From: Bacillota bacterium
Lineage (GTDB): Bacteria; Bacillota; UBA5301
Direction: 5' to 3'
Assembly (NCBI GenBank): GCA_012735535.1
Contig: JAAYHC010000056.1
Span: 1 to 52,785, forward strand
Length of the DNA stretch: 52,785 nt
Translations under genes and position numbers: made by a program
Shown here: positions 1 to 52,785 of the stretch, one piece after another
Position numbering within the stretch: the stretch's first letter is position 1
Layout of the letters: each line of letters opens with the position of its first letter
The notes under the pieces: model-generated
What the model saw: only the letters and a program-made list of their open reading frames with translations
What the model was told of the DNA's origin: nothing
Databases searched by the model: none

Positions 1-128
1 CTGGCGACAACATCGAGATGCAGGTAGAGTTGATCACTCCGATTGCGATGGAGGAAGGTTTGCGCTTCGCGATTCGCGAGGGCGGCCGGACCGTTGGCGC
101 CGGGGCAATCACCAAGATCCTTGCGTAG
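1..128 (+). CDS. tuf: Elongation factor Tu, 3' end only
   Basis: The first 128 bases encode the last 41 residues of EF-Tu, the GTPase that carries aminoacyl-tRNA to the ribosome, and end in TAG at 126-128. The frame opens at base 3. Visible C-terminal landmarks of domain 3 are [20 protein letters not shown] and [14 protein letters not shown], which are near-invariant in bacteria. The 5' part lies outside the window. tuf directly before the S10 operon is the usual arrangement in Gram-positive bacteria, where it ends the str operon. Confidence 0.97.
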
Positions 129-137
129 GTGTTTTGC

Positions 138-157
138 GGGGGCTCCCTGAAGCCCCC
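138..157 (+). terminator. GC-rich hairpin after tuf, possible weak terminator
   Basis: GGGGGCT (138-144) pairs with AGCCCCC (151-157) around a 6-base loop. No U-run follows, so it may act as an attenuator or RNA-end stabiliser between the str and S10 operons, not a full terminator. I see no convincing promoter in the remaining 158-265 stretch before rpsJ, which suggests readthrough from upstream. Confidence 0.45.
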
Positions 158-265
158 GCCCTTACGGTAAATCGATGAAGTGGGAGGTTGCCTTCTGGTG
201 AAGGGAAATTTCCACGGAGAAGATGTCCGTACTAGAATTCGGGCCTAAAGGAGGGACAGTAAATA

Positions 266-577
266 ATGGCAACCGCGCAGAAAATTCGAATCAGGCTGAA
301 GGCTTTCGATCACAAGATACTCGACCAGTCCGCCGAAAGAATTGTCGATACGGCGAAAAGGACCGGCGCCAAAGTATCCGGTCCGGTGCCGCTGCCGACG
401 GAGAAAAATATTTTTACGGTTTTGCGCTCACCCCATATTGACAAGGACTCGCGGGAACAGTTTGAGATGAGAACGCATAAGCGTTTAATCGATATTTTGG
501 AGCCTACTTCGAGCACTGTAGATGCTTTGATGCGGCTCGATTTGCCGGCAGGCGTAGATATCGAGATTAAATTGTAA
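266..577 (+). CDS. rpsJ: 30S ribosomal protein S10
   Basis: First gene of the S10 operon, 103 aa, the normal length. S10 sits in the head of the 30S subunit and, with NusB, takes part in transcription antitermination. The start [20 protein letters not shown] and the C-terminal THKRLIDI and [11 protein letters not shown] stretches are typical of the family. An AAAGGAGG Shine-Dalgarno lies just before the ATG. L3 follows about 40 bases later. Confidence 0.98.
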
Positions 578-618
578 TTATGGTAGGCTAAGTTGGTACG
601 GCAAGGGAGGTGTTGTAG

Positions 619-1251
619 TTGTCCAAGGCTATTCTAGGCAAGAAAATTGGTATGACCCAGCTTTTTAAAGAAGACGGCACCGTTATTCCGGTAACGGTGA
701 TTCAGGCCGGACCTTGTACGGTGGTACAACAGAAAACCAAAGAAGTCGATGGTTATAACGCGATTCAGCTCGGGTTCGGCGATATTTCCTCCAATCGGGT
801 AAACAAGCCCCTGCAGGGTCATTTCAACAAATGGGGCGTTGCACCGAAGAGGTATTTGCGCGAAGTCAGATATGACGACGCCGAGATGCCGGCGGTTGGC
901 ACCGAGATCAAGGTGGACATTTTCGCTGAAGGTGATCGGGTTGACGCCGTCGGTACCAGCAAGGGCAAAGGTTTTGCCGGGGTGATCAAACGGTGGAATT
1001 TCAACCGTGGTCCGATGAGCCACGGCTCCATGTATCACCGCAGAGTCGGTTCGTTGGGTGCGACCGATCCGGCCAGGGTCTTCAAAAACCGGAAGATGCC
1101 CGGTCGTCATGGCAATAAACGCGTTACGGTTAGCAATTTAGAGGTCGTACGAGCCGACGCCGAGCGGAATTTGCTCCTTGTCCGGGGTGCTGTTCCCGGT
1201 CCGAAGGGCAGCTTAGTTCTGATTAAAGAAACTGTAAAGAATCGTAAGTAG
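619..1251 (+). CDS. rplC: 50S ribosomal protein L3
   Basis: 210 aa, full length. L3 binds 23S rRNA early in 50S assembly and lies near the peptidyl transferase centre. The family opening ([13 protein letters not shown]) and the central loop [14 protein letters not shown] with [18 protein letters not shown] are clear. The start is TTG at 619, chosen because GGGAGG at 605-610 stands 8 bases upstream and no better codon fits. Confidence 0.98.
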
Positions 1252-1266
1252 GAAAGGAGGCATACG

Positions 1267-1893
1267 GTGATGCCTACCGTTGATGTATACAACATCGAGG
1301 GTGCCAAGGTTGGTCAGCTTGAGCTGAGCGAGGATGTCTTCGGCATTGAACCGAATGAGCCGGTGATGCATCAGGCGGTCACAGCATATTTGGCCAACCA
1401 ACGCCAGGGCACTCATTCCACCAAGACTAGAGGCGAAGTCTCCGGCGGTGGACGCAAACCGTGGAGGCAAAAGGGTACCGGTCGGGCCCGTCAAGGCAGT
1501 ATTACTGCTCCGCAGTGGACCGGCGGCGGAATCGTCTTCGGTCCGAAACCGCGCTCTTACCGGATGGCGCTGCCGAAAAAGGTCAGGCGGTTGGCCATCA
1601 AGTCGGCCCTCTCCGCCAAGGTCAGAAATGGTGAGATTATTGTCGTCGATCAGTTGACCATGGCTGAGCCCAAGACCAAAGAGATGGTGCGGATTCTTAA
1701 TAACCTAGATGCAGGTAAGAAAACCCTCGTCGTAACCGGAGGACTAGATCGCAATGTCTACCTTTCCGGTCGCAACATCCCGGGCGTTAGCGTCAGCCTC
1801 GCTGATTGGCTCAATGTCTATCAGATTTTAGCCCACCACAAGGTCGTGATGACGCAAGACGCGGTGCGCCGGGTGGAGGAGGTATTTGCCTAA
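1267..1893 (+). CDS. rplD: 50S ribosomal protein L4
   Basis: About 208 aa. L4 lines the polypeptide exit tunnel and in many bacteria represses its own operon. It carries the family signature [18 protein letters not shown] and the tunnel loop. A GTG at 1267 and an ATG at 1270 are adjacent behind AAAGGAGG (1253-1260); either could be used and the difference is one residue. The stop codon TAATG overlaps the rplW start by one base, which indicates translational coupling. Confidence 0.97.
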
Positions 1894-2177
1894 TGGAATT
1901 ACATGAGGTTATCAAAAAGCCGATTATCACGGAAAAAAGCAACTTAGGCATGGCTAACAACAAGTACACCTTTGCGGTAGATCTCAGAGCCAATAAGTTC
2001 CAGATTAAAAAGGCCGTTGAAGAAATCTTCAAGGTCAAGGTTGTAGATGTGAAGACGGCCACCTATGCCGGCAAGAAAGTCCGCCGGGGGGCCGTAATCG
2101 GTAAGAAGTCCGATTGGAAGAAAGCAGTAGTAACTCTGGCCGAAGGGGATCGGATCGACATCATTGAGGGTGTCTAA
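1893..2177 (+). CDS. rplW: 50S ribosomal protein L23
   Basis: 94 aa. L23 stands at the tunnel exit and is the docking site for trigger factor and SRP. Recognised by [16 protein letters not shown] and the C-terminal [15 protein letters not shown] region. The ATG overlaps the rplD stop (TAATG) and is preceded by GGAGGAGG inside rplD. In-frame codons further upstream lie inside rplD and are not needed. Confidence 0.97.
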
Positions 2178-2215
2178 TAGTCCCAGATGGCCCTACGTTG
2201 GGAGGGAACAAGTTC

Positions 2216-3049
2216 ATGGCAATTAGAAAATTCAAACCGACAACCCCCGGCCGACGCGCGATGAGTGTGGTCAGCTTTTCCGAGATTACCAAAACCGAGC
2301 CCGAGAAATCGCTGCTTGCTCCACTGAATAAATCCGGCGGGCGCAATGTCTATGGTCGGATTACTGCCCGCCACCGTGGCGGTGGCGCCAAAAGGGCCTA
2401 CCGGATTATCGACTTTAAGCGCGATAAGGATGGGGTTCCGGCAAAGGTCGCGGCGATCGAATATGATCCGAACCGCACCGCCAACATCGCTCTTTTGCAT
2501 TATGCTGACGGAGAAAAGCGGTATATTATCGCACCGGTCGGCTTGAACGTCGGGGATACCGTAATGTCAGGTCCGGATGCCGATATTAAGGTTGGTAACG
2601 CTTTACCGCTGGCCAGCATTCCGGTTGGTAGTATCATCCATAATATCGAACTCAAACCGGGTAAGGGCGGCCAGCTTGTAAGATCGGCGGCTACCAGCGC
2701 ACAGTTGATGGCGAAAGAAGGCGACTATGCTCACGTCCGGCTGCCTTCCGGCGAAGTACGCCTGATCAACATCGCCTGTCGGGCGACGATTGGGCAGGTC
2801 GGAAACTTGGATCACGAAAACGTTTCCCTTGGTAAGGCCGGTCGGTCGCGGTGGTTGGGCAGGCGTCCGCACGTACGTGGTGTGGTAATGAACCCCGTTG
2901 ATCACCCACATGGTGGTGGTGAAGGACGGTCACCGATTGGTCATCCGTCGCCGCTCAGCCCGTGGGGCAAGAAGACTTTGGGCAAGCGCACTCGGAAGAA
3001 GAACAAGCCCTCGAACAAGTACATTGTGCGTCGGCGGAACGAGAAGTAG
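2216..3049 (+). CDS. rplB: 50S ribosomal protein L2
   Basis: 277 aa, standard length. L2 is needed for subunit association and peptidyl transferase activity. The signature [17 protein letters not shown] near the C-terminus includes the conserved His of L2. Start ATG at 2216 ([14 protein letters not shown]) behind GGAGGG at 2201; an in-frame upstream codon would add six residues not found in the family. Confidence 0.98.
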
Positions 3050-3076
3050 TCTTATCAATAAAGGAGGGTGGAAGAT

Positions 3077-3361
3077 ATGGGTCGTTCCTTGAAGAAAGGG
3101 CCCTATATAGACCCCAAGTTATTGAAGAAGGTTCAAGAAATGAATGAGTCCGGGAACAAAAAGGTCATCAAGACCTGGTCCCGCCGCTCAACGATTTTCC
3201 CGGACCTGATTGGGCACACGATCGCGGTTCATGACGGCCGCAAGCACGTGCCAATTTACATTACCGAAGATATGGTCGGACACAAACTCGGCGAATTTGC
3301 TCCTACTCGGACCTTTAAAGGTCATGCGGGTAAGAGTGAGAGATCTGCCGGGGTCAGATAG
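3077..3361 (+). CDS. rpsS: 30S ribosomal protein S19
   Basis: 94 aa. S19 forms a complex with S13 in the 30S head near the A site. Typical start [12 protein letters not shown] and motifs [20 protein letters not shown] and [12 protein letters not shown]. Start ATG at 3077 is 9 bases after AAGGAGG (3061-3067). Confidence 0.98.
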
Positions 3362-3379
3362 CGGGAGGAGGTTTTACAA

Positions 3380-3721
3380 ATGGAAGCAAGAGCAGTTGCT
3401 CGCTTCGTACGCATCTCGCCCCGCAAGGCTCGCCAGGTGATCGATGTGATTCGTGGTAAGGACGTCGACGAAGCCCTCGCTATTTTACAATTCATGCCGA
3501 AGAAAGCAGCCTATTTGGTTTCGAAGGTTGTTAATTCAGCTGTTGCCAATGCGGAAAACAATTTCGACATGGATAGGGACCGGCTGTACGTGGCGGAAGC
3601 GATGGTCGACGAGGGTCCAATCATGAAACGCTGGAGGCCCCGAGCAAGAGGCAGGGCGGATCGAATTCTCAAACGAAGCAGCCATATTTCAATTGTGGTT
3701 AGAGAAAGGAAGGAGGCATAA
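3380..3721 (+). CDS. rplV: 50S ribosomal protein L22
   Basis: 113 aa. L22 contributes a beta-hairpin to the exit tunnel and is a site of macrolide resistance changes. Seen: [20 protein letters not shown] near the start and the tunnel hairpin [20 protein letters not shown] near the end. GGGAGGAGG precedes the ATG. Confidence 0.98.
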
Positions 3722-3723
3722 GC

Positions 3724-4371
3724 GTGGGCCAAAAAACTCATCCTACCGGGTTCCGGTTGGGAGTGATCAAAGATTGGGATGCGAAGTGGTATGCTGATAA
3801 AGGCTACGCTGACCTGCTCCATGAAGACCTGGCCATCCGGAAGCTGGTCAAAGAGCGTTTTTACAGCTCCGGAGTGTCGAAGGTAACCATTGAAAGGGCT
3901 GCCAACCGAGTAAAAGTCACCATTCATACCGCTCGTCCGGGAATGGTCATCGGCAAAGGCGGTACCGAGGTTGAGAAACTTCAGAGCGAACTAAGTGCTA
4001 AGACCGGTAAGCAGGTCAAAGTAGAGGTTGTCGAGATTAAGTATCCGGACATAGATGCGCAATTGGTTGCGGAAAATATCGCGCAGCAACTAGAACGGAG
4101 AATTTCCTTCCGTCGAGCGATGAAACAGTCAATTCAGCGAGCCATGCGTATGGGGGCTCAGGGTATTAAGACCGCGGTCTCCGGACGTTTGGGCGGGGCC
4201 GAGATCGCTCGTACCGAGTGGTTTCCAGAAGGCAAAGTGCCGCTGCATACCCTCAGAGCTGATATTGATTACGGTTTCGCGGAGGCTAACACCACTTATG
4301 GTAAGATCGGCGTGAAGGTTTGGATCTACAAAGGCGAAGTGCTTCCGGAGCGGAAGAGTTCTCAGGTGTAG
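3724..4371 (+). CDS. rpsC: 30S ribosomal protein S3
   Basis: 215 aa, with the N-terminal KH domain ([14 protein letters not shown], about residues 73-86) and the C-terminal S3 domain ([13 protein letters not shown]). S3 lies at the mRNA entry tunnel of the 30S subunit. The start is GTG at 3724, two bases after the rplV stop, with AAGGAGG inside the end of rplV, so translation is probably coupled. Confidence 0.98.
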
Positions 4372-4389
4372 CTGAAGGAGGCGAGTTAA

Positions 4390-4815
4390 GTGTTAGTTCC
4401 CAAGCGTGTTAAATACCGCAAGGCGCAGCGCGGCAGAATGCGCGGCAAGGCGCTACGCGGTTCCGAATTACAGCTTGGCGAATACGGGCTGCAGGCTCTG
4501 GAGCCTGGCTGGATCACCAGTAATCAGATTGAGGCGGCCCGTGTAGCCATGACAAGGTATATCAGACGTGGCGGTAAAGTTTGGATTAAAATTTTTCCAG
4601 ATAAGCCCGTCACCGCTCATCCGGCGGAGACCCGTATGGGTAAAGGTAAAGGTTCCCCAGAATACTGGGTTGCGGTGGTTAAGCCGGGGCGAGTAATGTT
4701 CGAGATCGGTGGGGTTTCCGAAGAATTGGCCCGGGAAGCCATGCGCTTAGCGGCCCAGAAGCTCCCGATTAAAGCTCGGTTTATCAAGAGAACGGAAGCG
4801 GGTGGTGAGTCCTGA
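4390..4815 (+). CDS. rplP: 50S ribosomal protein L16
   Basis: 141 aa. L16 contacts the A-site tRNA and organises the 50S A-site region. The start [19 protein letters not shown] and the signature [20 protein letters not shown] are characteristic. GTG start at 4390 behind AAGGAGG. The TGATG at 4813-4817 overlaps the start of rpmC. Confidence 0.98.
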
Positions 4816-5021
4816 TGAAAGCCAAAGATCTTCGTGAGTTGAGTACCGAAGAATTGGAGCACAAGCTCGGCGAGTTGAAGGAAGAGCTTTTTAACCTGCG
4901 CTTTCAGATGGCAACCGGACAGCTGGATAATCCGTTACGGATGAAGGATGTACGTAAAACCATCGCTCGAGTTAAGACGGTCATGCGGGAGCGGGAGCTT
5001 AAAGCTCAAGCCGGCATGTAA
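4815..5021 (+). CDS. rpmC: 50S ribosomal protein L29
   Basis: 68 aa, helical hairpin protein next to the exit tunnel, neighbour of L23. Recognised by [20 protein letters not shown] and [19 protein letters not shown]. Its ATG shares a base with the rplP stop codon. Confidence 0.97.
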
Positions 5022-5050
5022 CACTAGCAGGTTAAAGGAGGGCAAGAAAT

Positions 5051-5308
5051 ATGTCCGATCGAGGCCAGCGGAAGACCAGGGTCGGTGTAGTAGTCAGCGA
5101 TAAAATGGATAAAACCATTGTAGTCGCTGTTGAAAACCGGGTTCGGCACCCGCTTTATGGCAAAACGATTAAGCGAACCAAGAAGTTTAAGGCGCACGAC
5201 GAAAACAACACCGCGCGTGTTGGCGATAAAGTAGAGATTATCGAAACCCGTCCGTTAAGCAAGGACAAGAGGTGGCGTCTGCTGTCCATCACCGAACGCG
5301 CGAAGTAA
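5051..5308 (+). CDS. rpsQ: 30S ribosomal protein S17
   Basis: 85 aa OB-fold protein that binds helices of 16S rRNA early in 30S assembly. The core [20 protein letters not shown] and [15 protein letters not shown] with [11 protein letters not shown] match the family. AAAGGAGGG precedes the ATG. Confidence 0.98.
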
Positions 5309-5354
5309 GCGGTTTGCTTCTGATTGATGACTCCTTAAGAAAGGGGGGCCTGTA

Positions 5355-5723
5355 ATGATTCAGCAGGAAACGAGATTAAATGTGGCTGATAACACCGGTG
5401 CTCGTCAGCTGTTAACGATTCGTGTACTCGGCGGATCGGCGCGCAAATATGCCGGGCTCGGCGATGTCATCATCGCTTCCGTCAAAGATGCGGCACCGGG
5501 TGGTATTGTTAAAAAAGGCGACATTGTCAAGGCCGTAGTGGTTCGCACCAAAAAAGAAAGTCGTCGGCCCGACGGTTCGTATATTAAATTTGATGATAAT
5601 GCGGCGGTAATTATCGACAACCAGGGCAATCCACGCGGCACGCGTATTTTTGGCCCGGTTGCACGGGAACTCCGGGATAAGGCTTATATGAAGATTGTGT
5701 CCCTGGCTCCCGAAGTACTGTAA
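5355..5723 (+). CDS. rplN: 50S ribosomal protein L14
   Basis: 122 aa. L14 lies at the subunit interface and is the docking site of the silencing factor Rsf[20 protein letters not shown] at the start and [12 protein letters not shown] near the end are diagnostic. AAAGGGGGG precedes the ATG. Confidence 0.98.
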
Positions 5724-5747
5724 GTTATCCGGAGAGGAGGTCAGCCA

Positions 5748-6071
5748 GTGGCCAACAAGGTACACGTAAAAAAAGGCGACTTAGTCAAAGTCCTTAAAGG
5801 TAAAGACGCCGGAAAACGGGGCAAGGTTTTGGAGGTTATCCCCTCTAAGAACAGGGTGGTAGTTGAAGGGCTGAACATCATCAAGAAGCACACCCGGGCT
5901 ACCCGCGAAATGCCGCAAGGCGGGATTATCGAGAGCCCCGGTCCGATTAGTGCTAGCAATGTGATGCTCGTCTGCCCTGCCTGTGATGTCCCGACCCGGC
6001 CGGTCGCCAAACGGGCTGAGGATGGTTCTAAGGAACGAGTTTGTCGCAGATGCGGCAAGAGTATCGATTAA
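5748..6071 (+). CDS. rplX: 50S ribosomal protein L24
   Basis: 107 aa, with an N-terminal KOW motif (VKKGDLVKVLKGKDAGKRGK), an early 50S assembly initiator. The C-terminal half carries two CxxC pairs (CPACD and CRRCG), as often seen in Clostridia L24, which may bind zinc. GTG start at 5748 behind GGAGAGGAGG. Confidence 0.97.
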   Translation: MANKVHVKKGDLVKVLKGKDAGKRGKVLEVIPSKNRVVVEGLNIIKKHTRATREMPQGGIIESPGPISASNVMLVCPACDVPTRPVAKRAEDGSKERVCRRCGKSID

Positions 6072-6102
6072 TAATCGTTCGCATGGAAAGGGGGGTTAGG
6101 TT

Positions 6103-6645
6103 GTGGCACCAAAGTTGAAGGAGAAGTACTTGAACGAAATTAAACCGGCCCTGATGGAAAAGTTTAACTACCGTAATCCCATGGAAGTGCCCAAGGTTAC
6201 GAAGATTGTGATAAATATGGGCATTGGTGAGGCGAAAGATGATCCCAAAGCCCTGGAAGCCAGCGTTAAGCAGCTCGCCATGATCACCGGTCAAAAGCCG
6301 ATCGTGACCAAAGCGAAGAAGTCGATCGCTGCCTTCAAAATTCGGGAAGGCATGAATGTTGGTGCGAAGGTTACCTTACGGGGCGACCAAATGTACTACT
6401 TCCTGGAGAAGTTGATCAATGTTTCGCTTCCGAGGATTAGAGATTTCCGCGGGGTATCTGATAAATCATTTGATGGCCGAGGCAATTACTCTTTAGGCCT
6501 CAAAGAACAGCTGATTTTTCCGGAAATTGGTTTCGATGATATTGATAAAGTACGAGGAATGGATATCTCCATTATTACTACGGCTAAAACAGATGAGGAA
6601 TCCCGGGAATTGCTGAGGTTAATGGGTATGCCATTTCGCCAGTAG
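6103..6645 (+). CDS. rplE: 50S ribosomal protein L5
   Basis: 180 aa. L5 binds 5S rRNA and bridges to S13 in the 30S head. Motifs: [40 protein letters not shown] and [18 protein letters not shown] start at 6103 behind AAAGGGGGG. Confidence 0.98.
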
Positions 6646-6668
6646 ATCCCGAAAGGAGGATTTTTCGA

Positions 6669-6854
6669 TTGGCTAAGAAATCGATGATCATTAAAGCGCA
6701 ACGGCCGCAGAAGTATCGGGTTCGCCAGCATAACCGCTGTCGGATTTGCGGTCGTCCCCGTGGTTATATGAGAAAATTCCAGATGTGCCGGGTCTGCTTC
6801 CGAGTGCTCGCGCTTGAAGGCAAGATTCCGGGAGTGACCAAGGCCAGCTGGTAA
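6669..6854 (+). CDS. rpsN: 30S ribosomal protein S14, zinc-binding (type Z)
   Basis: 61 aa, the short zinc-ribbon form of S14, with CRICG and CRVCF giving the CxxC-CxxC site. S14 completes the 30S head with S3 and S10. The zinc-free long paralogue used under zinc starvation is not in the window. Start TTG at 6669 behind GAAAGGAGG. Confidence 0.97.
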
Positions 6855-6893
6855 GAGATTATACCGATTTGAGAGAAGGGGGGTTACCCTACT

Positions 6894-7292
6894 ATGGTAA
6901 TGACTGATCCAATTGCGGATATGCTGACTCGGTTGCGTAATGCTAGTTCCGTTTATCATCAGTCTGTCGATATTCCTGCTTCCAACGTCAAACGGGAGAT
7001 TGCCCGGATTCTCAAAGAAGAAGGGTTTATCGCCGATTACGAGTACACCGAAGACTCCAAGCAGGGTATTTTGCGGATATACCTAAAATACGGCGAAAAC
7101 AAGGAAAGGGTTATTTCCGGGATTAAACGGATTTCCAAGCCGGGATTACGGGTCTACGTCACCAAGGACGAAATCCCCAAGGTGTTAGGGGGCCTCGGCA
7201 TAGCCGTTCTGTCTACCAGCAAGGGAATTATGACCGATAAGCAGGCGCGGGCCGAAGGTATTGGTGGCGAGGTTCTCGCTTACGTTTGGTAA
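6894..7292 (+). CDS. rpsH: 30S ribosomal protein S8
   Basis: 132 aa. S8 binds the central domain of 16S rRNA and in many bacteria represses the spc operon. [15 protein letters not shown] at the start and [18 protein letters not shown] and GGEVLAYVW at the end are typical. ATG 6894 is 10 bases after AAGGGGGG; the next ATG (6900) is too far from it. Confidence 0.98.
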
Positions 7293-7323
7293 AACCAGGC
7301 CGAGAGGAGAAGGAGGTGCAGTC

Positions 7324-7866
7324 ATGTCACGTATCGGGAAATTGCCGGTGCGGATTCCGAGCGGCGTTTCGGTCCACATCGACTCCGGCAATGTCGTCAC
7401 AGTGAAAGGACCAAAGGGCGAACTCAAAGCGGAGCTTCATCCGGAAATGATTCTGGAACAGACGACTGATGAAGTCTTGGTGAAACGCCCGTCAGATGAT
7501 AAACGTCACCGCGAACTGCATGGTTTAACAAGAAGTCTGTTAGCCAACATGGTTCATGGTGTTACCCAAGGATATGAGAAAGCCCTGGAGATCAAGGGTG
7601 TCGGTTATCGTGCCGCCCTGCAGGGGAAGAATTTGGTTTTGAATATAGGATACTCCCATCCGGTAGAGCTCACTCCGCCGCCAGGGGTTGAAGTTGAAGT
7701 GCCCGCTCCAACCAAGATTGTGGTGAAAGGAATTGACAAACAGGTTGTTGGAGAGTTTGCCGCGCGCATTCGGGCCGTCCGTAAACCCGAACCTTATCTG
7801 GGTAAAGGTATCAAGTACGTGGATGAGGTTATCCGGAGGAAAGCCGGAAAGAGTGGTAAAGCTTAA
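7324..7866 (+). CDS. rplF: 50S ribosomal protein L6
   Basis: 180 aa, two repeated alpha/beta domains, near the GTPase-associated centre. [15 protein letters not shown] at the start and [20 protein letters not shown] near the end identify it. ATG 7324 follows GGAGAAGGAGG; codons upstream in frame fall in rpsH and are not used. Confidence 0.98.
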
Positions 7867-7891
7867 TCTCTGAAGAAAGGATGTGAGCAGG

Positions 7892-8260
7892 GTGTTTAAA
7901 CAATATGACCGGAAAAAGGCTCGCCAAAAGCGGCAACTGCGGGTACGCAAAAAGGTCTTCGGCACCGCCGAGAGACCTCGGCTGAGCGTTTTTCGTAGTC
8001 TCAACCATATTTACGCCCAGATCATAGATGATACTACCGGTAACACCCTGGTAGCCGCTTCTACGCTGGACAAGGAATTAAAAGGCCAACTGAAATACGG
8101 TGGCAACATTGAAGCCGCAAAGGCGGTTGGGAAACTGGTTGCCGAGAAAGCTAAGGCTAAGGGCATCACGCGGGTCGTGTTCGACCGGGGCGGCAACCTC
8201 TACCATGGCCGCGTCAAGGCTTTAGCAGATAGTGCTCGTGAGGGCGGTCTGGAGTTTTAA
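7892..8260 (+). CDS. rplR: 50S ribosomal protein L18
   Basis: 122 aa. L18 binds 5S rRNA together with L5. [20 protein letters not shown] and [19 protein letters not shown] are clear. I place the start at GTG 7892 ([12 protein letters not shown]) because AAAGGA at 7876-7881 is 10 bases away; an in-frame GTG at 7883 would sit almost on top of the Shine-Dalgarno and add three residues. Confidence 0.95.
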
Positions 8261-8283
8261 TTCTGAAGGGAGGGAAATCTGTT

Positions 8284-8787
8284 TTGACCAGGCGTTTTGA
8301 AGGTAATCAGCGAGAAACAAACCTCGAAGAAAAGGTTGTATCGATAAATCCGGTCTCCAAGACGGTTAAAGGCGGGCGGACGAGAAGTTTTAGCGTTTTA
8401 TCCGTGGTCGGAGATCGTAACGGCAGAGTTGGCTATGGTTTAGGCAAGGCCAAGGAGGTAGCCGATGCAATCAAAAAGTCCGTCGAGGCGGCCAAAAAGA
8501 ACATGATCACCGTTCCGATCGTGGAAACCACTATTCCGCATGAGAACGTAGGTGTTGCCGGTTCCGGGAAAGTTTTGCTCAAACCCGCTGCTCCCGGTAC
8601 GGGTGTTATTGCCGGCGGTCCGGTCCGGGCGGTGTTGGAGCTAGCCGGGTACCGCGACATTCTGACCAAGTCGTTGGGATCCTCCAACCCGATTAATATG
8701 GTCCGCGCGACGATGGTGGGACTGGCAACGCTCAAGACCAAAGAACAAGTTGCCAAATTACGTGGAAAGTCCGTGGATGAGCTTTAA
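8284..8787 (+). CDS. rpsE: 30S ribosomal protein S5
   Basis: 167 aa. S5 works with S4 in decoding fidelity. An N-terminal dsRNA-binding-like domain ([34 protein letters not shown]) is followed by the C-terminal domain ([18 protein letters not shown]). TTG start at 8284 behind AAGGGAGGG. Confidence 0.98.
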
Positions 8788-8813
8788 GGGGCGTCCTTGG
8801 AGGAGGTGTGGTA

Positions 8814-9002
8814 ATGGCAGACTCAAAACAGCTTAAGATTACGTTAACACACAGTGCTATTGGTCGACCGGAGGTTCAAAAGCGCACGGTTAAGGCACTG
8901 GGTCTGACCAAGTTAAACCAGTCAGTGGTGCATGCTGACACCCCGGCGGTACGCGGGATGATTGCCAAGGTCAGCCATCTCGTCAAAGTTGAAGAAATCT
9001 AG
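8814..9002 (+). CDS. rpmD: 50S ribosomal protein L30
   Basis: 62 aa small L30, recognised by [20 protein letters not shown] and [14 protein letters not shown] at 8814 is 7 bases after GGAGGAGG; the GTG six bases upstream is too close to it. Confidence 0.97.
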
Positions 9003-9027
9003 CTCACTGGTGAAGGAGGTGCGCATG

Positions 9028-9468
9028 ATGAAACTCCATGAACTCCAACCGGCACCTGGTGCCAAGCGTTCACCGAAGCGGGTGGGCAGGGGTATTGGTT
9101 CGGGATTGGGTAAGACCTCCACTAGAGGACATAAGGGGCAGAAGGCCCGGTCCGGCGGTGGTAAAGGCGCTCAGTTCGAAGGCGGACAGACCCCGTTAGT
9201 GCGTCGGTTGCCGAAACGTGGCTTTAATAATGTTTTCAAAAAGGATTATGCCATCATTAACCTCAAAGATCTTGAGGTTTTTGCTGAAGGCACGGAAGTT
9301 ACGCCGGAACTCCTGTTGGAGCAGGGCATCATTTCCAAGGCTAAAGATGGGGTTAAACTGCTAGGTAGTGGGGAGATTTCCAAGCCCTTAACGGTCAAGG
9401 TGCATGGAATCAGCAAATCCGCGGCTGAGAAGATCGCAGCAGCCGGGGGCAAGGTAGAGGTGATTTAG
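9028..9468 (+). CDS. rplO: 50S ribosomal protein L15
   Basis: 146 aa late-assembly 50S protein. The N-terminal region ([33 protein letters not shown]) and the C-terminal [18 protein letters not shown] are typical. Two ATGs (9025, 9028) follow AAGGAGG; 9028 has the better spacing. The stop TAG is immediately followed by the secY start codon. Confidence 0.97.
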
Positions 9469-10725
9469 TTGCTGGGAGCGCTCAAAAATGCATTCCGAAT
9501 TGCTGATCTGCGCCAGAAGCTAATCTTTACCGCGCTAATGCTGGTTGTTTACCGGATTGGTAGCTATATCCCCACACCTGGGGTTAATGCTTCAGATTTA
9601 GCTAATCAACTGGGGCAAGGTAGTATTTTCGGATTGCTCGACTTGTTTGCCGGTGGTGCTTTAGGACGGTTTACCATTTTTGCTCTTGGTGTAAACCCCT
9701 ACATTACATCCTCGATTATTTTTCAGTTATTGGGTTCGGTGATTCCGAGCCTGCAGGAGCTGGCCAAAGAGGGTATTGAGGGCCGCAAAAAGATTGCGCA
9801 GTACACCAGGTATGGTACAGTTGTCTTGGCGGTGATTCAGGCAATCGGTACGATGCTGGTTATCCAGCAGTATGGAGCGGTGAAAAACCCGGGCTTTGGT
9901 TCGGCCGTTGTGATTGTTTCGACGCTGACCGCCGGAACAATGTTCTTGATGTGGTTGGGCGAATTGATTACCGAGCGGGGCATCGGTAACGGGATTTCAC
10001 TCATTATTTTCTTCGGTATTATCGCCAGGCTGCCCGCAACAACCGTCACGATCATTCAGTCGGTAGGTAGCGGCGGTATCGGGATCTTTGCCGTACTGGC
10101 CTTCTTAGTGATCGCGTTGGCGATGATCGCCGGCGTGATTATGATGCAGGAGGCTCAGCGGAGGATACCTGTTCAGTATGCTAAAAGAGTGGTTGGGCGC
10201 AAGATGTATGGTGGTCAGTCAACCCATATTCCGCTGCGCGTGAACCAGGCAGGGGTGATTCCGGTTATTTTCGCCTCATCGGTACTAGTATTCCCGGTGA
10301 CAATTATGCAGTTTGTGCCGGGCTGGACCAAATATATTAACCTGTTTAGTCCGACCAGTTTGCTCTACAATGTCTTATACGCCCTGCTGATTGTCTTTTT
10401 CACCTATTTCTATGTGGCCATCACCTTCAACCCGATGGATGTGGCCGAGAACTTGCAAAAACAGGCGGGGTTTATTCCGGGGCTCAGACCGGGTCGGCCG
10501 ACCGCGGCTTATATTGAAAGAGTGCTTTCCCGCATTACTTTGGTCGGAGCGCTGTTTTTGGTGGTTATTTCGATCTTGCCGACCGTGCTGACCTCGCTGT
10601 TTGGGTTTGGAGCTTTTTACTTCGGGGGCACCTCCCTGCTGATTATGGTGGGTGTTGCTCTTGATACGATGCGCCAGATCGAAACCCATTTGCTGATGCG
10701 CCACTACGAAGGCTTCATTAAGTAG
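9469..10725 (+). CDS. secY: Protein translocase subunit SecY
   Basis: 418 aa, the channel subunit of the SecYEG translocon in the plasma membrane, with about ten hydrophobic helices. Landmarks are YIPTPGVNASDL after the first helix, the plug-region LGVNPYITSSIIFQLL, the RRIPVQYAKR loop, and MDVAENLQKQAGFIPGLRPG with PGRPTAAYIERVLSRIT near the cytosolic C5 loop that contacts SecA and the ribosome. TTG start at 9469 directly after the rplO stop; AGAGGTGA lies inside rplO. Coupled translation with L15 is likely. Confidence 0.97.
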   Translation: MLGALKNAFRIADLRQKLIFTALMLVVYRIGSYIPTPGVNASDLANQLGQGSIFGLLDLFAGGALGRFTIFALGVNPYITSSIIFQLLGSVIPSLQELAKEGIEGRKKIAQYTRYGTVVLAVIQAIGTMLVIQQYGAVKNPGFGSAVVIVSTLTAGTMFLMWLGELITERGIGNGISLIIFFGIIARLPATTVTIIQSVGSGGIGIFAVLAFLVIALAMIAGVIMMQEAQRRIPVQYAKRVVGRKMYGGQSTHIPLRVNQAGVIPVIFASSVLVFPVTIMQFVPGWTKYINLFSPTSLLYNVLYALLIVFFTYFYVAITFNPMDVAENLQKQAGFIPGLRPGRPTAAYIERVLSRITLVGALFLVVISILPTVLTSLFGFGAFYFGGTSLLIMVGVALDTMRQIETHLLMRHYEGFIK

Positions 10726-10744
10726 AGGACAGGGGGAAGAGCCG

Positions 10745-11416
10745 ATGAGGTTGATACTCTTGGGACCTCCGGGAGCCGGTAAAGGCACCCAGGCCCAGAA
10801 GATAGCGCGCGAATACGGCTTATATCATCTGTCGACCGGTGATGTCTTGCGGGAAGCATTGGAGGCAGGCACTGAGTTGGGCCGCCAAGCCAAAGCCTAT
10901 ATTGACAAGGGCGAACTGGTTCCGGATGAGGTCGTGATCGGTTTGGTTAAGGAAAAATTGGGGACCCCAGAGGTCTCGGCCACCGGATTTTTACTCGATG
11001 GTTTTCCGCGAACCTTAGCACAGGCCAAAGCCCTAGATGCGCTACTAGAAGAGCTTGATCAAGAGCTGGATGCGGTGGTCAATCTGGAAGTGCAGCCCTT
11101 AACCATCGTAGACCGTTTGGCCAAACGGAGAGTCTGCAAGCAATGCAAGGCCTCGTTTCACTTGGAGTTTAACCCGCCAATAGTCGCCGGGGTCTGCGAT
11201 TATTGTGGTGGTGAATTATATCAACGGTCTGATGACCAAGAAGAGACGATTCTCCGCCGCTTGAACGTTTACCAGCAACAAACCGAACCGCTGATCACCT
11301 ACTATGCTCAGCAGGACTTGGTGATTAACATTGACGGCGAACGTTCGGTTGACGAGGTGTCCCGGTTAATAGGCGAACAACTAGCAGAGTTGACCAATAA
11401 ACATGATTGTGCTTAA
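10745..11416 (+). CDS. adk: Adenylate kinase, zinc-lid type
   Basis: 223 aa. Catalyses ATP + AMP to 2 ADP in the cytosol. The P-loop GPPGAGKGTQ is at residues 7-16, the AMP-binding segment STGDVLREA follows, and the LID (about 127-165) has four cysteines (CKQC and CDYC) that bind structural zinc, as in many Gram-positive enzymes. DGFPRTLAQA is also conserved. The last 14 bases overlap the start of map in another frame. Confidence 0.98.
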   Translation: MRLILLGPPGAGKGTQAQKIAREYGLYHLSTGDVLREALEAGTELGRQAKAYIDKGELVPDEVVIGLVKEKLGTPEVSATGFLLDGFPRTLAQAKALDALLEELDQELDAVVNLEVQPLTIVDRLAKRRVCKQCKASFHLEFNPPIVAGVCDYCGGELYQRSDDQEETILRRLNVYQQQTEPLITYYAQQDLVINIDGERSVDEVSRLIGEQLAELTNKHDCA

Positions 11417-12152
11417 ATCAGAACGTGAACTAGAAATAATGCGCAAGGCGGGAGCAATTACCGCCAAGATTCTCCATGAGGTTGCTGAGGCCGTGCGACC
11501 AGGAATTCGCACTCTGGACCTGGATATACTGGCCTCGGAGCTGGCAACTAAATACGGAGCTAAAGCAGCTTTCAAGGGATACCATGGTTATCCGGCTTCG
11601 ATTTGTGTCTCCGTCGATGAGGAGGTCGTGCATGGTATCCCCGGAGAGCGCGTTCTTCGCGAGGGGCAGCTTGTTAGTCTGGATTTTGGGGTTCTATACA
11701 ATGGATATTATGGTGACTCCGCGATAACAGTACCGGTTGGCGAAGTTTCCGACGAAGCCAAGCGGTTAATCGAGGTCACGAGAACCGCTCTGGAAAAGGG
11801 GATCGAGCAAGCGGTGGTAGGTCGGCGCTTGAGCGATATCTCCCACGCGATTCAAACCTATGTAGAGGCAAACGGCTTTGCTGTGGTTCGCGATTACGTC
11901 GGCCACGGGATCGGGCGACAAATGCATGAAGCCCCGCCGGTACCTAACTTTGGCCTCCCCGACCGAGGCCCGCGGCTAAAAGAAGGTATGACACTGGCGA
12001 TTGAACCGATGGTTAATGTTTCTACATGGGAAGTTGAGGTTTTAGCGGATGGCTGGACGGTTGTGACCAAAGATCGATCGCTGTCGGCTCACTTCGAGCA
12101 CACAGTTGCTATTTTGGATGGCGGACCCGAGATTTTAACTCTAATGGAGTAG
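11403..12152 (+). CDS. map: Methionine aminopeptidase, type I
   Basis: 249 aa. Removes the initiator Met from nascent proteins after deformylation. The dinuclear metal site is visible: the Asp of LVSLDFGVLYNGYYGDSA (two Asp), His of GHGIGRQMHEAPPVPN, Glu of LAIEPMVN and Glu of HFEHTVAIL. This is the short type Ia form without an N-terminal zinc finger. It starts at ATG 11403 inside the end of adk, so the two are probably translationally coupled. Confidence 0.97.
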   Translation: MIVLKSERELEIMRKAGAITAKILHEVAEAVRPGIRTLDLDILASELATKYGAKAAFKGYHGYPASICVSVDEEVVHGIPGERVLREGQLVSLDFGVLYNGYYGDSAITVPVGEVSDEAKRLIEVTRTALEKGIEQAVVGRRLSDISHAIQTYVEANGFAVVRDYVGHGIGRQMHEAPPVPNFGLPDRGPRLKEGMTLAIEPMVNVSTWEVEVLADGWTVVTKDRSLSAHFEHTVAILDGGPEILTLME

Positions 12153-12166
12153 TGGGGGCTCGGTTG

Positions 12167-12508
12167 ATGCGGGATTTCCAAATTGGCCAACTTGTCACCT
12201 CGACAGCTGGACGAGACGCAGGGAACAACTACGTAATTATCGGTACTGATGGAGATATATACGTTTGGATTGCCGATGGGAAATACCGTCGGGTCGAAGA
12301 ACCCAAACGCAAGAACCGCAAACACCTGCGGGCGCATGAGGCGGTTTCGACCGAGATCCTCGAGCGTTTGCAGGCAGGCGAAAAAATCACAAACTCACTG
12401 GTCAGAAAGGTGCTGGCCGAGCTGGTTGCCGCCGCCGAGGCCGCCGGGCACCTGACCAACGACAAGGAGGCAGAAAGCCAATGCCCAAGGAAGACGTCAT
12501 CGAAGTAG
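12167..12508 (+). CDS. KOW-domain RNA-binding protein (L14e-like), downstream of map
   Basis: About 113 aa. The first 50 residues ([20 protein letters not shown], then a basic KRKNRKHLR tract) form the KOW/SH3-like domain found in a small conserved protein between map and infA in many Bacillota. Its role is unknown; ribosome association is inferred from context. A second half ([27 protein letters not shown]) looks helical. The last 28 bases overlap infA in another frame. The start ATG 12167 is preferred; an upstream GTG at 12152 overlaps the map stop and would add five residues. Confidence 0.85.
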
Positions 12509-12699
12509 AGGGCCGGGTGGTTGAGCCACTTCCCAACGCAATGTTCAAGGTTGAGTTGGACAATGGGCATACCATCTTAGCTCATATCAGTGGTAAAATG
12601 AGGATGCATTTTATTCGGATCCTCCCAGGTGACAGAGTGACTGTGGAACTTTCGCCTTATGACCTGACCAGGGGACGGATAACTTACCGCTACAAGTAA
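12481..12699 (+). CDS. infA: Translation initiation factor IF-1
   Basis: 72 aa OB-fold protein that occupies the 30S A site during initiation. [39 protein letters not shown] and RGRITYRYK are family hallmarks. GGAGG stands just upstream of the ATG, inside the reading frame of the KOW protein. Confidence 0.98.
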
Positions 12700-12723
12700 A
12701 AGATGTAAGGGGGCTTGGTTCTG

Positions 12724-12837
12724 ATGAAGGTGCGCCCTTCGGTGAAACCAATCTGTGATAAATGTAAAGTTATCAAGCGGCACGGGCGAATTATGATTAT
12801 TTGCGAAAATCCTAAGCATAAACAGAAACAGGGTTAA
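12724..12837 (+). CDS. rpmJ: 50S ribosomal protein L36
   Basis: 37 aa, read by eye between infA and rpsM: it starts [20 protein letters not shown] and ends NPKHKQKQG before TAA. The C-C-C-H zinc ribbon (CDKC, then C and H) marks the zinc-binding form of L36. GGGGG precedes the ATG. Confidence 0.97.
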
Positions 12838-12854
12838 GGGTAGGAGGTGGAAAC

Positions 12855-13223
12855 ATGGCTCGTATTGCCGGCGTCGATTTGCCCAGGGATAAGCGCGTAG
12901 AAGTTGCGTTGACGTATATTTACGGGATTGGTCCGGCCAAAGCCGCCGAGGTTTTAGCGGCCACCAAGGTTAATCCCGACACTCGCGTACGTGATCTTAC
13001 CGAAGATGAGATTGCCCGCCTTCGGGAAGTAATTGATAAGAACCTGATTGTTGAAGGTGACCTGCGTCGCCAAGTCAACATGAACATTAAACGTCTGATC
13101 GACATCGGTTGTTACCGCGGCTTGAGACATCGTCGCGGGCTGCCGGTGCGGGGGCAGAGAACTAAAACCAATGCCCGGACCAGAAAAGGTCCGAAACGTA
13201 CGATTGGTGGCAAGAAGAAATAA
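12855..13223 (+). CDS. rpsM: 30S ribosomal protein S13
   Basis: 122 aa. S13 contacts tRNA and L5 at the top of the 30S head. [30 protein letters not shown] and [20 protein letters not shown] are diagnostic. GTAGGAGGTGG precedes the ATG. First ribosomal protein of the alpha-operon part. Confidence 0.98.
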
Positions 13224-13241
13224 CGAAGGGAGGCTTATCCA

Positions 13242-13634
13242 ATGGCTAAAGCACGGACAACGAGAACCCGTCGTAAAGAGCGTAAGAATATTGCGAGCGG
13301 CGTGGCTCACATCCGTTCTACATTTAATAACACGATTGTGACGATTACCGATAAAGAAGGCAACGTCATTTCCTGGTCAAGCGCAGGCAATATGGGCTTT
13401 AAAGGATCGCGCAAAGGCACTCCCTTCGCTGCCGGTATGGCCGCCGAGGCTGCTGCCAAAGCAGCAATGGAGCATGGCATGCGGGAAGTCGAGTGTTTTG
13501 TGAAGGGTCCGGGCTCAGGACGCGAAACGGCGATCCGTTCTTTGCAAGCAGCCGGCCTCAATGTGAACGCGATCCGGGATGTTACCCCGATTCCCCATAA
13601 CGGCTGCCGCCCGCCGAAACGGCGCCGGGTATAA
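13242..13634 (+). CDS. rpsK: 30S ribosomal protein S11
   Basis: 130 aa. S11 lies on the 30S platform near the E site. [19 protein letters not shown], the [19 protein letters not shown] segment and the C-terminal [18 protein letters not shown] are classical. GAAGGGAGG precedes the ATG. Confidence 0.98.
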
Positions 13635-13664
13635 CTTATTTATCAGTGGAGGTGCAGCTAACTT

Positions 13665-14294
13665 ATGGCACGATATACAGAGTCGGTCTGTCGCCTGTGC
13701 CGACGGGAAGGTGAAAAGCTTTTTCTCAAAGGCGACAGATGTTATTCCGCAAAATGCTCCGTAGAAAGGCGTGCGTATGCGCCCGGACAGCACGGCCAGG
13801 GTCGTCGGGGCAAACCATCCGAGTATGGTATCCAGTTGCGCGAGAAGCAGAAGCTCCGCCGGATTTACGGTGTGCTTGAAGCCCAGATGCGGAGATATTT
13901 TGATCTGGCCGAGCGCAAGCAGGGAGTTACCGGTGAGAATTTGTTGCAATTGTTAGAGAGAAGATTGGACAATGTCGTTTATCGGCTGGGTTTTGCCGCT
14001 TCCAGAGCTGAAGCTCGCCAGTTGGTTCGACATGGTCACTTCACGGTTAATGGCAAGAAAGTCAATATCCCCTCCTACCAAGTTTCGGTCGGTGAGGAGA
14101 TTCAACTGCGGGAAAGTAGCAAGAAATCTACTCGCATCCAGCAACTCATCGAGGAACTGGGCGTCAGGTCCGTGCCGGAATGGCTCGAACTCGATGTGGA
14201 AAATACCAAGGGTCGTGTAGTTTCGCTGCCAACTCGCGAACAGATTGAAACTCCAATCCAGGAACACTTGATTGTTGAGTACTACTCTCGTTAA
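13665..14294 (+). CDS. rpsD: 30S ribosomal protein S4
   Basis: 209 aa primary 16S-binding protein, often the autogenous repressor of the alpha operon. An N-terminal Cys cluster ([18 protein letters not shown]; residues 9-31) is typical of zinc-binding S4. The S4 RNA-binding domain spans about residues 99-160 ([20 protein letters not shown], then [19 protein letters not shown]). The 14295-14360 gap before rpoA shows no clear structure. Confidence 0.98.
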
Positions 14295-14360
14295 GCGATT
14301 GTAGTCTGGCTAGCCCTCAGTAGATGGGCCATGGAGTGGCTAATTAGAGGAGGGTAATGA

Positions 14361-15302
14361 ATGATCGAAATTGAAAAGCCGAAAATTGAGATTGCTGAGT
14401 TAACCAGTAATTACGGAGAATTCATCGTTGAGCCGCTGGAGCGTGGATATGCTACCACACTCGGTAACTCACTGCGCAGAGTTCTCCTGTCTTCTCTCCC
14501 GGGAGCGGCGGTGACTTCAGTGCAGATCGACGGTGTGCTGCATGAATTTACCACTATCGAGGGTGTTGTTGAAGATGTAACCGACATCATCCTCAATCTT
14601 AAAGAGTTGCGCTTTAAAATGCACATCGATGAGCCGGTTGTGCTGCGCATTGACGCCGAAGGTGAAAAAGTGGTCACGGGAGCGGATATCATCCCTAATC
14701 CCGATGTTGAGGTGCTCAATCCGGAGCAGAAGATTGCTACTTTGGAAACCGGCGCCAGACTGCGGATGGAAATGACCGTCGAAAAAGGCCGGGGTTATGT
14801 TCCGGCAGAGCGCAATAAGAAGCCCGATATGCCGATCGGGGTTATTCCGGTTGATGCAATCTTTTCGCCGGTTAAGAAGGTCAACTTCATCGTTGAGGAT
14901 ACCCGTGTCGGTCAGGTAACCGACTACGACAAGTTGATTCTTAAAGTCTGGACCGACCAGAGCATTTCGCCGGATGAGGCTACCAGCCTATCGGCTAAGA
15001 TACTGGCTGAGCACTTAGACCTCTTCATCAATCTCGCCGAAGCGACCCAAAATGTCGAGATTATGGTCGAGAAGGAAGAGGAGCAAAAGAGCAAGCTGAT
15101 GGAGATGACGATCGAAGAATTAGACCTCTCTGTCCGCTCGTATAACTGCCTGAAACGGGCCGGGATTAATACCGTCGAGGAGCTGATTAAGAAGACTCCC
15201 GAAGAGATGATGAAAGTCCGTAACCTCGGCCGAAAATCACTGGCGGAGGTCAAAGCTAAACTAAGTGAACTGGGGCTCAGCCTGAGAGAATCCGAGGAGT
15301 AA
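14361..15302 (+). CDS. rpoA: DNA-directed RNA polymerase subunit alpha
   Basis: 313 aa. The N-terminal domain dimerises and nucleates core assembly ([20 protein letters not shown], then [19 protein letters not shown]). The C-terminal domain (about residues 245-310: [20 protein letters not shown], then [18 protein letters not shown]) binds UP elements and activators. AGGAGGG precedes the ATG at 14361. Confidence 0.98.
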
Positions 15303-15328
15303 TTTGCAGGGGACGGAGGGTTGATTAG

Positions 15329-15667
15329 ATGAACAAGAAAAAGCTTGGACGCAGAACCGGCCATAGAATCGCCTTGTTTCGTAGTTTAGCCGTGGCACTC
15401 ATCAAGCATGAGAAGATCCAAACCACCGAAGCTAAAGCCAAGGCTTTGCGTCCTTACATGGATAAAATGATAACTCTGGCTAAGCGGGGAGACTTGCATT
15501 CGCGGCGGCAGGCAGCTGCTTTTCTGAATGATGCGGAGGCGGTCAAAAAACTCTTTGACTCGTTAGCGCCACGCTATACCGACCGAGCAGGGGGTTATAC
15601 CAGAATCATCAAAGTTGCTACGCGTCGGGGCGATGCAGCAGAAACCGCGATAATCGAGTTGGTCTAG
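15329..15667 (+). CDS. rplQ: 50S ribosomal protein L17
   Basis: 112 aa, located near the exit tunnel. [20 protein letters not shown], the [20 protein letters not shown] segment and [20 protein letters not shown] are typical. GGACGGAGGG precedes the ATG. The ecfA1 start is two bases after the stop codon. Confidence 0.98.
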
Positions 15668-15668
15668 G

Positions 15669-16514
15669 ATGGCGGCGCTGATTCGCATCGAGAACCTTTC
15701 GCATAGGTATGTAACTCGCGGTGGGGAGCAGGTTGAGGCTTTACGCGGCATTGACTTGACCATTGAAGAGGGCGAGTTTCTGGCTATCGTCGGCCACAAC
15801 GGTTCCGGCAAGTCGACCCTGGCTAAACACCTCAATGCCCTGTTGTTGCCGACAGAGGGGAAGGTCTGGGTCGACGGGTTGGATACCGCGGACCCCCAAA
15901 ATCTGTGGCAGGTCAGGCAGCGGGTTGGCATGGTCTTTCAGAACCCTGACAACCAGATTGTTGCGACAACGGTCGAAGAAGATGTAGCTTTCGGACCGGA
16001 AAATCTGGGGATTGACCCCGCAGAGATCAGGCGCAGGGTTGATGAAGCCTTGGCAGCCGTCGGGATGGCGGAGTACGCATTGCGTCCACCGCACAATCTG
16101 TCCGGAGGGCAAAAGCAAAGGGTCGCGATAGCCGGTGTTTTGGCGATGCGGCCCAAATGCATTGTTTTGGATGAGCCAACCGCTATGCTCGATCCGGTTG
16201 GCCGGGCCGAAGTCCTCCGCACCGTCCAAGAGTTAAACCGCACCGAGCGAATCACGGTCGTTTGGATCACCCATTTTATGAGCGAAGCTGCGGCCAGCGA
16301 TCGGGTCTGTGTCATGGATCGCGGCCGGATTAGTCTTCAAGGCGCACCAAAGCAGGTCTTTGCCAATGTCGAGAAGCTCAAACAACTGCACTTGGACGTA
16401 CCACAGGTTACCGAACTGGCGCATGTGCTGAAGAAAGCGGGAATGCCGGTTTCGCATGAGGTTCTGGATAAGGAGGAATTGGTCGAGCAACTGGTGCAGC
16501 AGTTAGTGGGGTAG
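15669..16514 (+). CDS. ecfA1: ECF transporter energy-coupling ATPase EcfA1
   Basis: 281 aa ABC ATPase of the shared group II ECF energising module, which powers vitamin and metal uptake through interchangeable S components. Walker [10 protein letters not shown] (about residue 39), Q-loop VFQNPDNQ, signature LSGGQKQR and Walker [13 protein letters not shown] are intact. Its place after rplQ, ahead of ecfA2 and ecfT, is the standard Bacillota layout. No S component is in the window. Confidence 0.97.
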
Positions 16515-16520
16515 GAACTA

Positions 16521-17390
16521 ATGACAGGCGAATTTGCAATCGTGGTAAAAAACTTGTCTTATACTTATAAGGCAAACACACCTTTGGCTAGTTCTGCTCT
16601 CCACGATATCAATCTTGAAATCTCCAAAGGTCAGTTTGTCGCAATCATCGGCCAGACCGGATCAGGGAAATCCACTTTTGTTCAGCACCTCAATGGATTG
16701 ATCCCGACCTCCGCCGGTCATATCTGGATTGACGGAGAAGACATCGGGGCCAAAGGTTATAATCTGAAAAATCTCCGACATAAAGTCGGTTTGGTGTTCC
16801 AGTATCCTGAGCACCAGGTTTTTGAAGAAACGGTCTTTGCTGATATTGCTTTTGGCCCGAAGAATCAGGGTTATTCCGGCGCTGAGTTGGAACGTAAAGT
16901 GCAGCGGGCCATGGAGTTGGTCAAGCTTGACTTTGCCGAGTTTAAAGACCGTTCTCCCTTGGAGCTGAGCGGCGGTCAGTTGCGGCGCGTGGCCATCGCC
17001 GGGGTTTTGGCCATGGAGCCAAGTATCATGATCTTGGATGAACCCACCGCCGGGCTGGATCCGCAAACCAGAGATGAGATCCTCGAGCAGATCGGTCGTT
17101 TACACGCAGAAACCGGGATAACCGTGCTGCTCGTTTCGCATAGTATGGAGGATGTTGCCAGACTCGCCGATTTGGTCGTCGTCTTCAACCAAGGGCGGAT
17201 CGCTCTGGAGGGTTCCCCGCGCGAGCTGTTTCAACATGAAGCGGAGTTAACGGCGCTCGGTCTGGGTGTCCCGGAGGTGGTCCGGGTCATGCTCGGTTTG
17301 AAAGCTAAGGGAGTAGAAGTTGATACGCGGGTGCTTTCGGTGCCGGAGGCGGCTGAGGAGATCATCCGGAGGTGGCGCAAGGATGCTTGA
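16521..17390 (+). CDS. ecfA2: ECF transporter energy-coupling ATPase EcfA2
   Basis: 289 aa, partner of EcfA1 in the heterodimeric ATPase. Walker A GQTGSGKST, Q-loop VFQYPEHQVFEETV, signature LSGGQLRR and Walker B IMILDEPTAGLD are visible. It overlaps ecfT by 8 bases (17383-17390), which suggests coupled translation of the membrane subunit. Confidence 0.97.
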   Translation: MTGEFAIVVKNLSYTYKANTPLASSALHDINLEISKGQFVAIIGQTGSGKSTFVQHLNGLIPTSAGHIWIDGEDIGAKGYNLKNLRHKVGLVFQYPEHQVFEETVFADIAFGPKNQGYSGAELERKVQRAMELVKLDFAEFKDRSPLELSGGQLRRVAIAGVLAMEPSIMILDEPTAGLDPQTRDEILEQIGRLHAETGITVLLVSHSMEDVARLADLVVVFNQGRIALEGSPRELFQHEAELTALGLGVPEVVRVMLGLKAKGVEVDTRVLSVPEAAEEIIRRWRKDA

Positions 17391-18174
17391 CGGAATTACC
17401 CTCGGACAATATATTCCCGGCGAATCGCTGGTGCACCGATTAGATCCGCGGACGAAGATAGTTATTTCCGTACTCTTAATTGTTTTATTGTTCTTGGTGA
17501 ACAGTTATTCCGGATACCTTCTGGTCGGCCTCGGTCTTTTGGGGATTATCGCTTTGTCCGGCATGCCGCTCCGCTTTGTCTTGCGCGGTTTGCGGCCCTT
17601 ACGGATCATCCTGGTTTTGACCTTTGTTCTCCATCTTTTCATGAACGAGGGTCGTGAACTCGCCAGAATCGGGCCATTGGTGGCGACTTATGAAGGTTTA
17701 CACAGAGGCATTCTCATGACGGTCAGGTTAGCTTTGCTGGTACTGGCTACCTCGCTCTTAACCTTGACAACTTCGCCGATTCGGCTGACCGATGGGCTTG
17801 AGGCGTTGTTAAATCCTTTGAAGCGTTTTGGAATGCCCGCGCATGAACTGGCGATGATGATGACGATCGCGCTCCGCTTTATCCCAACGCTTTTTGAGGA
17901 GACGGAGAAGATCATGAAGGCTCAGAAAGCACGGGGCGCAGATTTTGAAAGCGGTAAACTGACCGAGCGGGCCAAAAATTTGGTGCCTCTATTGGTGCCG
18001 CTGTTTGTCAGCGCTTTCCGCCGGGCCGATGAGTTGGCCATTGCGATGGAGGCGCGCTGCTACCGCGGTGGTGAAGGCCGCACCAAACTACGCCAACTCA
18101 AGATGCGCGCGGCCGATTATTGGTCTTTGACAATTGTCAGCGTTGTGAGTCTGGTCTTAGCGGTGTTATTTTAG
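17383..18174 (+). CDS. ecfT: ECF transporter transmembrane subunit EcfT
   Basis: 263 aa membrane scaffold that joins the two ATPases to the S component. Several hydrophobic helices start at about residue 25. The coupling-helix signatures are ALRFIPTLFEETEKIMKAQK, followed by ARGADF, and, near residue 225, AMEARCYRG. Start ATG at 17383 (MLDGITLGQYIPGESLVHRL) overlaps ecfA2, with CCGGAGGTGG upstream; longer in-frame versions would lie in ecfA2. Confidence 0.96.
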   Translation: MLDGITLGQYIPGESLVHRLDPRTKIVISVLLIVLLFLVNSYSGYLLVGLGLLGIIALSGMPLRFVLRGLRPLRIILVLTFVLHLFMNEGRELARIGPLVATYEGLHRGILMTVRLALLVLATSLLTLTTSPIRLTDGLEALLNPLKRFGMPAHELAMMMTIALRFIPTLFEETEKIMKAQKARGADFESGKLTERAKNLVPLLVPLFVSAFRRADELAIAMEARCYRGGEGRTKLRQLKMRAADYWSLTIVSVVSLVLAVLF

Positions 18175-18176
18175 CC

Positions 18177-18956
18177 ATGCCCAATATTAAATTGGTTATC
18201 AGCTATGATGGCACCGAATATCACGGCTTTCAGGTTCAGCCGGACGGAATCCGGACCATTCAAGGCGTCCTGGAGGAAACGATCACTGCTCTGACCGGAG
18301 AAGCGGTACGGCTGATTGGAGCGGGGCGGACCGATTCCGGGGTGCATGCTTTAGCGCAGGTGGTCAATTTTCACACAACCAGCCCGATTCCGGTTGAGCG
18401 GTGGCCGATTGCGCTAAACAACAAATTGCCCCAGGATATCCGAGTACTCAAGGCTGAAGAGGTGCCGGCAGATTTTCATGCCCGGTATAGCGCCCGGGCG
18501 AAGAGTTACCGCTATTTAATCGGAGTGGCTCCGCTGCCGAATCCGCTCCTTATGCGCTATACCTGGTGGGTGGGACAACCGTTGGATGTGCCCAAAATGG
18601 CGGAGGCAGCCGCGCATTTTCTGGGCAAGCAGGACTTTACTTCGTTTCAGACCGCCGGCAGCTCCGCTCAGACCGCAGTGCGCACGGTTTATCAATCGCA
18701 GTTCCGCGTCTTGTCAGGATTTGCCGGGCTGTTGGAGCCGGAGGCTCCCGACGCTGGCCAAATCGTGGCCTACGATATTACCGCAGATGGCTTTGTCTAT
18801 AACATGGTCCGGAACATCGTCGGACTGCTGTACCGTGTCGGGCTGGGCCTGATAGAACCGGCTGAGGTGCCGGGGATCATCGAGGCCAAGGATCGATCTG
18901 CCGTCGGTCGGTTAGCCCCCCCACAGGGCCTCTGGCTGACGAAGGTCTGGTATTAG
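18177..18956 (+). CDS. truA: tRNA pseudouridine synthase A
   Basis: 259 aa. Makes pseudouridine at positions 38-40 of the anticodon arm. LVISYDGTEYHGFQVQPDGI opens the protein; GAGRTDSGVHALAQV holds the catalytic Asp. NMVRNIVGLLYRVGLG is the conserved C-terminal motif. Start ATG 18177, two bases after the ecfT stop; no strong Shine-Dalgarno, so it probably depends on ecfT translation. Confidence 0.96.
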   Translation: MPNIKLVISYDGTEYHGFQVQPDGIRTIQGVLEETITALTGEAVRLIGAGRTDSGVHALAQVVNFHTTSPIPVERWPIALNNKLPQDIRVLKAEEVPADFHARYSARAKSYRYLIGVAPLPNPLLMRYTWWVGQPLDVPKMAEAAAHFLGKQDFTSFQTAGSSAQTAVRTVYQSQFRVLSGFAGLLEPEAPDAGQIVAYDITADGFVYNMVRNIVGLLYRVGLGLIEPAEVPGIIEAKDRSAVGRLAPPQGLWLTKVWY

Positions 18957-18962
18957 CAGAGC

Positions 18963-18992
18963 TTGACACTATATCCACCAATATATTAAAAT
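18963..18992 (+). promoter_or_regulatory. Promoter for rplM-rpsI
   Basis: TTGACA (18963-18968), 18 bases, then TAAAAT (18987-18992), about 35 bases before rplM and just after the truA stop. The -35 is consensus. It implies that L13-S9 is a separate transcription unit, although readthrough from truA is possible. Confidence 0.7.
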
Positions 18993-19025
18993 AACCTAGT
19001 GGTTTAAAGGAGGGAAACAGGCATC

Positions 19026-19469
19026 GTGAAAACTACCTATATGGCCAAACCCGGTGAAGTGCAGCGCAAGTGGTATGTTGTTGATGCAGAGGGTAAAACC
19101 TTGGGCCGCTTGGCAGCTAAGGTGGCTTCGATTTTACGGGGCAAGCACAAGCCAACATATACCCCCCATGTTGACACTGGCGATCACGTCATTATCATTA
19201 ATGCGGACAAAGTTGTTTTAACGGGGAAAAAAGCCTCGCAAAAGATGGTCTATACGCACAGTCAGTACCCCGGCGGGTTGAAAGCAAAACCCTATGGACG
19301 TTTGCTGGAGGAGAACCCCGAGAAAGCACTCCGCAGAACGATCTGGGGTATGTTGCCGAAGAACAGGCTGGGCCGGCAGATGGTGAAAAAACTGCACATC
19401 TATTCTGGGTCAGAGCATCCACATGCGGCGCAGCAGCCGGAAGTGTTACCGCTTTCTGATGTTAAGTAA
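19026..19469 (+). CDS. rplM: 50S ribosomal protein L13
   Basis: 147 aa early 50S assembly protein. [20 protein letters not shown], then [19 protein letters not shown] and the [20 protein letters not shown] segment identify it. GTG start at 19026 behind AAAGGAGGG. Confidence 0.98.
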
Positions 19470-19515
19470 GTTTGGGATTAAATATTGTTAACCCTTCACG
19501 GGAGGAGGCGATAAG

Positions 19516-19908
19516 GTGGCAGGACACGTTGCGATGGCTACCGGCCGGCGGAAGACGTCGGTTGCCCGCGTGCGTTTGGTACCGGGTGGCGGTAAAGTCA
19601 TTATTAATGGTCGTGAATTAACTGAGTACTTCGGCCGTCCGGTGTTGGAAACCTTGGTGAAAGAACCACTTGAAAAGACCGGTACAATTGGTCAGTATGA
19701 TGTTTTGGTTAATGTTTATGGTGGGGGCCTTTCTGGTCAGGCTGGTGCAATTAGACTGGGGATTGCCCGGGCGTTGGAAATTGTTGATCCGGAAATGCGC
19801 CCAACCTTAAAGCAAGCGGGTATGTTGACTCGTGATCCGCGTGCCAAAGAGCGGAAGAAGTACGGTCTCAAAAAGGCTCGCAAAGCACCACAATTCTCCA
19901 AACGTTAA
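19516..19908 (+). CDS. rpsI: 30S ribosomal protein S9
   Basis: 130 aa. The C-terminal tail (ending APQFSKR) reaches the P-site t[20 protein letters not shown] near the start and [20 protein letters not shown] in the middle are diagnostic. GTG start at 19516 behind GGGAGGAGG. Second gene of the L13-S9 unit. Confidence 0.98.
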
Positions 19909-19927
19909 TCGATTACAAGTTCCTAGG

Positions 19928-19955
19928 CCCCTGATTCATCGATCGGGGGTTTTTT
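19928..19955 (+). terminator. Rho-independent terminator after rpsI
   Basis: CCCCTGAT (19928-19935) pairs with ATCGGGGG (19942-19949) around a 6-base loop, with one G-U pair, followed by six T. It closes the ribosomal region. Confidence 0.85.
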
Positions 19956-20036
19956 CATGTAGGGAAATAAGCCGCCGACGGGGAAAGATGGGAAAAGGAT
20001 CTTCAGAATGCAGCTGGCCGGCGTGGAGGTGATTTG

Positions 20037-21266
20037 GTGCCGTTAACTGTCGAGCAGTTACTGGAATCAGATATTTTGGCCGGCGCTACCGTTGTCGCCG
20101 GAGCCAAAGGACTGAACAACCCGATTCGCTGGGTGCATATTTGTGAGTTGCCATCCTCCGGAGAACGTTTGTTAGGCAATGAACTGGTCTTGACGACCGG
20201 CGAGATTCTCCGTACGCGCGCTGAGCGCATGGAATTCATCCAGGGTTTGGCCCTGGCTAAAATAGCCGCCCTCGTACTCTTTTTTGATTCCGGAGCCCGC
20301 AAGGTGCCCAGTTATTGGACGGAACTGGCCGATGAATGGTCAATACCGGTGCTCCTCGCCCCACCGGGCAGTTCATATATCCGGGTCTGTGAAGAGGCCA
20401 ATCTCCTGCTGCAAATGGAGGGCTCCAAAGAAACCAGTTGGCGCATGCTCAGAGCAGAACCGCTCATTACCACCCGGATTATGGCTTTTTTCCAGGATGT
20501 CCTCGCCGGGGAAATTGCCGGTCGGGGTGTGGTCGAGTTGGCGGCCGATCGGCTCGGGCTTCCGGCGGGCAGCCGCTACAGCGTGCTGATCTTTAACTAC
20601 CGCCGGTCTTGGCAAGCCGATGAAATGCACGAGACGATCGCTGCGGTCAGCAACATCATCAGCGATTCTACTCTGCCGGCCTGGTGTATTCCGGCGGACT
20701 TTTGGCAGAACCGCCTCGCGATCGTCGTCAGCGTCGGCGAAGAGGAAACGGCGGAAAAGTTAAGACAGTTTGCTTCGGTGCTTAACTCGCGTTTGGAGCA
20801 AAGATTTCCGAAATACCGGGCCAGCCGGATCGGGATCGGGCGGGCTTATCCGATCTATGAGCTGCCCAAGAGCTATCGCGAGGCCCGTCAGGCCAGTGAA
20901 GGGCCGGGTATTCAAGAACAATCGACCCCGTTTATTCAGCATTTTCGCGATTTAGGACTGTACCGCTTGCTCTATGCGATCGAGGATAAACGAGAGCTGG
21001 TGGCTTTTTACCGGGAAAGTATCGCTCCGTTGGTTGAGCATGATCGGACCTACAAGCATGAATTGTTACGGACCTTAGAGGTCTATTTTCAATATGAGGG
21101 TAACCTGACCGAAACCGCCCAAGCTTTATATATCCACCGCCACACTCTGCGCTATCGTTTACAGCGGGTGGAACAATTAACCGGCTTAAAGTTGAAAAAA
21201 TTCGATGAGCGTCTAACCCTGCTTCTCGGATTAATGATCTGGCGGATGTTAGAACGCCGAAACTAA
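20037..21266 (+). CDS. PucR-family transcriptional regulator
   Basis: 409 aa. The N-terminal half resembles the PucR domain named after the Bacillus purine-catabolism activator (LTVEQLLESDILAGATVVAG, RWVHICELPSSGERLLGNEL). The C-terminal 60 residues are the PucR-type helix-turn-helix (LYIHRHTLRYRLQRVEQLTG). GTG 20037 is 7 bases after GGAGG; a TTG three bases upstream is too close. It precedes a separately promoted ABC importer and a deacylase, so control of that cluster is plausible but inferred. The ligand is unknown. Confidence 0.9.
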   Translation: MPLTVEQLLESDILAGATVVAGAKGLNNPIRWVHICELPSSGERLLGNELVLTTGEILRTRAERMEFIQGLALAKIAALVLFFDSGARKVPSYWTELADEWSIPVLLAPPGSSYIRVCEEANLLLQMEGSKETSWRMLRAEPLITTRIMAFFQDVLAGEIAGRGVVELAADRLGLPAGSRYSVLIFNYRRSWQADEMHETIAAVSNIISDSTLPAWCIPADFWQNRLAIVVSVGEEETAEKLRQFASVLNSRLEQRFPKYRASRIGIGRAYPIYELPKSYREARQASEGPGIQEQSTPFIQHFRDLGLYRLLYAIEDKRELVAFYRESIAPLVEHDRTYKHELLRTLEVYFQYEGNLTETAQALYIHRHTLRYRLQRVEQLTGLKLKKFDERLTLLLGLMIWRMLERRN

Positions 21267-21341
21267 TATCTTCCTTGTACAAATGGCTAAAATATGCCCA
21301 TCAATTTTATCCATTTTGAGAAAGAGTTTGCGCTTTTGGAA

Positions 21342-21350
21342 TGATATAAT
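21342..21350 (+). promoter_or_regulatory. Extended -10 promoter for the ABC importer leader
   Basis: TGATATAAT is an extended -10 (TGnTATAAT). No good -35 stands 16-18 bases upstream, as is usual for extended -10 promoters. Transcription would start near 21357, just before the first strand of the leader structure. Confidence 0.7.
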
Positions 21351-21356
21351 AGCAAA

Positions 21357-21510
21357 CGGGAGCAATTCCAAGTGTGAACTATTTCTGGTGAAAGATTGGG
21401 GATTTGTTTAGCAGGATTTACGGATATTTCCTGATTTTCAATCTGGTCAATTTCTGTGCTTAAGGCACAACTTCTTCCCCCTGAGAACATAATGCTCCCA
21501 GGGTTTTTTT
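21357..21510 (+). promoter_or_regulatory. Riboswitch-like attenuator leader before the ABC importer
   Basis: The roughly 155-base leader starts with GGGAGCA (21358-21364), the perfect complement of TGCTCCC (21493-21499). The 3' strand lies inside an intrinsic terminator (CCCTG 21479-21483 with CAGGG 21499-21503, then seven T). Between these are local hairpins (CAGGA/TCCTG near 21412-21433, GTGC/GCAC near 21456-21468). A closing stem that overlaps a terminator is the architecture of transcription-attenuating riboswitches. I could not match it to a known class. Confidence 0.6.
21479..21510 (+). terminator. Intrinsic terminator within the ABC importer leader
   Basis: CCCTG (21479-21483) pairs with CAGGG (21499-21503), with extra pairing possible inside, followed by TTTTTTT (21504-21510). 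It sits about 45 bases before the binding-protein gene and so must be read through or prevented for expression. Confidence 0.75.
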
Positions 21511-21555
21511 GCTTTTAAAAACTTCATCCCAAATCTGATTTAGGAGGCGTAATTG

Positions 21556-22560
21556 ATGAAGATTATCCGTGCTTTGATCGTCTGCATGGTGGTATTATCG
21601 CTGCTGGTCATTAGTTCTGCAACCTTTGCTGCCGACAAGGCGATTATCGTCGGCTCAAGCTGGTATGGACATGCGCCGGCTTGGGTAGCTATCGAGAAAG
21701 GTTATTTTGCCGAAGCGGGCTTTGACGCCGAGTATCGCTTTGTCGCTGACAGTGCGGATCGCTTGACGGCTGTCTCCACCGGTAGCGCTCTCTTTGGCAG
21801 CATTGGTGAACTCGCCATGATTACGGCGATGGCCCTGGGCAACGACCGGTTTTACTGGGTCGGCAGCCAAGATATCGCTCCGGGCTGGGAAGGGATCGTC
21901 GCTCAGGAGTGGATCAAGTCGATCAAGGATTTAAAGGGGAAGCGGGTTGCGGTACAGTTTGGCTCAAGTTGCGATTTGACCCTATACCTATTGGCCAAAG
22001 AGCATGGCCTCGACTCTTACCGTGATATGCAGCTGATTAACATGAGTTATAGCGAGATGTACCCGGCTTTCGTCAATGGGAATATCGATGCGGCGGTAAT
22101 CTGGGAGCCCACGTTCTCGCTTTTGCAAGAGGTGCCGGGAGCCCATGTGTTAGGCAAAGACAGCGACACGGAGATTTACCGCAAGTTCAAGTCGATGACC
22201 GGTCCGGATGTCTTGGTGATTAACAAAGCTTTTGTGGACCGCAATCCGGAGAAGGCGAAGGCCTTTATGACCGCTTATTTCAAAGGGGTGCAGTTTGTCA
22301 TCGATCACCCGGAGGAAGCGGCCCAAATCATCAAGGCTAAGTACATTCCGGAACAGACCGTGGAGCAGATTCTCGAAGGACTCAAAGGCTTTATTTGGCT
22401 CACCGCCCGTGATCAACACCAACAGGTCATGACCGATCAAGGACTCTTCGGGCAGATCGAGTACGTTATCAAGTTTATGAAAGATACCGCGAAAAGGATT
22501 TACCGTGAGCCGAACTACAGAAACTGGGTGAGGTTGGACATCGTTCCTTCCGACCTGTAA
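21556..22560 (+). CDS. ABC importer substrate-binding protein, SsuA/NMT1/TauA type
   Basis: 334 aa exported protein. An N-terminal signal peptide (hydrophobic core ALIVCMVVLSLLVI, cleavage after SSATFA) is followed by a periplasmic-binding fold of the nitrate/sulfonate/taurine/thiamine-precursor group (APAWVAIEKGYFAEAGFDAE, DLKGKRVAVQFGSSCDLTLY, NGNIDAAVIWEP). No lipobox Cys is seen. ATG 21556 is 8 bases from AGGAGG; a TTG three bases upstream is less likely. The substrate cannot be told from sequence: sulfonate, pyrimidine, nitrile or other small anion are all possible. Confidence 0.88.
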   Translation: MKIIRALIVCMVVLSLLVISSATFAADKAIIVGSSWYGHAPAWVAIEKGYFAEAGFDAEYRFVADSADRLTAVSTGSALFGSIGELAMITAMALGNDRFYWVGSQDIAPGWEGIVAQEWIKSIKDLKGKRVAVQFGSSCDLTLYLLAKEHGLDSYRDMQLINMSYSEMYPAFVNGNIDAAVIWEPTFSLLQEVPGAHVLGKDSDTEIYRKFKSMTGPDVLVINKAFVDRNPEKAKAFMTAYFKGVQFVIDHPEEAAQIIKAKYIPEQTVEQILEGLKGFIWLTARDQHQQVMTDQGLFGQIEYVIKFMKDTAKRIYREPNYRNWVRLDIVPSDL

Positions 22561-22572
22561 GGAGGTCAAGTT

Positions 22573-23421
22573 ATGTCAGTAGACTTAGAAACGGCCAAAT
22601 TAACCGCTGAAATACCGACAACACGCGCCGAGATAGCGGCTGAGCCATTGGAGCAGAAGATGCGGCGCCAGCGTAATCGGGTGATCAGCATCATCTCGGT
22701 AATCGTCTTTGTCGCGGTGTGGGAGGCGGTAGGCAGATTTGGGCTGGTTAGTCCGATCTTCTTGCCCACTCCGTCGATGATTTATCAAGAAGGGGTAATG
22801 CTTTATGAACAGGGCATCATCCAGGCGGATATTTTGGCTTCGACCCGCCGGGTGCTGATCGGTTTCGGGATTTCCGCCCTGCTGGCGATCCCCTTGGGGC
22901 TGTTGATGGGTACCTCCGACGTGCTTAAGGCCATCTTCGACCCAATCTTATCGATTATCCGCCCTTTACCGGCATTATCGTGGATCCCCTTGTCGATGTT
23001 ATGGTTGGGTATTGGGGAGACGCAAAAGTACGCGATCGTTTTTATGGGCTCGTTTGCTCCGCTATTGGTGTATGTGATTGATGCGGTGCGCCGGGTTGAT
23101 CCGCTGATCATTAAAGCGGCCAAAAATCTTGGCGCCGGCCGGTTGCAGGTGTTGAAAGAGGTTATTTTACCCGGGGCCCTACCCCATATCCTTAGCGGAC
23201 TCAAAGTGGTTTTAGCTGTAGCTTGGACCTGTATCATCAGCGCCGAGATGGTCGGGGCAAGCCAAGGTCTTGGCTTTCGGATTTGGAACGCGAAAAGCTG
23301 GAATAACACACCTCAGGTGTTGCTAGGGATGGTCGGGATCAGTGTGACCGTGCTGACCATCGACGTACTCTTTAAGACCGTGGAAAAACGCCTGATTCCC
23401 TGGGAACGGAGCAGGAGGTGA
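22573..23421 (+). CDS. ABC importer permease, SsuC/TauC type
   Basis: 282 aa membrane subunit with about six helices. A 35-residue polar N-terminal extension precedes the first helix (VISIISVIVFVAVWEAVGRF). The EAA coupling loop is seen as KAAKNLGAGRLQVLKEVILP, followed by GALPHILSGLKV. GGAGG lies 13 bases after the binding-protein stop region, so the genes form one unit. It would pair with the preceding binding protein and the following ATPase. Confidence 0.92.
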   Translation: MSVDLETAKLTAEIPTTRAEIAAEPLEQKMRRQRNRVISIISVIVFVAVWEAVGRFGLVSPIFLPTPSMIYQEGVMLYEQGIIQADILASTRRVLIGFGISALLAIPLGLLMGTSDVLKAIFDPILSIIRPLPALSWIPLSMLWLGIGETQKYAIVFMGSFAPLLVYVIDAVRRVDPLIIKAAKNLGAGRLQVLKEVILPGALPHILSGLKVVLAVAWTCIISAEMVGASQGLGFRIWNAKSWNNTPQVLLGMVGISVTVLTIDVLFKTVEKRLIPWERSRR

Positions 23422-23425
23422 CCGC

Positions 23426-24220
23426 ATGGCGCTAATTGAATTTGAAAACGTATCCAAATGGTTTACCGAAGCCGGGGTAACAGTGCATGCTGTAGAGAAC
23501 TTTAATCTCTCGATTAATGAAGGTGAATTTGTCTGCATCGTCGGCGCTTCAGGGTGCGGCAAATCGACCCTGCTCAACATGGTGGCCGGGTTTATCAAAC
23601 CCTCGTCAGGCCGGATCTTGCTGGAAGGGGAGCCGATCACCAAAATTGATCCCCGCTGTGGGATGATTTTTCAAAACTATGCGCTCTTTCCGTGGAAGAC
23701 CGTTTTAGGTAATGTTGAGTTCGGCCTGAAGATGAAAAAAATGCCGAAAAAACAGCGGCGTGAGCTGGCGCGCGAATATATTCAGATGGTGGGCTTGACC
23801 GGATTTGAGAACCACTATCCGAGCGAGTTGTCCGGCGGAATGTGCCAGCGGGTGACTATCGCCCGGGCCTTGGCCAATGACCCGAAGATCCTGTTGATGG
23901 ATGAGCCCTTTGCCGCCCTGGATGCGATGACCCGTCAAGTGATGCAGGAGGAGCTCTTGCGCATCGTGCATGATCGCAATAAGACGACCTTGTTTATCAC
24001 CCACAGTATCGACGAGGCTCTGATCTTGGCGGATCGGATCGTCATCATGTCTGCCCGCCCCGGTCGGGTCAAGCAGGATTTGGTGATTGATTTGCCGCGC
24101 CCCAGGCATGTCTCCGACCAGCTCACCCAGGATTACCTGGACTACAAAAACACGATCTGGGAATCGGTACAGGAAGAAGTCATGCAAAACATGTTGTTTG
24201 CCGAAAGAAAACTAGCCTAA
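23426..24220 (+). CDS. ABC importer ATPase, SsuB/TauB type
   Basis: 264 aa. Walker A GASGCGKST (about residue 39), Q-loop MIFQNYALFPWKT, signature LSGGMCQRVTIARAL and Walker B ILLMDEPFAALD followed by the H-loop FITHSIDEALILADRI. It lies 4 bases after the permease gene with GGAGG inside the permease end. It energises uptake by the upstream permease. Confidence 0.94.
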   Translation: MALIEFENVSKWFTEAGVTVHAVENFNLSINEGEFVCIVGASGCGKSTLLNMVAGFIKPSSGRILLEGEPITKIDPRCGMIFQNYALFPWKTVLGNVEFGLKMKKMPKKQRRELAREYIQMVGLTGFENHYPSELSGGMCQRVTIARALANDPKILLMDEPFAALDAMTRQVMQEELLRIVHDRNKTTLFITHSIDEALILADRIVIMSARPGRVKQDLVIDLPRPRHVSDQLTQDYLDYKNTIWESVQEEVMQNMLFAERKLA

Positions 24221-24244
24221 TTATTTCCATTTTCAGGAAGGAAT

Positions 24245-24262
24245 TTGGCGGCAACTCGCCAA
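24245..24262 (+). terminator. Hairpin after the ABC importer operon
   Basis: TTGGCG pairs with CGCCAA around a 6-base loop, followed by an A/T-rich stretch (TTTATTAAAA). Probable weak terminator. Confidence 0.5.
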
Positions 24263-24275
24263 TTTATTAAAACGA

Positions 24276-24306
24276 TAGACGCCAGTGGCTAATGCCCTGG
24301 CGTCTA
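24276..24306 (+). repeat. Strong inverted repeat between importer and deacylase
   Basis: TAGACGCCAG (24276-24285) is perfectly complementary to CTGGCGTCTA (24297-24306); inside, GGC and GCC pair round TAAT with one bulged T. No U-run follows. It may be a second terminator-like element or an mRNA boundary structure. Confidence 0.6.
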
Positions 24307-24317
24307 CTTGTCGTTAA

Positions 24318-24359
24318 CTCCAAAAAGGCGACATATCTTTGTGGTAAGCTTTTTTGGAG
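24318..24359 (+). promoter_or_regulatory. Hairpin that covers the Shine-Dalgarno of the deacylase gene
   Basis: CTCCAAAAAG (24318-24327) pairs with CTTTTTTGGAG (24349-24359), with a single bulged T. The 3' strand contains the GGAG of the Shine-Dalgarno that serves GTG 24370. Translation would be blocked while the hairpin is closed. Inferred from complementarity only. Confidence 0.45.
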
Positions 24360-24369
24360 GTGGCGGGTA

Positions 24370-25944
24370 GTGTATGATCTGATCATCAGAAACGGCAAGA
24401 TAGTCGATGGCACCGGAGCTCCCTGGTTTGCAGCCGATCTCGCGATTCGAGACGGTTTGATCGTAAGTGTTGGGAGTATTAGCGGCGAGGCGGTTCAGGA
24501 GATCGATGCCCGGGGACTCTTTATCACCCCCGGCTTTATCGATATCCACACCCATTCTGATGAGAGTGTGCTGTGTGACCCCTCAAGTCAGTCCAAGATC
24601 ACACAAGGCATCACGACTGAGGTTATCGGCAATTGCGGCTACTCTGCGGCCCCGGCTGTTGGCGGGGCTGTGGCCAAGGTTAAGGAGAGCCTGGCCGAAT
24701 TCGCCCTCGAACTGACCTGGTCATCATTCGCCGAATACCTGGATTGCTTGCGAAGGGTGCGGCCAAGCGTAAACCTCTACCCACTGGTGGGGCATGGGAT
24801 CTTGCGGCGCGCTGTGCAAGCAGGGCCGGACCAGGAGGTTTCGCAGGGTAAGTTGGTTCACTTATTGGAGGAGGTGCTTGATCAGGGGGCCCGTGGCCTA
24901 TCGACCGGCTTAATCTATCCCCCAGGTTGTTTCGCAACCACGGAGGAGATTTGCCGGTTATGTAAAATAAATGCTAGAAAGGGCGGGATCTACGCCACGC
25001 ATATCCGTAACGAAGGGGATAACTTGCTGGACGCGGTCACCGAAGCGATCACGATTGGCGAACGTAGCGGTGTCCGTGTGCAGATCTCTCATTTAAAAGC
25101 GGCCGGGCCAGCCAACCACGGGCGAGTAACGGAAGCGCTGGATCTGATCCTCCGCGCCAGAGAACGCGGTGTCGATGTGGCGTATGATGCCTATCCGTAC
25201 ACGGCGTCGTCAACCGGTTTGTCCGCCTATCTGCCGGATTGGGCACATCGTCCTGATGGTCGTACTTTGCGGGAAAAGTTACTGGATCCAACCCTTAGCC
25301 GGCGGTTGCAGGCTGAGACCGAGGCGATTGTAGTTGCGCGTGGCGGCTGGGGTGCCCTCATGGTCTCCTTTCTCTCTGATCAAGCTAATAGTTGGATGGT
25401 CGGTTTATCGCTTGCCGAGATTGCCGAGCAAACCGGACAGGAGCCGTGGTCGGTCGTCAAAGAGCTCTTGCTGCAGAACCAAACCGTTGAGGTTATTTGC
25501 TTTTGTTTGAGTCAGGCCGATGTTGATCAAGTAATCTGTCATCCCTTGGCTACTTTCGGTTCTGATGCCACCAGTAGAGCGGTGCAGGGCGTCTTAGCCC
25601 AAGGGAAACCACACCCCAGAGCTTTCGGAACATTTCCGCGCATTATTCGTGATTATGTCCGAGAGCGGAAGTTATTAGGGTTCGAGGAGGCGATCCGCAA
25701 GATGACCTCGGCGCCGGCTGCCCGACTTGGGTTGTACCGTCGCGGTATGATTAGACCTGGATTCGCCGCAGACCTGGTTGGTCTGGATTATGCGAGCATA
25801 GCTGATCAGGCTACCTACCTCGAGCCACACCGGCTGAGTACCGGTATTGTCTTTGTTCTGGTCAATGGGGGATTGGCTTATGACGTTGCTGGCGGGGTGA
25901 CCTTGCCGGGCTTTGGCCAGGTGCTAAGTTCCGACAAGGCTTAA
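24370..25944 (+). CDS. N-acyl-D-amino-acid deacylase (D-aminoacylase) family amidohydrolase
   Basis: 524 aa metal-dependent hydrolase of the amidohydrolase superfamily; characterised members remove N-acyl groups from D-amino acids. The metal site motifs are present: GFIDIHTHSDES (about residues 54-65), GNCGYS with the family's bridging Cys (near 88), THIRNEGDN, ISHLKAAG and, near 400, GSDATSRA. The C-terminal HPRAFGTFPRIIRDYVRERK segment is a D-aminoacylase hallmark. GTG 24370 is chosen because GGAGGTG is 7 bases upstream. Its position behind the ABC importer suggests that the imported compound may be an N-acyl or cyclic amide substrate, but this is inference. Confidence 0.9.
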   Translation: MYDLIIRNGKIVDGTGAPWFAADLAIRDGLIVSVGSISGEAVQEIDARGLFITPGFIDIHTHSDESVLCDPSSQSKITQGITTEVIGNCGYSAAPAVGGAVAKVKESLAEFALELTWSSFAEYLDCLRRVRPSVNLYPLVGHGILRRAVQAGPDQEVSQGKLVHLLEEVLDQGARGLSTGLIYPPGCFATTEEICRLCKINARKGGIYATHIRNEGDNLLDAVTEAITIGERSGVRVQISHLKAAGPANHGRVTEALDLILRARERGVDVAYDAYPYTASSTGLSAYLPDWAHRPDGRTLREKLLDPTLSRRLQAETEAIVVARGGWGALMVSFLSDQANSWMVGLSLAEIAEQTGQEPWSVVKELLLQNQTVEVICFCLSQADVDQVICHPLATFGSDATSRAVQGVLAQGKPHPRAFGTFPRIIRDYVRERKLLGFEEAIRKMTSAPAARLGLYRRGMIRPGFAADLVGLDYASIADQATYLEPHRLSTGIVFVLVNGGLAYDVAGGVTLPGFGQVLSSDKA

Positions 25945-25984
25945 CAGTTACAGAGAATTTTATCACAGAAAAGGGGTAATCATG

Positions 25985-26266
25985 ATGAGTGCGGAGTTGA
26001 ACGAGCTAAGGAAAGAGGTTTTATCACGACTGAAAACGATTCGCGGCCATGTGAGCGGGATCGAGCGTATGGTCGAAGAGCAAAAGCCTTGTACCGATAT
26101 CTTAATTCAGATTATCGCAGTGCGCTCAGCCCTTAACAAGACCGGAGAGTTGGTGATTCGCAACTATTTTGACACCTGCTGGGAGGAGATGGCGGCAGGT
26201 CAAAAAAGGGATCCCAAGGAGGTTGCTGCGGAAATTTTGCAGCTTGCTCTCGAATTCATGCGTTAA
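25985..26266 (+). CDS. CsoR/DUF156-family repressor, CstR-like variant
   Basis: About 93 aa all-helical DUF156 protein (LKTIRGHVSGIERMVEEQKP, IAVRSALNKTGELVIRNYF). Counting from the second ATG (25985), Cys36 and Cys65 match the copper ligands of Mycobacterium CsoR, but the His of the C-H-C site is Tyr61. Loss of that His with both Cys kept is the pattern of persulfide sensors such as CstR, so a sulfane-sulfur or thiol signal is more likely than copper. ATG 25982 is also possible. No obvious target gene is adjacent apart from the thiol-redox genes just downstream. Confidence 0.85.
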   Translation: MSAELNELRKEVLSRLKTIRGHVSGIERMVEEQKPCTDILIQIIAVRSALNKTGELVIRNYFDTCWEEMAAGQKRDPKEVAAEILQLALEFMR

Positions 26267-26297
26267 TGCACCAAATGGTATTCTTTACGGTGAGGAC

Positions 26298-26333
26298 TTG
26301 ACAAAGTCACAATTATATTAGAATATTAGAATA
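26298..26333 (+). promoter_or_regulatory. Promoter and operator-like repeat before the arsR-type gene
   Basis: TTGACA (26298-26303), 17 bases, then GAATAT (26321-26326) gives a promoter about 35 bases before the gene. The direct repeat ATTAGAATA (26317-26325 and 26325-26333, sharing one A) covers the -10, an A/T-rich arrangement like ArsR-family operators. Autorepression is inferred. Confidence 0.6.
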
Positions 26334-26365
26334 AAGATAAAGAAATCCGGGAGGAGTCAGGACCA

Positions 26366-26671
26366 GTGGATTATCGGTCGGCAGCCGATTTTTTAAAGTT
26401 ATTGGCGCATCCAACCAGGTTGCGCATCGTGGCCGCGCTCTCGAAGGGCGAGCGGTGTGTGAGCAACCTGGAAAATCTGCTCGAGCTTAAACAGGCCAAT
26501 GTTTCCCAGCACCTCTCGCTTCTCACCAGAGCCGGACTGCTCGCTTCCCGGCGCGATGGGATGCGGACCTGTTACCGGCTTGTTGATGAAAAGGTGGTCC
26601 CGATTTTGGAGATTCTAGGGGTGGAGATGGATCCGGCCTCCTGGGAGTGTACCTCCAACCGGAGCGAATGA
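26366..26671 (+). CDS. ArsR-family transcriptional repressor
   Basis: 101 aa winged helix protein (LKLLAHPTRLRIVAALSKGE, then LKQANVSQHLSLLTRAGLLA and the wing SRRDGMRTCYRL). Metal or thiol sensing through Cys31 (ERCVSNLE), Cys69 and Cys95 is possible; the classical arsenic motif ELCVCDL has only one of its two Cys here. GTG 26366 is 9 bases after GGGAGGAG. It heads a unit with thioredoxin and a UGA-containing thioredoxin-fold protein, which points to redox stress or sulfur/metalloid response. Confidence 0.93.
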   Translation: MDYRSAADFLKLLAHPTRLRIVAALSKGERCVSNLENLLELKQANVSQHLSLLTRAGLLASRRDGMRTCYRLVDEKVVPILEILGVEMDPASWECTSNRSE

Positions 26672-26695
26672 CTCGATTAAAGGGGTGTATTACTG

Positions 26696-27025
26696 ATGGG
26701 TCAGCACGTAGTAGAGTTAACCGATGCTAACTTTGATAGTCAGGTTGTTAACAACAATGGGGTGGTACTGGTCGATTTTTGGGCGGCATGGTGTATGCCC
26801 TGTCGGGCGGTAGCACCGGTGGTTGAGGAGCTTGCCGCCGAATACGCGGGGAAAGCGATGGTCGCCAAGCTTAATGTGGACGAAAATCCCAAGACAGCTG
26901 CGGCCTACGGCATCATGAGCATCCCTACTCTCATGATTTTTAAGAATGGACAAGTAGTGGACCAAATTGTCGGGGCACAACCGAAGGCCGTTTTGGCTAA
27001 ACGGTTGGATGAGGCCCTGAAGTAG
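26696..27025 (+). CDS. Thioredoxin with a CMPC active site
   Basis: 109 aa. Standard thioredoxin fold: [20 protein letters not shown] with the redox pair Cys33 and Cys36, the DENP turn, and the cis-Pro loop [12 protein letters not shown]. The dipeptide between the cysteines is Met-Pro where most thioredoxins have Gly-Pro, which should change the redox potential. It lies 24 bases after the arsR-type gene and 9 bases before the next gene, so all three are probably one operon. Confidence 0.95.
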
Positions 27026-27034
27026 GTGAACAAG

Positions 27035-27370
27035 ATGCGCGACAAAGTCTCAATTGAGGTTTTTGGCAGCCGCGAGACTGCCGGCTGTTACAGTGGTGGT
27101 TGAGGACCGGCCAAGTCTCTGGAGGAGACCACGTGGGAAGTGTCTCAGATCCTTTCTGCCATGTACGGCAACTTGGTGGAGACCACATTTCGTGATATTG
27201 AGCAAACCACCGACCAGGATATTGTCAAGCTCTTAGCGGACGGATCAACACCGTTGCCGATTATTAAGATGAATGGCCATGTTCGCTTCAGCGGTCACTT
27301 ATTCATTCCGCTGATCATCAAAGAGATCGATGCAATTCTGGAGCAACAAGTGGACGAGACGACGTCTTAG
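27035..27370 (+). CDS. Thioredoxin-fold selenoprotein candidate (in-frame UGA, UGPA motif)
   Basis: 111 aa if TGA at 27101-27103 is read as selenocysteine (Sec23). The frame is otherwise open from ATG 27035 (AGGTGA Shine-Dalgarno 5 bases upstream) to TAG 27370. A beta strand VSIEVFGS leads to GCYSGG-Sec-GPAKSLEE: Sec-Gly-Pro-Ala-Lys aligns with Cys-Gly-Pro-Cys-Lys of thioredoxin, with Sec at the attacking position, Ala at the resolving one and an extra Cys18. The C-terminal half (TPLPIIKMNGHVRFSG) is the cis-Pro strand and hairpin of the same fold. A SECIS-like hairpin follows the UGA. The alternative, a nonsense mutation, is disfavoured by the intact downstream frame and the hairpin. The natural partner would be the adjacent thioredoxin or a peroxide or sulfur substrate; function unknown. 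Confidence 0.82.
27115..27129 (+). promoter_or_regulatory. SECIS-like hairpin of the thioredoxin-fold gene
   Basis: GTCTC (27115-27119) pairs perfectly with GAGAC (27125-27129) around the loop TGGAG. The stem starts 12 bases after the in-frame TGA, inside the coding region, as bacterial SECIS elements do, and the loop has the GG typical of SelB-binding loops. Confidence 0.7.
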
Positions 27371-27380
27371 GCGTCGTCTC
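27356..27380. terminator. Hairpin across two convergent stop codons
   Basis: GAGACGACG (27356-27364) pairs perfectly with CGTCGTCTC (27372-27380). The 7-base loop holds the TAG of the selenoprotein gene (27368-27370) and the TAA of the convergent osmC-type gene (27367-27369). No U-run follows on either strand, so it is a compact bidirectional 3'-end structure, not a classical terminator. Confidence 0.65.
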
Positions 27381-27807
27381 GCTCGTCATCTTCCGGCGGA
27401 TTGACCACGATTTCATAGGTCAGCTCGGCTGCTTTTTTCAGCATCGCCGCCACAGAGCAATATTTTTCTTGCGAGAGTTGGACGGCTCGTTCGAGGTTGT
27501 CCACTTTGAGATCGGACCCGGTAAAGATATACTTGAGGTGAATCTTGGTAAAGACTTTGGGGTGCTCCCCGCTCCTTTCCGCTTCCGCGGTGATGACAAA
27601 TGTCTCCGGCCGGATGCGCATTTTTTTCAGGATGGAAACCACATCAAATCCGCTACAGCCGATGAGGCCGAAGAGGACCATTTCCATGGGAGAGCTGGCG
27701 CCTTCCGTGCCGCCAAACTCCTGGCGCGAGTCCATGACCACATAATGATTACTTGCTCCTCTAGCAACAAAGGTCATGCCGTCAACCCATCTTGCTTCCG
27801 CTTTCAT
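27367..27807 (-). CDS. OsmC/Ohr-family thiol peroxidase-like protein
   Basis: 146 aa. OsmC-family proteins reduce organic hydroperoxides through two Cys. Both are here: Cys51 in LIGCSGFDVVSILKKM and Cys117 in SQEKYCSVAAML, with the usual SSPMEMVLFGLIG helix. The subgroup looks closer to YhfA than to Ohr. GAGGAGG precedes the ATG. It converges on the selenoprotein gene and shares its 3' hairpin. Confidence 0.92.
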   Translation of the reverse strand: MKAEARWVDGMTFVARGASNHYVVMDSRQEFGGTEGASSPMEMVLFGLIGCSGFDVVSILKKMRIRPETFVITAEAERSGEHPKVFTKIHLKYIFTGSDLKVDNLERAVQLSQEKYCSVAAMLKKAAELTYEIVVNPPEDDERDDA

Positions 27808-27930
27808 CGCTTGACCTCCTCAGAGTAACTTGTCCCGACTTTCACATAATTTCGGCGAATTGCGCACTTGGCCCTAGGATAATCGGCATCGATCACGAAG
27901 AATACTTATGAGTGGGGAAGGCGGGACAAA

Positions 27931-28530
27931 ATGCATCATCATTACTATTCTACCGAACCCAAGGTGGAAAGTCATCCCTTTTATATTGAGGCCACGATCC
28001 GCGGCAACCTGATGCGCTTCAAAAGCGATGCCGGGGTGTTCAGCAAGGACAAAATTGATCGCGGCTCCTTATTGTTGGTCAACAGTCTACCGGTCAAACC
28101 GGATGAGCTCATCCTCGATCTAGGCTGCGGTTACGGAGTAATCGGGTTGGGACTGGCCAGGGCGGCACCGCAAGGTCGGGCGCTTTTGGTGGATGTCAAT
28201 GAGCGGGCGCTGAGTCTAGCTGCGGAGAATGCGAAGCTCAACCGCTTGACCAATGTTGAGGTGCGCGCCAGTGATGGCTTTGCGGCCATCTCACCGACCG
28301 AACTGTTTAGTCTCATTGTCACCAACCCCCCGATTCGCGCCGGTAAAGAGGTTTATTACCCTTTTGTGGACGGGGCATATGCCCATCTGATCCCTGGGGG
28401 TATGTTTGCGGCGGTGCTACAAACAAAGCATGGCGCCAAGAGTTTTGCCGAGAAAATTCGTGAAACTTTTGGCAATGTGGAAACACTGGAAATAAAGGGT
28501 GGTTATCGGGTCCTGGCGGGGCGACGCTAA
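27931..28530 (+). CDS. Class I SAM-dependent methyltransferase, RsmC-like
   Basis: 199 aa. Motif I is LILDLGCGYGVIGLGLAR (about residue 58) and motif IV is IVTNPPIRAG (about 129), the NPP form used by RNA base N-methyltransferases of the RsmC/YbxB group. The N-terminus MHHHYYSTEP and the FKSDAGVFSKDKIDRGS segment match the short Bacillota members. Probable substrate is 16S rRNA guanine, from family resemblance only. Confidence 0.88.
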   Translation: MHHHYYSTEPKVESHPFYIEATIRGNLMRFKSDAGVFSKDKIDRGSLLLVNSLPVKPDELILDLGCGYGVIGLGLARAAPQGRALLVDVNERALSLAAENAKLNRLTNVEVRASDGFAAISPTELFSLIVTNPPIRAGKEVYYPFVDGAYAHLIPGGMFAAVLQTKHGAKSFAEKIRETFGNVETLEIKGGYRVLAGRR

Positions 28531-28595
28531 CTCAAGTATACCGTTAGCGGCGCGTGAATACCTTTAACCGAGGTTCTGTATGAGGTGGGTGAAAG

Positions 28596-29825
28596 GTGTT
28601 GCGCCGCGGGGTGGTTCTCTGCGTCTCGGCTCGCTGGGTGCTTGGGGTTTTATTAGCTTGTGTCTTTGGTGCGCTGGTTTTTCGGTCCGTGCCGTGGGTC
28701 CGTGAGACATTCGTGCCGGTGACGGAGCTGGTTTCCGGTAAAACTATCTTCATCGATCCCGGTCATGGTGGGCGCGATCCCGGGTGTGTCAGTGCGACCG
28801 GACTGACGGAGAAGGAGTTGGTTCTCGATCTGGCCTTCCGGCTCCGGGACTTGTTCCGGCGTTCGGCGATCAATGCCGAGTTGACCAGGGAGACGGATAG
28901 TGAAGTATGGTCAACCGGTGCGCCGGGCTGGAAGAGGGCGGAGCTGGATAACCGGATTAACCAAGCCAATGAGGCTGGAGCAGATGTTTTTATCAGTATT
29001 CATGCGAATAGTTTCCCGGAATCAATTTGGTCGGGCGCCCAAACTTTTTACTATCCCGGCCGGGAAGAAAGTAAAGCACTGGCGATTAGTATTCAAAACA
29101 GTTTAGTTACTAGGCTGGGCCCGAATCGGCGGAAAGCTAAGGCCGGCGATTTTTGGGTTTTGAGCAAGGCCCAGATGCCCGCGGTCATGGTCGAGGTCGG
29201 CTTTCTCTCCAATCCGCGGGAGGCTCAGTTGCTGGCAACCGACGAATATCGCCAGCAAGTGGCGGAAGCGATCTTTGATGGTGTGATCCGGTATCTGGTC
29301 GACAGAAAGACCCAACGGCAGAGCCCGCTTGTTGAGCCGAAGGAGGCGGTTAGCAGCAGAAAATTTACGAGTTTACAGCCGGACGAGGTGGTTTTGTATT
29401 TTATCGGTCCCACCAACCAGGATGATTGCCTGGTAGCCGTGGTGCGACGGATTCCGCAATTGGCAGAGGAGCAGGAACCGGATGCGGCAGAGGTGCTGAA
29501 GTTGATCCTAGGGGAGTTATGTAAAGGCCCTGGCCCCGGGAGTATCTTGCATCCGCTGCTACCTGTCGGGGTCCAAGTCTTAGATGTCGAAGTTGGTGTG
29601 GAGACGATCACGGTAATTCTTAATCCGGAGGTGGCGGAGGTTTTTCGCGGCGGCGGGCGTGCCGAGGAGCTGATGGTTTACGGAATAGTCAATACTCTTA
29701 CCGAGCTCTTTCCGGAGCACCAGGTTTATCTGCAAGTTGGCGCGGAAGCTGATACCAGCATTGGCGGGCATGTCTGGTTAGGGCGGCCGCTAGTGCGACG
29801 GGAAGATCTGATTTGTCCAAAATAA
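28596..29825 (+). CDS. N-acetylmuramoyl-L-alanine amidase CwlD fused to a GerMN domain
   Basis: 409 aa. A membrane anchor (residues 10-30) is followed by an Amidase_3 zinc domain with IDPGHGGRDPG (His), Glu of TEKE, ISIHANS (His) and catalytic Glu of MVEVGFLSN (about 54-235). Residues about 265-405 form a GerMN domain (VVLYFIGPTNQDDC, ELCKGPGPGSILHPLLP, VYGIVNTLTELFP). CwlD makes muramic-delta-lactam in spore cortex, and GerM acts in sporulation and germination. Their fusion in one chain is sensible and marks the organism as a spore former. TTG start at 28596 behind GAGGTG is tentative. Confidence 0.9.
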   Translation: MLRRGVVLCVSARWVLGVLLACVFGALVFRSVPWVRETFVPVTELVSGKTIFIDPGHGGRDPGCVSATGLTEKELVLDLAFRLRDLFRRSAINAELTRETDSEVWSTGAPGWKRAELDNRINQANEAGADVFISIHANSFPESIWSGAQTFYYPGREESKALAISIQNSLVTRLGPNRRKAKAGDFWVLSKAQMPAVMVEVGFLSNPREAQLLATDEYRQQVAEAIFDGVIRYLVDRKTQRQSPLVEPKEAVSSRKFTSLQPDEVVLYFIGPTNQDDCLVAVVRRIPQLAEEQEPDAAEVLKLILGELCKGPGPGSILHPLLPVGVQVLDVEVGVETITVILNPEVAEVFRGGGRAEELMVYGIVNTLTELFPEHQVYLQVGAEADTSIGGHVWLGRPLVRREDLICPK

Positions 29826-29849
29826 ACATAAGGTCAGGAGGATTAATTG

Positions 29850-31262
29850 ATGGAAAACGGAGTTGTTCTCACGGGGTTGGTGCCCCATCCACCCTTATTG
29901 ATTCCGCAAATAGGCAAAAAGGAGCGCGGCAAGGTGCAAAAGACCTTGAGCGCCATGGAGCGATTTGCGCGGGAAGTAGTCGCGGCTGAGCCGGATGTCA
30001 TCGTGCTCATTTCGCCCCATGGCCCGGTCTTTCAAGACGGGATCGTCATGAACTTTGCGCCCAAAGTAGACGGAGATTTTGCGGACTTTGGCGCTGCCGA
30101 GGAGCGGCTCGCCTTTGTGGTGGACGGGCCATTTGCCGGAGCCATCCAGGATGAAGCACAGACTCTTGGGGTGGAGATTATCCCCTTAACGCTGGATTTG
30201 GTGAGGCGTTTTCAGTTAAGCATTAAACTTGATCACGGGGCCATGGTGCCGTTGTACTTCCTGCACCAGGCCGGTTGGCACGGTCGGGTCGTCTCGGTCA
30301 CGATGGGTATGTTGCCGACGGAGAAACTCTATGCATTTGGAGTTGCCGTCCAGCGGGCCGCGCACAATTTCGGGCGGCGAGCCGTTGTCATTGCCAGCGG
30401 GGATTTGTCCCATCGCTTGAGCCCCGATGCGCCCAACGGATTCCATCCGCGGAGCAAGGAGTTTGATGCGGCAATCACTAGGCTGGTTGAACGGGCGGAT
30501 ATCCAGGGCTTGCTCAGTTTGCCGGCCGACCTACGCGAAGATGCCGGCGAGTGTGGCTATCGCCCGATCGTCATGATGGCCGGGGCGGCCGACGGTTACC
30601 AGGTCGAGTCCGAGTTTTTTTCGTACGAAGCGCCGTTCGGTGTTGGCTATGCGGTGGCGGCCTGGCGGGTCGGGGCTCCGGATGAGTCGCGCCGTTACTT
30701 AGATTGGGCGAATCAGCAGGCTGCCGCAGAGCTTGCGTGCATCAGAGCTAATGAAGCGCCGATAGTCCGTTTGGCGCGGGAGGCGGCCGAACTGTATGTT
30801 CGGGAGGGGAAGACCCTAACTGAAGTGCCGGAGCTCCCCGCGGAGTTGCCGCAACAGGCCGGGGTTTTTGTCTCCGTCTACCATCAGGGTAATCTGCGCG
30901 GGTGTATCGGCACCTTCGTGCCGACGCAGCCCACTTTAGCCCAAGAGGTGGTCTTCAATGCGATTCAGGCGGTTTCCAACGACCCCCGGTTTAACCCGGT
31001 AACTGTCGAGGAACTGCCGGAATTGGTCTATTCGGTGGATGTCCTGAAAGAGCCGCGCGAAGTAGAAGATCTAAGCACGCATGACCCCAAAGTCCACGGG
31101 ATTATCGTGGCCAAGGGAGATCGCCGCGGTTTGCTCTTGCCCGATTTGCCGGGGGTGGAGACAACCGAACAGCAACTGGCGATTGCCAAGCGCAAAGCGG
31201 GGATCGGCCCTGACGAGAAAGACGTACATCTAGCTGAGTTTGAGGTGATCCGCTATCGGTAG
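29850..31262 (+). CDS. amrA: AmmeMemoRadiSam system protein A: LigB-like plus AMMECR1 domains
   Basis: 470 aa. The N-terminal about 270 residues resemble the class III extradiol dioxygenase (LigB/Memo-like) fold: GLVPHPPLLIPQIG, VIVLISPHGPVF and ASGDLSHRLSPDAP. The C-terminal AMMECR1 domain (about 300-470) has the signature NLRGCIGTFVP and SNDPRFNPVT. The set AMMECR1, Memo and a radical SAM enzyme defines the AmmeMemoRadiSam system, of unknown chemistry. ATG 29850 is 8 bases from AGGAGG; a TTG three bases earlier is less likely. Confidence 0.9.
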   Translation: MENGVVLTGLVPHPPLLIPQIGKKERGKVQKTLSAMERFAREVVAAEPDVIVLISPHGPVFQDGIVMNFAPKVDGDFADFGAAEERLAFVVDGPFAGAIQDEAQTLGVEIIPLTLDLVRRFQLSIKLDHGAMVPLYFLHQAGWHGRVVSVTMGMLPTEKLYAFGVAVQRAAHNFGRRAVVIASGDLSHRLSPDAPNGFHPRSKEFDAAITRLVERADIQGLLSLPADLREDAGECGYRPIVMMAGAADGYQVESEFFSYEAPFGVGYAVAAWRVGAPDESRRYLDWANQQAAAELACIRANEAPIVRLAREAAELYVREGKTLTEVPELPAELPQQAGVFVSVYHQGNLRGCIGTFVPTQPTLAQEVVFNAIQAVSNDPRFNPVTVEELPELVYSVDVLKEPREVEDLSTHDPKVHGIIVAKGDRRGLLLPDLPGVETTEQQLAIAKRKAGIGPDEKDVHLAEFEVIRYR

Positions 31263-31299
31263 TCCGGCCCGCTTTTGGCATTGGTTATCCGACCGAGAG

Positions 31300-32163
31300 G
31301 TGCAGTGCGACCTCTGCCCGCACTATTGCCGGCTGAAGGTAGGGGCTACCGGGCGCTGCCAAGCCCGGGCGGCGACGGAGAGCGGTTTGGTTTCCCTGAA
31401 CTACGGATTGTTTACCGCTATTTGCGTCGATCCGATCGAGAAGAAACCGCTATATCATTTTCACCCCGGGACGAACATTTTGTCGCTCGGCTCGTTTGGC
31501 TGTAACTTGAACTGCCCGTTCTGCCAAAACTGGGAGATTGCCCGGGCTAAGCGGCCGGCCGTGGCTGAGCTTTCCCCGGATGAGGTTGTCCACCTAGCCG
31601 AAAAAAGTGCGCGGGAAGCGGGAAGCATCGGCGTTGCCTTTACTTACAACGAGCCGTTAATGAGCATCGAGTATTTATTAGCTACGCTGCCAAAGTTGCA
31701 GGCGGCCGGACAAAAATCGGTTTTAGTGACCAATGGGATGATTAACCCGGAACCGTGGCGTGAGTTGCTCCCGTATGTCGATGCGGTCAATCTGGATATC
31801 AAAGCTTTCACGCCGAACTTTTATCGGGAGGTGGTCGGAGGTGACCTCGCTACCGTGCTTGCGGCGGCGAAAATGCTCTTTATCGCCGGGGTGCACTTGG
31901 AGCTAACCTGCCTGTTGATACCGGGTCTCAATGACGAACTTACCGAAATCGGGCAGTTGGTTGACTGGATAGCTGCCGAGCTGAGTAGCGAGGTACCTTT
32001 GCATTTTTCGCGGTATTTCCCAAGGTATCGGATGAATAATCCGCCGACCAGCCTGCAGAGGCTAAAGGAAGCCGTTGACTTAGGCCGCAAGCAGTTGCGG
32101 TATGTCTACGCAGGAAATGCGCCGGAACTTGGGGAAGAATATACAGGGCGGAGTCCATTTTAA
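31300..32163 (+). CDS. amrS: AmmeMemoRadiSam system radical SAM enzyme AmrS
   Basis: At least 287 aa. An N-terminal Cys cluster (CDLCPHYCRL, then GRCQAR) precedes DPIEKKPLYHFHPG and the radical SAM motif GCNLNCPFCQNW (CxxxCxxC, about residue 67). The rest (AFTYNEPLMSIEY, VTNGMINPEPW, LDIKAFTPNFY, LLIPGLND) is typical of AmrS, a pyruvate-formate-lyase-activating-enzyme relative. The start is unsure: GTG 31300 falls directly before the Cys cluster, while the frame stays open back to 31249 and reads ARFWHWLSDREV, like the usual family leader, with no ATG, GTG or TTG in it. Confidence 0.88.
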   Translation: MQCDLCPHYCRLKVGATGRCQARAATESGLVSLNYGLFTAICVDPIEKKPLYHFHPGTNILSLGSFGCNLNCPFCQNWEIARAKRPAVAELSPDEVVHLAEKSAREAGSIGVAFTYNEPLMSIEYLLATLPKLQAAGQKSVLVTNGMINPEPWRELLPYVDAVNLDIKAFTPNFYREVVGGDLATVLAAAKMLFIAGVHLELTCLLIPGLNDELTEIGQLVDWIAAELSSEVPLHFSRYFPRYRMNNPPTSLQRLKEAVDLGRKQLRYVYAGNAPELGEEYTGRSPF

Positions 32164-32179
32164 GATGAGGAGGATTAAT

Positions 32180-32386
32180 ATGGGACAAAAGTTTACGGAG
32201 GATATGACGATTTACCAGGCTTTGCAGGTTCACCCACAAGCCAAAGAGGTGTTGATGAAATACGGTATGACCTGTTTCGGCTGTCCGGGAGCGTTGAGCG
32301 AAACGATCGCTGAGGCAGCGATGGTGCACGGCCAGAGCAAAGATAAGATTCTCGAAGACTTGAATGCTTTGGTCGCCGGACAGTAA
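32180..32386 (+). CDS. DUF1858 redox disulfide domain protein
   Basis: 68 aa. MTIYQALQVHPQAKEVLMKY, then GMTCFGCPGALSETIAEAA match the DUF1858 family (hybrid-cluster-associated disulfide domain). The CFGC pair is the likely redox centre. ATG 32180 follows GAGGAGG by 6 bases; longer in-frame starts fall inside amrS. Common in anaerobes; function unknown. Confidence 0.92.
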   Translation: MGQKFTEDMTIYQALQVHPQAKEVLMKYGMTCFGCPGALSETIAEAAMVHGQSKDKILEDLNALVAGQ

Positions 32387-32407
32387 GCTGGTAGGGCAGA
32401 TCAGAAA

Positions 32408-32435
32408 GGCCCTCGCTACAAGCGAGGGCCTTTTT
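32408..32435. terminator. Bidirectional terminator
   Basis: GGCCCTCGC (32408-32416) pairs with GCGAGGGCC (32422-32430) around TACAA, then TTTTT on the plus strand; three A precede it, giving a shorter U-run for the minus strand. It serves the DUF1858 gene and the convergent cytochrome-like gene. Confidence 0.88.
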
Positions 32436-32458
32436 ATTGTTTGAATTAGTGCTGAGTG

Positions 32459-33229
32459 TTATTTCTTGTGGGCATTCGGATGGCAAGGAGTGCAGTCCAT
32501 TTTGGTTAAGGTATTGCTCATTCTGCTGACGTGGCAGTTGTAGCAGCTCTCCATAGAGGCCGGGATCTTGTAGGTCTGGGCAAACTTGCCGTCAAAGTAA
32601 GCATTGAGCACTTCAACGGTTTTCGCGGCCGTATCGCCGGAGAGTTTGCCGCAGCGCTCTTTGCGCTCCGGAGAGTCTTCTCTGTAGCCGCTAGCCGCAC
32701 ACCATTTGCTGACCGAGGTGTGGCAGAGCGGATTGCCGGCCACGCTTTGCGCGGTCGGATACTTTTGCCAGGCTTGATGTTTGTCCAAGGGTAGAGCCGT
32801 CTCCGTATACCAACCGAATACTTCGTCAAGAACTTTCGGCATATCACTAAAGGGTACAACTAGGTTAACTACTGCGGCTATGCCGTTGAGGGTCCCGCAG
32901 ACCGTACCCCAGCTGGCAATGCCTGCGCTACCCCAGCGGTACATATCGGCGTTAATGGTGGTCCAAGGATAACCGACTTTTTCCTGCAACTGCAGGGCAA
33001 GTGCGCCAACGCACGCCTTCATTCAGCCACCTTGGAAATAAAGCTCATAACCTAATTTCCGGGCGCGTTCCGGATCCAATTTGACGTACGGCCACGGTAG
33101 GGGATGAAATTCCGGCTCGGCGGCAGAGGTTAAAAGGCTTCCACCCAGGGCAGAACCGACAGCCGCTCCGGCCATGAAACTGCTGCTGCTTAAGAGAAAT
33201 TCCCGTCTTGTAAGTAGTTTGTCTGTCAT
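32459..33229 (-). CDS. Split-Soret-cytochrome-like diheme selenoprotein candidate, copy 1
   Basis: 256 aa if TGA at 33025-33023 is read as Sec69. Residues 1-38 are a twin-arginine signal (LTRREFLLSSSSFMAG). Sec stands in GG-Sec-MKACVGAL, where C_GCAxxG_C_C proteins have their first conserved Cys. The other family cysteines are kept: Cys111 in WGTVCGTLNG, Cys169 in NPLCHTSVSKWC and Cys177. Two heme sites, CYNCH (229-233) and CTPCH (246-250), lie at the C-terminus, as in split-Soret cytochrome c of Desulfovibrio, which has two hemes and an iron-sulfur centre. The product should be exported folded by Tat. ATG 33229 has GGAGGTG 7 bases upstream. A nonsense mutation is unlikely since the paralogue has the UGA at the same codon. 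Confidence 0.82.
32996..33017 (-). promoter_or_regulatory. SECIS-like hairpin, cytochrome copy 1
   Basis: On the minus strand GTGCG (33014-33010) pairs with CGCAC (33005-33001) around TTGG. A lower stem GGC/GCC (33017-33015 with 32998-32996) has a two-base bulge. It begins 9 bases after the in-frame TGA. Confidence 0.68.
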
Positions 33230-33522
33230 TTAAGTGCACCTCCAAACATTCTCACTCGTGTTAGATCGCTTAATTGAGGAAGATCTCTTGTCGCTAGACT
33301 CACCCCCCTATGTTGACCAATCATATCAGCAGTTGTAGTTCAATTGTGAATATAGTAATTATACAAACTTTGTAGGAAAACCTTGCGTATATAGCGCTGA
33401 GGACCTTGAAAGTTCGGAATCAACTGATAACTTAGCGGAATAAAACGAGCTAAAAGGCACTAGGGGGGAGACCGCAGGGGGTGGGGACTGCGGTCTGAAT
33501 TCGCAATCGGAAAAGATCGGGC
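33230..33522. other. Intergenic stretch between cytochrome copy 1 and the pseudogene
   Basis: About 290 bases with no gene. Near copy 1 it holds that gene's Shine-Dalgarno; the sequence GTGAGAATG lies upstream of both copies. AGACCGCAG (33469-33477) pairs with CTGCGGTCT (33488-33496), a 3' hairpin for the decayed copy, without a U-run. The stretch 33330-33400 is A/T-rich and may contain the copy 1 promoter, but I see no firm -35/-10 pair. Confidence 0.6.
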
Positions 33523-33880
33523 TTATTTATTTATGTGGTTTGATAGCTTGTACGCCGGGACGAACTTGCCGCCAAAATAGGCGTTGAAAAGCTCGACAGC
33601 TTTCGCCGCACAGTCTCCGGATAGCCGGGCGCTGTGGACAGTTTGCAGAAACTTGGCCCACGCAAGGTGTTTGTCGGTGGGCAGGGCAGTTTCGAAATAC
33701 CACCCGAGTAATTCGCCGGTTCAGGTGCCGATATCCGCAGCCGGTGCGACGAGGTTGCTGGTTGCGGCCGGCCCGTTAACAGTGCCGCCGACCGTACCCC
33801 AACCGGCGATACCTCCGCCACCATAGCGGTTAATAGCGAGATCAGAACGGTGAACGGATAGACGACTTTCTCCGCAACAC
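33523..33880 (-). pseudogene. Decayed third copy of the split-Soret-cytochrome-like gene
   Basis: The minus strand still reads RYGGGGIAGWGTVGGTVNG, then, after a TGA at 33723-33721, TGELLGWYFETALPTDKHLAW, and later LSGDCAAKAVELFNAYFGGK, all aligned to the intact copies. It lacks the Tat signal, the Sec site, the Cys of CGTxxG (now GGT), about 40 residues with LCH and WC, and both heme motifs, since the frame ends at TAA 33525-33523. A frameshift lies near 33830. The TGA falls where intact copies have Leu, so it is nonsense and not Sec. Confidence 0.85.
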
Positions 33881-33904
33881 CATACAGTTAGATAAAGAAT
33901 AAAT

Positions 33905-33928
33905 CGACCGCGGGAAATCCCGCGGTCG
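33905..33928 (-). terminator. Hairpin downstream of cytochrome copy 2
   Basis: CGACCGCGGGA pairs with TCCCGCGGTCG in a near-perfect inverted repeat about 24 bases after the stop codon of copy 2. On the minus strand it is followed by GATTTATTC, only a weak U-tract. Confidence 0.7.
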
Positions 33929-33951
33929 GTGATTTGGCGATCATAATTCGG

Positions 33952-34734
33952 TTATTTTTTATGGGCGTTCGGGTGACAAGGAGCACAGTCCATGTTGGTC
34001 AGAGTGTTGCCCAACATACTGGTCTTGCCGACGTGACAGCCCTGACACTTAGCGGTTTCAGCAGAAACTTTGTAGGCCGGTGTGAAGTTCTTGGCGTGGT
34101 AGCTATTGAGCAGCTCGATGGCTTTGGCAGCTACATCGCCGGCCAGCATGGCGCAGCGGTTGAGACGCTCTTCGTCGGTTTCTCTAAAGCCGCTGGCCGC
34201 ACACCAATTGCTGACCGAAGCATGACACAGCGGGTTGCCGGCGATACTTTGGGTCTTGTTGGGGAACTTAGCGTAACTTTCGTGATTCATGGTGGGCAGG
34301 GCGGTAGAAGAATACCAGCCGAATAGTTCGCCAACCAGTTTGGGGACATCGGCCGCCGGGACTACTAAGTTGATCATGTTGGCTGCACCGGCGAGTGTAC
34401 CACACAGGGTGCCCCAGCTGGCCCCGCCGCCAGCCCCCCAGCGATACATATCAGGGGTCAGGAGAGTGTAGGGATAACCGACTTTTTCCTGCAACTGCAG
34501 GAGGATAGCGCCAGCGCTACCCTTCATTCAGCCGCCGTTGTAGTACAGATCGTAACCAGTTTTGTAGGCAGCTTTCGGATCCAGCTGTTTGTACGGCCAC
34601 GGCCAGGTTGGCACCTCGTTGGCTGATGCCGGCAACAAAAAGCTCCCACCGAGCATGGAGCCGACTGCCGCCCCGGCTAGAAAGCTACCGCCACTGACGA
34701 GGAATTCTCGTCTGGACAAAGTCTTTTCCATCAT
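33952..34734 (-). CDS. Split-Soret-cytochrome-like diheme selenoprotein candidate, copy 2
   Basis: 260 aa if TGA at 34530-34528 is read as Sec69. Tat signal LSRREFLVSGGSFLAGAAVG; Sec in GG-Sec-MKGSAGAI; Cys111 in WGTLCGTLAG; NPLCHASVSNWC; heme sites CQGCH (230-234) and CAPCH (250-254). Layout, spacing and the Sec codon number equal copy 1. Copy 1 has an extra Cys four residues after Sec; here it is Ser. ATG 34734 has TTGGAGGTG upstream; a longer in-frame start would break the Tat signal. Two full paralogues with UGA at one site argue for recoding. Role: exported electron-transfer or redox protein, substrate unknown. Confidence 0.84.
34503..34521 (-). promoter_or_regulatory. SECIS-like hairpin, cytochrome copy 2
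   Basis: On the minus strand TAGCG (34519-34515) pairs with CGCTA (34510-34506) around CTGG; GG/CC extends it below with one bulged T. Position relative to the TGA is identical to copy 1, and two pairs differ by compensatory changes (G-C to U-A, U-A to A-U). Confidence 0.72.
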
Positions 34735-34778
34735 TGCGTGCACCTCCAAGATAATACAAATAATTACTAGATGGAATG

Positions 34779-34790
34779 TGGTACGTACCA
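34779..34790. promoter_or_regulatory. Perfect 12-bp palindrome upstream of cytochrome copy 2
   Basis: TGGTACGTACCA is fully self-complementary and lies about 45 bases upstream of the copy 2 start codon, a possible operator. The rest of 34735-35030 (about 300 bases, between divergent genes) is A/T-rich and holds the argC promoter. Confidence 0.4.
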
Positions 34791-34966
34791 TGATTTGCGC
34801 AGAAAGCATTCTCACCTAGCCTACATGGTTAGTATTCTTGTGTTCGGGACTCATACCTGCCTGCATCTGCTTGAAAAATACTAATTCAAAATATAACATA
34901 ATGGAATATTAGGTTTGGCCTGGTGCGCCGGGTTTTGCTGGGGCAAAAAGAAGACACGAAATGCTG

Positions 34967-34995
34967 TTGCATTTTTATACACCCAATAGTATAAT
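34967..34995 (+). promoter_or_regulatory. Promoter of the arg operon
   Basis: TTGCAT (34967-34972), exactly 17 bases, then TATAAT (34990-34995), 35 bases before argC. The -10 is part of the palindrome TATAATTATA. I do not see a convincing ArgR box. Confidence 0.72.
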
Positions 34996-35030
34996 TATAA
35001 ATCAATTCCAGAATAAGGAGTTTGCTGGCG

Positions 35031-36056
35031 ATGGAGAAGGTCAAGGTTGGTGTGATTGGGGTCACCGGTTACGCGGGAGCGGAGCTTGTGCGCCTGTTAG
35101 CCATGCATCCGCAGGTCGAATTGGTTAAGGTCGGGGCGCGCTCGGCGGTGGGGTGCCGGGTTGATGAGCTCTTTCCAGGCTTGGCCGGTATCAAGCTCGC
35201 CTGTAGTGCGGCGGATGACTCCTATGCCGAATGTGACTACGTTTTTTTAGCCTTGCCGCACGGGGTATCGATGGAATATCTGCCGCAACTCATCAAGGCC
35301 GGCGCGCGGGTGATCGATCTCGGTGCCGATTTTCGGTTCTCTGATGCTGCGGTTTATGAGCGGACATATGAGGCGGTGCACAGCGCCAAGGATTTGCTGG
35401 GTATGTCGGTTTACGGTCTGACCGAATACTACCGGGACGCGATTCGCGCAGCGCCAATCGTGGGTAATCCCGGTTGTTATCCGACCGCGGCCATCTTGGC
35501 TCTCAGGCCCTTGTTGGCCGGCGGTCTGGTGGAGAAAGACGGGATTATCATCGATGCCAAGTCCGGGGTTAGCGGGGCCGGGCGCGGCCTGGCTCAGGAA
35601 CGATTACTGGCGGAGTTGAACGAGAATTTCCGCGCCTACAAACCGGTTGGGCATAGGCATACCGCCGAGATCAATCAGTATGCCGGCGCCGAGGTCGCGG
35701 TAACCTTCACGCCGCACCTGCTGCCGGTCCAACGCGGGATTCTTGCAACCTGTTATTTAACGCTCCGCCCCGGTGTCGAGGTCGGGGATATCGTCGAGGC
35801 CTACGCCGAACGGTATGCGGACGAACCTTTTGTCCACTGTCATCAGCCCGGCGTCTTGCCTGAGCTACGGTGGGCGGTAGGCTCAAACAGCTGTCATCTT
35901 GGTTTTGCTGTTGACCGCAGCTTACGCCGCTTAATCGTGGTAGCGGTTCTGGATAACTTACTCAAGGGTGCTGCCGGGCAGGCGGTTCAAAACATGAATG
36001 TCATGGCGGGGTTCCCGGAAACGATGGGACTTCCAATCAATGCACCGATTGTTTAG
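35031..36056 (+). CDS. argC: N-acetyl-gamma-glutamyl-phosphate reductase
   Basis: 341 aa. Reduces N-acetylglutamyl phosphate with NADPH, third step of arginine synthesis. NAD(P) loop GVTGYAGAELVRL, catalytic Cys in VGNPGCYPTA (about residue 148) and the His of VGHRHTAEINQ. ATG 35031 is 10 bases after AAGGAG; a TTG at 35022 overlaps it. First gene of argCJBDFGH. Confidence 0.97.
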   Translation: MEKVKVGVIGVTGYAGAELVRLLAMHPQVELVKVGARSAVGCRVDELFPGLAGIKLACSAADDSYAECDYVFLALPHGVSMEYLPQLIKAGARVIDLGADFRFSDAAVYERTYEAVHSAKDLLGMSVYGLTEYYRDAIRAAPIVGNPGCYPTAAILALRPLLAGGLVEKDGIIIDAKSGVSGAGRGLAQERLLAELNENFRAYKPVGHRHTAEINQYAGAEVAVTFTPHLLPVQRGILATCYLTLRPGVEVGDIVEAYAERYADEPFVHCHQPGVLPELRWAVGSNSCHLGFAVDRSLRRLIVVAVLDNLLKGAAGQAVQNMNVMAGFPETMGLPINAPIV

Positions 36057-36068
36057 TGGGGGATTGAG

Positions 36069-37268
36069 ATGGAGATATTGACGGAAAACCAGGCCATTCT
36101 GGCTAAAGGTTATCAAAGTACCGGGGTCTGGTGTGGAATCAAACGAGCCAAAAAAGATCTGGCTTTGTTCTTTTCCGAGCAGTCGGCCTCCGTGGCCGGG
36201 GTTTTTACCACCAACGCGGTCAAAGGTGCACCGGTCTTAGTCTGTCAGGAACACTTGGCCTATGGGTGTGGCCGAGCAATCGTGATCAACAGCGGAAATG
36301 CCAATACCTGTACCGGGCCACAAGGCCTGGCCGATAGCCGCCGGATGGCTCAGCTGGCGGCGGAGGCTTTAGGAGTGTGTACGCAGGAAGTCTTTCCGGT
36401 CTCGACCGGAGTGATTGGGGTGCCTCTGCCGATGGACAAAATTGCCCGCGGCATTAGCGCGGCGGTCGACAGCCTTGCGGCCGGACAGCTTGGTGATGCC
36501 GCCGAGGCGATCCTGACGACTGATTTACGCCCCAAGGTGATTTCAGTGGGTTTCGGGCCGGATAAGCGATACACGCTGACCGGCATCGCCAAAGGATCCG
36601 GGATGATTCATCCGAATATGGCCACGATGTTGGCTTTCTTGCTGACGGATGCCCCAATTGGGAGTGCACCCTTGCAAAGCTTGCTCAAAGAGGTCACTGA
36701 TGAGACCTTTAACATGATCAGTGTGGACGGGGATACAAGTACCAACGACACGGTCTTGGCTTTTGCCAATGGTGCTGCCGGCGGCGAGCCGATCCTTCTC
36801 GATAGCGAAGTCTATGCCCAGTTGCGAGCAGCCTTCTTAGCGGCCTGCACTTACTTGGCCAAAGAGATCGCCCGCGATGGGGAGGGAGCAAGCAAGCTGA
36901 TCACCATCGAAGTGCGCGGCGCGCGCAACCGTCAGGAAGCGCGCTTGGCGGCCCGCAGCATTTCGCGCAGCAACTTGGTCAAAACGGCTATTTACGGTGC
37001 CGATGCTAACTGGGGGCGGGTGTTGTGTGCGGTTGGCTATAGCGGAATTGACCTCGAGCTTGAGAAGGTCAAGATGTCCATCGGTGGCCTGGAGGTCTTT
37101 GCCGGCGGAGTTCCTTTGCCATTCGACGAAACATGCGCCCGAGAGGTGTTAAGCCAAGCCGAAGTAACGATCACCGTTGACTTGGGAGTCGGTTCGGCCG
37201 GCGCCACCGCGTACACTTGTGATTTTACCGAAGACTACGTCAAAATCAATGCGAGTTACCGCAGCTAG
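36069..37268 (+). CDS. argJ: Ornithine acetyltransferase / N-acetylglutamate synthase
   Basis: 399 aa Ntn-like enzyme that moves acetyl from N-acetylornithine to glutamate, so the pathway is cyclic and needs no separate argE. The self-cleavage site is KGSGMIHPNMATMLAFLLTD with the nucleophile Thr of MATML (about residue 186). SVDGDTSTNDTVL is also conserved. Whether it also uses acetyl-CoA cannot be told from sequence. Confidence 0.97.
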   Translation: MEILTENQAILAKGYQSTGVWCGIKRAKKDLALFFSEQSASVAGVFTTNAVKGAPVLVCQEHLAYGCGRAIVINSGNANTCTGPQGLADSRRMAQLAAEALGVCTQEVFPVSTGVIGVPLPMDKIARGISAAVDSLAAGQLGDAAEAILTTDLRPKVISVGFGPDKRYTLTGIAKGSGMIHPNMATMLAFLLTDAPIGSAPLQSLLKEVTDETFNMISVDGDTSTNDTVLAFANGAAGGEPILLDSEVYAQLRAAFLAACTYLAKEIARDGEGASKLITIEVRGARNRQEARLAARSISRSNLVKTAIYGADANWGRVLCAVGYSGIDLELEKVKMSIGGLEVFAGGVPLPFDETCAREVLSQAEVTITVDLGVGSAGATAYTCDFTEDYVKINASYRS

Positions 37269-37282
37269 GAGGAGGTAAAGCG

Positions 37283-38182
37283 ATGGTTTCAGCAGCGTTA
37301 AATAAGGCTGCGGTGCTGATTGAGGCGCTGCCATATATCCGCAAGTTCTATGGGGCCACCTTTGTGATTAAATACGGAGGCAGCGTGATGCGGGAATCTG
37401 TGCCCCGCTCATCCCTCATGCTGGATTTGGTTCTGTTGAAGCATATTGGGATCAATCCGGTTTTAGTGCATGGCGGCGGCCCGGAGATCAACGAGTTACT
37501 CGACAAACTGGCTCTGGAGAGCACTTTTGTCAATGGTTTGCGGGTGACCGGTCCCGAAGTGATGCGGGTTGTCCAGATGGTGCTCTCCGGTCAAGTGAAC
37601 AAAGATATTGTCGCCGCGATTAATTCCAGCGGCGGGCGAGCCATCGGTCTTTCTGGGTTGGACGGTCCCATCATCCGGGTGGAGCCGATTTCATCCGAGC
37701 TCGGCAGGGTCGGCCGGATCACCGAGGTCAACCCGCGCTCGTTGCAAATGTTAAGTCAAGAAGGGTATATTCCGGTGTTGGCTTCGCTCGGGTTAGGCCC
37801 TGATGGTCAAAGCTATAACATCAATGCCGATCTGGTGGCCGGAGAGGTCGCGGTGGCTTTAAACGCAGCCAAGCTGATTATGATGACCGATGTCGAAGGG
37901 ATTTCTCAGACCGTCGACGGACATAAACGGTTGATCAGTCAGTTGAATCCGCGGACCGCCGAAGCTTTATTGCGCTCGGGTGCGATCAGCGGCGGGATGT
38001 TGCCGAAATTGGAAGCGTGTATCCGCGCGGTGCGAGGCGGGGTCGGCAGGGCTCATATTATCGATGGCCGGCTAGACCACTCGTTGCTGCTCGAGATTTT
38101 CACCGATACGGGGATCGGTACGATGATTACGCCTGATACCGGGGAGGATGAGGATGATGAGCTGGTTAATGCAAACATATAA
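37283..38182 (+). CDS. argB: Acetylglutamate kinase
   Basis: 299 aa, amino acid kinase fold. FVIKYGGSVMRE, then LVHGGGPEINELLDKL and, near 180, YNINADLVAGEVAVAL. The long form with an N-terminal helix (MVSAALNKAAVLIEALPYIR) is the hexameric, arginine-inhibited type, so feedback control is expected. Its end overlaps argD by 29 bases. The acidic tail (GEDEDDELVNANI) is encoded in the overlap. Confidence 0.97.
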   Translation: MVSAALNKAAVLIEALPYIRKFYGATFVIKYGGSVMRESVPRSSLMLDLVLLKHIGINPVLVHGGGPEINELLDKLALESTFVNGLRVTGPEVMRVVQMVLSGQVNKDIVAAINSSGGRAIGLSGLDGPIIRVEPISSELGRVGRITEVNPRSLQMLSQEGYIPVLASLGLGPDGQSYNINADLVAGEVAVALNAAKLIMMTDVEGISQTVDGHKRLISQLNPRTAEALLRSGAISGGMLPKLEACIRAVRGGVGRAHIIDGRLDHSLLLEIFTDTGIGTMITPDTGEDEDDELVNANI

Positions 38183-39335
38183 CCGCTGCGATGTTGTCTT
38201 TGTGCAGGGAGCGGGGTTGAAGTTATACACCGCCACTGGTGAGATTTACTGGGATTACCTTTCCGGAATTGGGGTCAATAACCTTGGCCATTGTCACCCG
38301 GCGGTGGTCAACGCCGTAAAAGAGCAGGCCGGCAAGTTGTTGCATGTTTCGAATCTCTACCGGATCGCGCAGCAGGAGGCTTTGGCCGAAGAATTAGCCG
38401 CCATCAGCGGGCTTGATCGGGTCTTTTTCTGTAACAGCGGGGCCGAGGCGAACGAAGCGATGATCAAGTTAGCACGGCGTTATCAGCGTGAAGTGCGTGG
38501 TGAAGACCGTTTTGAGGTCATTACCGCCCTCAATTCTTTTCATGGTCGCACGTACGGGGCGCTGGCCGCGACCGGGCAACCCAAGTATCAGCGGGGCTTT
38601 GAACCGCTGGGAGCGGGGTTTAAGTATGTTCCGTACAACGACTTGGCGGCTTTGGAGGAGGCGATCAGCCCGCAGACCGCACTGGTTTTGCTCGAACCGG
38701 TGCAGGGCGAGGGTGGCATTTATCCGGCCACCCGTGAGTATCTGGAAGGGGTCAGCCGGCTCTGCCGCGAACACGGGGTCTTGCTTGGTTTGGATGAAGT
38801 GCAAACCGGCGTCGGCCGTTGCGGCTCGTTTTACGCTTACCAACGGATGGGCATCCGGCCGGATCTGGTCAGTTCAGCTAAGGCGCTGGCGGGAGGCTTG
38901 CCGATTGGCGCCCTCTTGGCGACGGCCGAGGTGGCCCAAGGCTTTGTTCCGGGAACCCATGCCTCGACTTTTGGGGGTGGACCGCTGGTAACCGCGGCCG
39001 CTTTGGCGGTGGTACGAATCGTAAAACAGCAGGAGTTTTTGGAGGAAGTGGAGAAAATAGGCGGCTATTTAGAAGCTGCGATTTTGGCTGCCGCGGGAGA
39101 CGACATCGTTGAACTGCGTCGTCTCGGTTTGATGCTCGGAATCCAGTTTGGCCCGGCGGTCGAGGTCAAGCAGTTGAATCAAGCGCTGTTTAATAAGGAA
39201 AAGATTTTGGCCAATGCGCTCGCCAACAATACGCTGCGTTTGTTGCCGCCGCTTATTGCCACCGAAGCAGATTGTGATCGGTTTGCCGAGGCTCTGGCGC
39301 GACAAATCAAAGACCTCAAGGAGGGCCAAGTGTAA
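38154..39335 (+). CDS. argD: Acetylornithine aminotransferase
   Basis: 393 aa class III PLP enzyme. YLSGIGVNNLGHCHPAVV, NSGAEANEAMIKLAR, the PLP Asp in LLGLDEVQTGVGRCG and the Schiff-base Lys in SSAKALAGGLPIGALL. ATG 38154 has GGGGAGG 6 bases upstream and lies inside argB; 38157 would also do. Confidence 0.96.
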   Translation: MMSWLMQTYNRCDVVFVQGAGLKLYTATGEIYWDYLSGIGVNNLGHCHPAVVNAVKEQAGKLLHVSNLYRIAQQEALAEELAAISGLDRVFFCNSGAEANEAMIKLARRYQREVRGEDRFEVITALNSFHGRTYGALAATGQPKYQRGFEPLGAGFKYVPYNDLAALEEAISPQTALVLLEPVQGEGGIYPATREYLEGVSRLCREHGVLLGLDEVQTGVGRCGSFYAYQRMGIRPDLVSSAKALAGGLPIGALLATAEVAQGFVPGTHASTFGGGPLVTAAALAVVRIVKQQEFLEEVEKIGGYLEAAILAAAGDDIVELRRLGLMLGIQFGPAVEVKQLNQALFNKEKILANALANNTLRLLPPLIATEADCDRFAEALARQIKDLKEGQV

Positions 39336-40261
39336 TGGATCGGAGATTAGTAGGCAGAGATTTTTTGACGCTCGCCGATTTTACCGCGGAAGAATTAACC
39401 TACCTATTGGATGTGGCTGACCGCCTGAAAGCCGATCCGCTAGGCACGCGCTCGCTTGTCGGAAAGAATCTGGCCTTGCTCTTTGAAAAGCCGTCGATGC
39501 GCACCCGGGTCTCTTTTGAGGTGGGGATGAACCAATTAGGTGGTCACGCGATTGTCCTCTCGCCGGAGCAAGTCCAGTTAGGTAAAAGAGAGAGCATTTG
39601 TGATGTGGCCAGGGTGCTGAGCCGGTATGTCGATGGGATTATGGTGCGCACCTTTGCCCATACCATCGTTGAGGAGTTGGCCGAATACGCCGATGTTCCG
39701 GTGATTAACGGACTCACCGATCTGCTGCATCCCTGTCAAGTCTTGGCCGATCTGATGACGATCAGGGAGAAAAAAGGCCGGCTGGCCGGGATCAAGCTCA
39801 CCTACTTGGGCGACGGGAATAATATGGCTAATTCGCTGATGCTCGGCGGAGCGATCATGGGCCTTGCGGTGACAATCGCCACCGCCCCTGGCTGTGAACC
39901 GCCGGCGGAGATTAGCACACGGGCTGAGCAGCTGGCCGCTGAATATGGTGGGTCCGTCCGGATCGTACATGATCCGGTTGCGGCGGTGCGCGGGGCAGAT
40001 GTGCTGTATACGGATGTCTGGGCGAGTATGGGCCAAGAAGCCGAAGCCGAGCTGAAACGGGCGGCGCTGCGGCCCTATCAGTTAAACAGCGAGCTGGTCG
40101 CGCTCGCAGCCCCCGACTGTCTGGTGATGCACTGCTTGCCGGCGCATTATGGCGAAGAAATTACCGCCGAGGTCGGTTGGGGTGTGCACTCGGTCATTTA
40201 CGATCAGGCCGAGAACCGTCTACATGCGCAAAAAGCAATCTTACATGAATTGTTGGGTTAG
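39335..40261 (+). CDS. argF: Ornithine carbamoyltransferase
   Basis: 308 aa. The carbamoyl phosphate loop reads [12 protein letters not shown], with Met in place of the usual Thr of [17 protein letters not shown] and the ornithine loop [12 protein letters not shown] are standard. Its ATG shares a base with the argD stop (TAATG). Confidence 0.96.
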
Positions 40262-40277
40262 TAAAGGAGCGAAGGTC

Positions 40278-41486
40278 ATGAAGAAACAGATTAACAAAGT
40301 AGTGCTGGCTTATTCCGGCGGGTTGGACACCTCGGTCGCCATTCCCTGGCTCAAGGAGAATTATGGTTGCGAGGTTATCGCGATGGCTGCCGATATTGGT
40401 CAGGGGGACGATTTTGAGGCGATCAAAGCCAAAGCGCTTGCCAGCGGTGCCAGTAAGTGCTATATCGAAGATTTGAAAGACGAGTTTGTAACCGATTACC
40501 TCTGGCCGATGGTCAAAAGCGGAGCGGTATACGAAGGGAAATACCTCTTAGGCACCTCCATTGCTCGTCCTTTGATTGCCAAGCGCCAGGTTGAAATCGC
40601 GCTGGCCGAAGGGGCTGAGGGTGTTGCTCACGGTTGCACCGGCAAAGGCAATGATCAGGTGCGGTTTGAACTGACCTACAAAGCTCTGGCTCCGCAGCTG
40701 AAGATTATCGCTCCGTGGCGGGTCTGGGAGATTCGGTCGCGCGAAGATGCGATCGACTATGCGGCTAAACATGGGGTTCCGGTGCCGGTGACCAAGGCCA
40801 AACCATACAGCCGGGATAATAACCTCTGGCATATCAGCCACGAAGGCGGGGCCCTGGAGGACCCCTGGAATGCGCCGCCGGAAGACGTTTATCTCATCAC
40901 CAACTCTCCGCAAGCTGCACCGGATGAGGTTGAGGAGATCACCATCGGTTTTGAAAAAGGTGTGCCGGTTTCCCTCAATGGTCAATCCTTATCTGGACTT
41001 CAGTTGATGCAAGAGTTAAACAAACTCGGGCACAAGCACGGGATTGGCCGGGTTGACTTGGTGGAAAACAGGTTGGTCGGGATGAAATCACGCGGGACCT
41101 ACGAGACCCCGGGCGGCACCATTCTGTATGTGGCCCATCAGGATCTCGAACTCTTGACACTCGACCGGGAGACCTTGCACTACAAGGAATTGGTCGCCCA
41201 TAAGTATGCGGAACTGGTCTACTTCGGTCAGTGGTATAGCCCGCTGCGAAAAGCCTTGGATGCTTTCATCGATAGCACCCAGGAGACGGTCACCGGAGAG
41301 GTCCGAGTCCGGCTATATAAAGGAAGCTGTCACGCTGTCGGACGGAGATCGCCGTATAGCTTATACAACCCTGAACTGGCTACTTTCGGTGAGGATGAGG
41401 TCTATAACCAGGCCGATGCGGAAGGGTTTATCAATTTGTTTGGGTTGCCGCTCAAGGTGCAAGCTCTATTAAAACGCGGGCAGTAG
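40278..41486 (+). CDS. argG: Argininosuccinate synthase
   Basis: 402 aa, ATP-dependent joining of citrulline and aspartate. The PP-loop [18 protein letters not shown] opens the protein; [15 protein letters not shown], then [20 protein letters not shown] and [15 protein letters not shown] are family signatures. ATG 40278 follows AAAGGAG; the upstream in-frame region belongs to argF. Confidence 0.98.
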
Positions 41487-41504
41487 AAGCGGGGGTTCAA
41501 TAAA

Positions 41505-42893
41505 GTGCTGAAGATGTGGAGTGGGCGGTTCACCAAAGGGACCGACGAACGGATGGATGATTTTCATTCGTCGATTCACTTTGATCAACGCCTGTATAAA
41601 CAAGATCTTGCGGGCAGTCGAGCCCATGTCCGGATGCTCGCCGCCTGTGGGATCATCAGTGAAACGGAAAAGGAGCAGATCTTGTCCGGGCTGGCCAAGG
41701 TGGAACAAGCTCTCGAGGCGGGGAAGCTATCCCTGCATGCCGGTCTCGAAGACATCCATATGGCGGTGGAACACTACTTAACAGCGGAGATCGGCGAGGT
41801 CGGCAAGAAGCTGCACACCGCACGCAGCCGCAATGACCAGGTCGCGACCGATTTACGCTTGTACCTCCGAGAAGTGGCCCGCCAGGTTCAGGATCGCTTG
41901 GTCCAACTGTCTCGGGTGCTGATTGACCGGGCTGAAGCCGAAAGCGAGACGCTCATGCCCGGTTATACGCACTTACAGCCCGCCCAACCGATCACTTTGG
42001 GCCATCATCTGCTGGCCTATTTCGAGATGTTCTATCGTGATCTGACCCGGGTGGAGGATTGTCTCGAGCGGGCCAATTACTCGCCGTTAGGCGCCGGAGC
42101 CCTGGCCGGGGTGACTTATCCGATCGATCGGGAACTCACCGCACAGCTCTTAGGATTTACAGCGCCGATGGCGAACAGCCTTGATGCCGTGAGTGATCGC
42201 GATTTTGTCATCGAGTTTCTAGCCGCCCTGAGCATCATCATGGTCCACTTAAGCCGCTTCTGCGAGGAACTGATCATCTGGTCCAATCCGGCCTTCGGCT
42301 TTGTTGAGCTTGATGATGCCTATAGTACCGGCTCGAGCATCATGCCGCAAAAGAAGAATCCGGACGTTCCGGAGCTGGTTCGCGGGAAGGCCGGCCGCGT
42401 TTTTGGCGACTTAATGGCGATCTTAACCGTGGTCAAAGGGATTCCCTTGGCCTACAATAAAGATCTGCAGGAGGATAAGGAAGCCTTTTTTGATGCCGTC
42501 GATACCGTACTGGCCTGCCTTGAAATCTTTATCCCGTTACTGTCGACGCTCAAGTTTAATCGGGAGAAAATGCGTGCAGCCTGTAATGAGGGTTATCTCA
42601 ATGCGACCGATGTGGCCGACTATCTGGCCAAGAAGGGACTCCCGTTCCGGGATGCTCATGAGATCGTGGGCAAGGTGGTCAGATACGCGATCGACCACGG
42701 TCTGCGTTTAGAAGAGCTTTCGCTGTCCCAATGGCAAGAGTTTTCGCCGCTTTTTGAGCCCGATATCCTCGAGACAGTGCAGATCGAGGCCTGTGTAGCC
42801 GCCCGGAACAGCTTGGGCGGAACGGCGCCGGCCCAGGTGCGGGCGGCGGTTAAGCGCAGCCGGGAGCTGCTGGATAAATTTTCCATTAAATGA
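41505..42893 (+). CDS. argH: Argininosuccinate lyase
   Basis: 462 aa fumarase/aspartase-superfamily enzyme that releases arginine and fumarate. MWSGRFTKGTDERMDDFHSS, HTARSRNDQVATDLRLYLRE, the catalytic-loop GSSIMPQKKNPDVPEL are clear. GTG 41505 is used; ATG 41514 is an alternative. Last gene of the arg set. Confidence 0.97.
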   Translation: MLKMWSGRFTKGTDERMDDFHSSIHFDQRLYKQDLAGSRAHVRMLAACGIISETEKEQILSGLAKVEQALEAGKLSLHAGLEDIHMAVEHYLTAEIGEVGKKLHTARSRNDQVATDLRLYLREVARQVQDRLVQLSRVLIDRAEAESETLMPGYTHLQPAQPITLGHHLLAYFEMFYRDLTRVEDCLERANYSPLGAGALAGVTYPIDRELTAQLLGFTAPMANSLDAVSDRDFVIEFLAALSIIMVHLSRFCEELIIWSNPAFGFVELDDAYSTGSSIMPQKKNPDVPELVRGKAGRVFGDLMAILTVVKGIPLAYNKDLQEDKEAFFDAVDTVLACLEIFIPLLSTLKFNREKMRAACNEGYLNATDVADYLAKKGLPFRDAHEIVGKVVRYAIDHGLRLEELSLSQWQEFSPLFEPDILETVQIEACVAARNSLGGTAPAQVRAAVKRSRELLDKFSIK

Positions 42894-42952
42894 GCAGGAA
42901 TTTGCTCGCTCGTCAGCAAAGAGATTAGAGATAGCCAAAGGGGGAGGCCGTG

Positions 42953-44638
42953 ATGAGAAGTCGGATTGCTCTCGAAGGCGTGCAAAGGGCTCCCCATCGT
43001 TCATTATTCAAGGCGCTAGGCTTGGACGATGTGGACCTCGCTAAGCCGCTGATTGGTATTGCAAACTCAGCAAATACGATTATTCCCGGGCATCAACATC
43101 TTGATCGGGTAGTCGAAGCAGTTAAAGCCGGTATTTGGGAGGCCGGCGGAGTACCCATCGAGTTTGGTGTGATTGGTGTTTGTGACGGTATTGCGATGGG
43201 ACACCGGGGCATGCATTTTTCGCTGGCCAGCCGGGAGCTCATCGCGGATAGCATCGAGGTCATGGTGGAGGCTCACGCCCTGGATGGGCTGGTCCTCGTG
43301 CCGAACTGTGATAAGATCGTGCCGGGGATGATGATGGCCGCCGCCAGGGTCAATATTCCGAGTATTTTGGTGAGCGGCGGGCCGATGCTCGCCGGGCGGT
43401 TTGGCGGCCAAAATGTCGATTTGAACTCCGTCTTTGAGGCGGTGGGTGCGGTGCAGGTCGGCCAGATGGACGAGGCCGAGCTAACTGAGTTGGAGAATGA
43501 GGCTTGTCCGGGCTGTGGCTCCTGTAGCGGGATGTTCACCGCCAACTCGATGAACTGTTTGGCCGAGGCACTAGGCCTGGCGCTACCTTATAACGGCACC
43601 GCCCTCGCAGTTTCGGCGATGCGCCTGCGCATTGCCAAAGCGGCTGGGCGGCGAATCTTGGAACTGGTCAAAACCGATCTCAAACCCCGGGATATTTTGA
43701 CCAAAGCGGCCTTTGCCAACGCCTTTGCTTTGGATATGGCGCTGGGTGGTTCGACCAATACTATTTTACACCTGACCGCAATTGCCCACGAGGCAGGGGT
43801 GCCTTTCTCCCTGGCGGAGATCGATGAGATTAGCCGGCAAACCCCGTATTTGGTTTCGTTGCGTCCGGGTGGGAAATACCATGTCCAGGATCTGCATGAG
43901 GCCGGGGGAGTTCCGGCCGTGCTGGCCGAGTTAAGCACGATTGGCCGGCTCGATTTATCGGCCAAAACGGTGGCCGGACTTCTTGGCGATACCGTCGCTG
44001 CCGGCAAGAACCGGAACCCCGAAGTCATCCGCCGACCGGAAGAGGCGCATCGGTCGGAAGGGGGCTTGGCGGTGCTCTGGGGTAACCTGGCCCCCGAAGG
44101 AGCCGTGGTCAAACAGGCCGCGGTCAAACCGGCGATGATGAGGCATACCGGACCGGCGCGCGTTTTTGATTCGGAAGAGGCGGCGGTGCACAGCATCCTG
44201 GCCGGAGAGATCAAACCGGGCGATGTGGTGGTGATCAGATACGAAGGGCCGCAAGGTGGACCCGGTATGCGCGAGATGTTAACCCCGACCTCCGCCCTGT
44301 GCGGGATGGGTTTGGATGAGACGGTTGCTTTGATTACTGATGGGCGCTTTTCCGGTGCCACCAGGGGTGCGGCGATCGGTCACGTCTCACCGGAGGCGAT
44401 GAGCGGCGGCTTAATCGGCTTAATCCGCGACGGAGACCAAATCGCCATTGATATCCCCGCCCGGCAATTAAATCTCTTGGTTTCCGAGGAGGAGCTGGCG
44501 CAACGCCGGCAAGCCTGGACCAAGCCGGCGCCCAAGGTAAGAACCGGCTACTTGGCTCGTTATAGCCGACTGGTGAGTTCGGCCGGGGCCGGTGCCGTCT
44601 TTGGAGGTACTAACGAGGATCGAGGTGCCGATGCGTAG
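42953..44638 (+). CDS. ilvD: Dihydroxy-acid dehydratase
   Basis: 561 aa iron-sulfur dehydratase for valine and isoleucine synthesis. The cluster cysteines lie in NCDKIVPGM and [20 protein letters not shown]; the C-terminal [20 protein letters not shown] is diagnostic. ATG 42953 follows GGGGAGG; GTG 42950 is too close. It is separated from ilvBNC by a LysR gene whose start overlaps its stop. Confidence 0.97.
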
Positions 44639-45543
44639 TGAATATTCGCTTTTTGGAAACTTTTCTCACCGTAGTGGAAGAAAAAAGCTTCTCTACCGCG
44701 GCAAAACGACTGCACTTGACGCAGCCTGCCGTAACCAAGCATATTCAGGGGTTGGAGCGCTACTTCGATGTCACCCTCTTTGAGCGGAAAGGTTGGCGCT
44801 CCGAACCGACGGAAGCCGGCGAGCGATTAGTCGTCTATGCCCGGCGGATCGTCTCAACCCTCCAAGAGGCCGAGCGCGATCTGAAAAAGCTCGGCGATGA
44901 GGTGCGCGGCATTTTGCGCATTGGTGCGAGCACAATCCCGGGTGAGTATGTGGTGCCGCTGTTGGTCGGCGAGTTCGCCACCCGCTATCCGGATGTTCAT
45001 CTGCAGCTCGAGATCGCCGATTCCGGGCGGATTCAGGAGTTAATCCTCCAGCGGGATTTGGATCTGGGCTTGATCGGGTATAATTCGGGACATCCGCACC
45101 TGGAGTATTTCCCCTTTGCCGAGGATGAACTGATCCTGGTTATCCCGGCCGACCACCCATGGGCCGGTCGCGCGTCCATCACCATCAAAGAGCTCGAGCA
45201 ACTGCCCATGGTCTGGCGGGAAAAAGAATCCGGTACGCGCCAGGCCATCGAGAAAATACTTCAGGAGCACAAAGTTGATCTGAGCCGCCTGCAAATGAGG
45301 ATGGAGCTCGGCAGTACGGAGGCTGTGCTCAATGCCGTCGTCTCCGGCAAGTTTGCTACCATCGTCTCGCAAAATGCTGCCCAGCGTTACTTGCGACTCA
45401 AACAGCTGGTGAGCATGCCCATCGAAGGTGTCTCCTTAAAACGCCCGCTCTACGTGGTGCACCGCAAGGAGAAGAACCTCAGCCTGGTTGTCGAAACTTT
45501 TGTCTCCTATATCCGTGAAAAAGCGGCGCAGCAAATGGCTTGA
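44638..45543 (+). CDS. LysR-family transcriptional regulator
   Basis: 301 aa. Helix-turn-helix in residues 1-60 (FLETFLTVVEEKSFSTAAKR, LHLTQPAVTKHIQGLER), then an effector domain (IGASTIPGEYVVPLLVGEFA, ELGSTEAVLNAVVSGKFATI). It lies between ilvD and ilvBNC and its GTG shares a base with the ilvD stop, so control of branched-chain amino acid genes is the simplest reading. The IGASTIPGEY type of effector domain is also found in LysR regulators linked to sulfur, carbon fixation and selenium metabolism; I cannot decide between them. Confidence 0.92.
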   Translation: MNIRFLETFLTVVEEKSFSTAAKRLHLTQPAVTKHIQGLERYFDVTLFERKGWRSEPTEAGERLVVYARRIVSTLQEAERDLKKLGDEVRGILRIGASTIPGEYVVPLLVGEFATRYPDVHLQLEIADSGRIQELILQRDLDLGLIGYNSGHPHLEYFPFAEDELILVIPADHPWAGRASITIKELEQLPMVWREKESGTRQAIEKILQEHKVDLSRLQMRMELGSTEAVLNAVVSGKFATIVSQNAAQRYLRLKQLVSMPIEGVSLKRPLYVVHRKEKNLSLVVETFVSYIREKAAQQMA

Positions 45544-45568
45544 CAGGCGCCGGCGCCGAAAATATAAT
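45540..45568 (+). promoter_or_regulatory. Consensus promoter for ilvBNC
   Basis: TTGACA (45540-45545), exactly 17 bases, TATAAT (45563-45568): a perfect consensus sigma-A promoter. The -35 includes the stop codon of the LysR gene. The -10 belongs to TATAATTATA, as in the arg promoter. Transcription would start near 45575. Confidence 0.88.
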
Positions 45569-45612
45569 TATAAGTAATTCTCTTTCGGCAGGTTATATCT
45601 TCCCTGTCTGGT

Positions 45613-45639
45613 ACCTCTCTACTATTCCAGTGGAGAGGT
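45613..45639 (+). promoter_or_regulatory. Leader hairpin before ilvB
   Basis: ACCTCTCTACT pairs with AGTGGAGAGGT (11 bp with one G-U) around ATTCC, about 40 bases after the predicted transcript start. No U-run follows, so it is not a normal terminator. The preceding TCTGGTACC slightly resembles the T-box core but the roughly 100-base leader is too short for a T-box. Confidence 0.55.
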
Positions 45640-45677
45640 CAGTTATTATATTGAACGCTTCGAAGGAGTGAGTAGTA

Positions 45678-47393
45678 TTGAAGTTATCCGGAGCGGAAAT
45701 CTTAGTCCAATCTTTAGTCCGGGAAGGTGTCGAAGTCATCTTTGGCTATCCGGGCGGAGCGGTACTGGAGATCTATGACAAAATCTTAGATTCGCCGATC
45801 CGTCACTACCTGGTCCGGCACGAGCAGGGAGCAGCCCATGCAGCCGACGGTTATGCTCGGACCACCGGTCGGCCGGGGGTCTGCCTGGCTACTTCCGGCC
45901 CAGGGGCGACCAACCTGGTTACCGGGATTGCTACGGCGTACATGGATTCGGTGCCGTTGATCGCGATCACCGGCCAGGTTGCCACGAGTTTGCTGGGAAC
46001 AGATGCCTTTCAGGAGGCCGATATTACCGGGATTACGCTACCGATCACCAAGCACAATTATTTAGTCAAAAAGGTGGAGGACCTTCCCCGCGTGATCAAG
46101 GAGGCGTTCCATATTGCCACGACCGGCCGGCCCGGCCCGGTTCTGGTCGACTTGCCAAAGGATGTTACCGTAGCGCAGACTACTTTTCAGTACCCGGACC
46201 GGGTGGATTTGCCCAGCTACCGGCCGACCCTGACCGGTCATCCCCGTCAAATCGAGCGGGCCGCCGCCGAGATCCTTGCAGCGAGCAAGCCGCTTTTATA
46301 CGTGGGGGGCGGGGCGATCAGCGGGTGTGCTTCTGCCGCTCTGGCCAAACTGGTCGAGTTGGTGCCGATGCCGGTTACCGCTACGCTGATGGGCTTGGGT
46401 GCTTTTCCGGGCACCGACCCCAAGTTCCTCGGCATGTTAGGTATGCATGGTACGGTGGCCGCCAACTATGCCACTTTAGAAGCAGATCTGGTCATCGCGG
46501 TCGGGGCGCGCTTTGATGATCGCGTCACCGGCTATTTGCCCAGTTTTGCACCGAAGGCCAAGATCATTCATATCGACATTGATCCGGCCGAAATCGGTAA
46601 AAACGTGCCGGTTGACATCCCGATCGTCGGCGATGCCGGTCTGGTTCTGGCAGATATCGTTAAGGTGCTTGCCGCCAGCAGTGCGGAGGCCAGAGCCCAA
46701 AAGGCTGCCGAACGGGAGGACTGGCTGACCAGGGTTTTGCGATGGAAAGCGGATTATCCGCTTAAATACGGTCAGCCGGAGAGCCCGACCGGGCTCGCTC
46801 CCCAATTTGTGGTCGAGGAGCTCTACCGTCAAACGAACGGTGAGGCGATTATCACCACCGAGGTCGGGCAAAACCAGATGTGGACGGCCCAGTTTTACCG
46901 GTTTGACCGACCGCGCTCCTTGGCGAGCTCAGGCGGATTAGGGACGATGGGATACGGATTGCCCGCTGCGATCGGCGCTCAGATCGGCAATCCCGGCCGG
47001 ACCGTAATTAATGTTTCCGGCGATGGAAGTTTTTTGATGAATGTACAGGAATTAGCCACCGCTGTCCAGTATGGTATTCCTATTAAAGTAGCAATTTTGA
47101 ACAACCAGTTTCTCGGTATGGTCAGACAGTGGCAAGAACTCTTCTACAACCATCGTTACTCGCAAAGCTGCCTGCGTTCGAACCCGGACAATGTCAAAAT
47201 CGCTGAAGCCTTTGGGGCCGTTGGCTTACGAGCCACCAATGCTCAGGAGACCAAAGAGGTGATCGCCGAGGCGCTGGCCATCACCGATCGGCCGGTCGTC
47301 ATGGATTTCATGGTTGACCGAGAGGCCAACGTCTTACCGATTGTTCCACCGAATGCCTCTTTAGATAAGATGATTGGTGGTGGTACGCAATGA
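45678..47393 (+). CDS. ilvB: Acetolactate synthase, large subunit
   Basis: 571 aa ThDP enzyme, first common step of branched-chain amino acid synthesis. Catalytic Glu in VRHEQGAAHAADGYAR, FAD-region motifs in the centre, and the ThDP motif GDGSFLMNVQEL to NN (near residue 455). TTG start at 45678 is 9 bases from AAGGAG. Overlaps ilvN by 4 bases. Confidence 0.97.
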   Translation: MKLSGAEILVQSLVREGVEVIFGYPGGAVLEIYDKILDSPIRHYLVRHEQGAAHAADGYARTTGRPGVCLATSGPGATNLVTGIATAYMDSVPLIAITGQVATSLLGTDAFQEADITGITLPITKHNYLVKKVEDLPRVIKEAFHIATTGRPGPVLVDLPKDVTVAQTTFQYPDRVDLPSYRPTLTGHPRQIERAAAEILAASKPLLYVGGGAISGCASAALAKLVELVPMPVTATLMGLGAFPGTDPKFLGMLGMHGTVAANYATLEADLVIAVGARFDDRVTGYLPSFAPKAKIIHIDIDPAEIGKNVPVDIPIVGDAGLVLADIVKVLAASSAEARAQKAAEREDWLTRVLRWKADYPLKYGQPESPTGLAPQFVVEELYRQTNGEAIITTEVGQNQMWTAQFYRFDRPRSLASSGGLGTMGYGLPAAIGAQIGNPGRTVINVSGDGSFLMNVQELATAVQYGIPIKVAILNNQFLGMVRQWQELFYNHRYSQSCLRSNPDNVKIAEAFGAVGLRATNAQETKEVIAEALAITDRPVVMDFMVDREANVLPIVPPNASLDKMIGGGTQ

Positions 47394-47875
47394 GCAGGCA
47401 CGTGATCAGTGTTTTAGTCAATAACAAACCCGGTGTCTTGACCCGGATAGCCGGTTTGTTCGCCAGACGGGGATTTAACATCGACAGCTTGGCGGTTGGT
47501 GAAACGCAGGATCCGGCCGTTTCGCTGATGACGATCGTCGTCACGGCCAATAGTGCGACTTTAGAGCAGATCAACAAGCAGTTGAACAAATTAATTGATG
47601 TCATTAAAATCGTGGATATCACCGATGTGCCCAGCGTGCTCCGGGAGCTAATGCTGGTCAAGGTCTCAGCCACCCCGGCCAATCGCTCGGAGATCAGCCA
47701 GATCGTCAATATCTTCCGGGCGAAGATCGTGGATGTGGCTCCGACCGCGCTGACCATTGAGATCACCGGTGATGAGTCGAAACTGACCGCCTTTTTGCAA
47801 ATGCTGATTCCGTACGGAATCATTGAACTAGCCCGTACCGGGACGATCGCTTTAGTCAGGTCGAACGCCAAGTAG
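47390..47875 (+). CDS. ilvN: Acetolactate synthase, small regulatory subunit
   Basis: 161 aa. N-terminal ACT domain (ISVLVNNKPGVLTRIAGLFA, RRGFNIDSLAVGET) that binds valine for feedback control, and a C-terminal ALS_ss domain (LMLVKVSATPANRSEI). ATGA overlap with ilvB makes co-translation likely. Confidence 0.97.
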   Translation: MSRHVISVLVNNKPGVLTRIAGLFARRGFNIDSLAVGETQDPAVSLMTIVVTANSATLEQINKQLNKLIDVIKIVDITDVPSVLRELMLVKVSATPANRSEISQIVNIFRAKIVDVAPTALTIEITGDESKLTAFLQMLIPYGIIELARTGTIALVRSNAK

Positions 47876-47885
47876 TTAAGCATAG

Positions 47886-48896
<1,011 letters not shown>

Positions 48897-48925
48897 AGTC
48901 ATTTTGCTGGGGAGGGAATTTTTCC

Positions 48926-50086
48926 ATGATTGAAGATGTCCAATTGCGGATACCGGGTCCAAGTCCGGTTCCACCACAAGTCGCGCTAGCCATGGGCCAA
49001 CCGATGATTGGCCACCGGGGCAGTGAGTTTTCAGCCCTTTATGAGCGGCTAATCCCGTTTGCAAAGGAGCTTTTCGGCACCTCCGGCGATGTTCTCTTTG
49101 TCACCGGCTCAGGTACCGCCGGGATGGAAACCGCGGTAGCGAACATTGTTTCACCTGGTGATAAGGTGCTGCTCTTGACTTGTGGCTCCTTTGGCAATCG
49201 TTTTGGTCAGATTCTCGCAGCTTACGGTGCAGACGTTGACAGGCTCGAGGCTCCATGGGGCGAATGTATCGATCCGAATGCTGTGGCTACTAAGTTGCAG
49301 GCGGCCGGTCCGTACAAGGCGGTTTTTGTCACCCACAACGAAACTTCAACCGGCGTAGCTAATGATCTCAAAGCGATCGGCCACGCGGTCCACGAATTCG
49401 GGCAGGGAGCGTTGCTGGTTGTCGACTCGGTAAGTGCGCTTGGCGGGATGGAGGTCCGGATGGATGACTGGCATTTGGACATCGTCGTTACCGGTTCCCA
49501 GAAGGCCTTGATGCTGCCGCCGGGTCTAGCCTTAATCGGTGTTTCCGAGCGGGCCTGGGAAGTGATTGACCAGGCACAGTCGCCGCGCTTCTATTTCAAT
49601 TTGAAGAAGTACAAGGCTTCGGGTGATAAGGCCCAAACACCGTATACGCCCAATATCGCCTTGCTCTTTGGTCTGGAGAAGACCTTTGCCTTAATGCAAG
49701 CCGAAGGCCTGACCAATATCTATCGGCGCCACGATTTGATGCGCGATATGGTCAGAGCGGCGATTCGGGCTCTGGGTCTGGAACTCTTAACCGCAGACAG
49801 CTGTGCCTCCAGCACGGTGACGGCGGTCAAAGGGAGCAGTGAAGTGCCCAGCGAACCCTTGCGCAAGACGCTCAAGGAGCAGTTCAAAGTACAGGTTGCC
49901 GGCGGACAAGACCAGCTCAAAGGCGAGATCTTCCGTATCGGTCACATGGGCTTTGCCGGCCCGCGCGATATGCTAACCATCATCGCCTCTTTAGAGTGTG
50001 CGTTGGCGGTCCATGGCAAGCCGGAAGTGCTCGGCCGAGGCGTCAAAGCCGCCCAGGAGGTTTGGCTCCGGGAGGTGCAGCGCTAG
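48926..50086 (+). CDS. Class V aminotransferase (serine/alanine-glyoxylate type)
   Basis: 386 aa PLP enzyme. RIPGPSPVPPQVALAMGQPM, VTGSGTAGMETAVANI, DSVSALGGMEVRMDDW (PLP Asp) and the Schiff-base Lys in VTGSQKALMLPPG. It overlaps serA by one base, and GGGAGGTG at its end serves serA. In this context it probably acts as the phosphoserine or serine transaminase of the serine pathway, a role class V members have in some other prokaryotes; this is inference, as glyoxylate or pyruvate is equally possible by sequence. Confidence 0.9.
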   Translation: MIEDVQLRIPGPSPVPPQVALAMGQPMIGHRGSEFSALYERLIPFAKELFGTSGDVLFVTGSGTAGMETAVANIVSPGDKVLLLTCGSFGNRFGQILAAYGADVDRLEAPWGECIDPNAVATKLQAAGPYKAVFVTHNETSTGVANDLKAIGHAVHEFGQGALLVVDSVSALGGMEVRMDDWHLDIVVTGSQKALMLPPGLALIGVSERAWEVIDQAQSPRFYFNLKKYKASGDKAQTPYTPNIALLFGLEKTFALMQAEGLTNIYRRHDLMRDMVRAAIRALGLELLTADSCASSTVTAVKGSSEVPSEPLRKTLKEQFKVQVAGGQDQLKGEIFRIGHMGFAGPRDMLTIIASLECALAVHGKPEVLGRGVKAAQEVWLREVQR

Positions 50087-51666
50087 TGTACAAAGTACTG
50101 ATCGCCGATAACGTCTCTGACGAAGGTATTGAGATACTGCAGGCCGCACCGGATTTTGAGGTCAGCGTGCAAAAGGATATCAGCGCCGAGGACCTACTCA
50201 AAGAGGTCGGCAAGTATCATGCCTTGATCGTCCGCAGCCGCACGCAGGTGACCAAAGAAGTCCTGGCGGCAGGCGAAAACCTCAAAGTTGTTGGTCGGGC
50301 CGGGGTCGGGGTTGACAATATCGATCTCGATGCCGCCACCGAACGGGGTATTGTCGTTTTGAATGCGCCCGAGGGGAATACGATTTCAACCGCGGAACAT
50401 ACGGTTGCGCTGATGCTCGCTTTGGCGCGTCATATTCCGCAGGCCAACCAGTCCCTCAAGGAAGGGCGATGGGATCGGAAAACCTTTGTCGGCACCGAGC
50501 TGGCCGGCAAGACCCTCGGGGTGATCGGCTTTGGGCGGATCGGCAGTACGGTTGCCCGGATTGCCCAGGGCCTGCACATGAATGTCTTGGCTTATGATCC
50601 CTTTATCAGCGAGGAACGGGCGAAGGAGATGGGGGTTACTGCGGCCAGCCTCGAGACGATTATCACTCAGGCGGACATCATCACGATTCATACCCCCAAG
50701 ACTCCGGAGACGGAGAACCTCATCAACAAAGAGACCATCGCCAAAATGAAGGATGGGGTGCGGATCATCAACTGCGCTCGCGGTGGGATCGTCAACGAAG
50801 CCGACCTGGTGGAGGCGCTCAAATCCGGCAAAGTCGCAGGTGCTGCGCTTGATGTCTATGCGCAAGAGCCGCCGGCCGACTTTGAGCTATTCAAACTGCC
50901 GAATTTGGTCGCCACCCCGCACTTGGCGGCCTCAACGGTCGAAGCTCAGGTTAACGTCGCCATCGACGTGATCAAAGAGGTTATGGCCGCGCTGCGCGGT
51001 GAACCGCTCAAGAGCGCGGTTAATATGCCGATTCTGCGTCCGGAGGCGTTCGCCAAGGTTAAGCCATATTTGAAGCTGGCCGAACGGTTGGGTTCATTCT
51101 TGGGCCAGATCCTCTCCGGTGTACTGCAGGAGGTCGAAGTCACCTACAGCGGGCAATTGGCCGATTATGCGGTCAGTCCGCTGACAGCTGCCGTGCTCAA
51201 AGGTCTGTTGCGTCCGGCCTTCGGAGCCGAGGTCAACTCGGTCAATGCCTCCTATCTGGCGCGCAAGCGCGGGATTAAGGTTACTGAGTCCAAGCGCAGC
51301 AACGGTAATTACACCAATTTGATTCACTTAACGGTCACCACGAGCAGCGGACGACAGCAGATGGCCGCGACCCTCTTCGGCGACGGCAATCCGCGGATCG
51401 TGCAGATCGATGAGTACTATATCGATACCGTTCCGGAAGGCTATCTCTTGGTGACCAAACACAAAGATCGGCCGGGTATCATCGGGGCGGTCGGTTCACT
51501 CCTCGGCGATGGGGAGATCAACATCGCCAGCATGCAACTGGGCCGTAACGAGGTCGGCGGTGAGGCGGTCATGGTCTTGCGGGTCGACCAACCGATCCCC
51601 CAGCAGTTGTTGGATAAGCTTGCCCGCTACCCGGACATGGAAAAGGTGCATTTTGTCACGCTTTAA
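50086..51666 (+). CDS. serA: D-3-phosphoglycerate dehydrogenase, long form with ACT domain
   Basis: 526 aa. First step of serine synthesis. Substrate domain, then NAD domain with GVIGFGRIGSTVARIA, NCARGGIVNEADL, the ALDVYAQEPP motif and His of ATPHLAAST. An intervening ASB domain (about 330-450) and a C-terminal ACT domain (HKDRPGIIGAVGSLLGDGEI) allow serine feedback. GTG 50086 overlaps the stop of the aminotransferase gene. Confidence 0.97.
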   Translation: MYKVLIADNVSDEGIEILQAAPDFEVSVQKDISAEDLLKEVGKYHALIVRSRTQVTKEVLAAGENLKVVGRAGVGVDNIDLDAATERGIVVLNAPEGNTISTAEHTVALMLALARHIPQANQSLKEGRWDRKTFVGTELAGKTLGVIGFGRIGSTVARIAQGLHMNVLAYDPFISEERAKEMGVTAASLETIITQADIITIHTPKTPETENLINKETIAKMKDGVRIINCARGGIVNEADLVEALKSGKVAGAALDVYAQEPPADFELFKLPNLVATPHLAASTVEAQVNVAIDVIKEVMAALRGEPLKSAVNMPILRPEAFAKVKPYLKLAERLGSFLGQILSGVLQEVEVTYSGQLADYAVSPLTAAVLKGLLRPAFGAEVNSVNASYLARKRGIKVTESKRSNGNYTNLIHLTVTTSSGRQQMAATLFGDGNPRIVQIDEYYIDTVPEGYLLVTKHKDRPGIIGAVGSLLGDGEINIASMQLGRNEVGGEAVMVLRVDQPIPQQLLDKLARYPDMEKVHFVTL

Positions 51667-51757
51667 CGAATATTCACGCAATTGCTAATATGGAAAAAAG
51701 TGTTTTTCTAGCAGGTTTTCCCAGGTGAGAGCCGAATACTAAATAATCATCAATCGT

Positions 51758-51793
51758 GATAATAAGCTCATTTTTGGGCTTATTATCTTTTTT
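51758..51793 (+). terminator. Strong terminator directly before the M28 gene Shine-Dalgarno
   Basis: GATAATAAGCTCA (51758-51770) pairs with TGGGCTTATTATC (51775-51787), 13 bp with one G-U, loop TTTT, then six T (51788-51793). GGAGG of the next gene starts at 51794. It ends the serA operon; it may also attenuate the M28 gene if a promoter lies in 51667-51757, where I see none that is convincing. Confidence 0.88.
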
Positions 51794-51805
51794 GGAGGAT
51801 AGTAG

Positions 51806-52785
51806 ATGGAGAAGTTGTTAGGGCGTGCGTTGACGGATCCCTATGGCTACCAGGTGCTTTCCCATTTATGCGACGGGATTGGACCGCGTATGGCGGGGAC
51901 GCCCCAGGAGCGAGAAACGCGAGATTATCTGGTTGGCGAGTTCGCGAAATTGGGGTATGAGCCGTTAGTGGAGGAATTTTCCTATCCGTTATGGAAGTCC
52001 TCCGGTGGTGGAGCGGAGATTACCGCGCCGTTGGCCCGGGAGATTACCGCGCCGTTGGCCCGGGAGATTACCGCTAAAGTCCTCGGTTGGAGCGGCCATG
52101 GCGAGGCCGAGGCCGAGGTGGTCTACGTTGGTTACGGTAAAGAGTCCGAGTTTGATCTGGTCGATGTTCACGGCAAGATCGCTCTCTTGTTAAACGGTGA
52201 TCCGCCGGGTGAGCCGGAGCTACACCGGACGGAAAAGTATCGGCGTGCGCTGCAGCGCGGTGCGGTTGGCTTTCTGTTGATGCGGGATGTTCCCTGCGGG
52301 ATCATCGGGATCGGTTCCTGCGGTATGAAAGGCGAGATTACCTCCGTACCGGCTTTAGCCATCAGCTATGAGGATGGTATGCTGCTCAGGCGGTTTTTGG
52401 CCAAGGGGACTGTCCGGGCCAGGGTCTGGGCGGATTCCGCGACTCAAACGGAAACCTCCTGGAATATCCGGGCGCTCTTACCGGGAACCGATCGCGTCAA
52501 CGAACGCGTGCTCATCGGTGCCCACTATGACTCCTGGTACAACTCGCCATGTGCCGGCGATGACGGCAGCGGGGTTGCGGTGATGATGGGCCTAGCCAAG
52601 CTGCTGGCAGAAACCGGTCCCTATCGGCGCACGATCGAATTCGTCGCCTTTGGTGTTGAGGAAATCGGTCTTTTCGGGGCTTATGCCTACGCCGCTCAGC
52701 ATGCGGCAGATCTGGCCAAGGTGGTGGCGATCTTTAATCTTGACGGCATCATGGTGGATGGGGCGCCCCAGGAGATCTTCTGCAA
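51806..52785 (+). CDS. M28-family metallopeptidase with a PA-type insert, 3' end cut by window
   Basis: At least 326 residues; the frame is open to the window edge. GIGPRMAGTPQERETRDYLV near the start is typical of M28. The middle (VVYVGYGKESEFDLVDVHGK, QRGAVGFLLMRD) resembles the protease-associated domain. The metal site begins with LIGAHYDSW (His, and Asp), CAGDDGSGVAVMMGLAKLL (bridging Asp) and AFGVEEIGLFGA (Glu pair). The last visible motif FNLDGIM carries the next Asp ligand. No signal peptide is seen, so it is probably cytosolic. ATG 51806 is 7 bases from GGAGG. Confidence 0.9.
   Translation, partial: MEKLLGRALTDPYGYQVLSHLCDGIGPRMAGTPQERETRDYLVGEFAKLGYEPLVEEFSYPLWKSSGGGAEITAPLAREITAPLAREITAKVLGWSGHGEAEAEVVYVGYGKESEFDLVDVHGKIALLLNGDPPGEPELHRTEKYRRALQRGAVGFLLMRDVPCGIIGIGSCGMKGEITSVPALAISYEDGMLLRRFLAKGTVRARVWADSATQTETSWNIRALLPGTDRVNERVLIGAHYDSWYNSPCAGDDGSGVAVMMGLAKLLAETGPYRRTIEFVAFGVEEIGLFGAYAYAAQHAADLAKVVAIFNLDGIMVDGAPQEIFC
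52016..52074 (+). repeat. 24-bp in-frame tandem repeat in the M28 gene
   Basis: A 24-base unit encoding EITAPLAR occurs twice in full (52016-52039, 52040-52063) and a third time in part (52064-52074, EITA). The copies are identical in DNA, so the duplication is recent. It lies between the N-terminal helix region and the PA-like insert. Confidence 0.92.

Follow-up and report, generated by a model that had tools for sequence, protein, structure and literature searches.

Two tandem genes in a 52,785-nucleotide stretch of DNA from a Bacillota bacterium, called the window here, very probably encode split-Soret cytochromes c in which selenocysteine (Sec69) stands for the first Cys of the C-GCAxxG-C-C core, with SelB acting on a hairpin (H2) downstream of the in-frame UGA; another hairpin (H1) may fold the spacer before it. 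By computation, we established the identity of the genes, the coincidence of the UGA with a Cys column, the presence of the sel genes, selection acting on the RNA of both hairpins and the conformity of H2 to the bacterial SECIS model. The relevant features are the following.

33952..34734, minus strand: split-Soret cytochrome c gene, copy 2; 260 codons plus TAA, UGA at codon 69
34528..34530, minus strand: in-frame UGA of copy 2, read as Sec69, aligned with the first Cys of C-GCAxxG-C-C
34503..34522, minus strand: hairpin H1 of copy 2, GGGUAGCG-CUGG-CGCUAUCC, putative spacer-folding element
34487..34502, minus strand: hairpin H2 of copy 2, UCCUGC-AGUU-GCAGGA, putative SelB-binding SECIS core with its loop 31 nt after the UGA
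33905..33928, minus strand: intrinsic-terminator-like hairpin 3' of copy 2
33531..33900, minus strand: decayed third tandem copy, matching residues 97-160 and 194-227, without the Sec codon region
32459..33229, minus strand: split-Soret cytochrome c gene, copy 1; 256 codons plus TAA, UGA at codon 69
33023..33025, minus strand: in-frame UGA of copy 1
32998..33017, minus strand: hairpin H1 of copy 1, core GUGCG-UUGG-CGCAC at 33014-33001
32982..32997, minus strand: hairpin H2 of copy 1, CCUGC-AGUU-GCAGG, 5 bp

The gene copies and their relation to split-Soret cytochrome c

Copy 2 is encoded on the minus strand, which the original prediction did not name, from 34734 to 33952 and yields a protein of 260 residues when the UGA is read as sense. 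It is preceded by a GGAGG ribosome binding site and carries a twin-arginine (Tat-like) signal, SRREFL, at its N-terminus. Over its whole length, it matched NF047622 (split-Soret cytochrome c) with an E value of 1.7e-47, and its best match in the PDB was 1h21 (residues 44-256, E 2.5e-34). The scores against NF047622, 162 bits for copy 2 and 156 bits for the other copy, lie below the equivalog cut-off of 400, and the gathering score of PF09719 (C_GCAxxG_C_C), which is 27, was exceeded by the two window copies with 36.7 and 38.2. The relatives tested against TIGR01909 scored 18-27 bits, below its cut-off of 47. Copies 1 and 2 are 59% identical, and dN between them is well under dS on either side of the UGA, indicating purifying selection. 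Both contain two CxxCH motifs and the four core cysteines, Sec replacing one of these. Positions U/C69, C111, C170 and C194 are essentially invariant among the relatives, and the two CxxCH motifs are likewise kept in most full-length relatives. AlphaFold models of the two window copies had a mean pLDDT of 54, which is below the usable level.

Whole-length homology, two CxxCH motifs and four conserved cysteines are thus shared with the Desulfovibrio split-Soret cytochrome c (NF047622, 1h21), from which the window copies differ by Sec in place of the first Cys and by their distant host lineage. A novel iron centre of split-Soret cytochrome c is named in the title of a paper by Abreu et al. that is cited in PMC5701242. 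The core motif is common to the window copies and the C-GCAxxG-C-C family (PF09719, TIGR01909); the window copies add the Tat-like signal and a dihaem tail, although accessions listed for the family may be dihaem too. The family is listed as a selenoprotein family (PMC9312934), its selenoprotein forms 1 and 2 are listed as well (PMC13188914), and TIGR01909 is named a (seleno)protein by NCBI. Sec in the C-GCAxxG-C-C family is therefore already known, and what is unusual here is the tandem, shifted SECIS. In the literature searched, no paper was found that links split-Soret cytochrome with selenocysteine or selenoprotein, with the proviso that the listed family accessions may include dihaem forms.

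The decayed copy sits between the intact copies 1 and 2, which suggests recent gene turnover. The same genome contains a Cys paralogue without H2 (L022, G000:C81:26840-27622) and a further UGA paralogue with both H1 and H2 (L025, G000:C55:27006-27758). Elsewhere, an array of several split-Soret paralogues was found (L051, G212:C64:74300-79200), one of which contains, between its two haem motifs, an in-frame UGA with UGC after it, at the equivalent of position 248 and off the Sec column. Convergent with copy 1, the window also encodes a small protein with a CFGCPGA motif (32102-32386, plus strand), which we take to resemble DUF1858, here with Cys; DUF1858 is listed as a selenoprotein family (CxxU).

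Probable selenocysteine at codon 69

Relatives were gathered by whole-genome searches of the window's class, 399 genomes of the phylum and two further classes, and 101 distinct sequences were analysed. At the site aligned to residue 69, 35 of them have UGA and 66 have Cys, and in all 35 UGA relatives the UGA column is that of the invariant first Cys of C-GCAxxG-C-C. Contig C69 of the same genome carries a cluster of selC (tRNA-Sec, anticodon UCA), selD, a SelA-like ORF and selB, in this order; the SelA-like ORF is so named only from its sequence and its place in the cluster. In-frame UGAs also occur in this genome's selD itself (Sec) and in a formate dehydrogenase-like (FDH) gene, each with a SECIS-like, G-first loop 18-19 nt on, which adds to the case for Sec decoding. 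Genome-wide reassignment of UGA was considered and ruled out, since ordinary ORFs of the window, otherwise open under table 11, also terminate in UGA.

The bacterial SECIS rules of PMC13188914 ask for a loop of 3-9 nt with G as its first or second base, a stem of 4-16 bp, a distance of 16-37 nt between the UGA and the loop, and an energy of <= -7.5 kcal/mol. These criteria were passed by 34 of the 35 UGA genes versus one of the 66 Cys genes, the single failing UGA gene being copy 1 (energy, with a bare stem of -6.8). The loop of the passing hairpin comes 17-20 nt after the UGA in 30 UGA genes, and at 31 nt, as H2, in those of the window's class. In the 25 relatives whose canonical SECIS could be placed in one register, 94.3% of cells were paired and 20 were double-changed. 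A maximum-likelihood tree requires at least six changes between Sec and Cys and divides the five UGA genes of the window's class between two clades, both of which have Cys genes as their sister group. One sequence (L127, G473:C41) is a Cys form inside a Sec clade, without a SECIS that passes the criteria, and is a probable Sec-to-Cys reversion.

Two readings that deny decoding have to be weighed against these data. Were the UGA a real stop between two translationally coupled ORFs, translation would restart at the adjacent AUG (UGA-AUG), and an AUG does lie directly 3' of the UGA in 5/5 genes of the window's class. However, Met is also frequent after Cys in the Cys homologues, where no restart is required, and 30 other UGA homologues lack an AUG at that place; moreover, UGA is confined to the Cys column and SECIS structure is found only with UGA. 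We regard coupled ORFs as highly improbable. Even less credit can be given to the notion that the copies are pseudogenes in which a recent nonsense mutation created the UGA. A decayed third copy does lie between the two genes, but copies as divergent as these share the UGA and all haem and Fe-S cysteines, the dN and dS values given above speak against decay on both sides of the UGA, and a UGA is present at the same codon in several other lineages of the phylum.

Decoding of UGA69 as Sec in the window copies is thus strongly supported as a prediction from sequence. The original prediction, made from the window sequence, had placed a TGA at codon 69 of both copies, where we also see it, and had proposed that it is decoded; the UGA/Cys column (35 versus 66), the sel cluster and the SECIS criteria (34/35 versus 1/66) bear this out. 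It had further held that covariation of a hairpin, our H1, was the strongest sequence evidence in the window for decoding. Here we disagree: the main evidence is the column match together with the sel genes, and these outweigh H1.

Two adjacent hairpins downstream of the UGA

With the U of UGA counted as nt 1, the core stem of H1 joins nt 12-16 to nt 21-25 in each copy; it reads GUGCG-UUGG-CGCAC in copy 1 and UAGCG-CUGG-CGCUA in copy 2. The hairpins start equally far from the TGA, as had been claimed. The loops CUGG and UUGG and the two compensated pairs, 12-25 (U-A/G-C) and 13-24 (A-U/U-A), were likewise reproduced, and the residues encoded across the stem do differ (MKGSAGAI versus MKACVGAL). 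In copy 2 the minimum free energy structure extends H1 to 8 bp, with nt 9-16 all paired to nt 21-28, and 6/8 of these pairs are formed in copy 1. When codons were redrawn synonymously with each gene's protein kept, the folding energy of nt 8-29 gave p = 0.0025 for copy 2 and 0.08 for copy 1; because the latter value is only 0.08, H1 in the two window genes alone is modest evidence.

H2, which the original prediction did not contain, occupies nt 29-44 and starts at the base right after H1. It agrees with the loop, G-position and spacing rules of the bacterial SECIS model (bSECISearch) and with the stem rule (AGUU, 5-6 bp, 31 nt), and its loop, AGUU, is invariant at 31 nt from the UGA in the five UGA genes of the window's class. 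The same loop is found in the canonical-position SECIS of another relative (L012). With -8.7 kcal/mol, H2 of copy 2 is below the limit of -7.5, and that of copy 1 is borderline, at -6.8 kcal/mol for the bare stem and -8.3 when folded with its flanks. H2 thus has the properties of a SelB-binding element, and we infer that SelB binds it. The SECIS usual in this family lies at 17-20 nt; H2 differs from it by its distance of 31 nt and by having a further hairpin, itself under selection, between it and the UGA.

Under the synonymous null, the five Sec genes of the window's class had excess structure at nt 8-29 (Fisher 8e-6) and at nt 28-45 (2e-6) but none at nt 13-36, the other Sec genes were structured only at nt 13-36 (Fisher 2.8e-26), and the 66 Cys relatives had no excess at any tested region; these Fisher values overstate independence because the sequences are related. 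In the comparison of copies 1 and 2, dS rises from 0.31 over the first 17 codons 3' of the UGA to 2.09 further on. Both H1 and H2 thus appear to be under selection as RNA. Covariation, which the original prediction had proposed as a check, was scored across the same five genes: for H2, 96.7% of cells were paired, 3/6 pairs were double-changed and 0/500 shuffles reached the score, whereas H1 was 80% paired and 20/500 shuffles reached its score, counts that reflect few independent events since there are only five such sequences in two clades. A covariance model of the H1-H2 tandem scored convincingly only in these five genes (seven genomes of the class). At gathering thresholds, Rfam contained no known RNA family at the H1/H2 locus; its sole match in the window was an S10-Clostridia ribosomal protein leader (RF03136, 167-246, plus strand, 40.4 bits).

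The fold of H1 therefore exceeds chance, as the original prediction had it, but its assignment as the SECIS is not supported. One could argue that the UGA is Sec and that H1 itself binds SelB, H2 being accessory: H1 of copy 2 is more stable than H2, H1 is selected in the Sec genes of the window's class, and opening of the inner pair gives a G-first loop in copies 1 and 2, the only way in which the G rule is satisfied. Yet the H1 loop starts 12-13 nt after the UGA (9 nt in a re-registered form in L017), short of the 16-37 nt of the rule. Its sequence varies among the UGA genes of the class (CUGG, UUGG, UUUAAU, UUCAAC and the re-registered GGCGCUGG of L017) where that of H2 is invariant, and its covariation is the weaker of the two. 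UGA homologues without the hairpin, named beforehand as evidence against it, were looked for and found: none of the 30 UGA relatives from other classes than the window's has H1. With a variable loop that begins only 13 nt after the UGA and lacks an early G, and with no counterpart in those relatives, H1 is improbable as the hairpin that SelB binds. L017 (G002:C27:25189-25629) is a close relative with UGA and H2; it has a TAA five codons upstream of the UGA and runs off the contig end, the matching C-terminal part being found on another contig (L028). The TAA and the contig break may reflect assembly error or decay.

Proposed model and its implications

In the model that we favour, Sec69 with H2 as the SECIS, the product would be a split-Soret-type cytochrome c exported via its Tat-like signal, with haem on the two CxxCH motifs. 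The iron centre of split-Soret cytochrome c is [2Fe-2S], and the four core cysteines presumably ligate such a centre here. Sec69 would take the place of the first of these four invariant positions in the C-GCAxxG-C-C core and would then probably be a ligand of the Fe-S centre; electron transfer is the putative function. SelB with Sec-tRNA(UCA) would bind the apical AGUU of H2, 31 nt past the UGA. H1 adjoins H2 and probably stacks on it, so that the long spacer would be folded away; this would put H2 at the place of the usual SECIS loop, 17-20 nt. We count against the tandem model that the SECIS-like loops after the selD and FDH UGAs are G-first and come at 18-19 nt, a pattern from which H2, with AGUU at 31 nt, departs. 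Only tentatively, and with the balance somewhat against it, do we suggest the combined proposition that a two-hairpin SECIS arose by a shift of about four codons within one family and that the cytochrome has a Sec-bound [2Fe-2S] centre.

Under the standard code, annotation turns each of the genes into two pieces, a stub of 68 residues and a cytochrome without its head. The family forms a compact natural series with several exchanges between Cys and Sec and two SECIS positions in a gap-free protein register, and with Cys paralogues in the same genome both SECIS relocation and Sec/Cys exchange are directly testable. If Sec69 does bind the Fe-S centre, the series would reveal the effect of selenium on such a centre.
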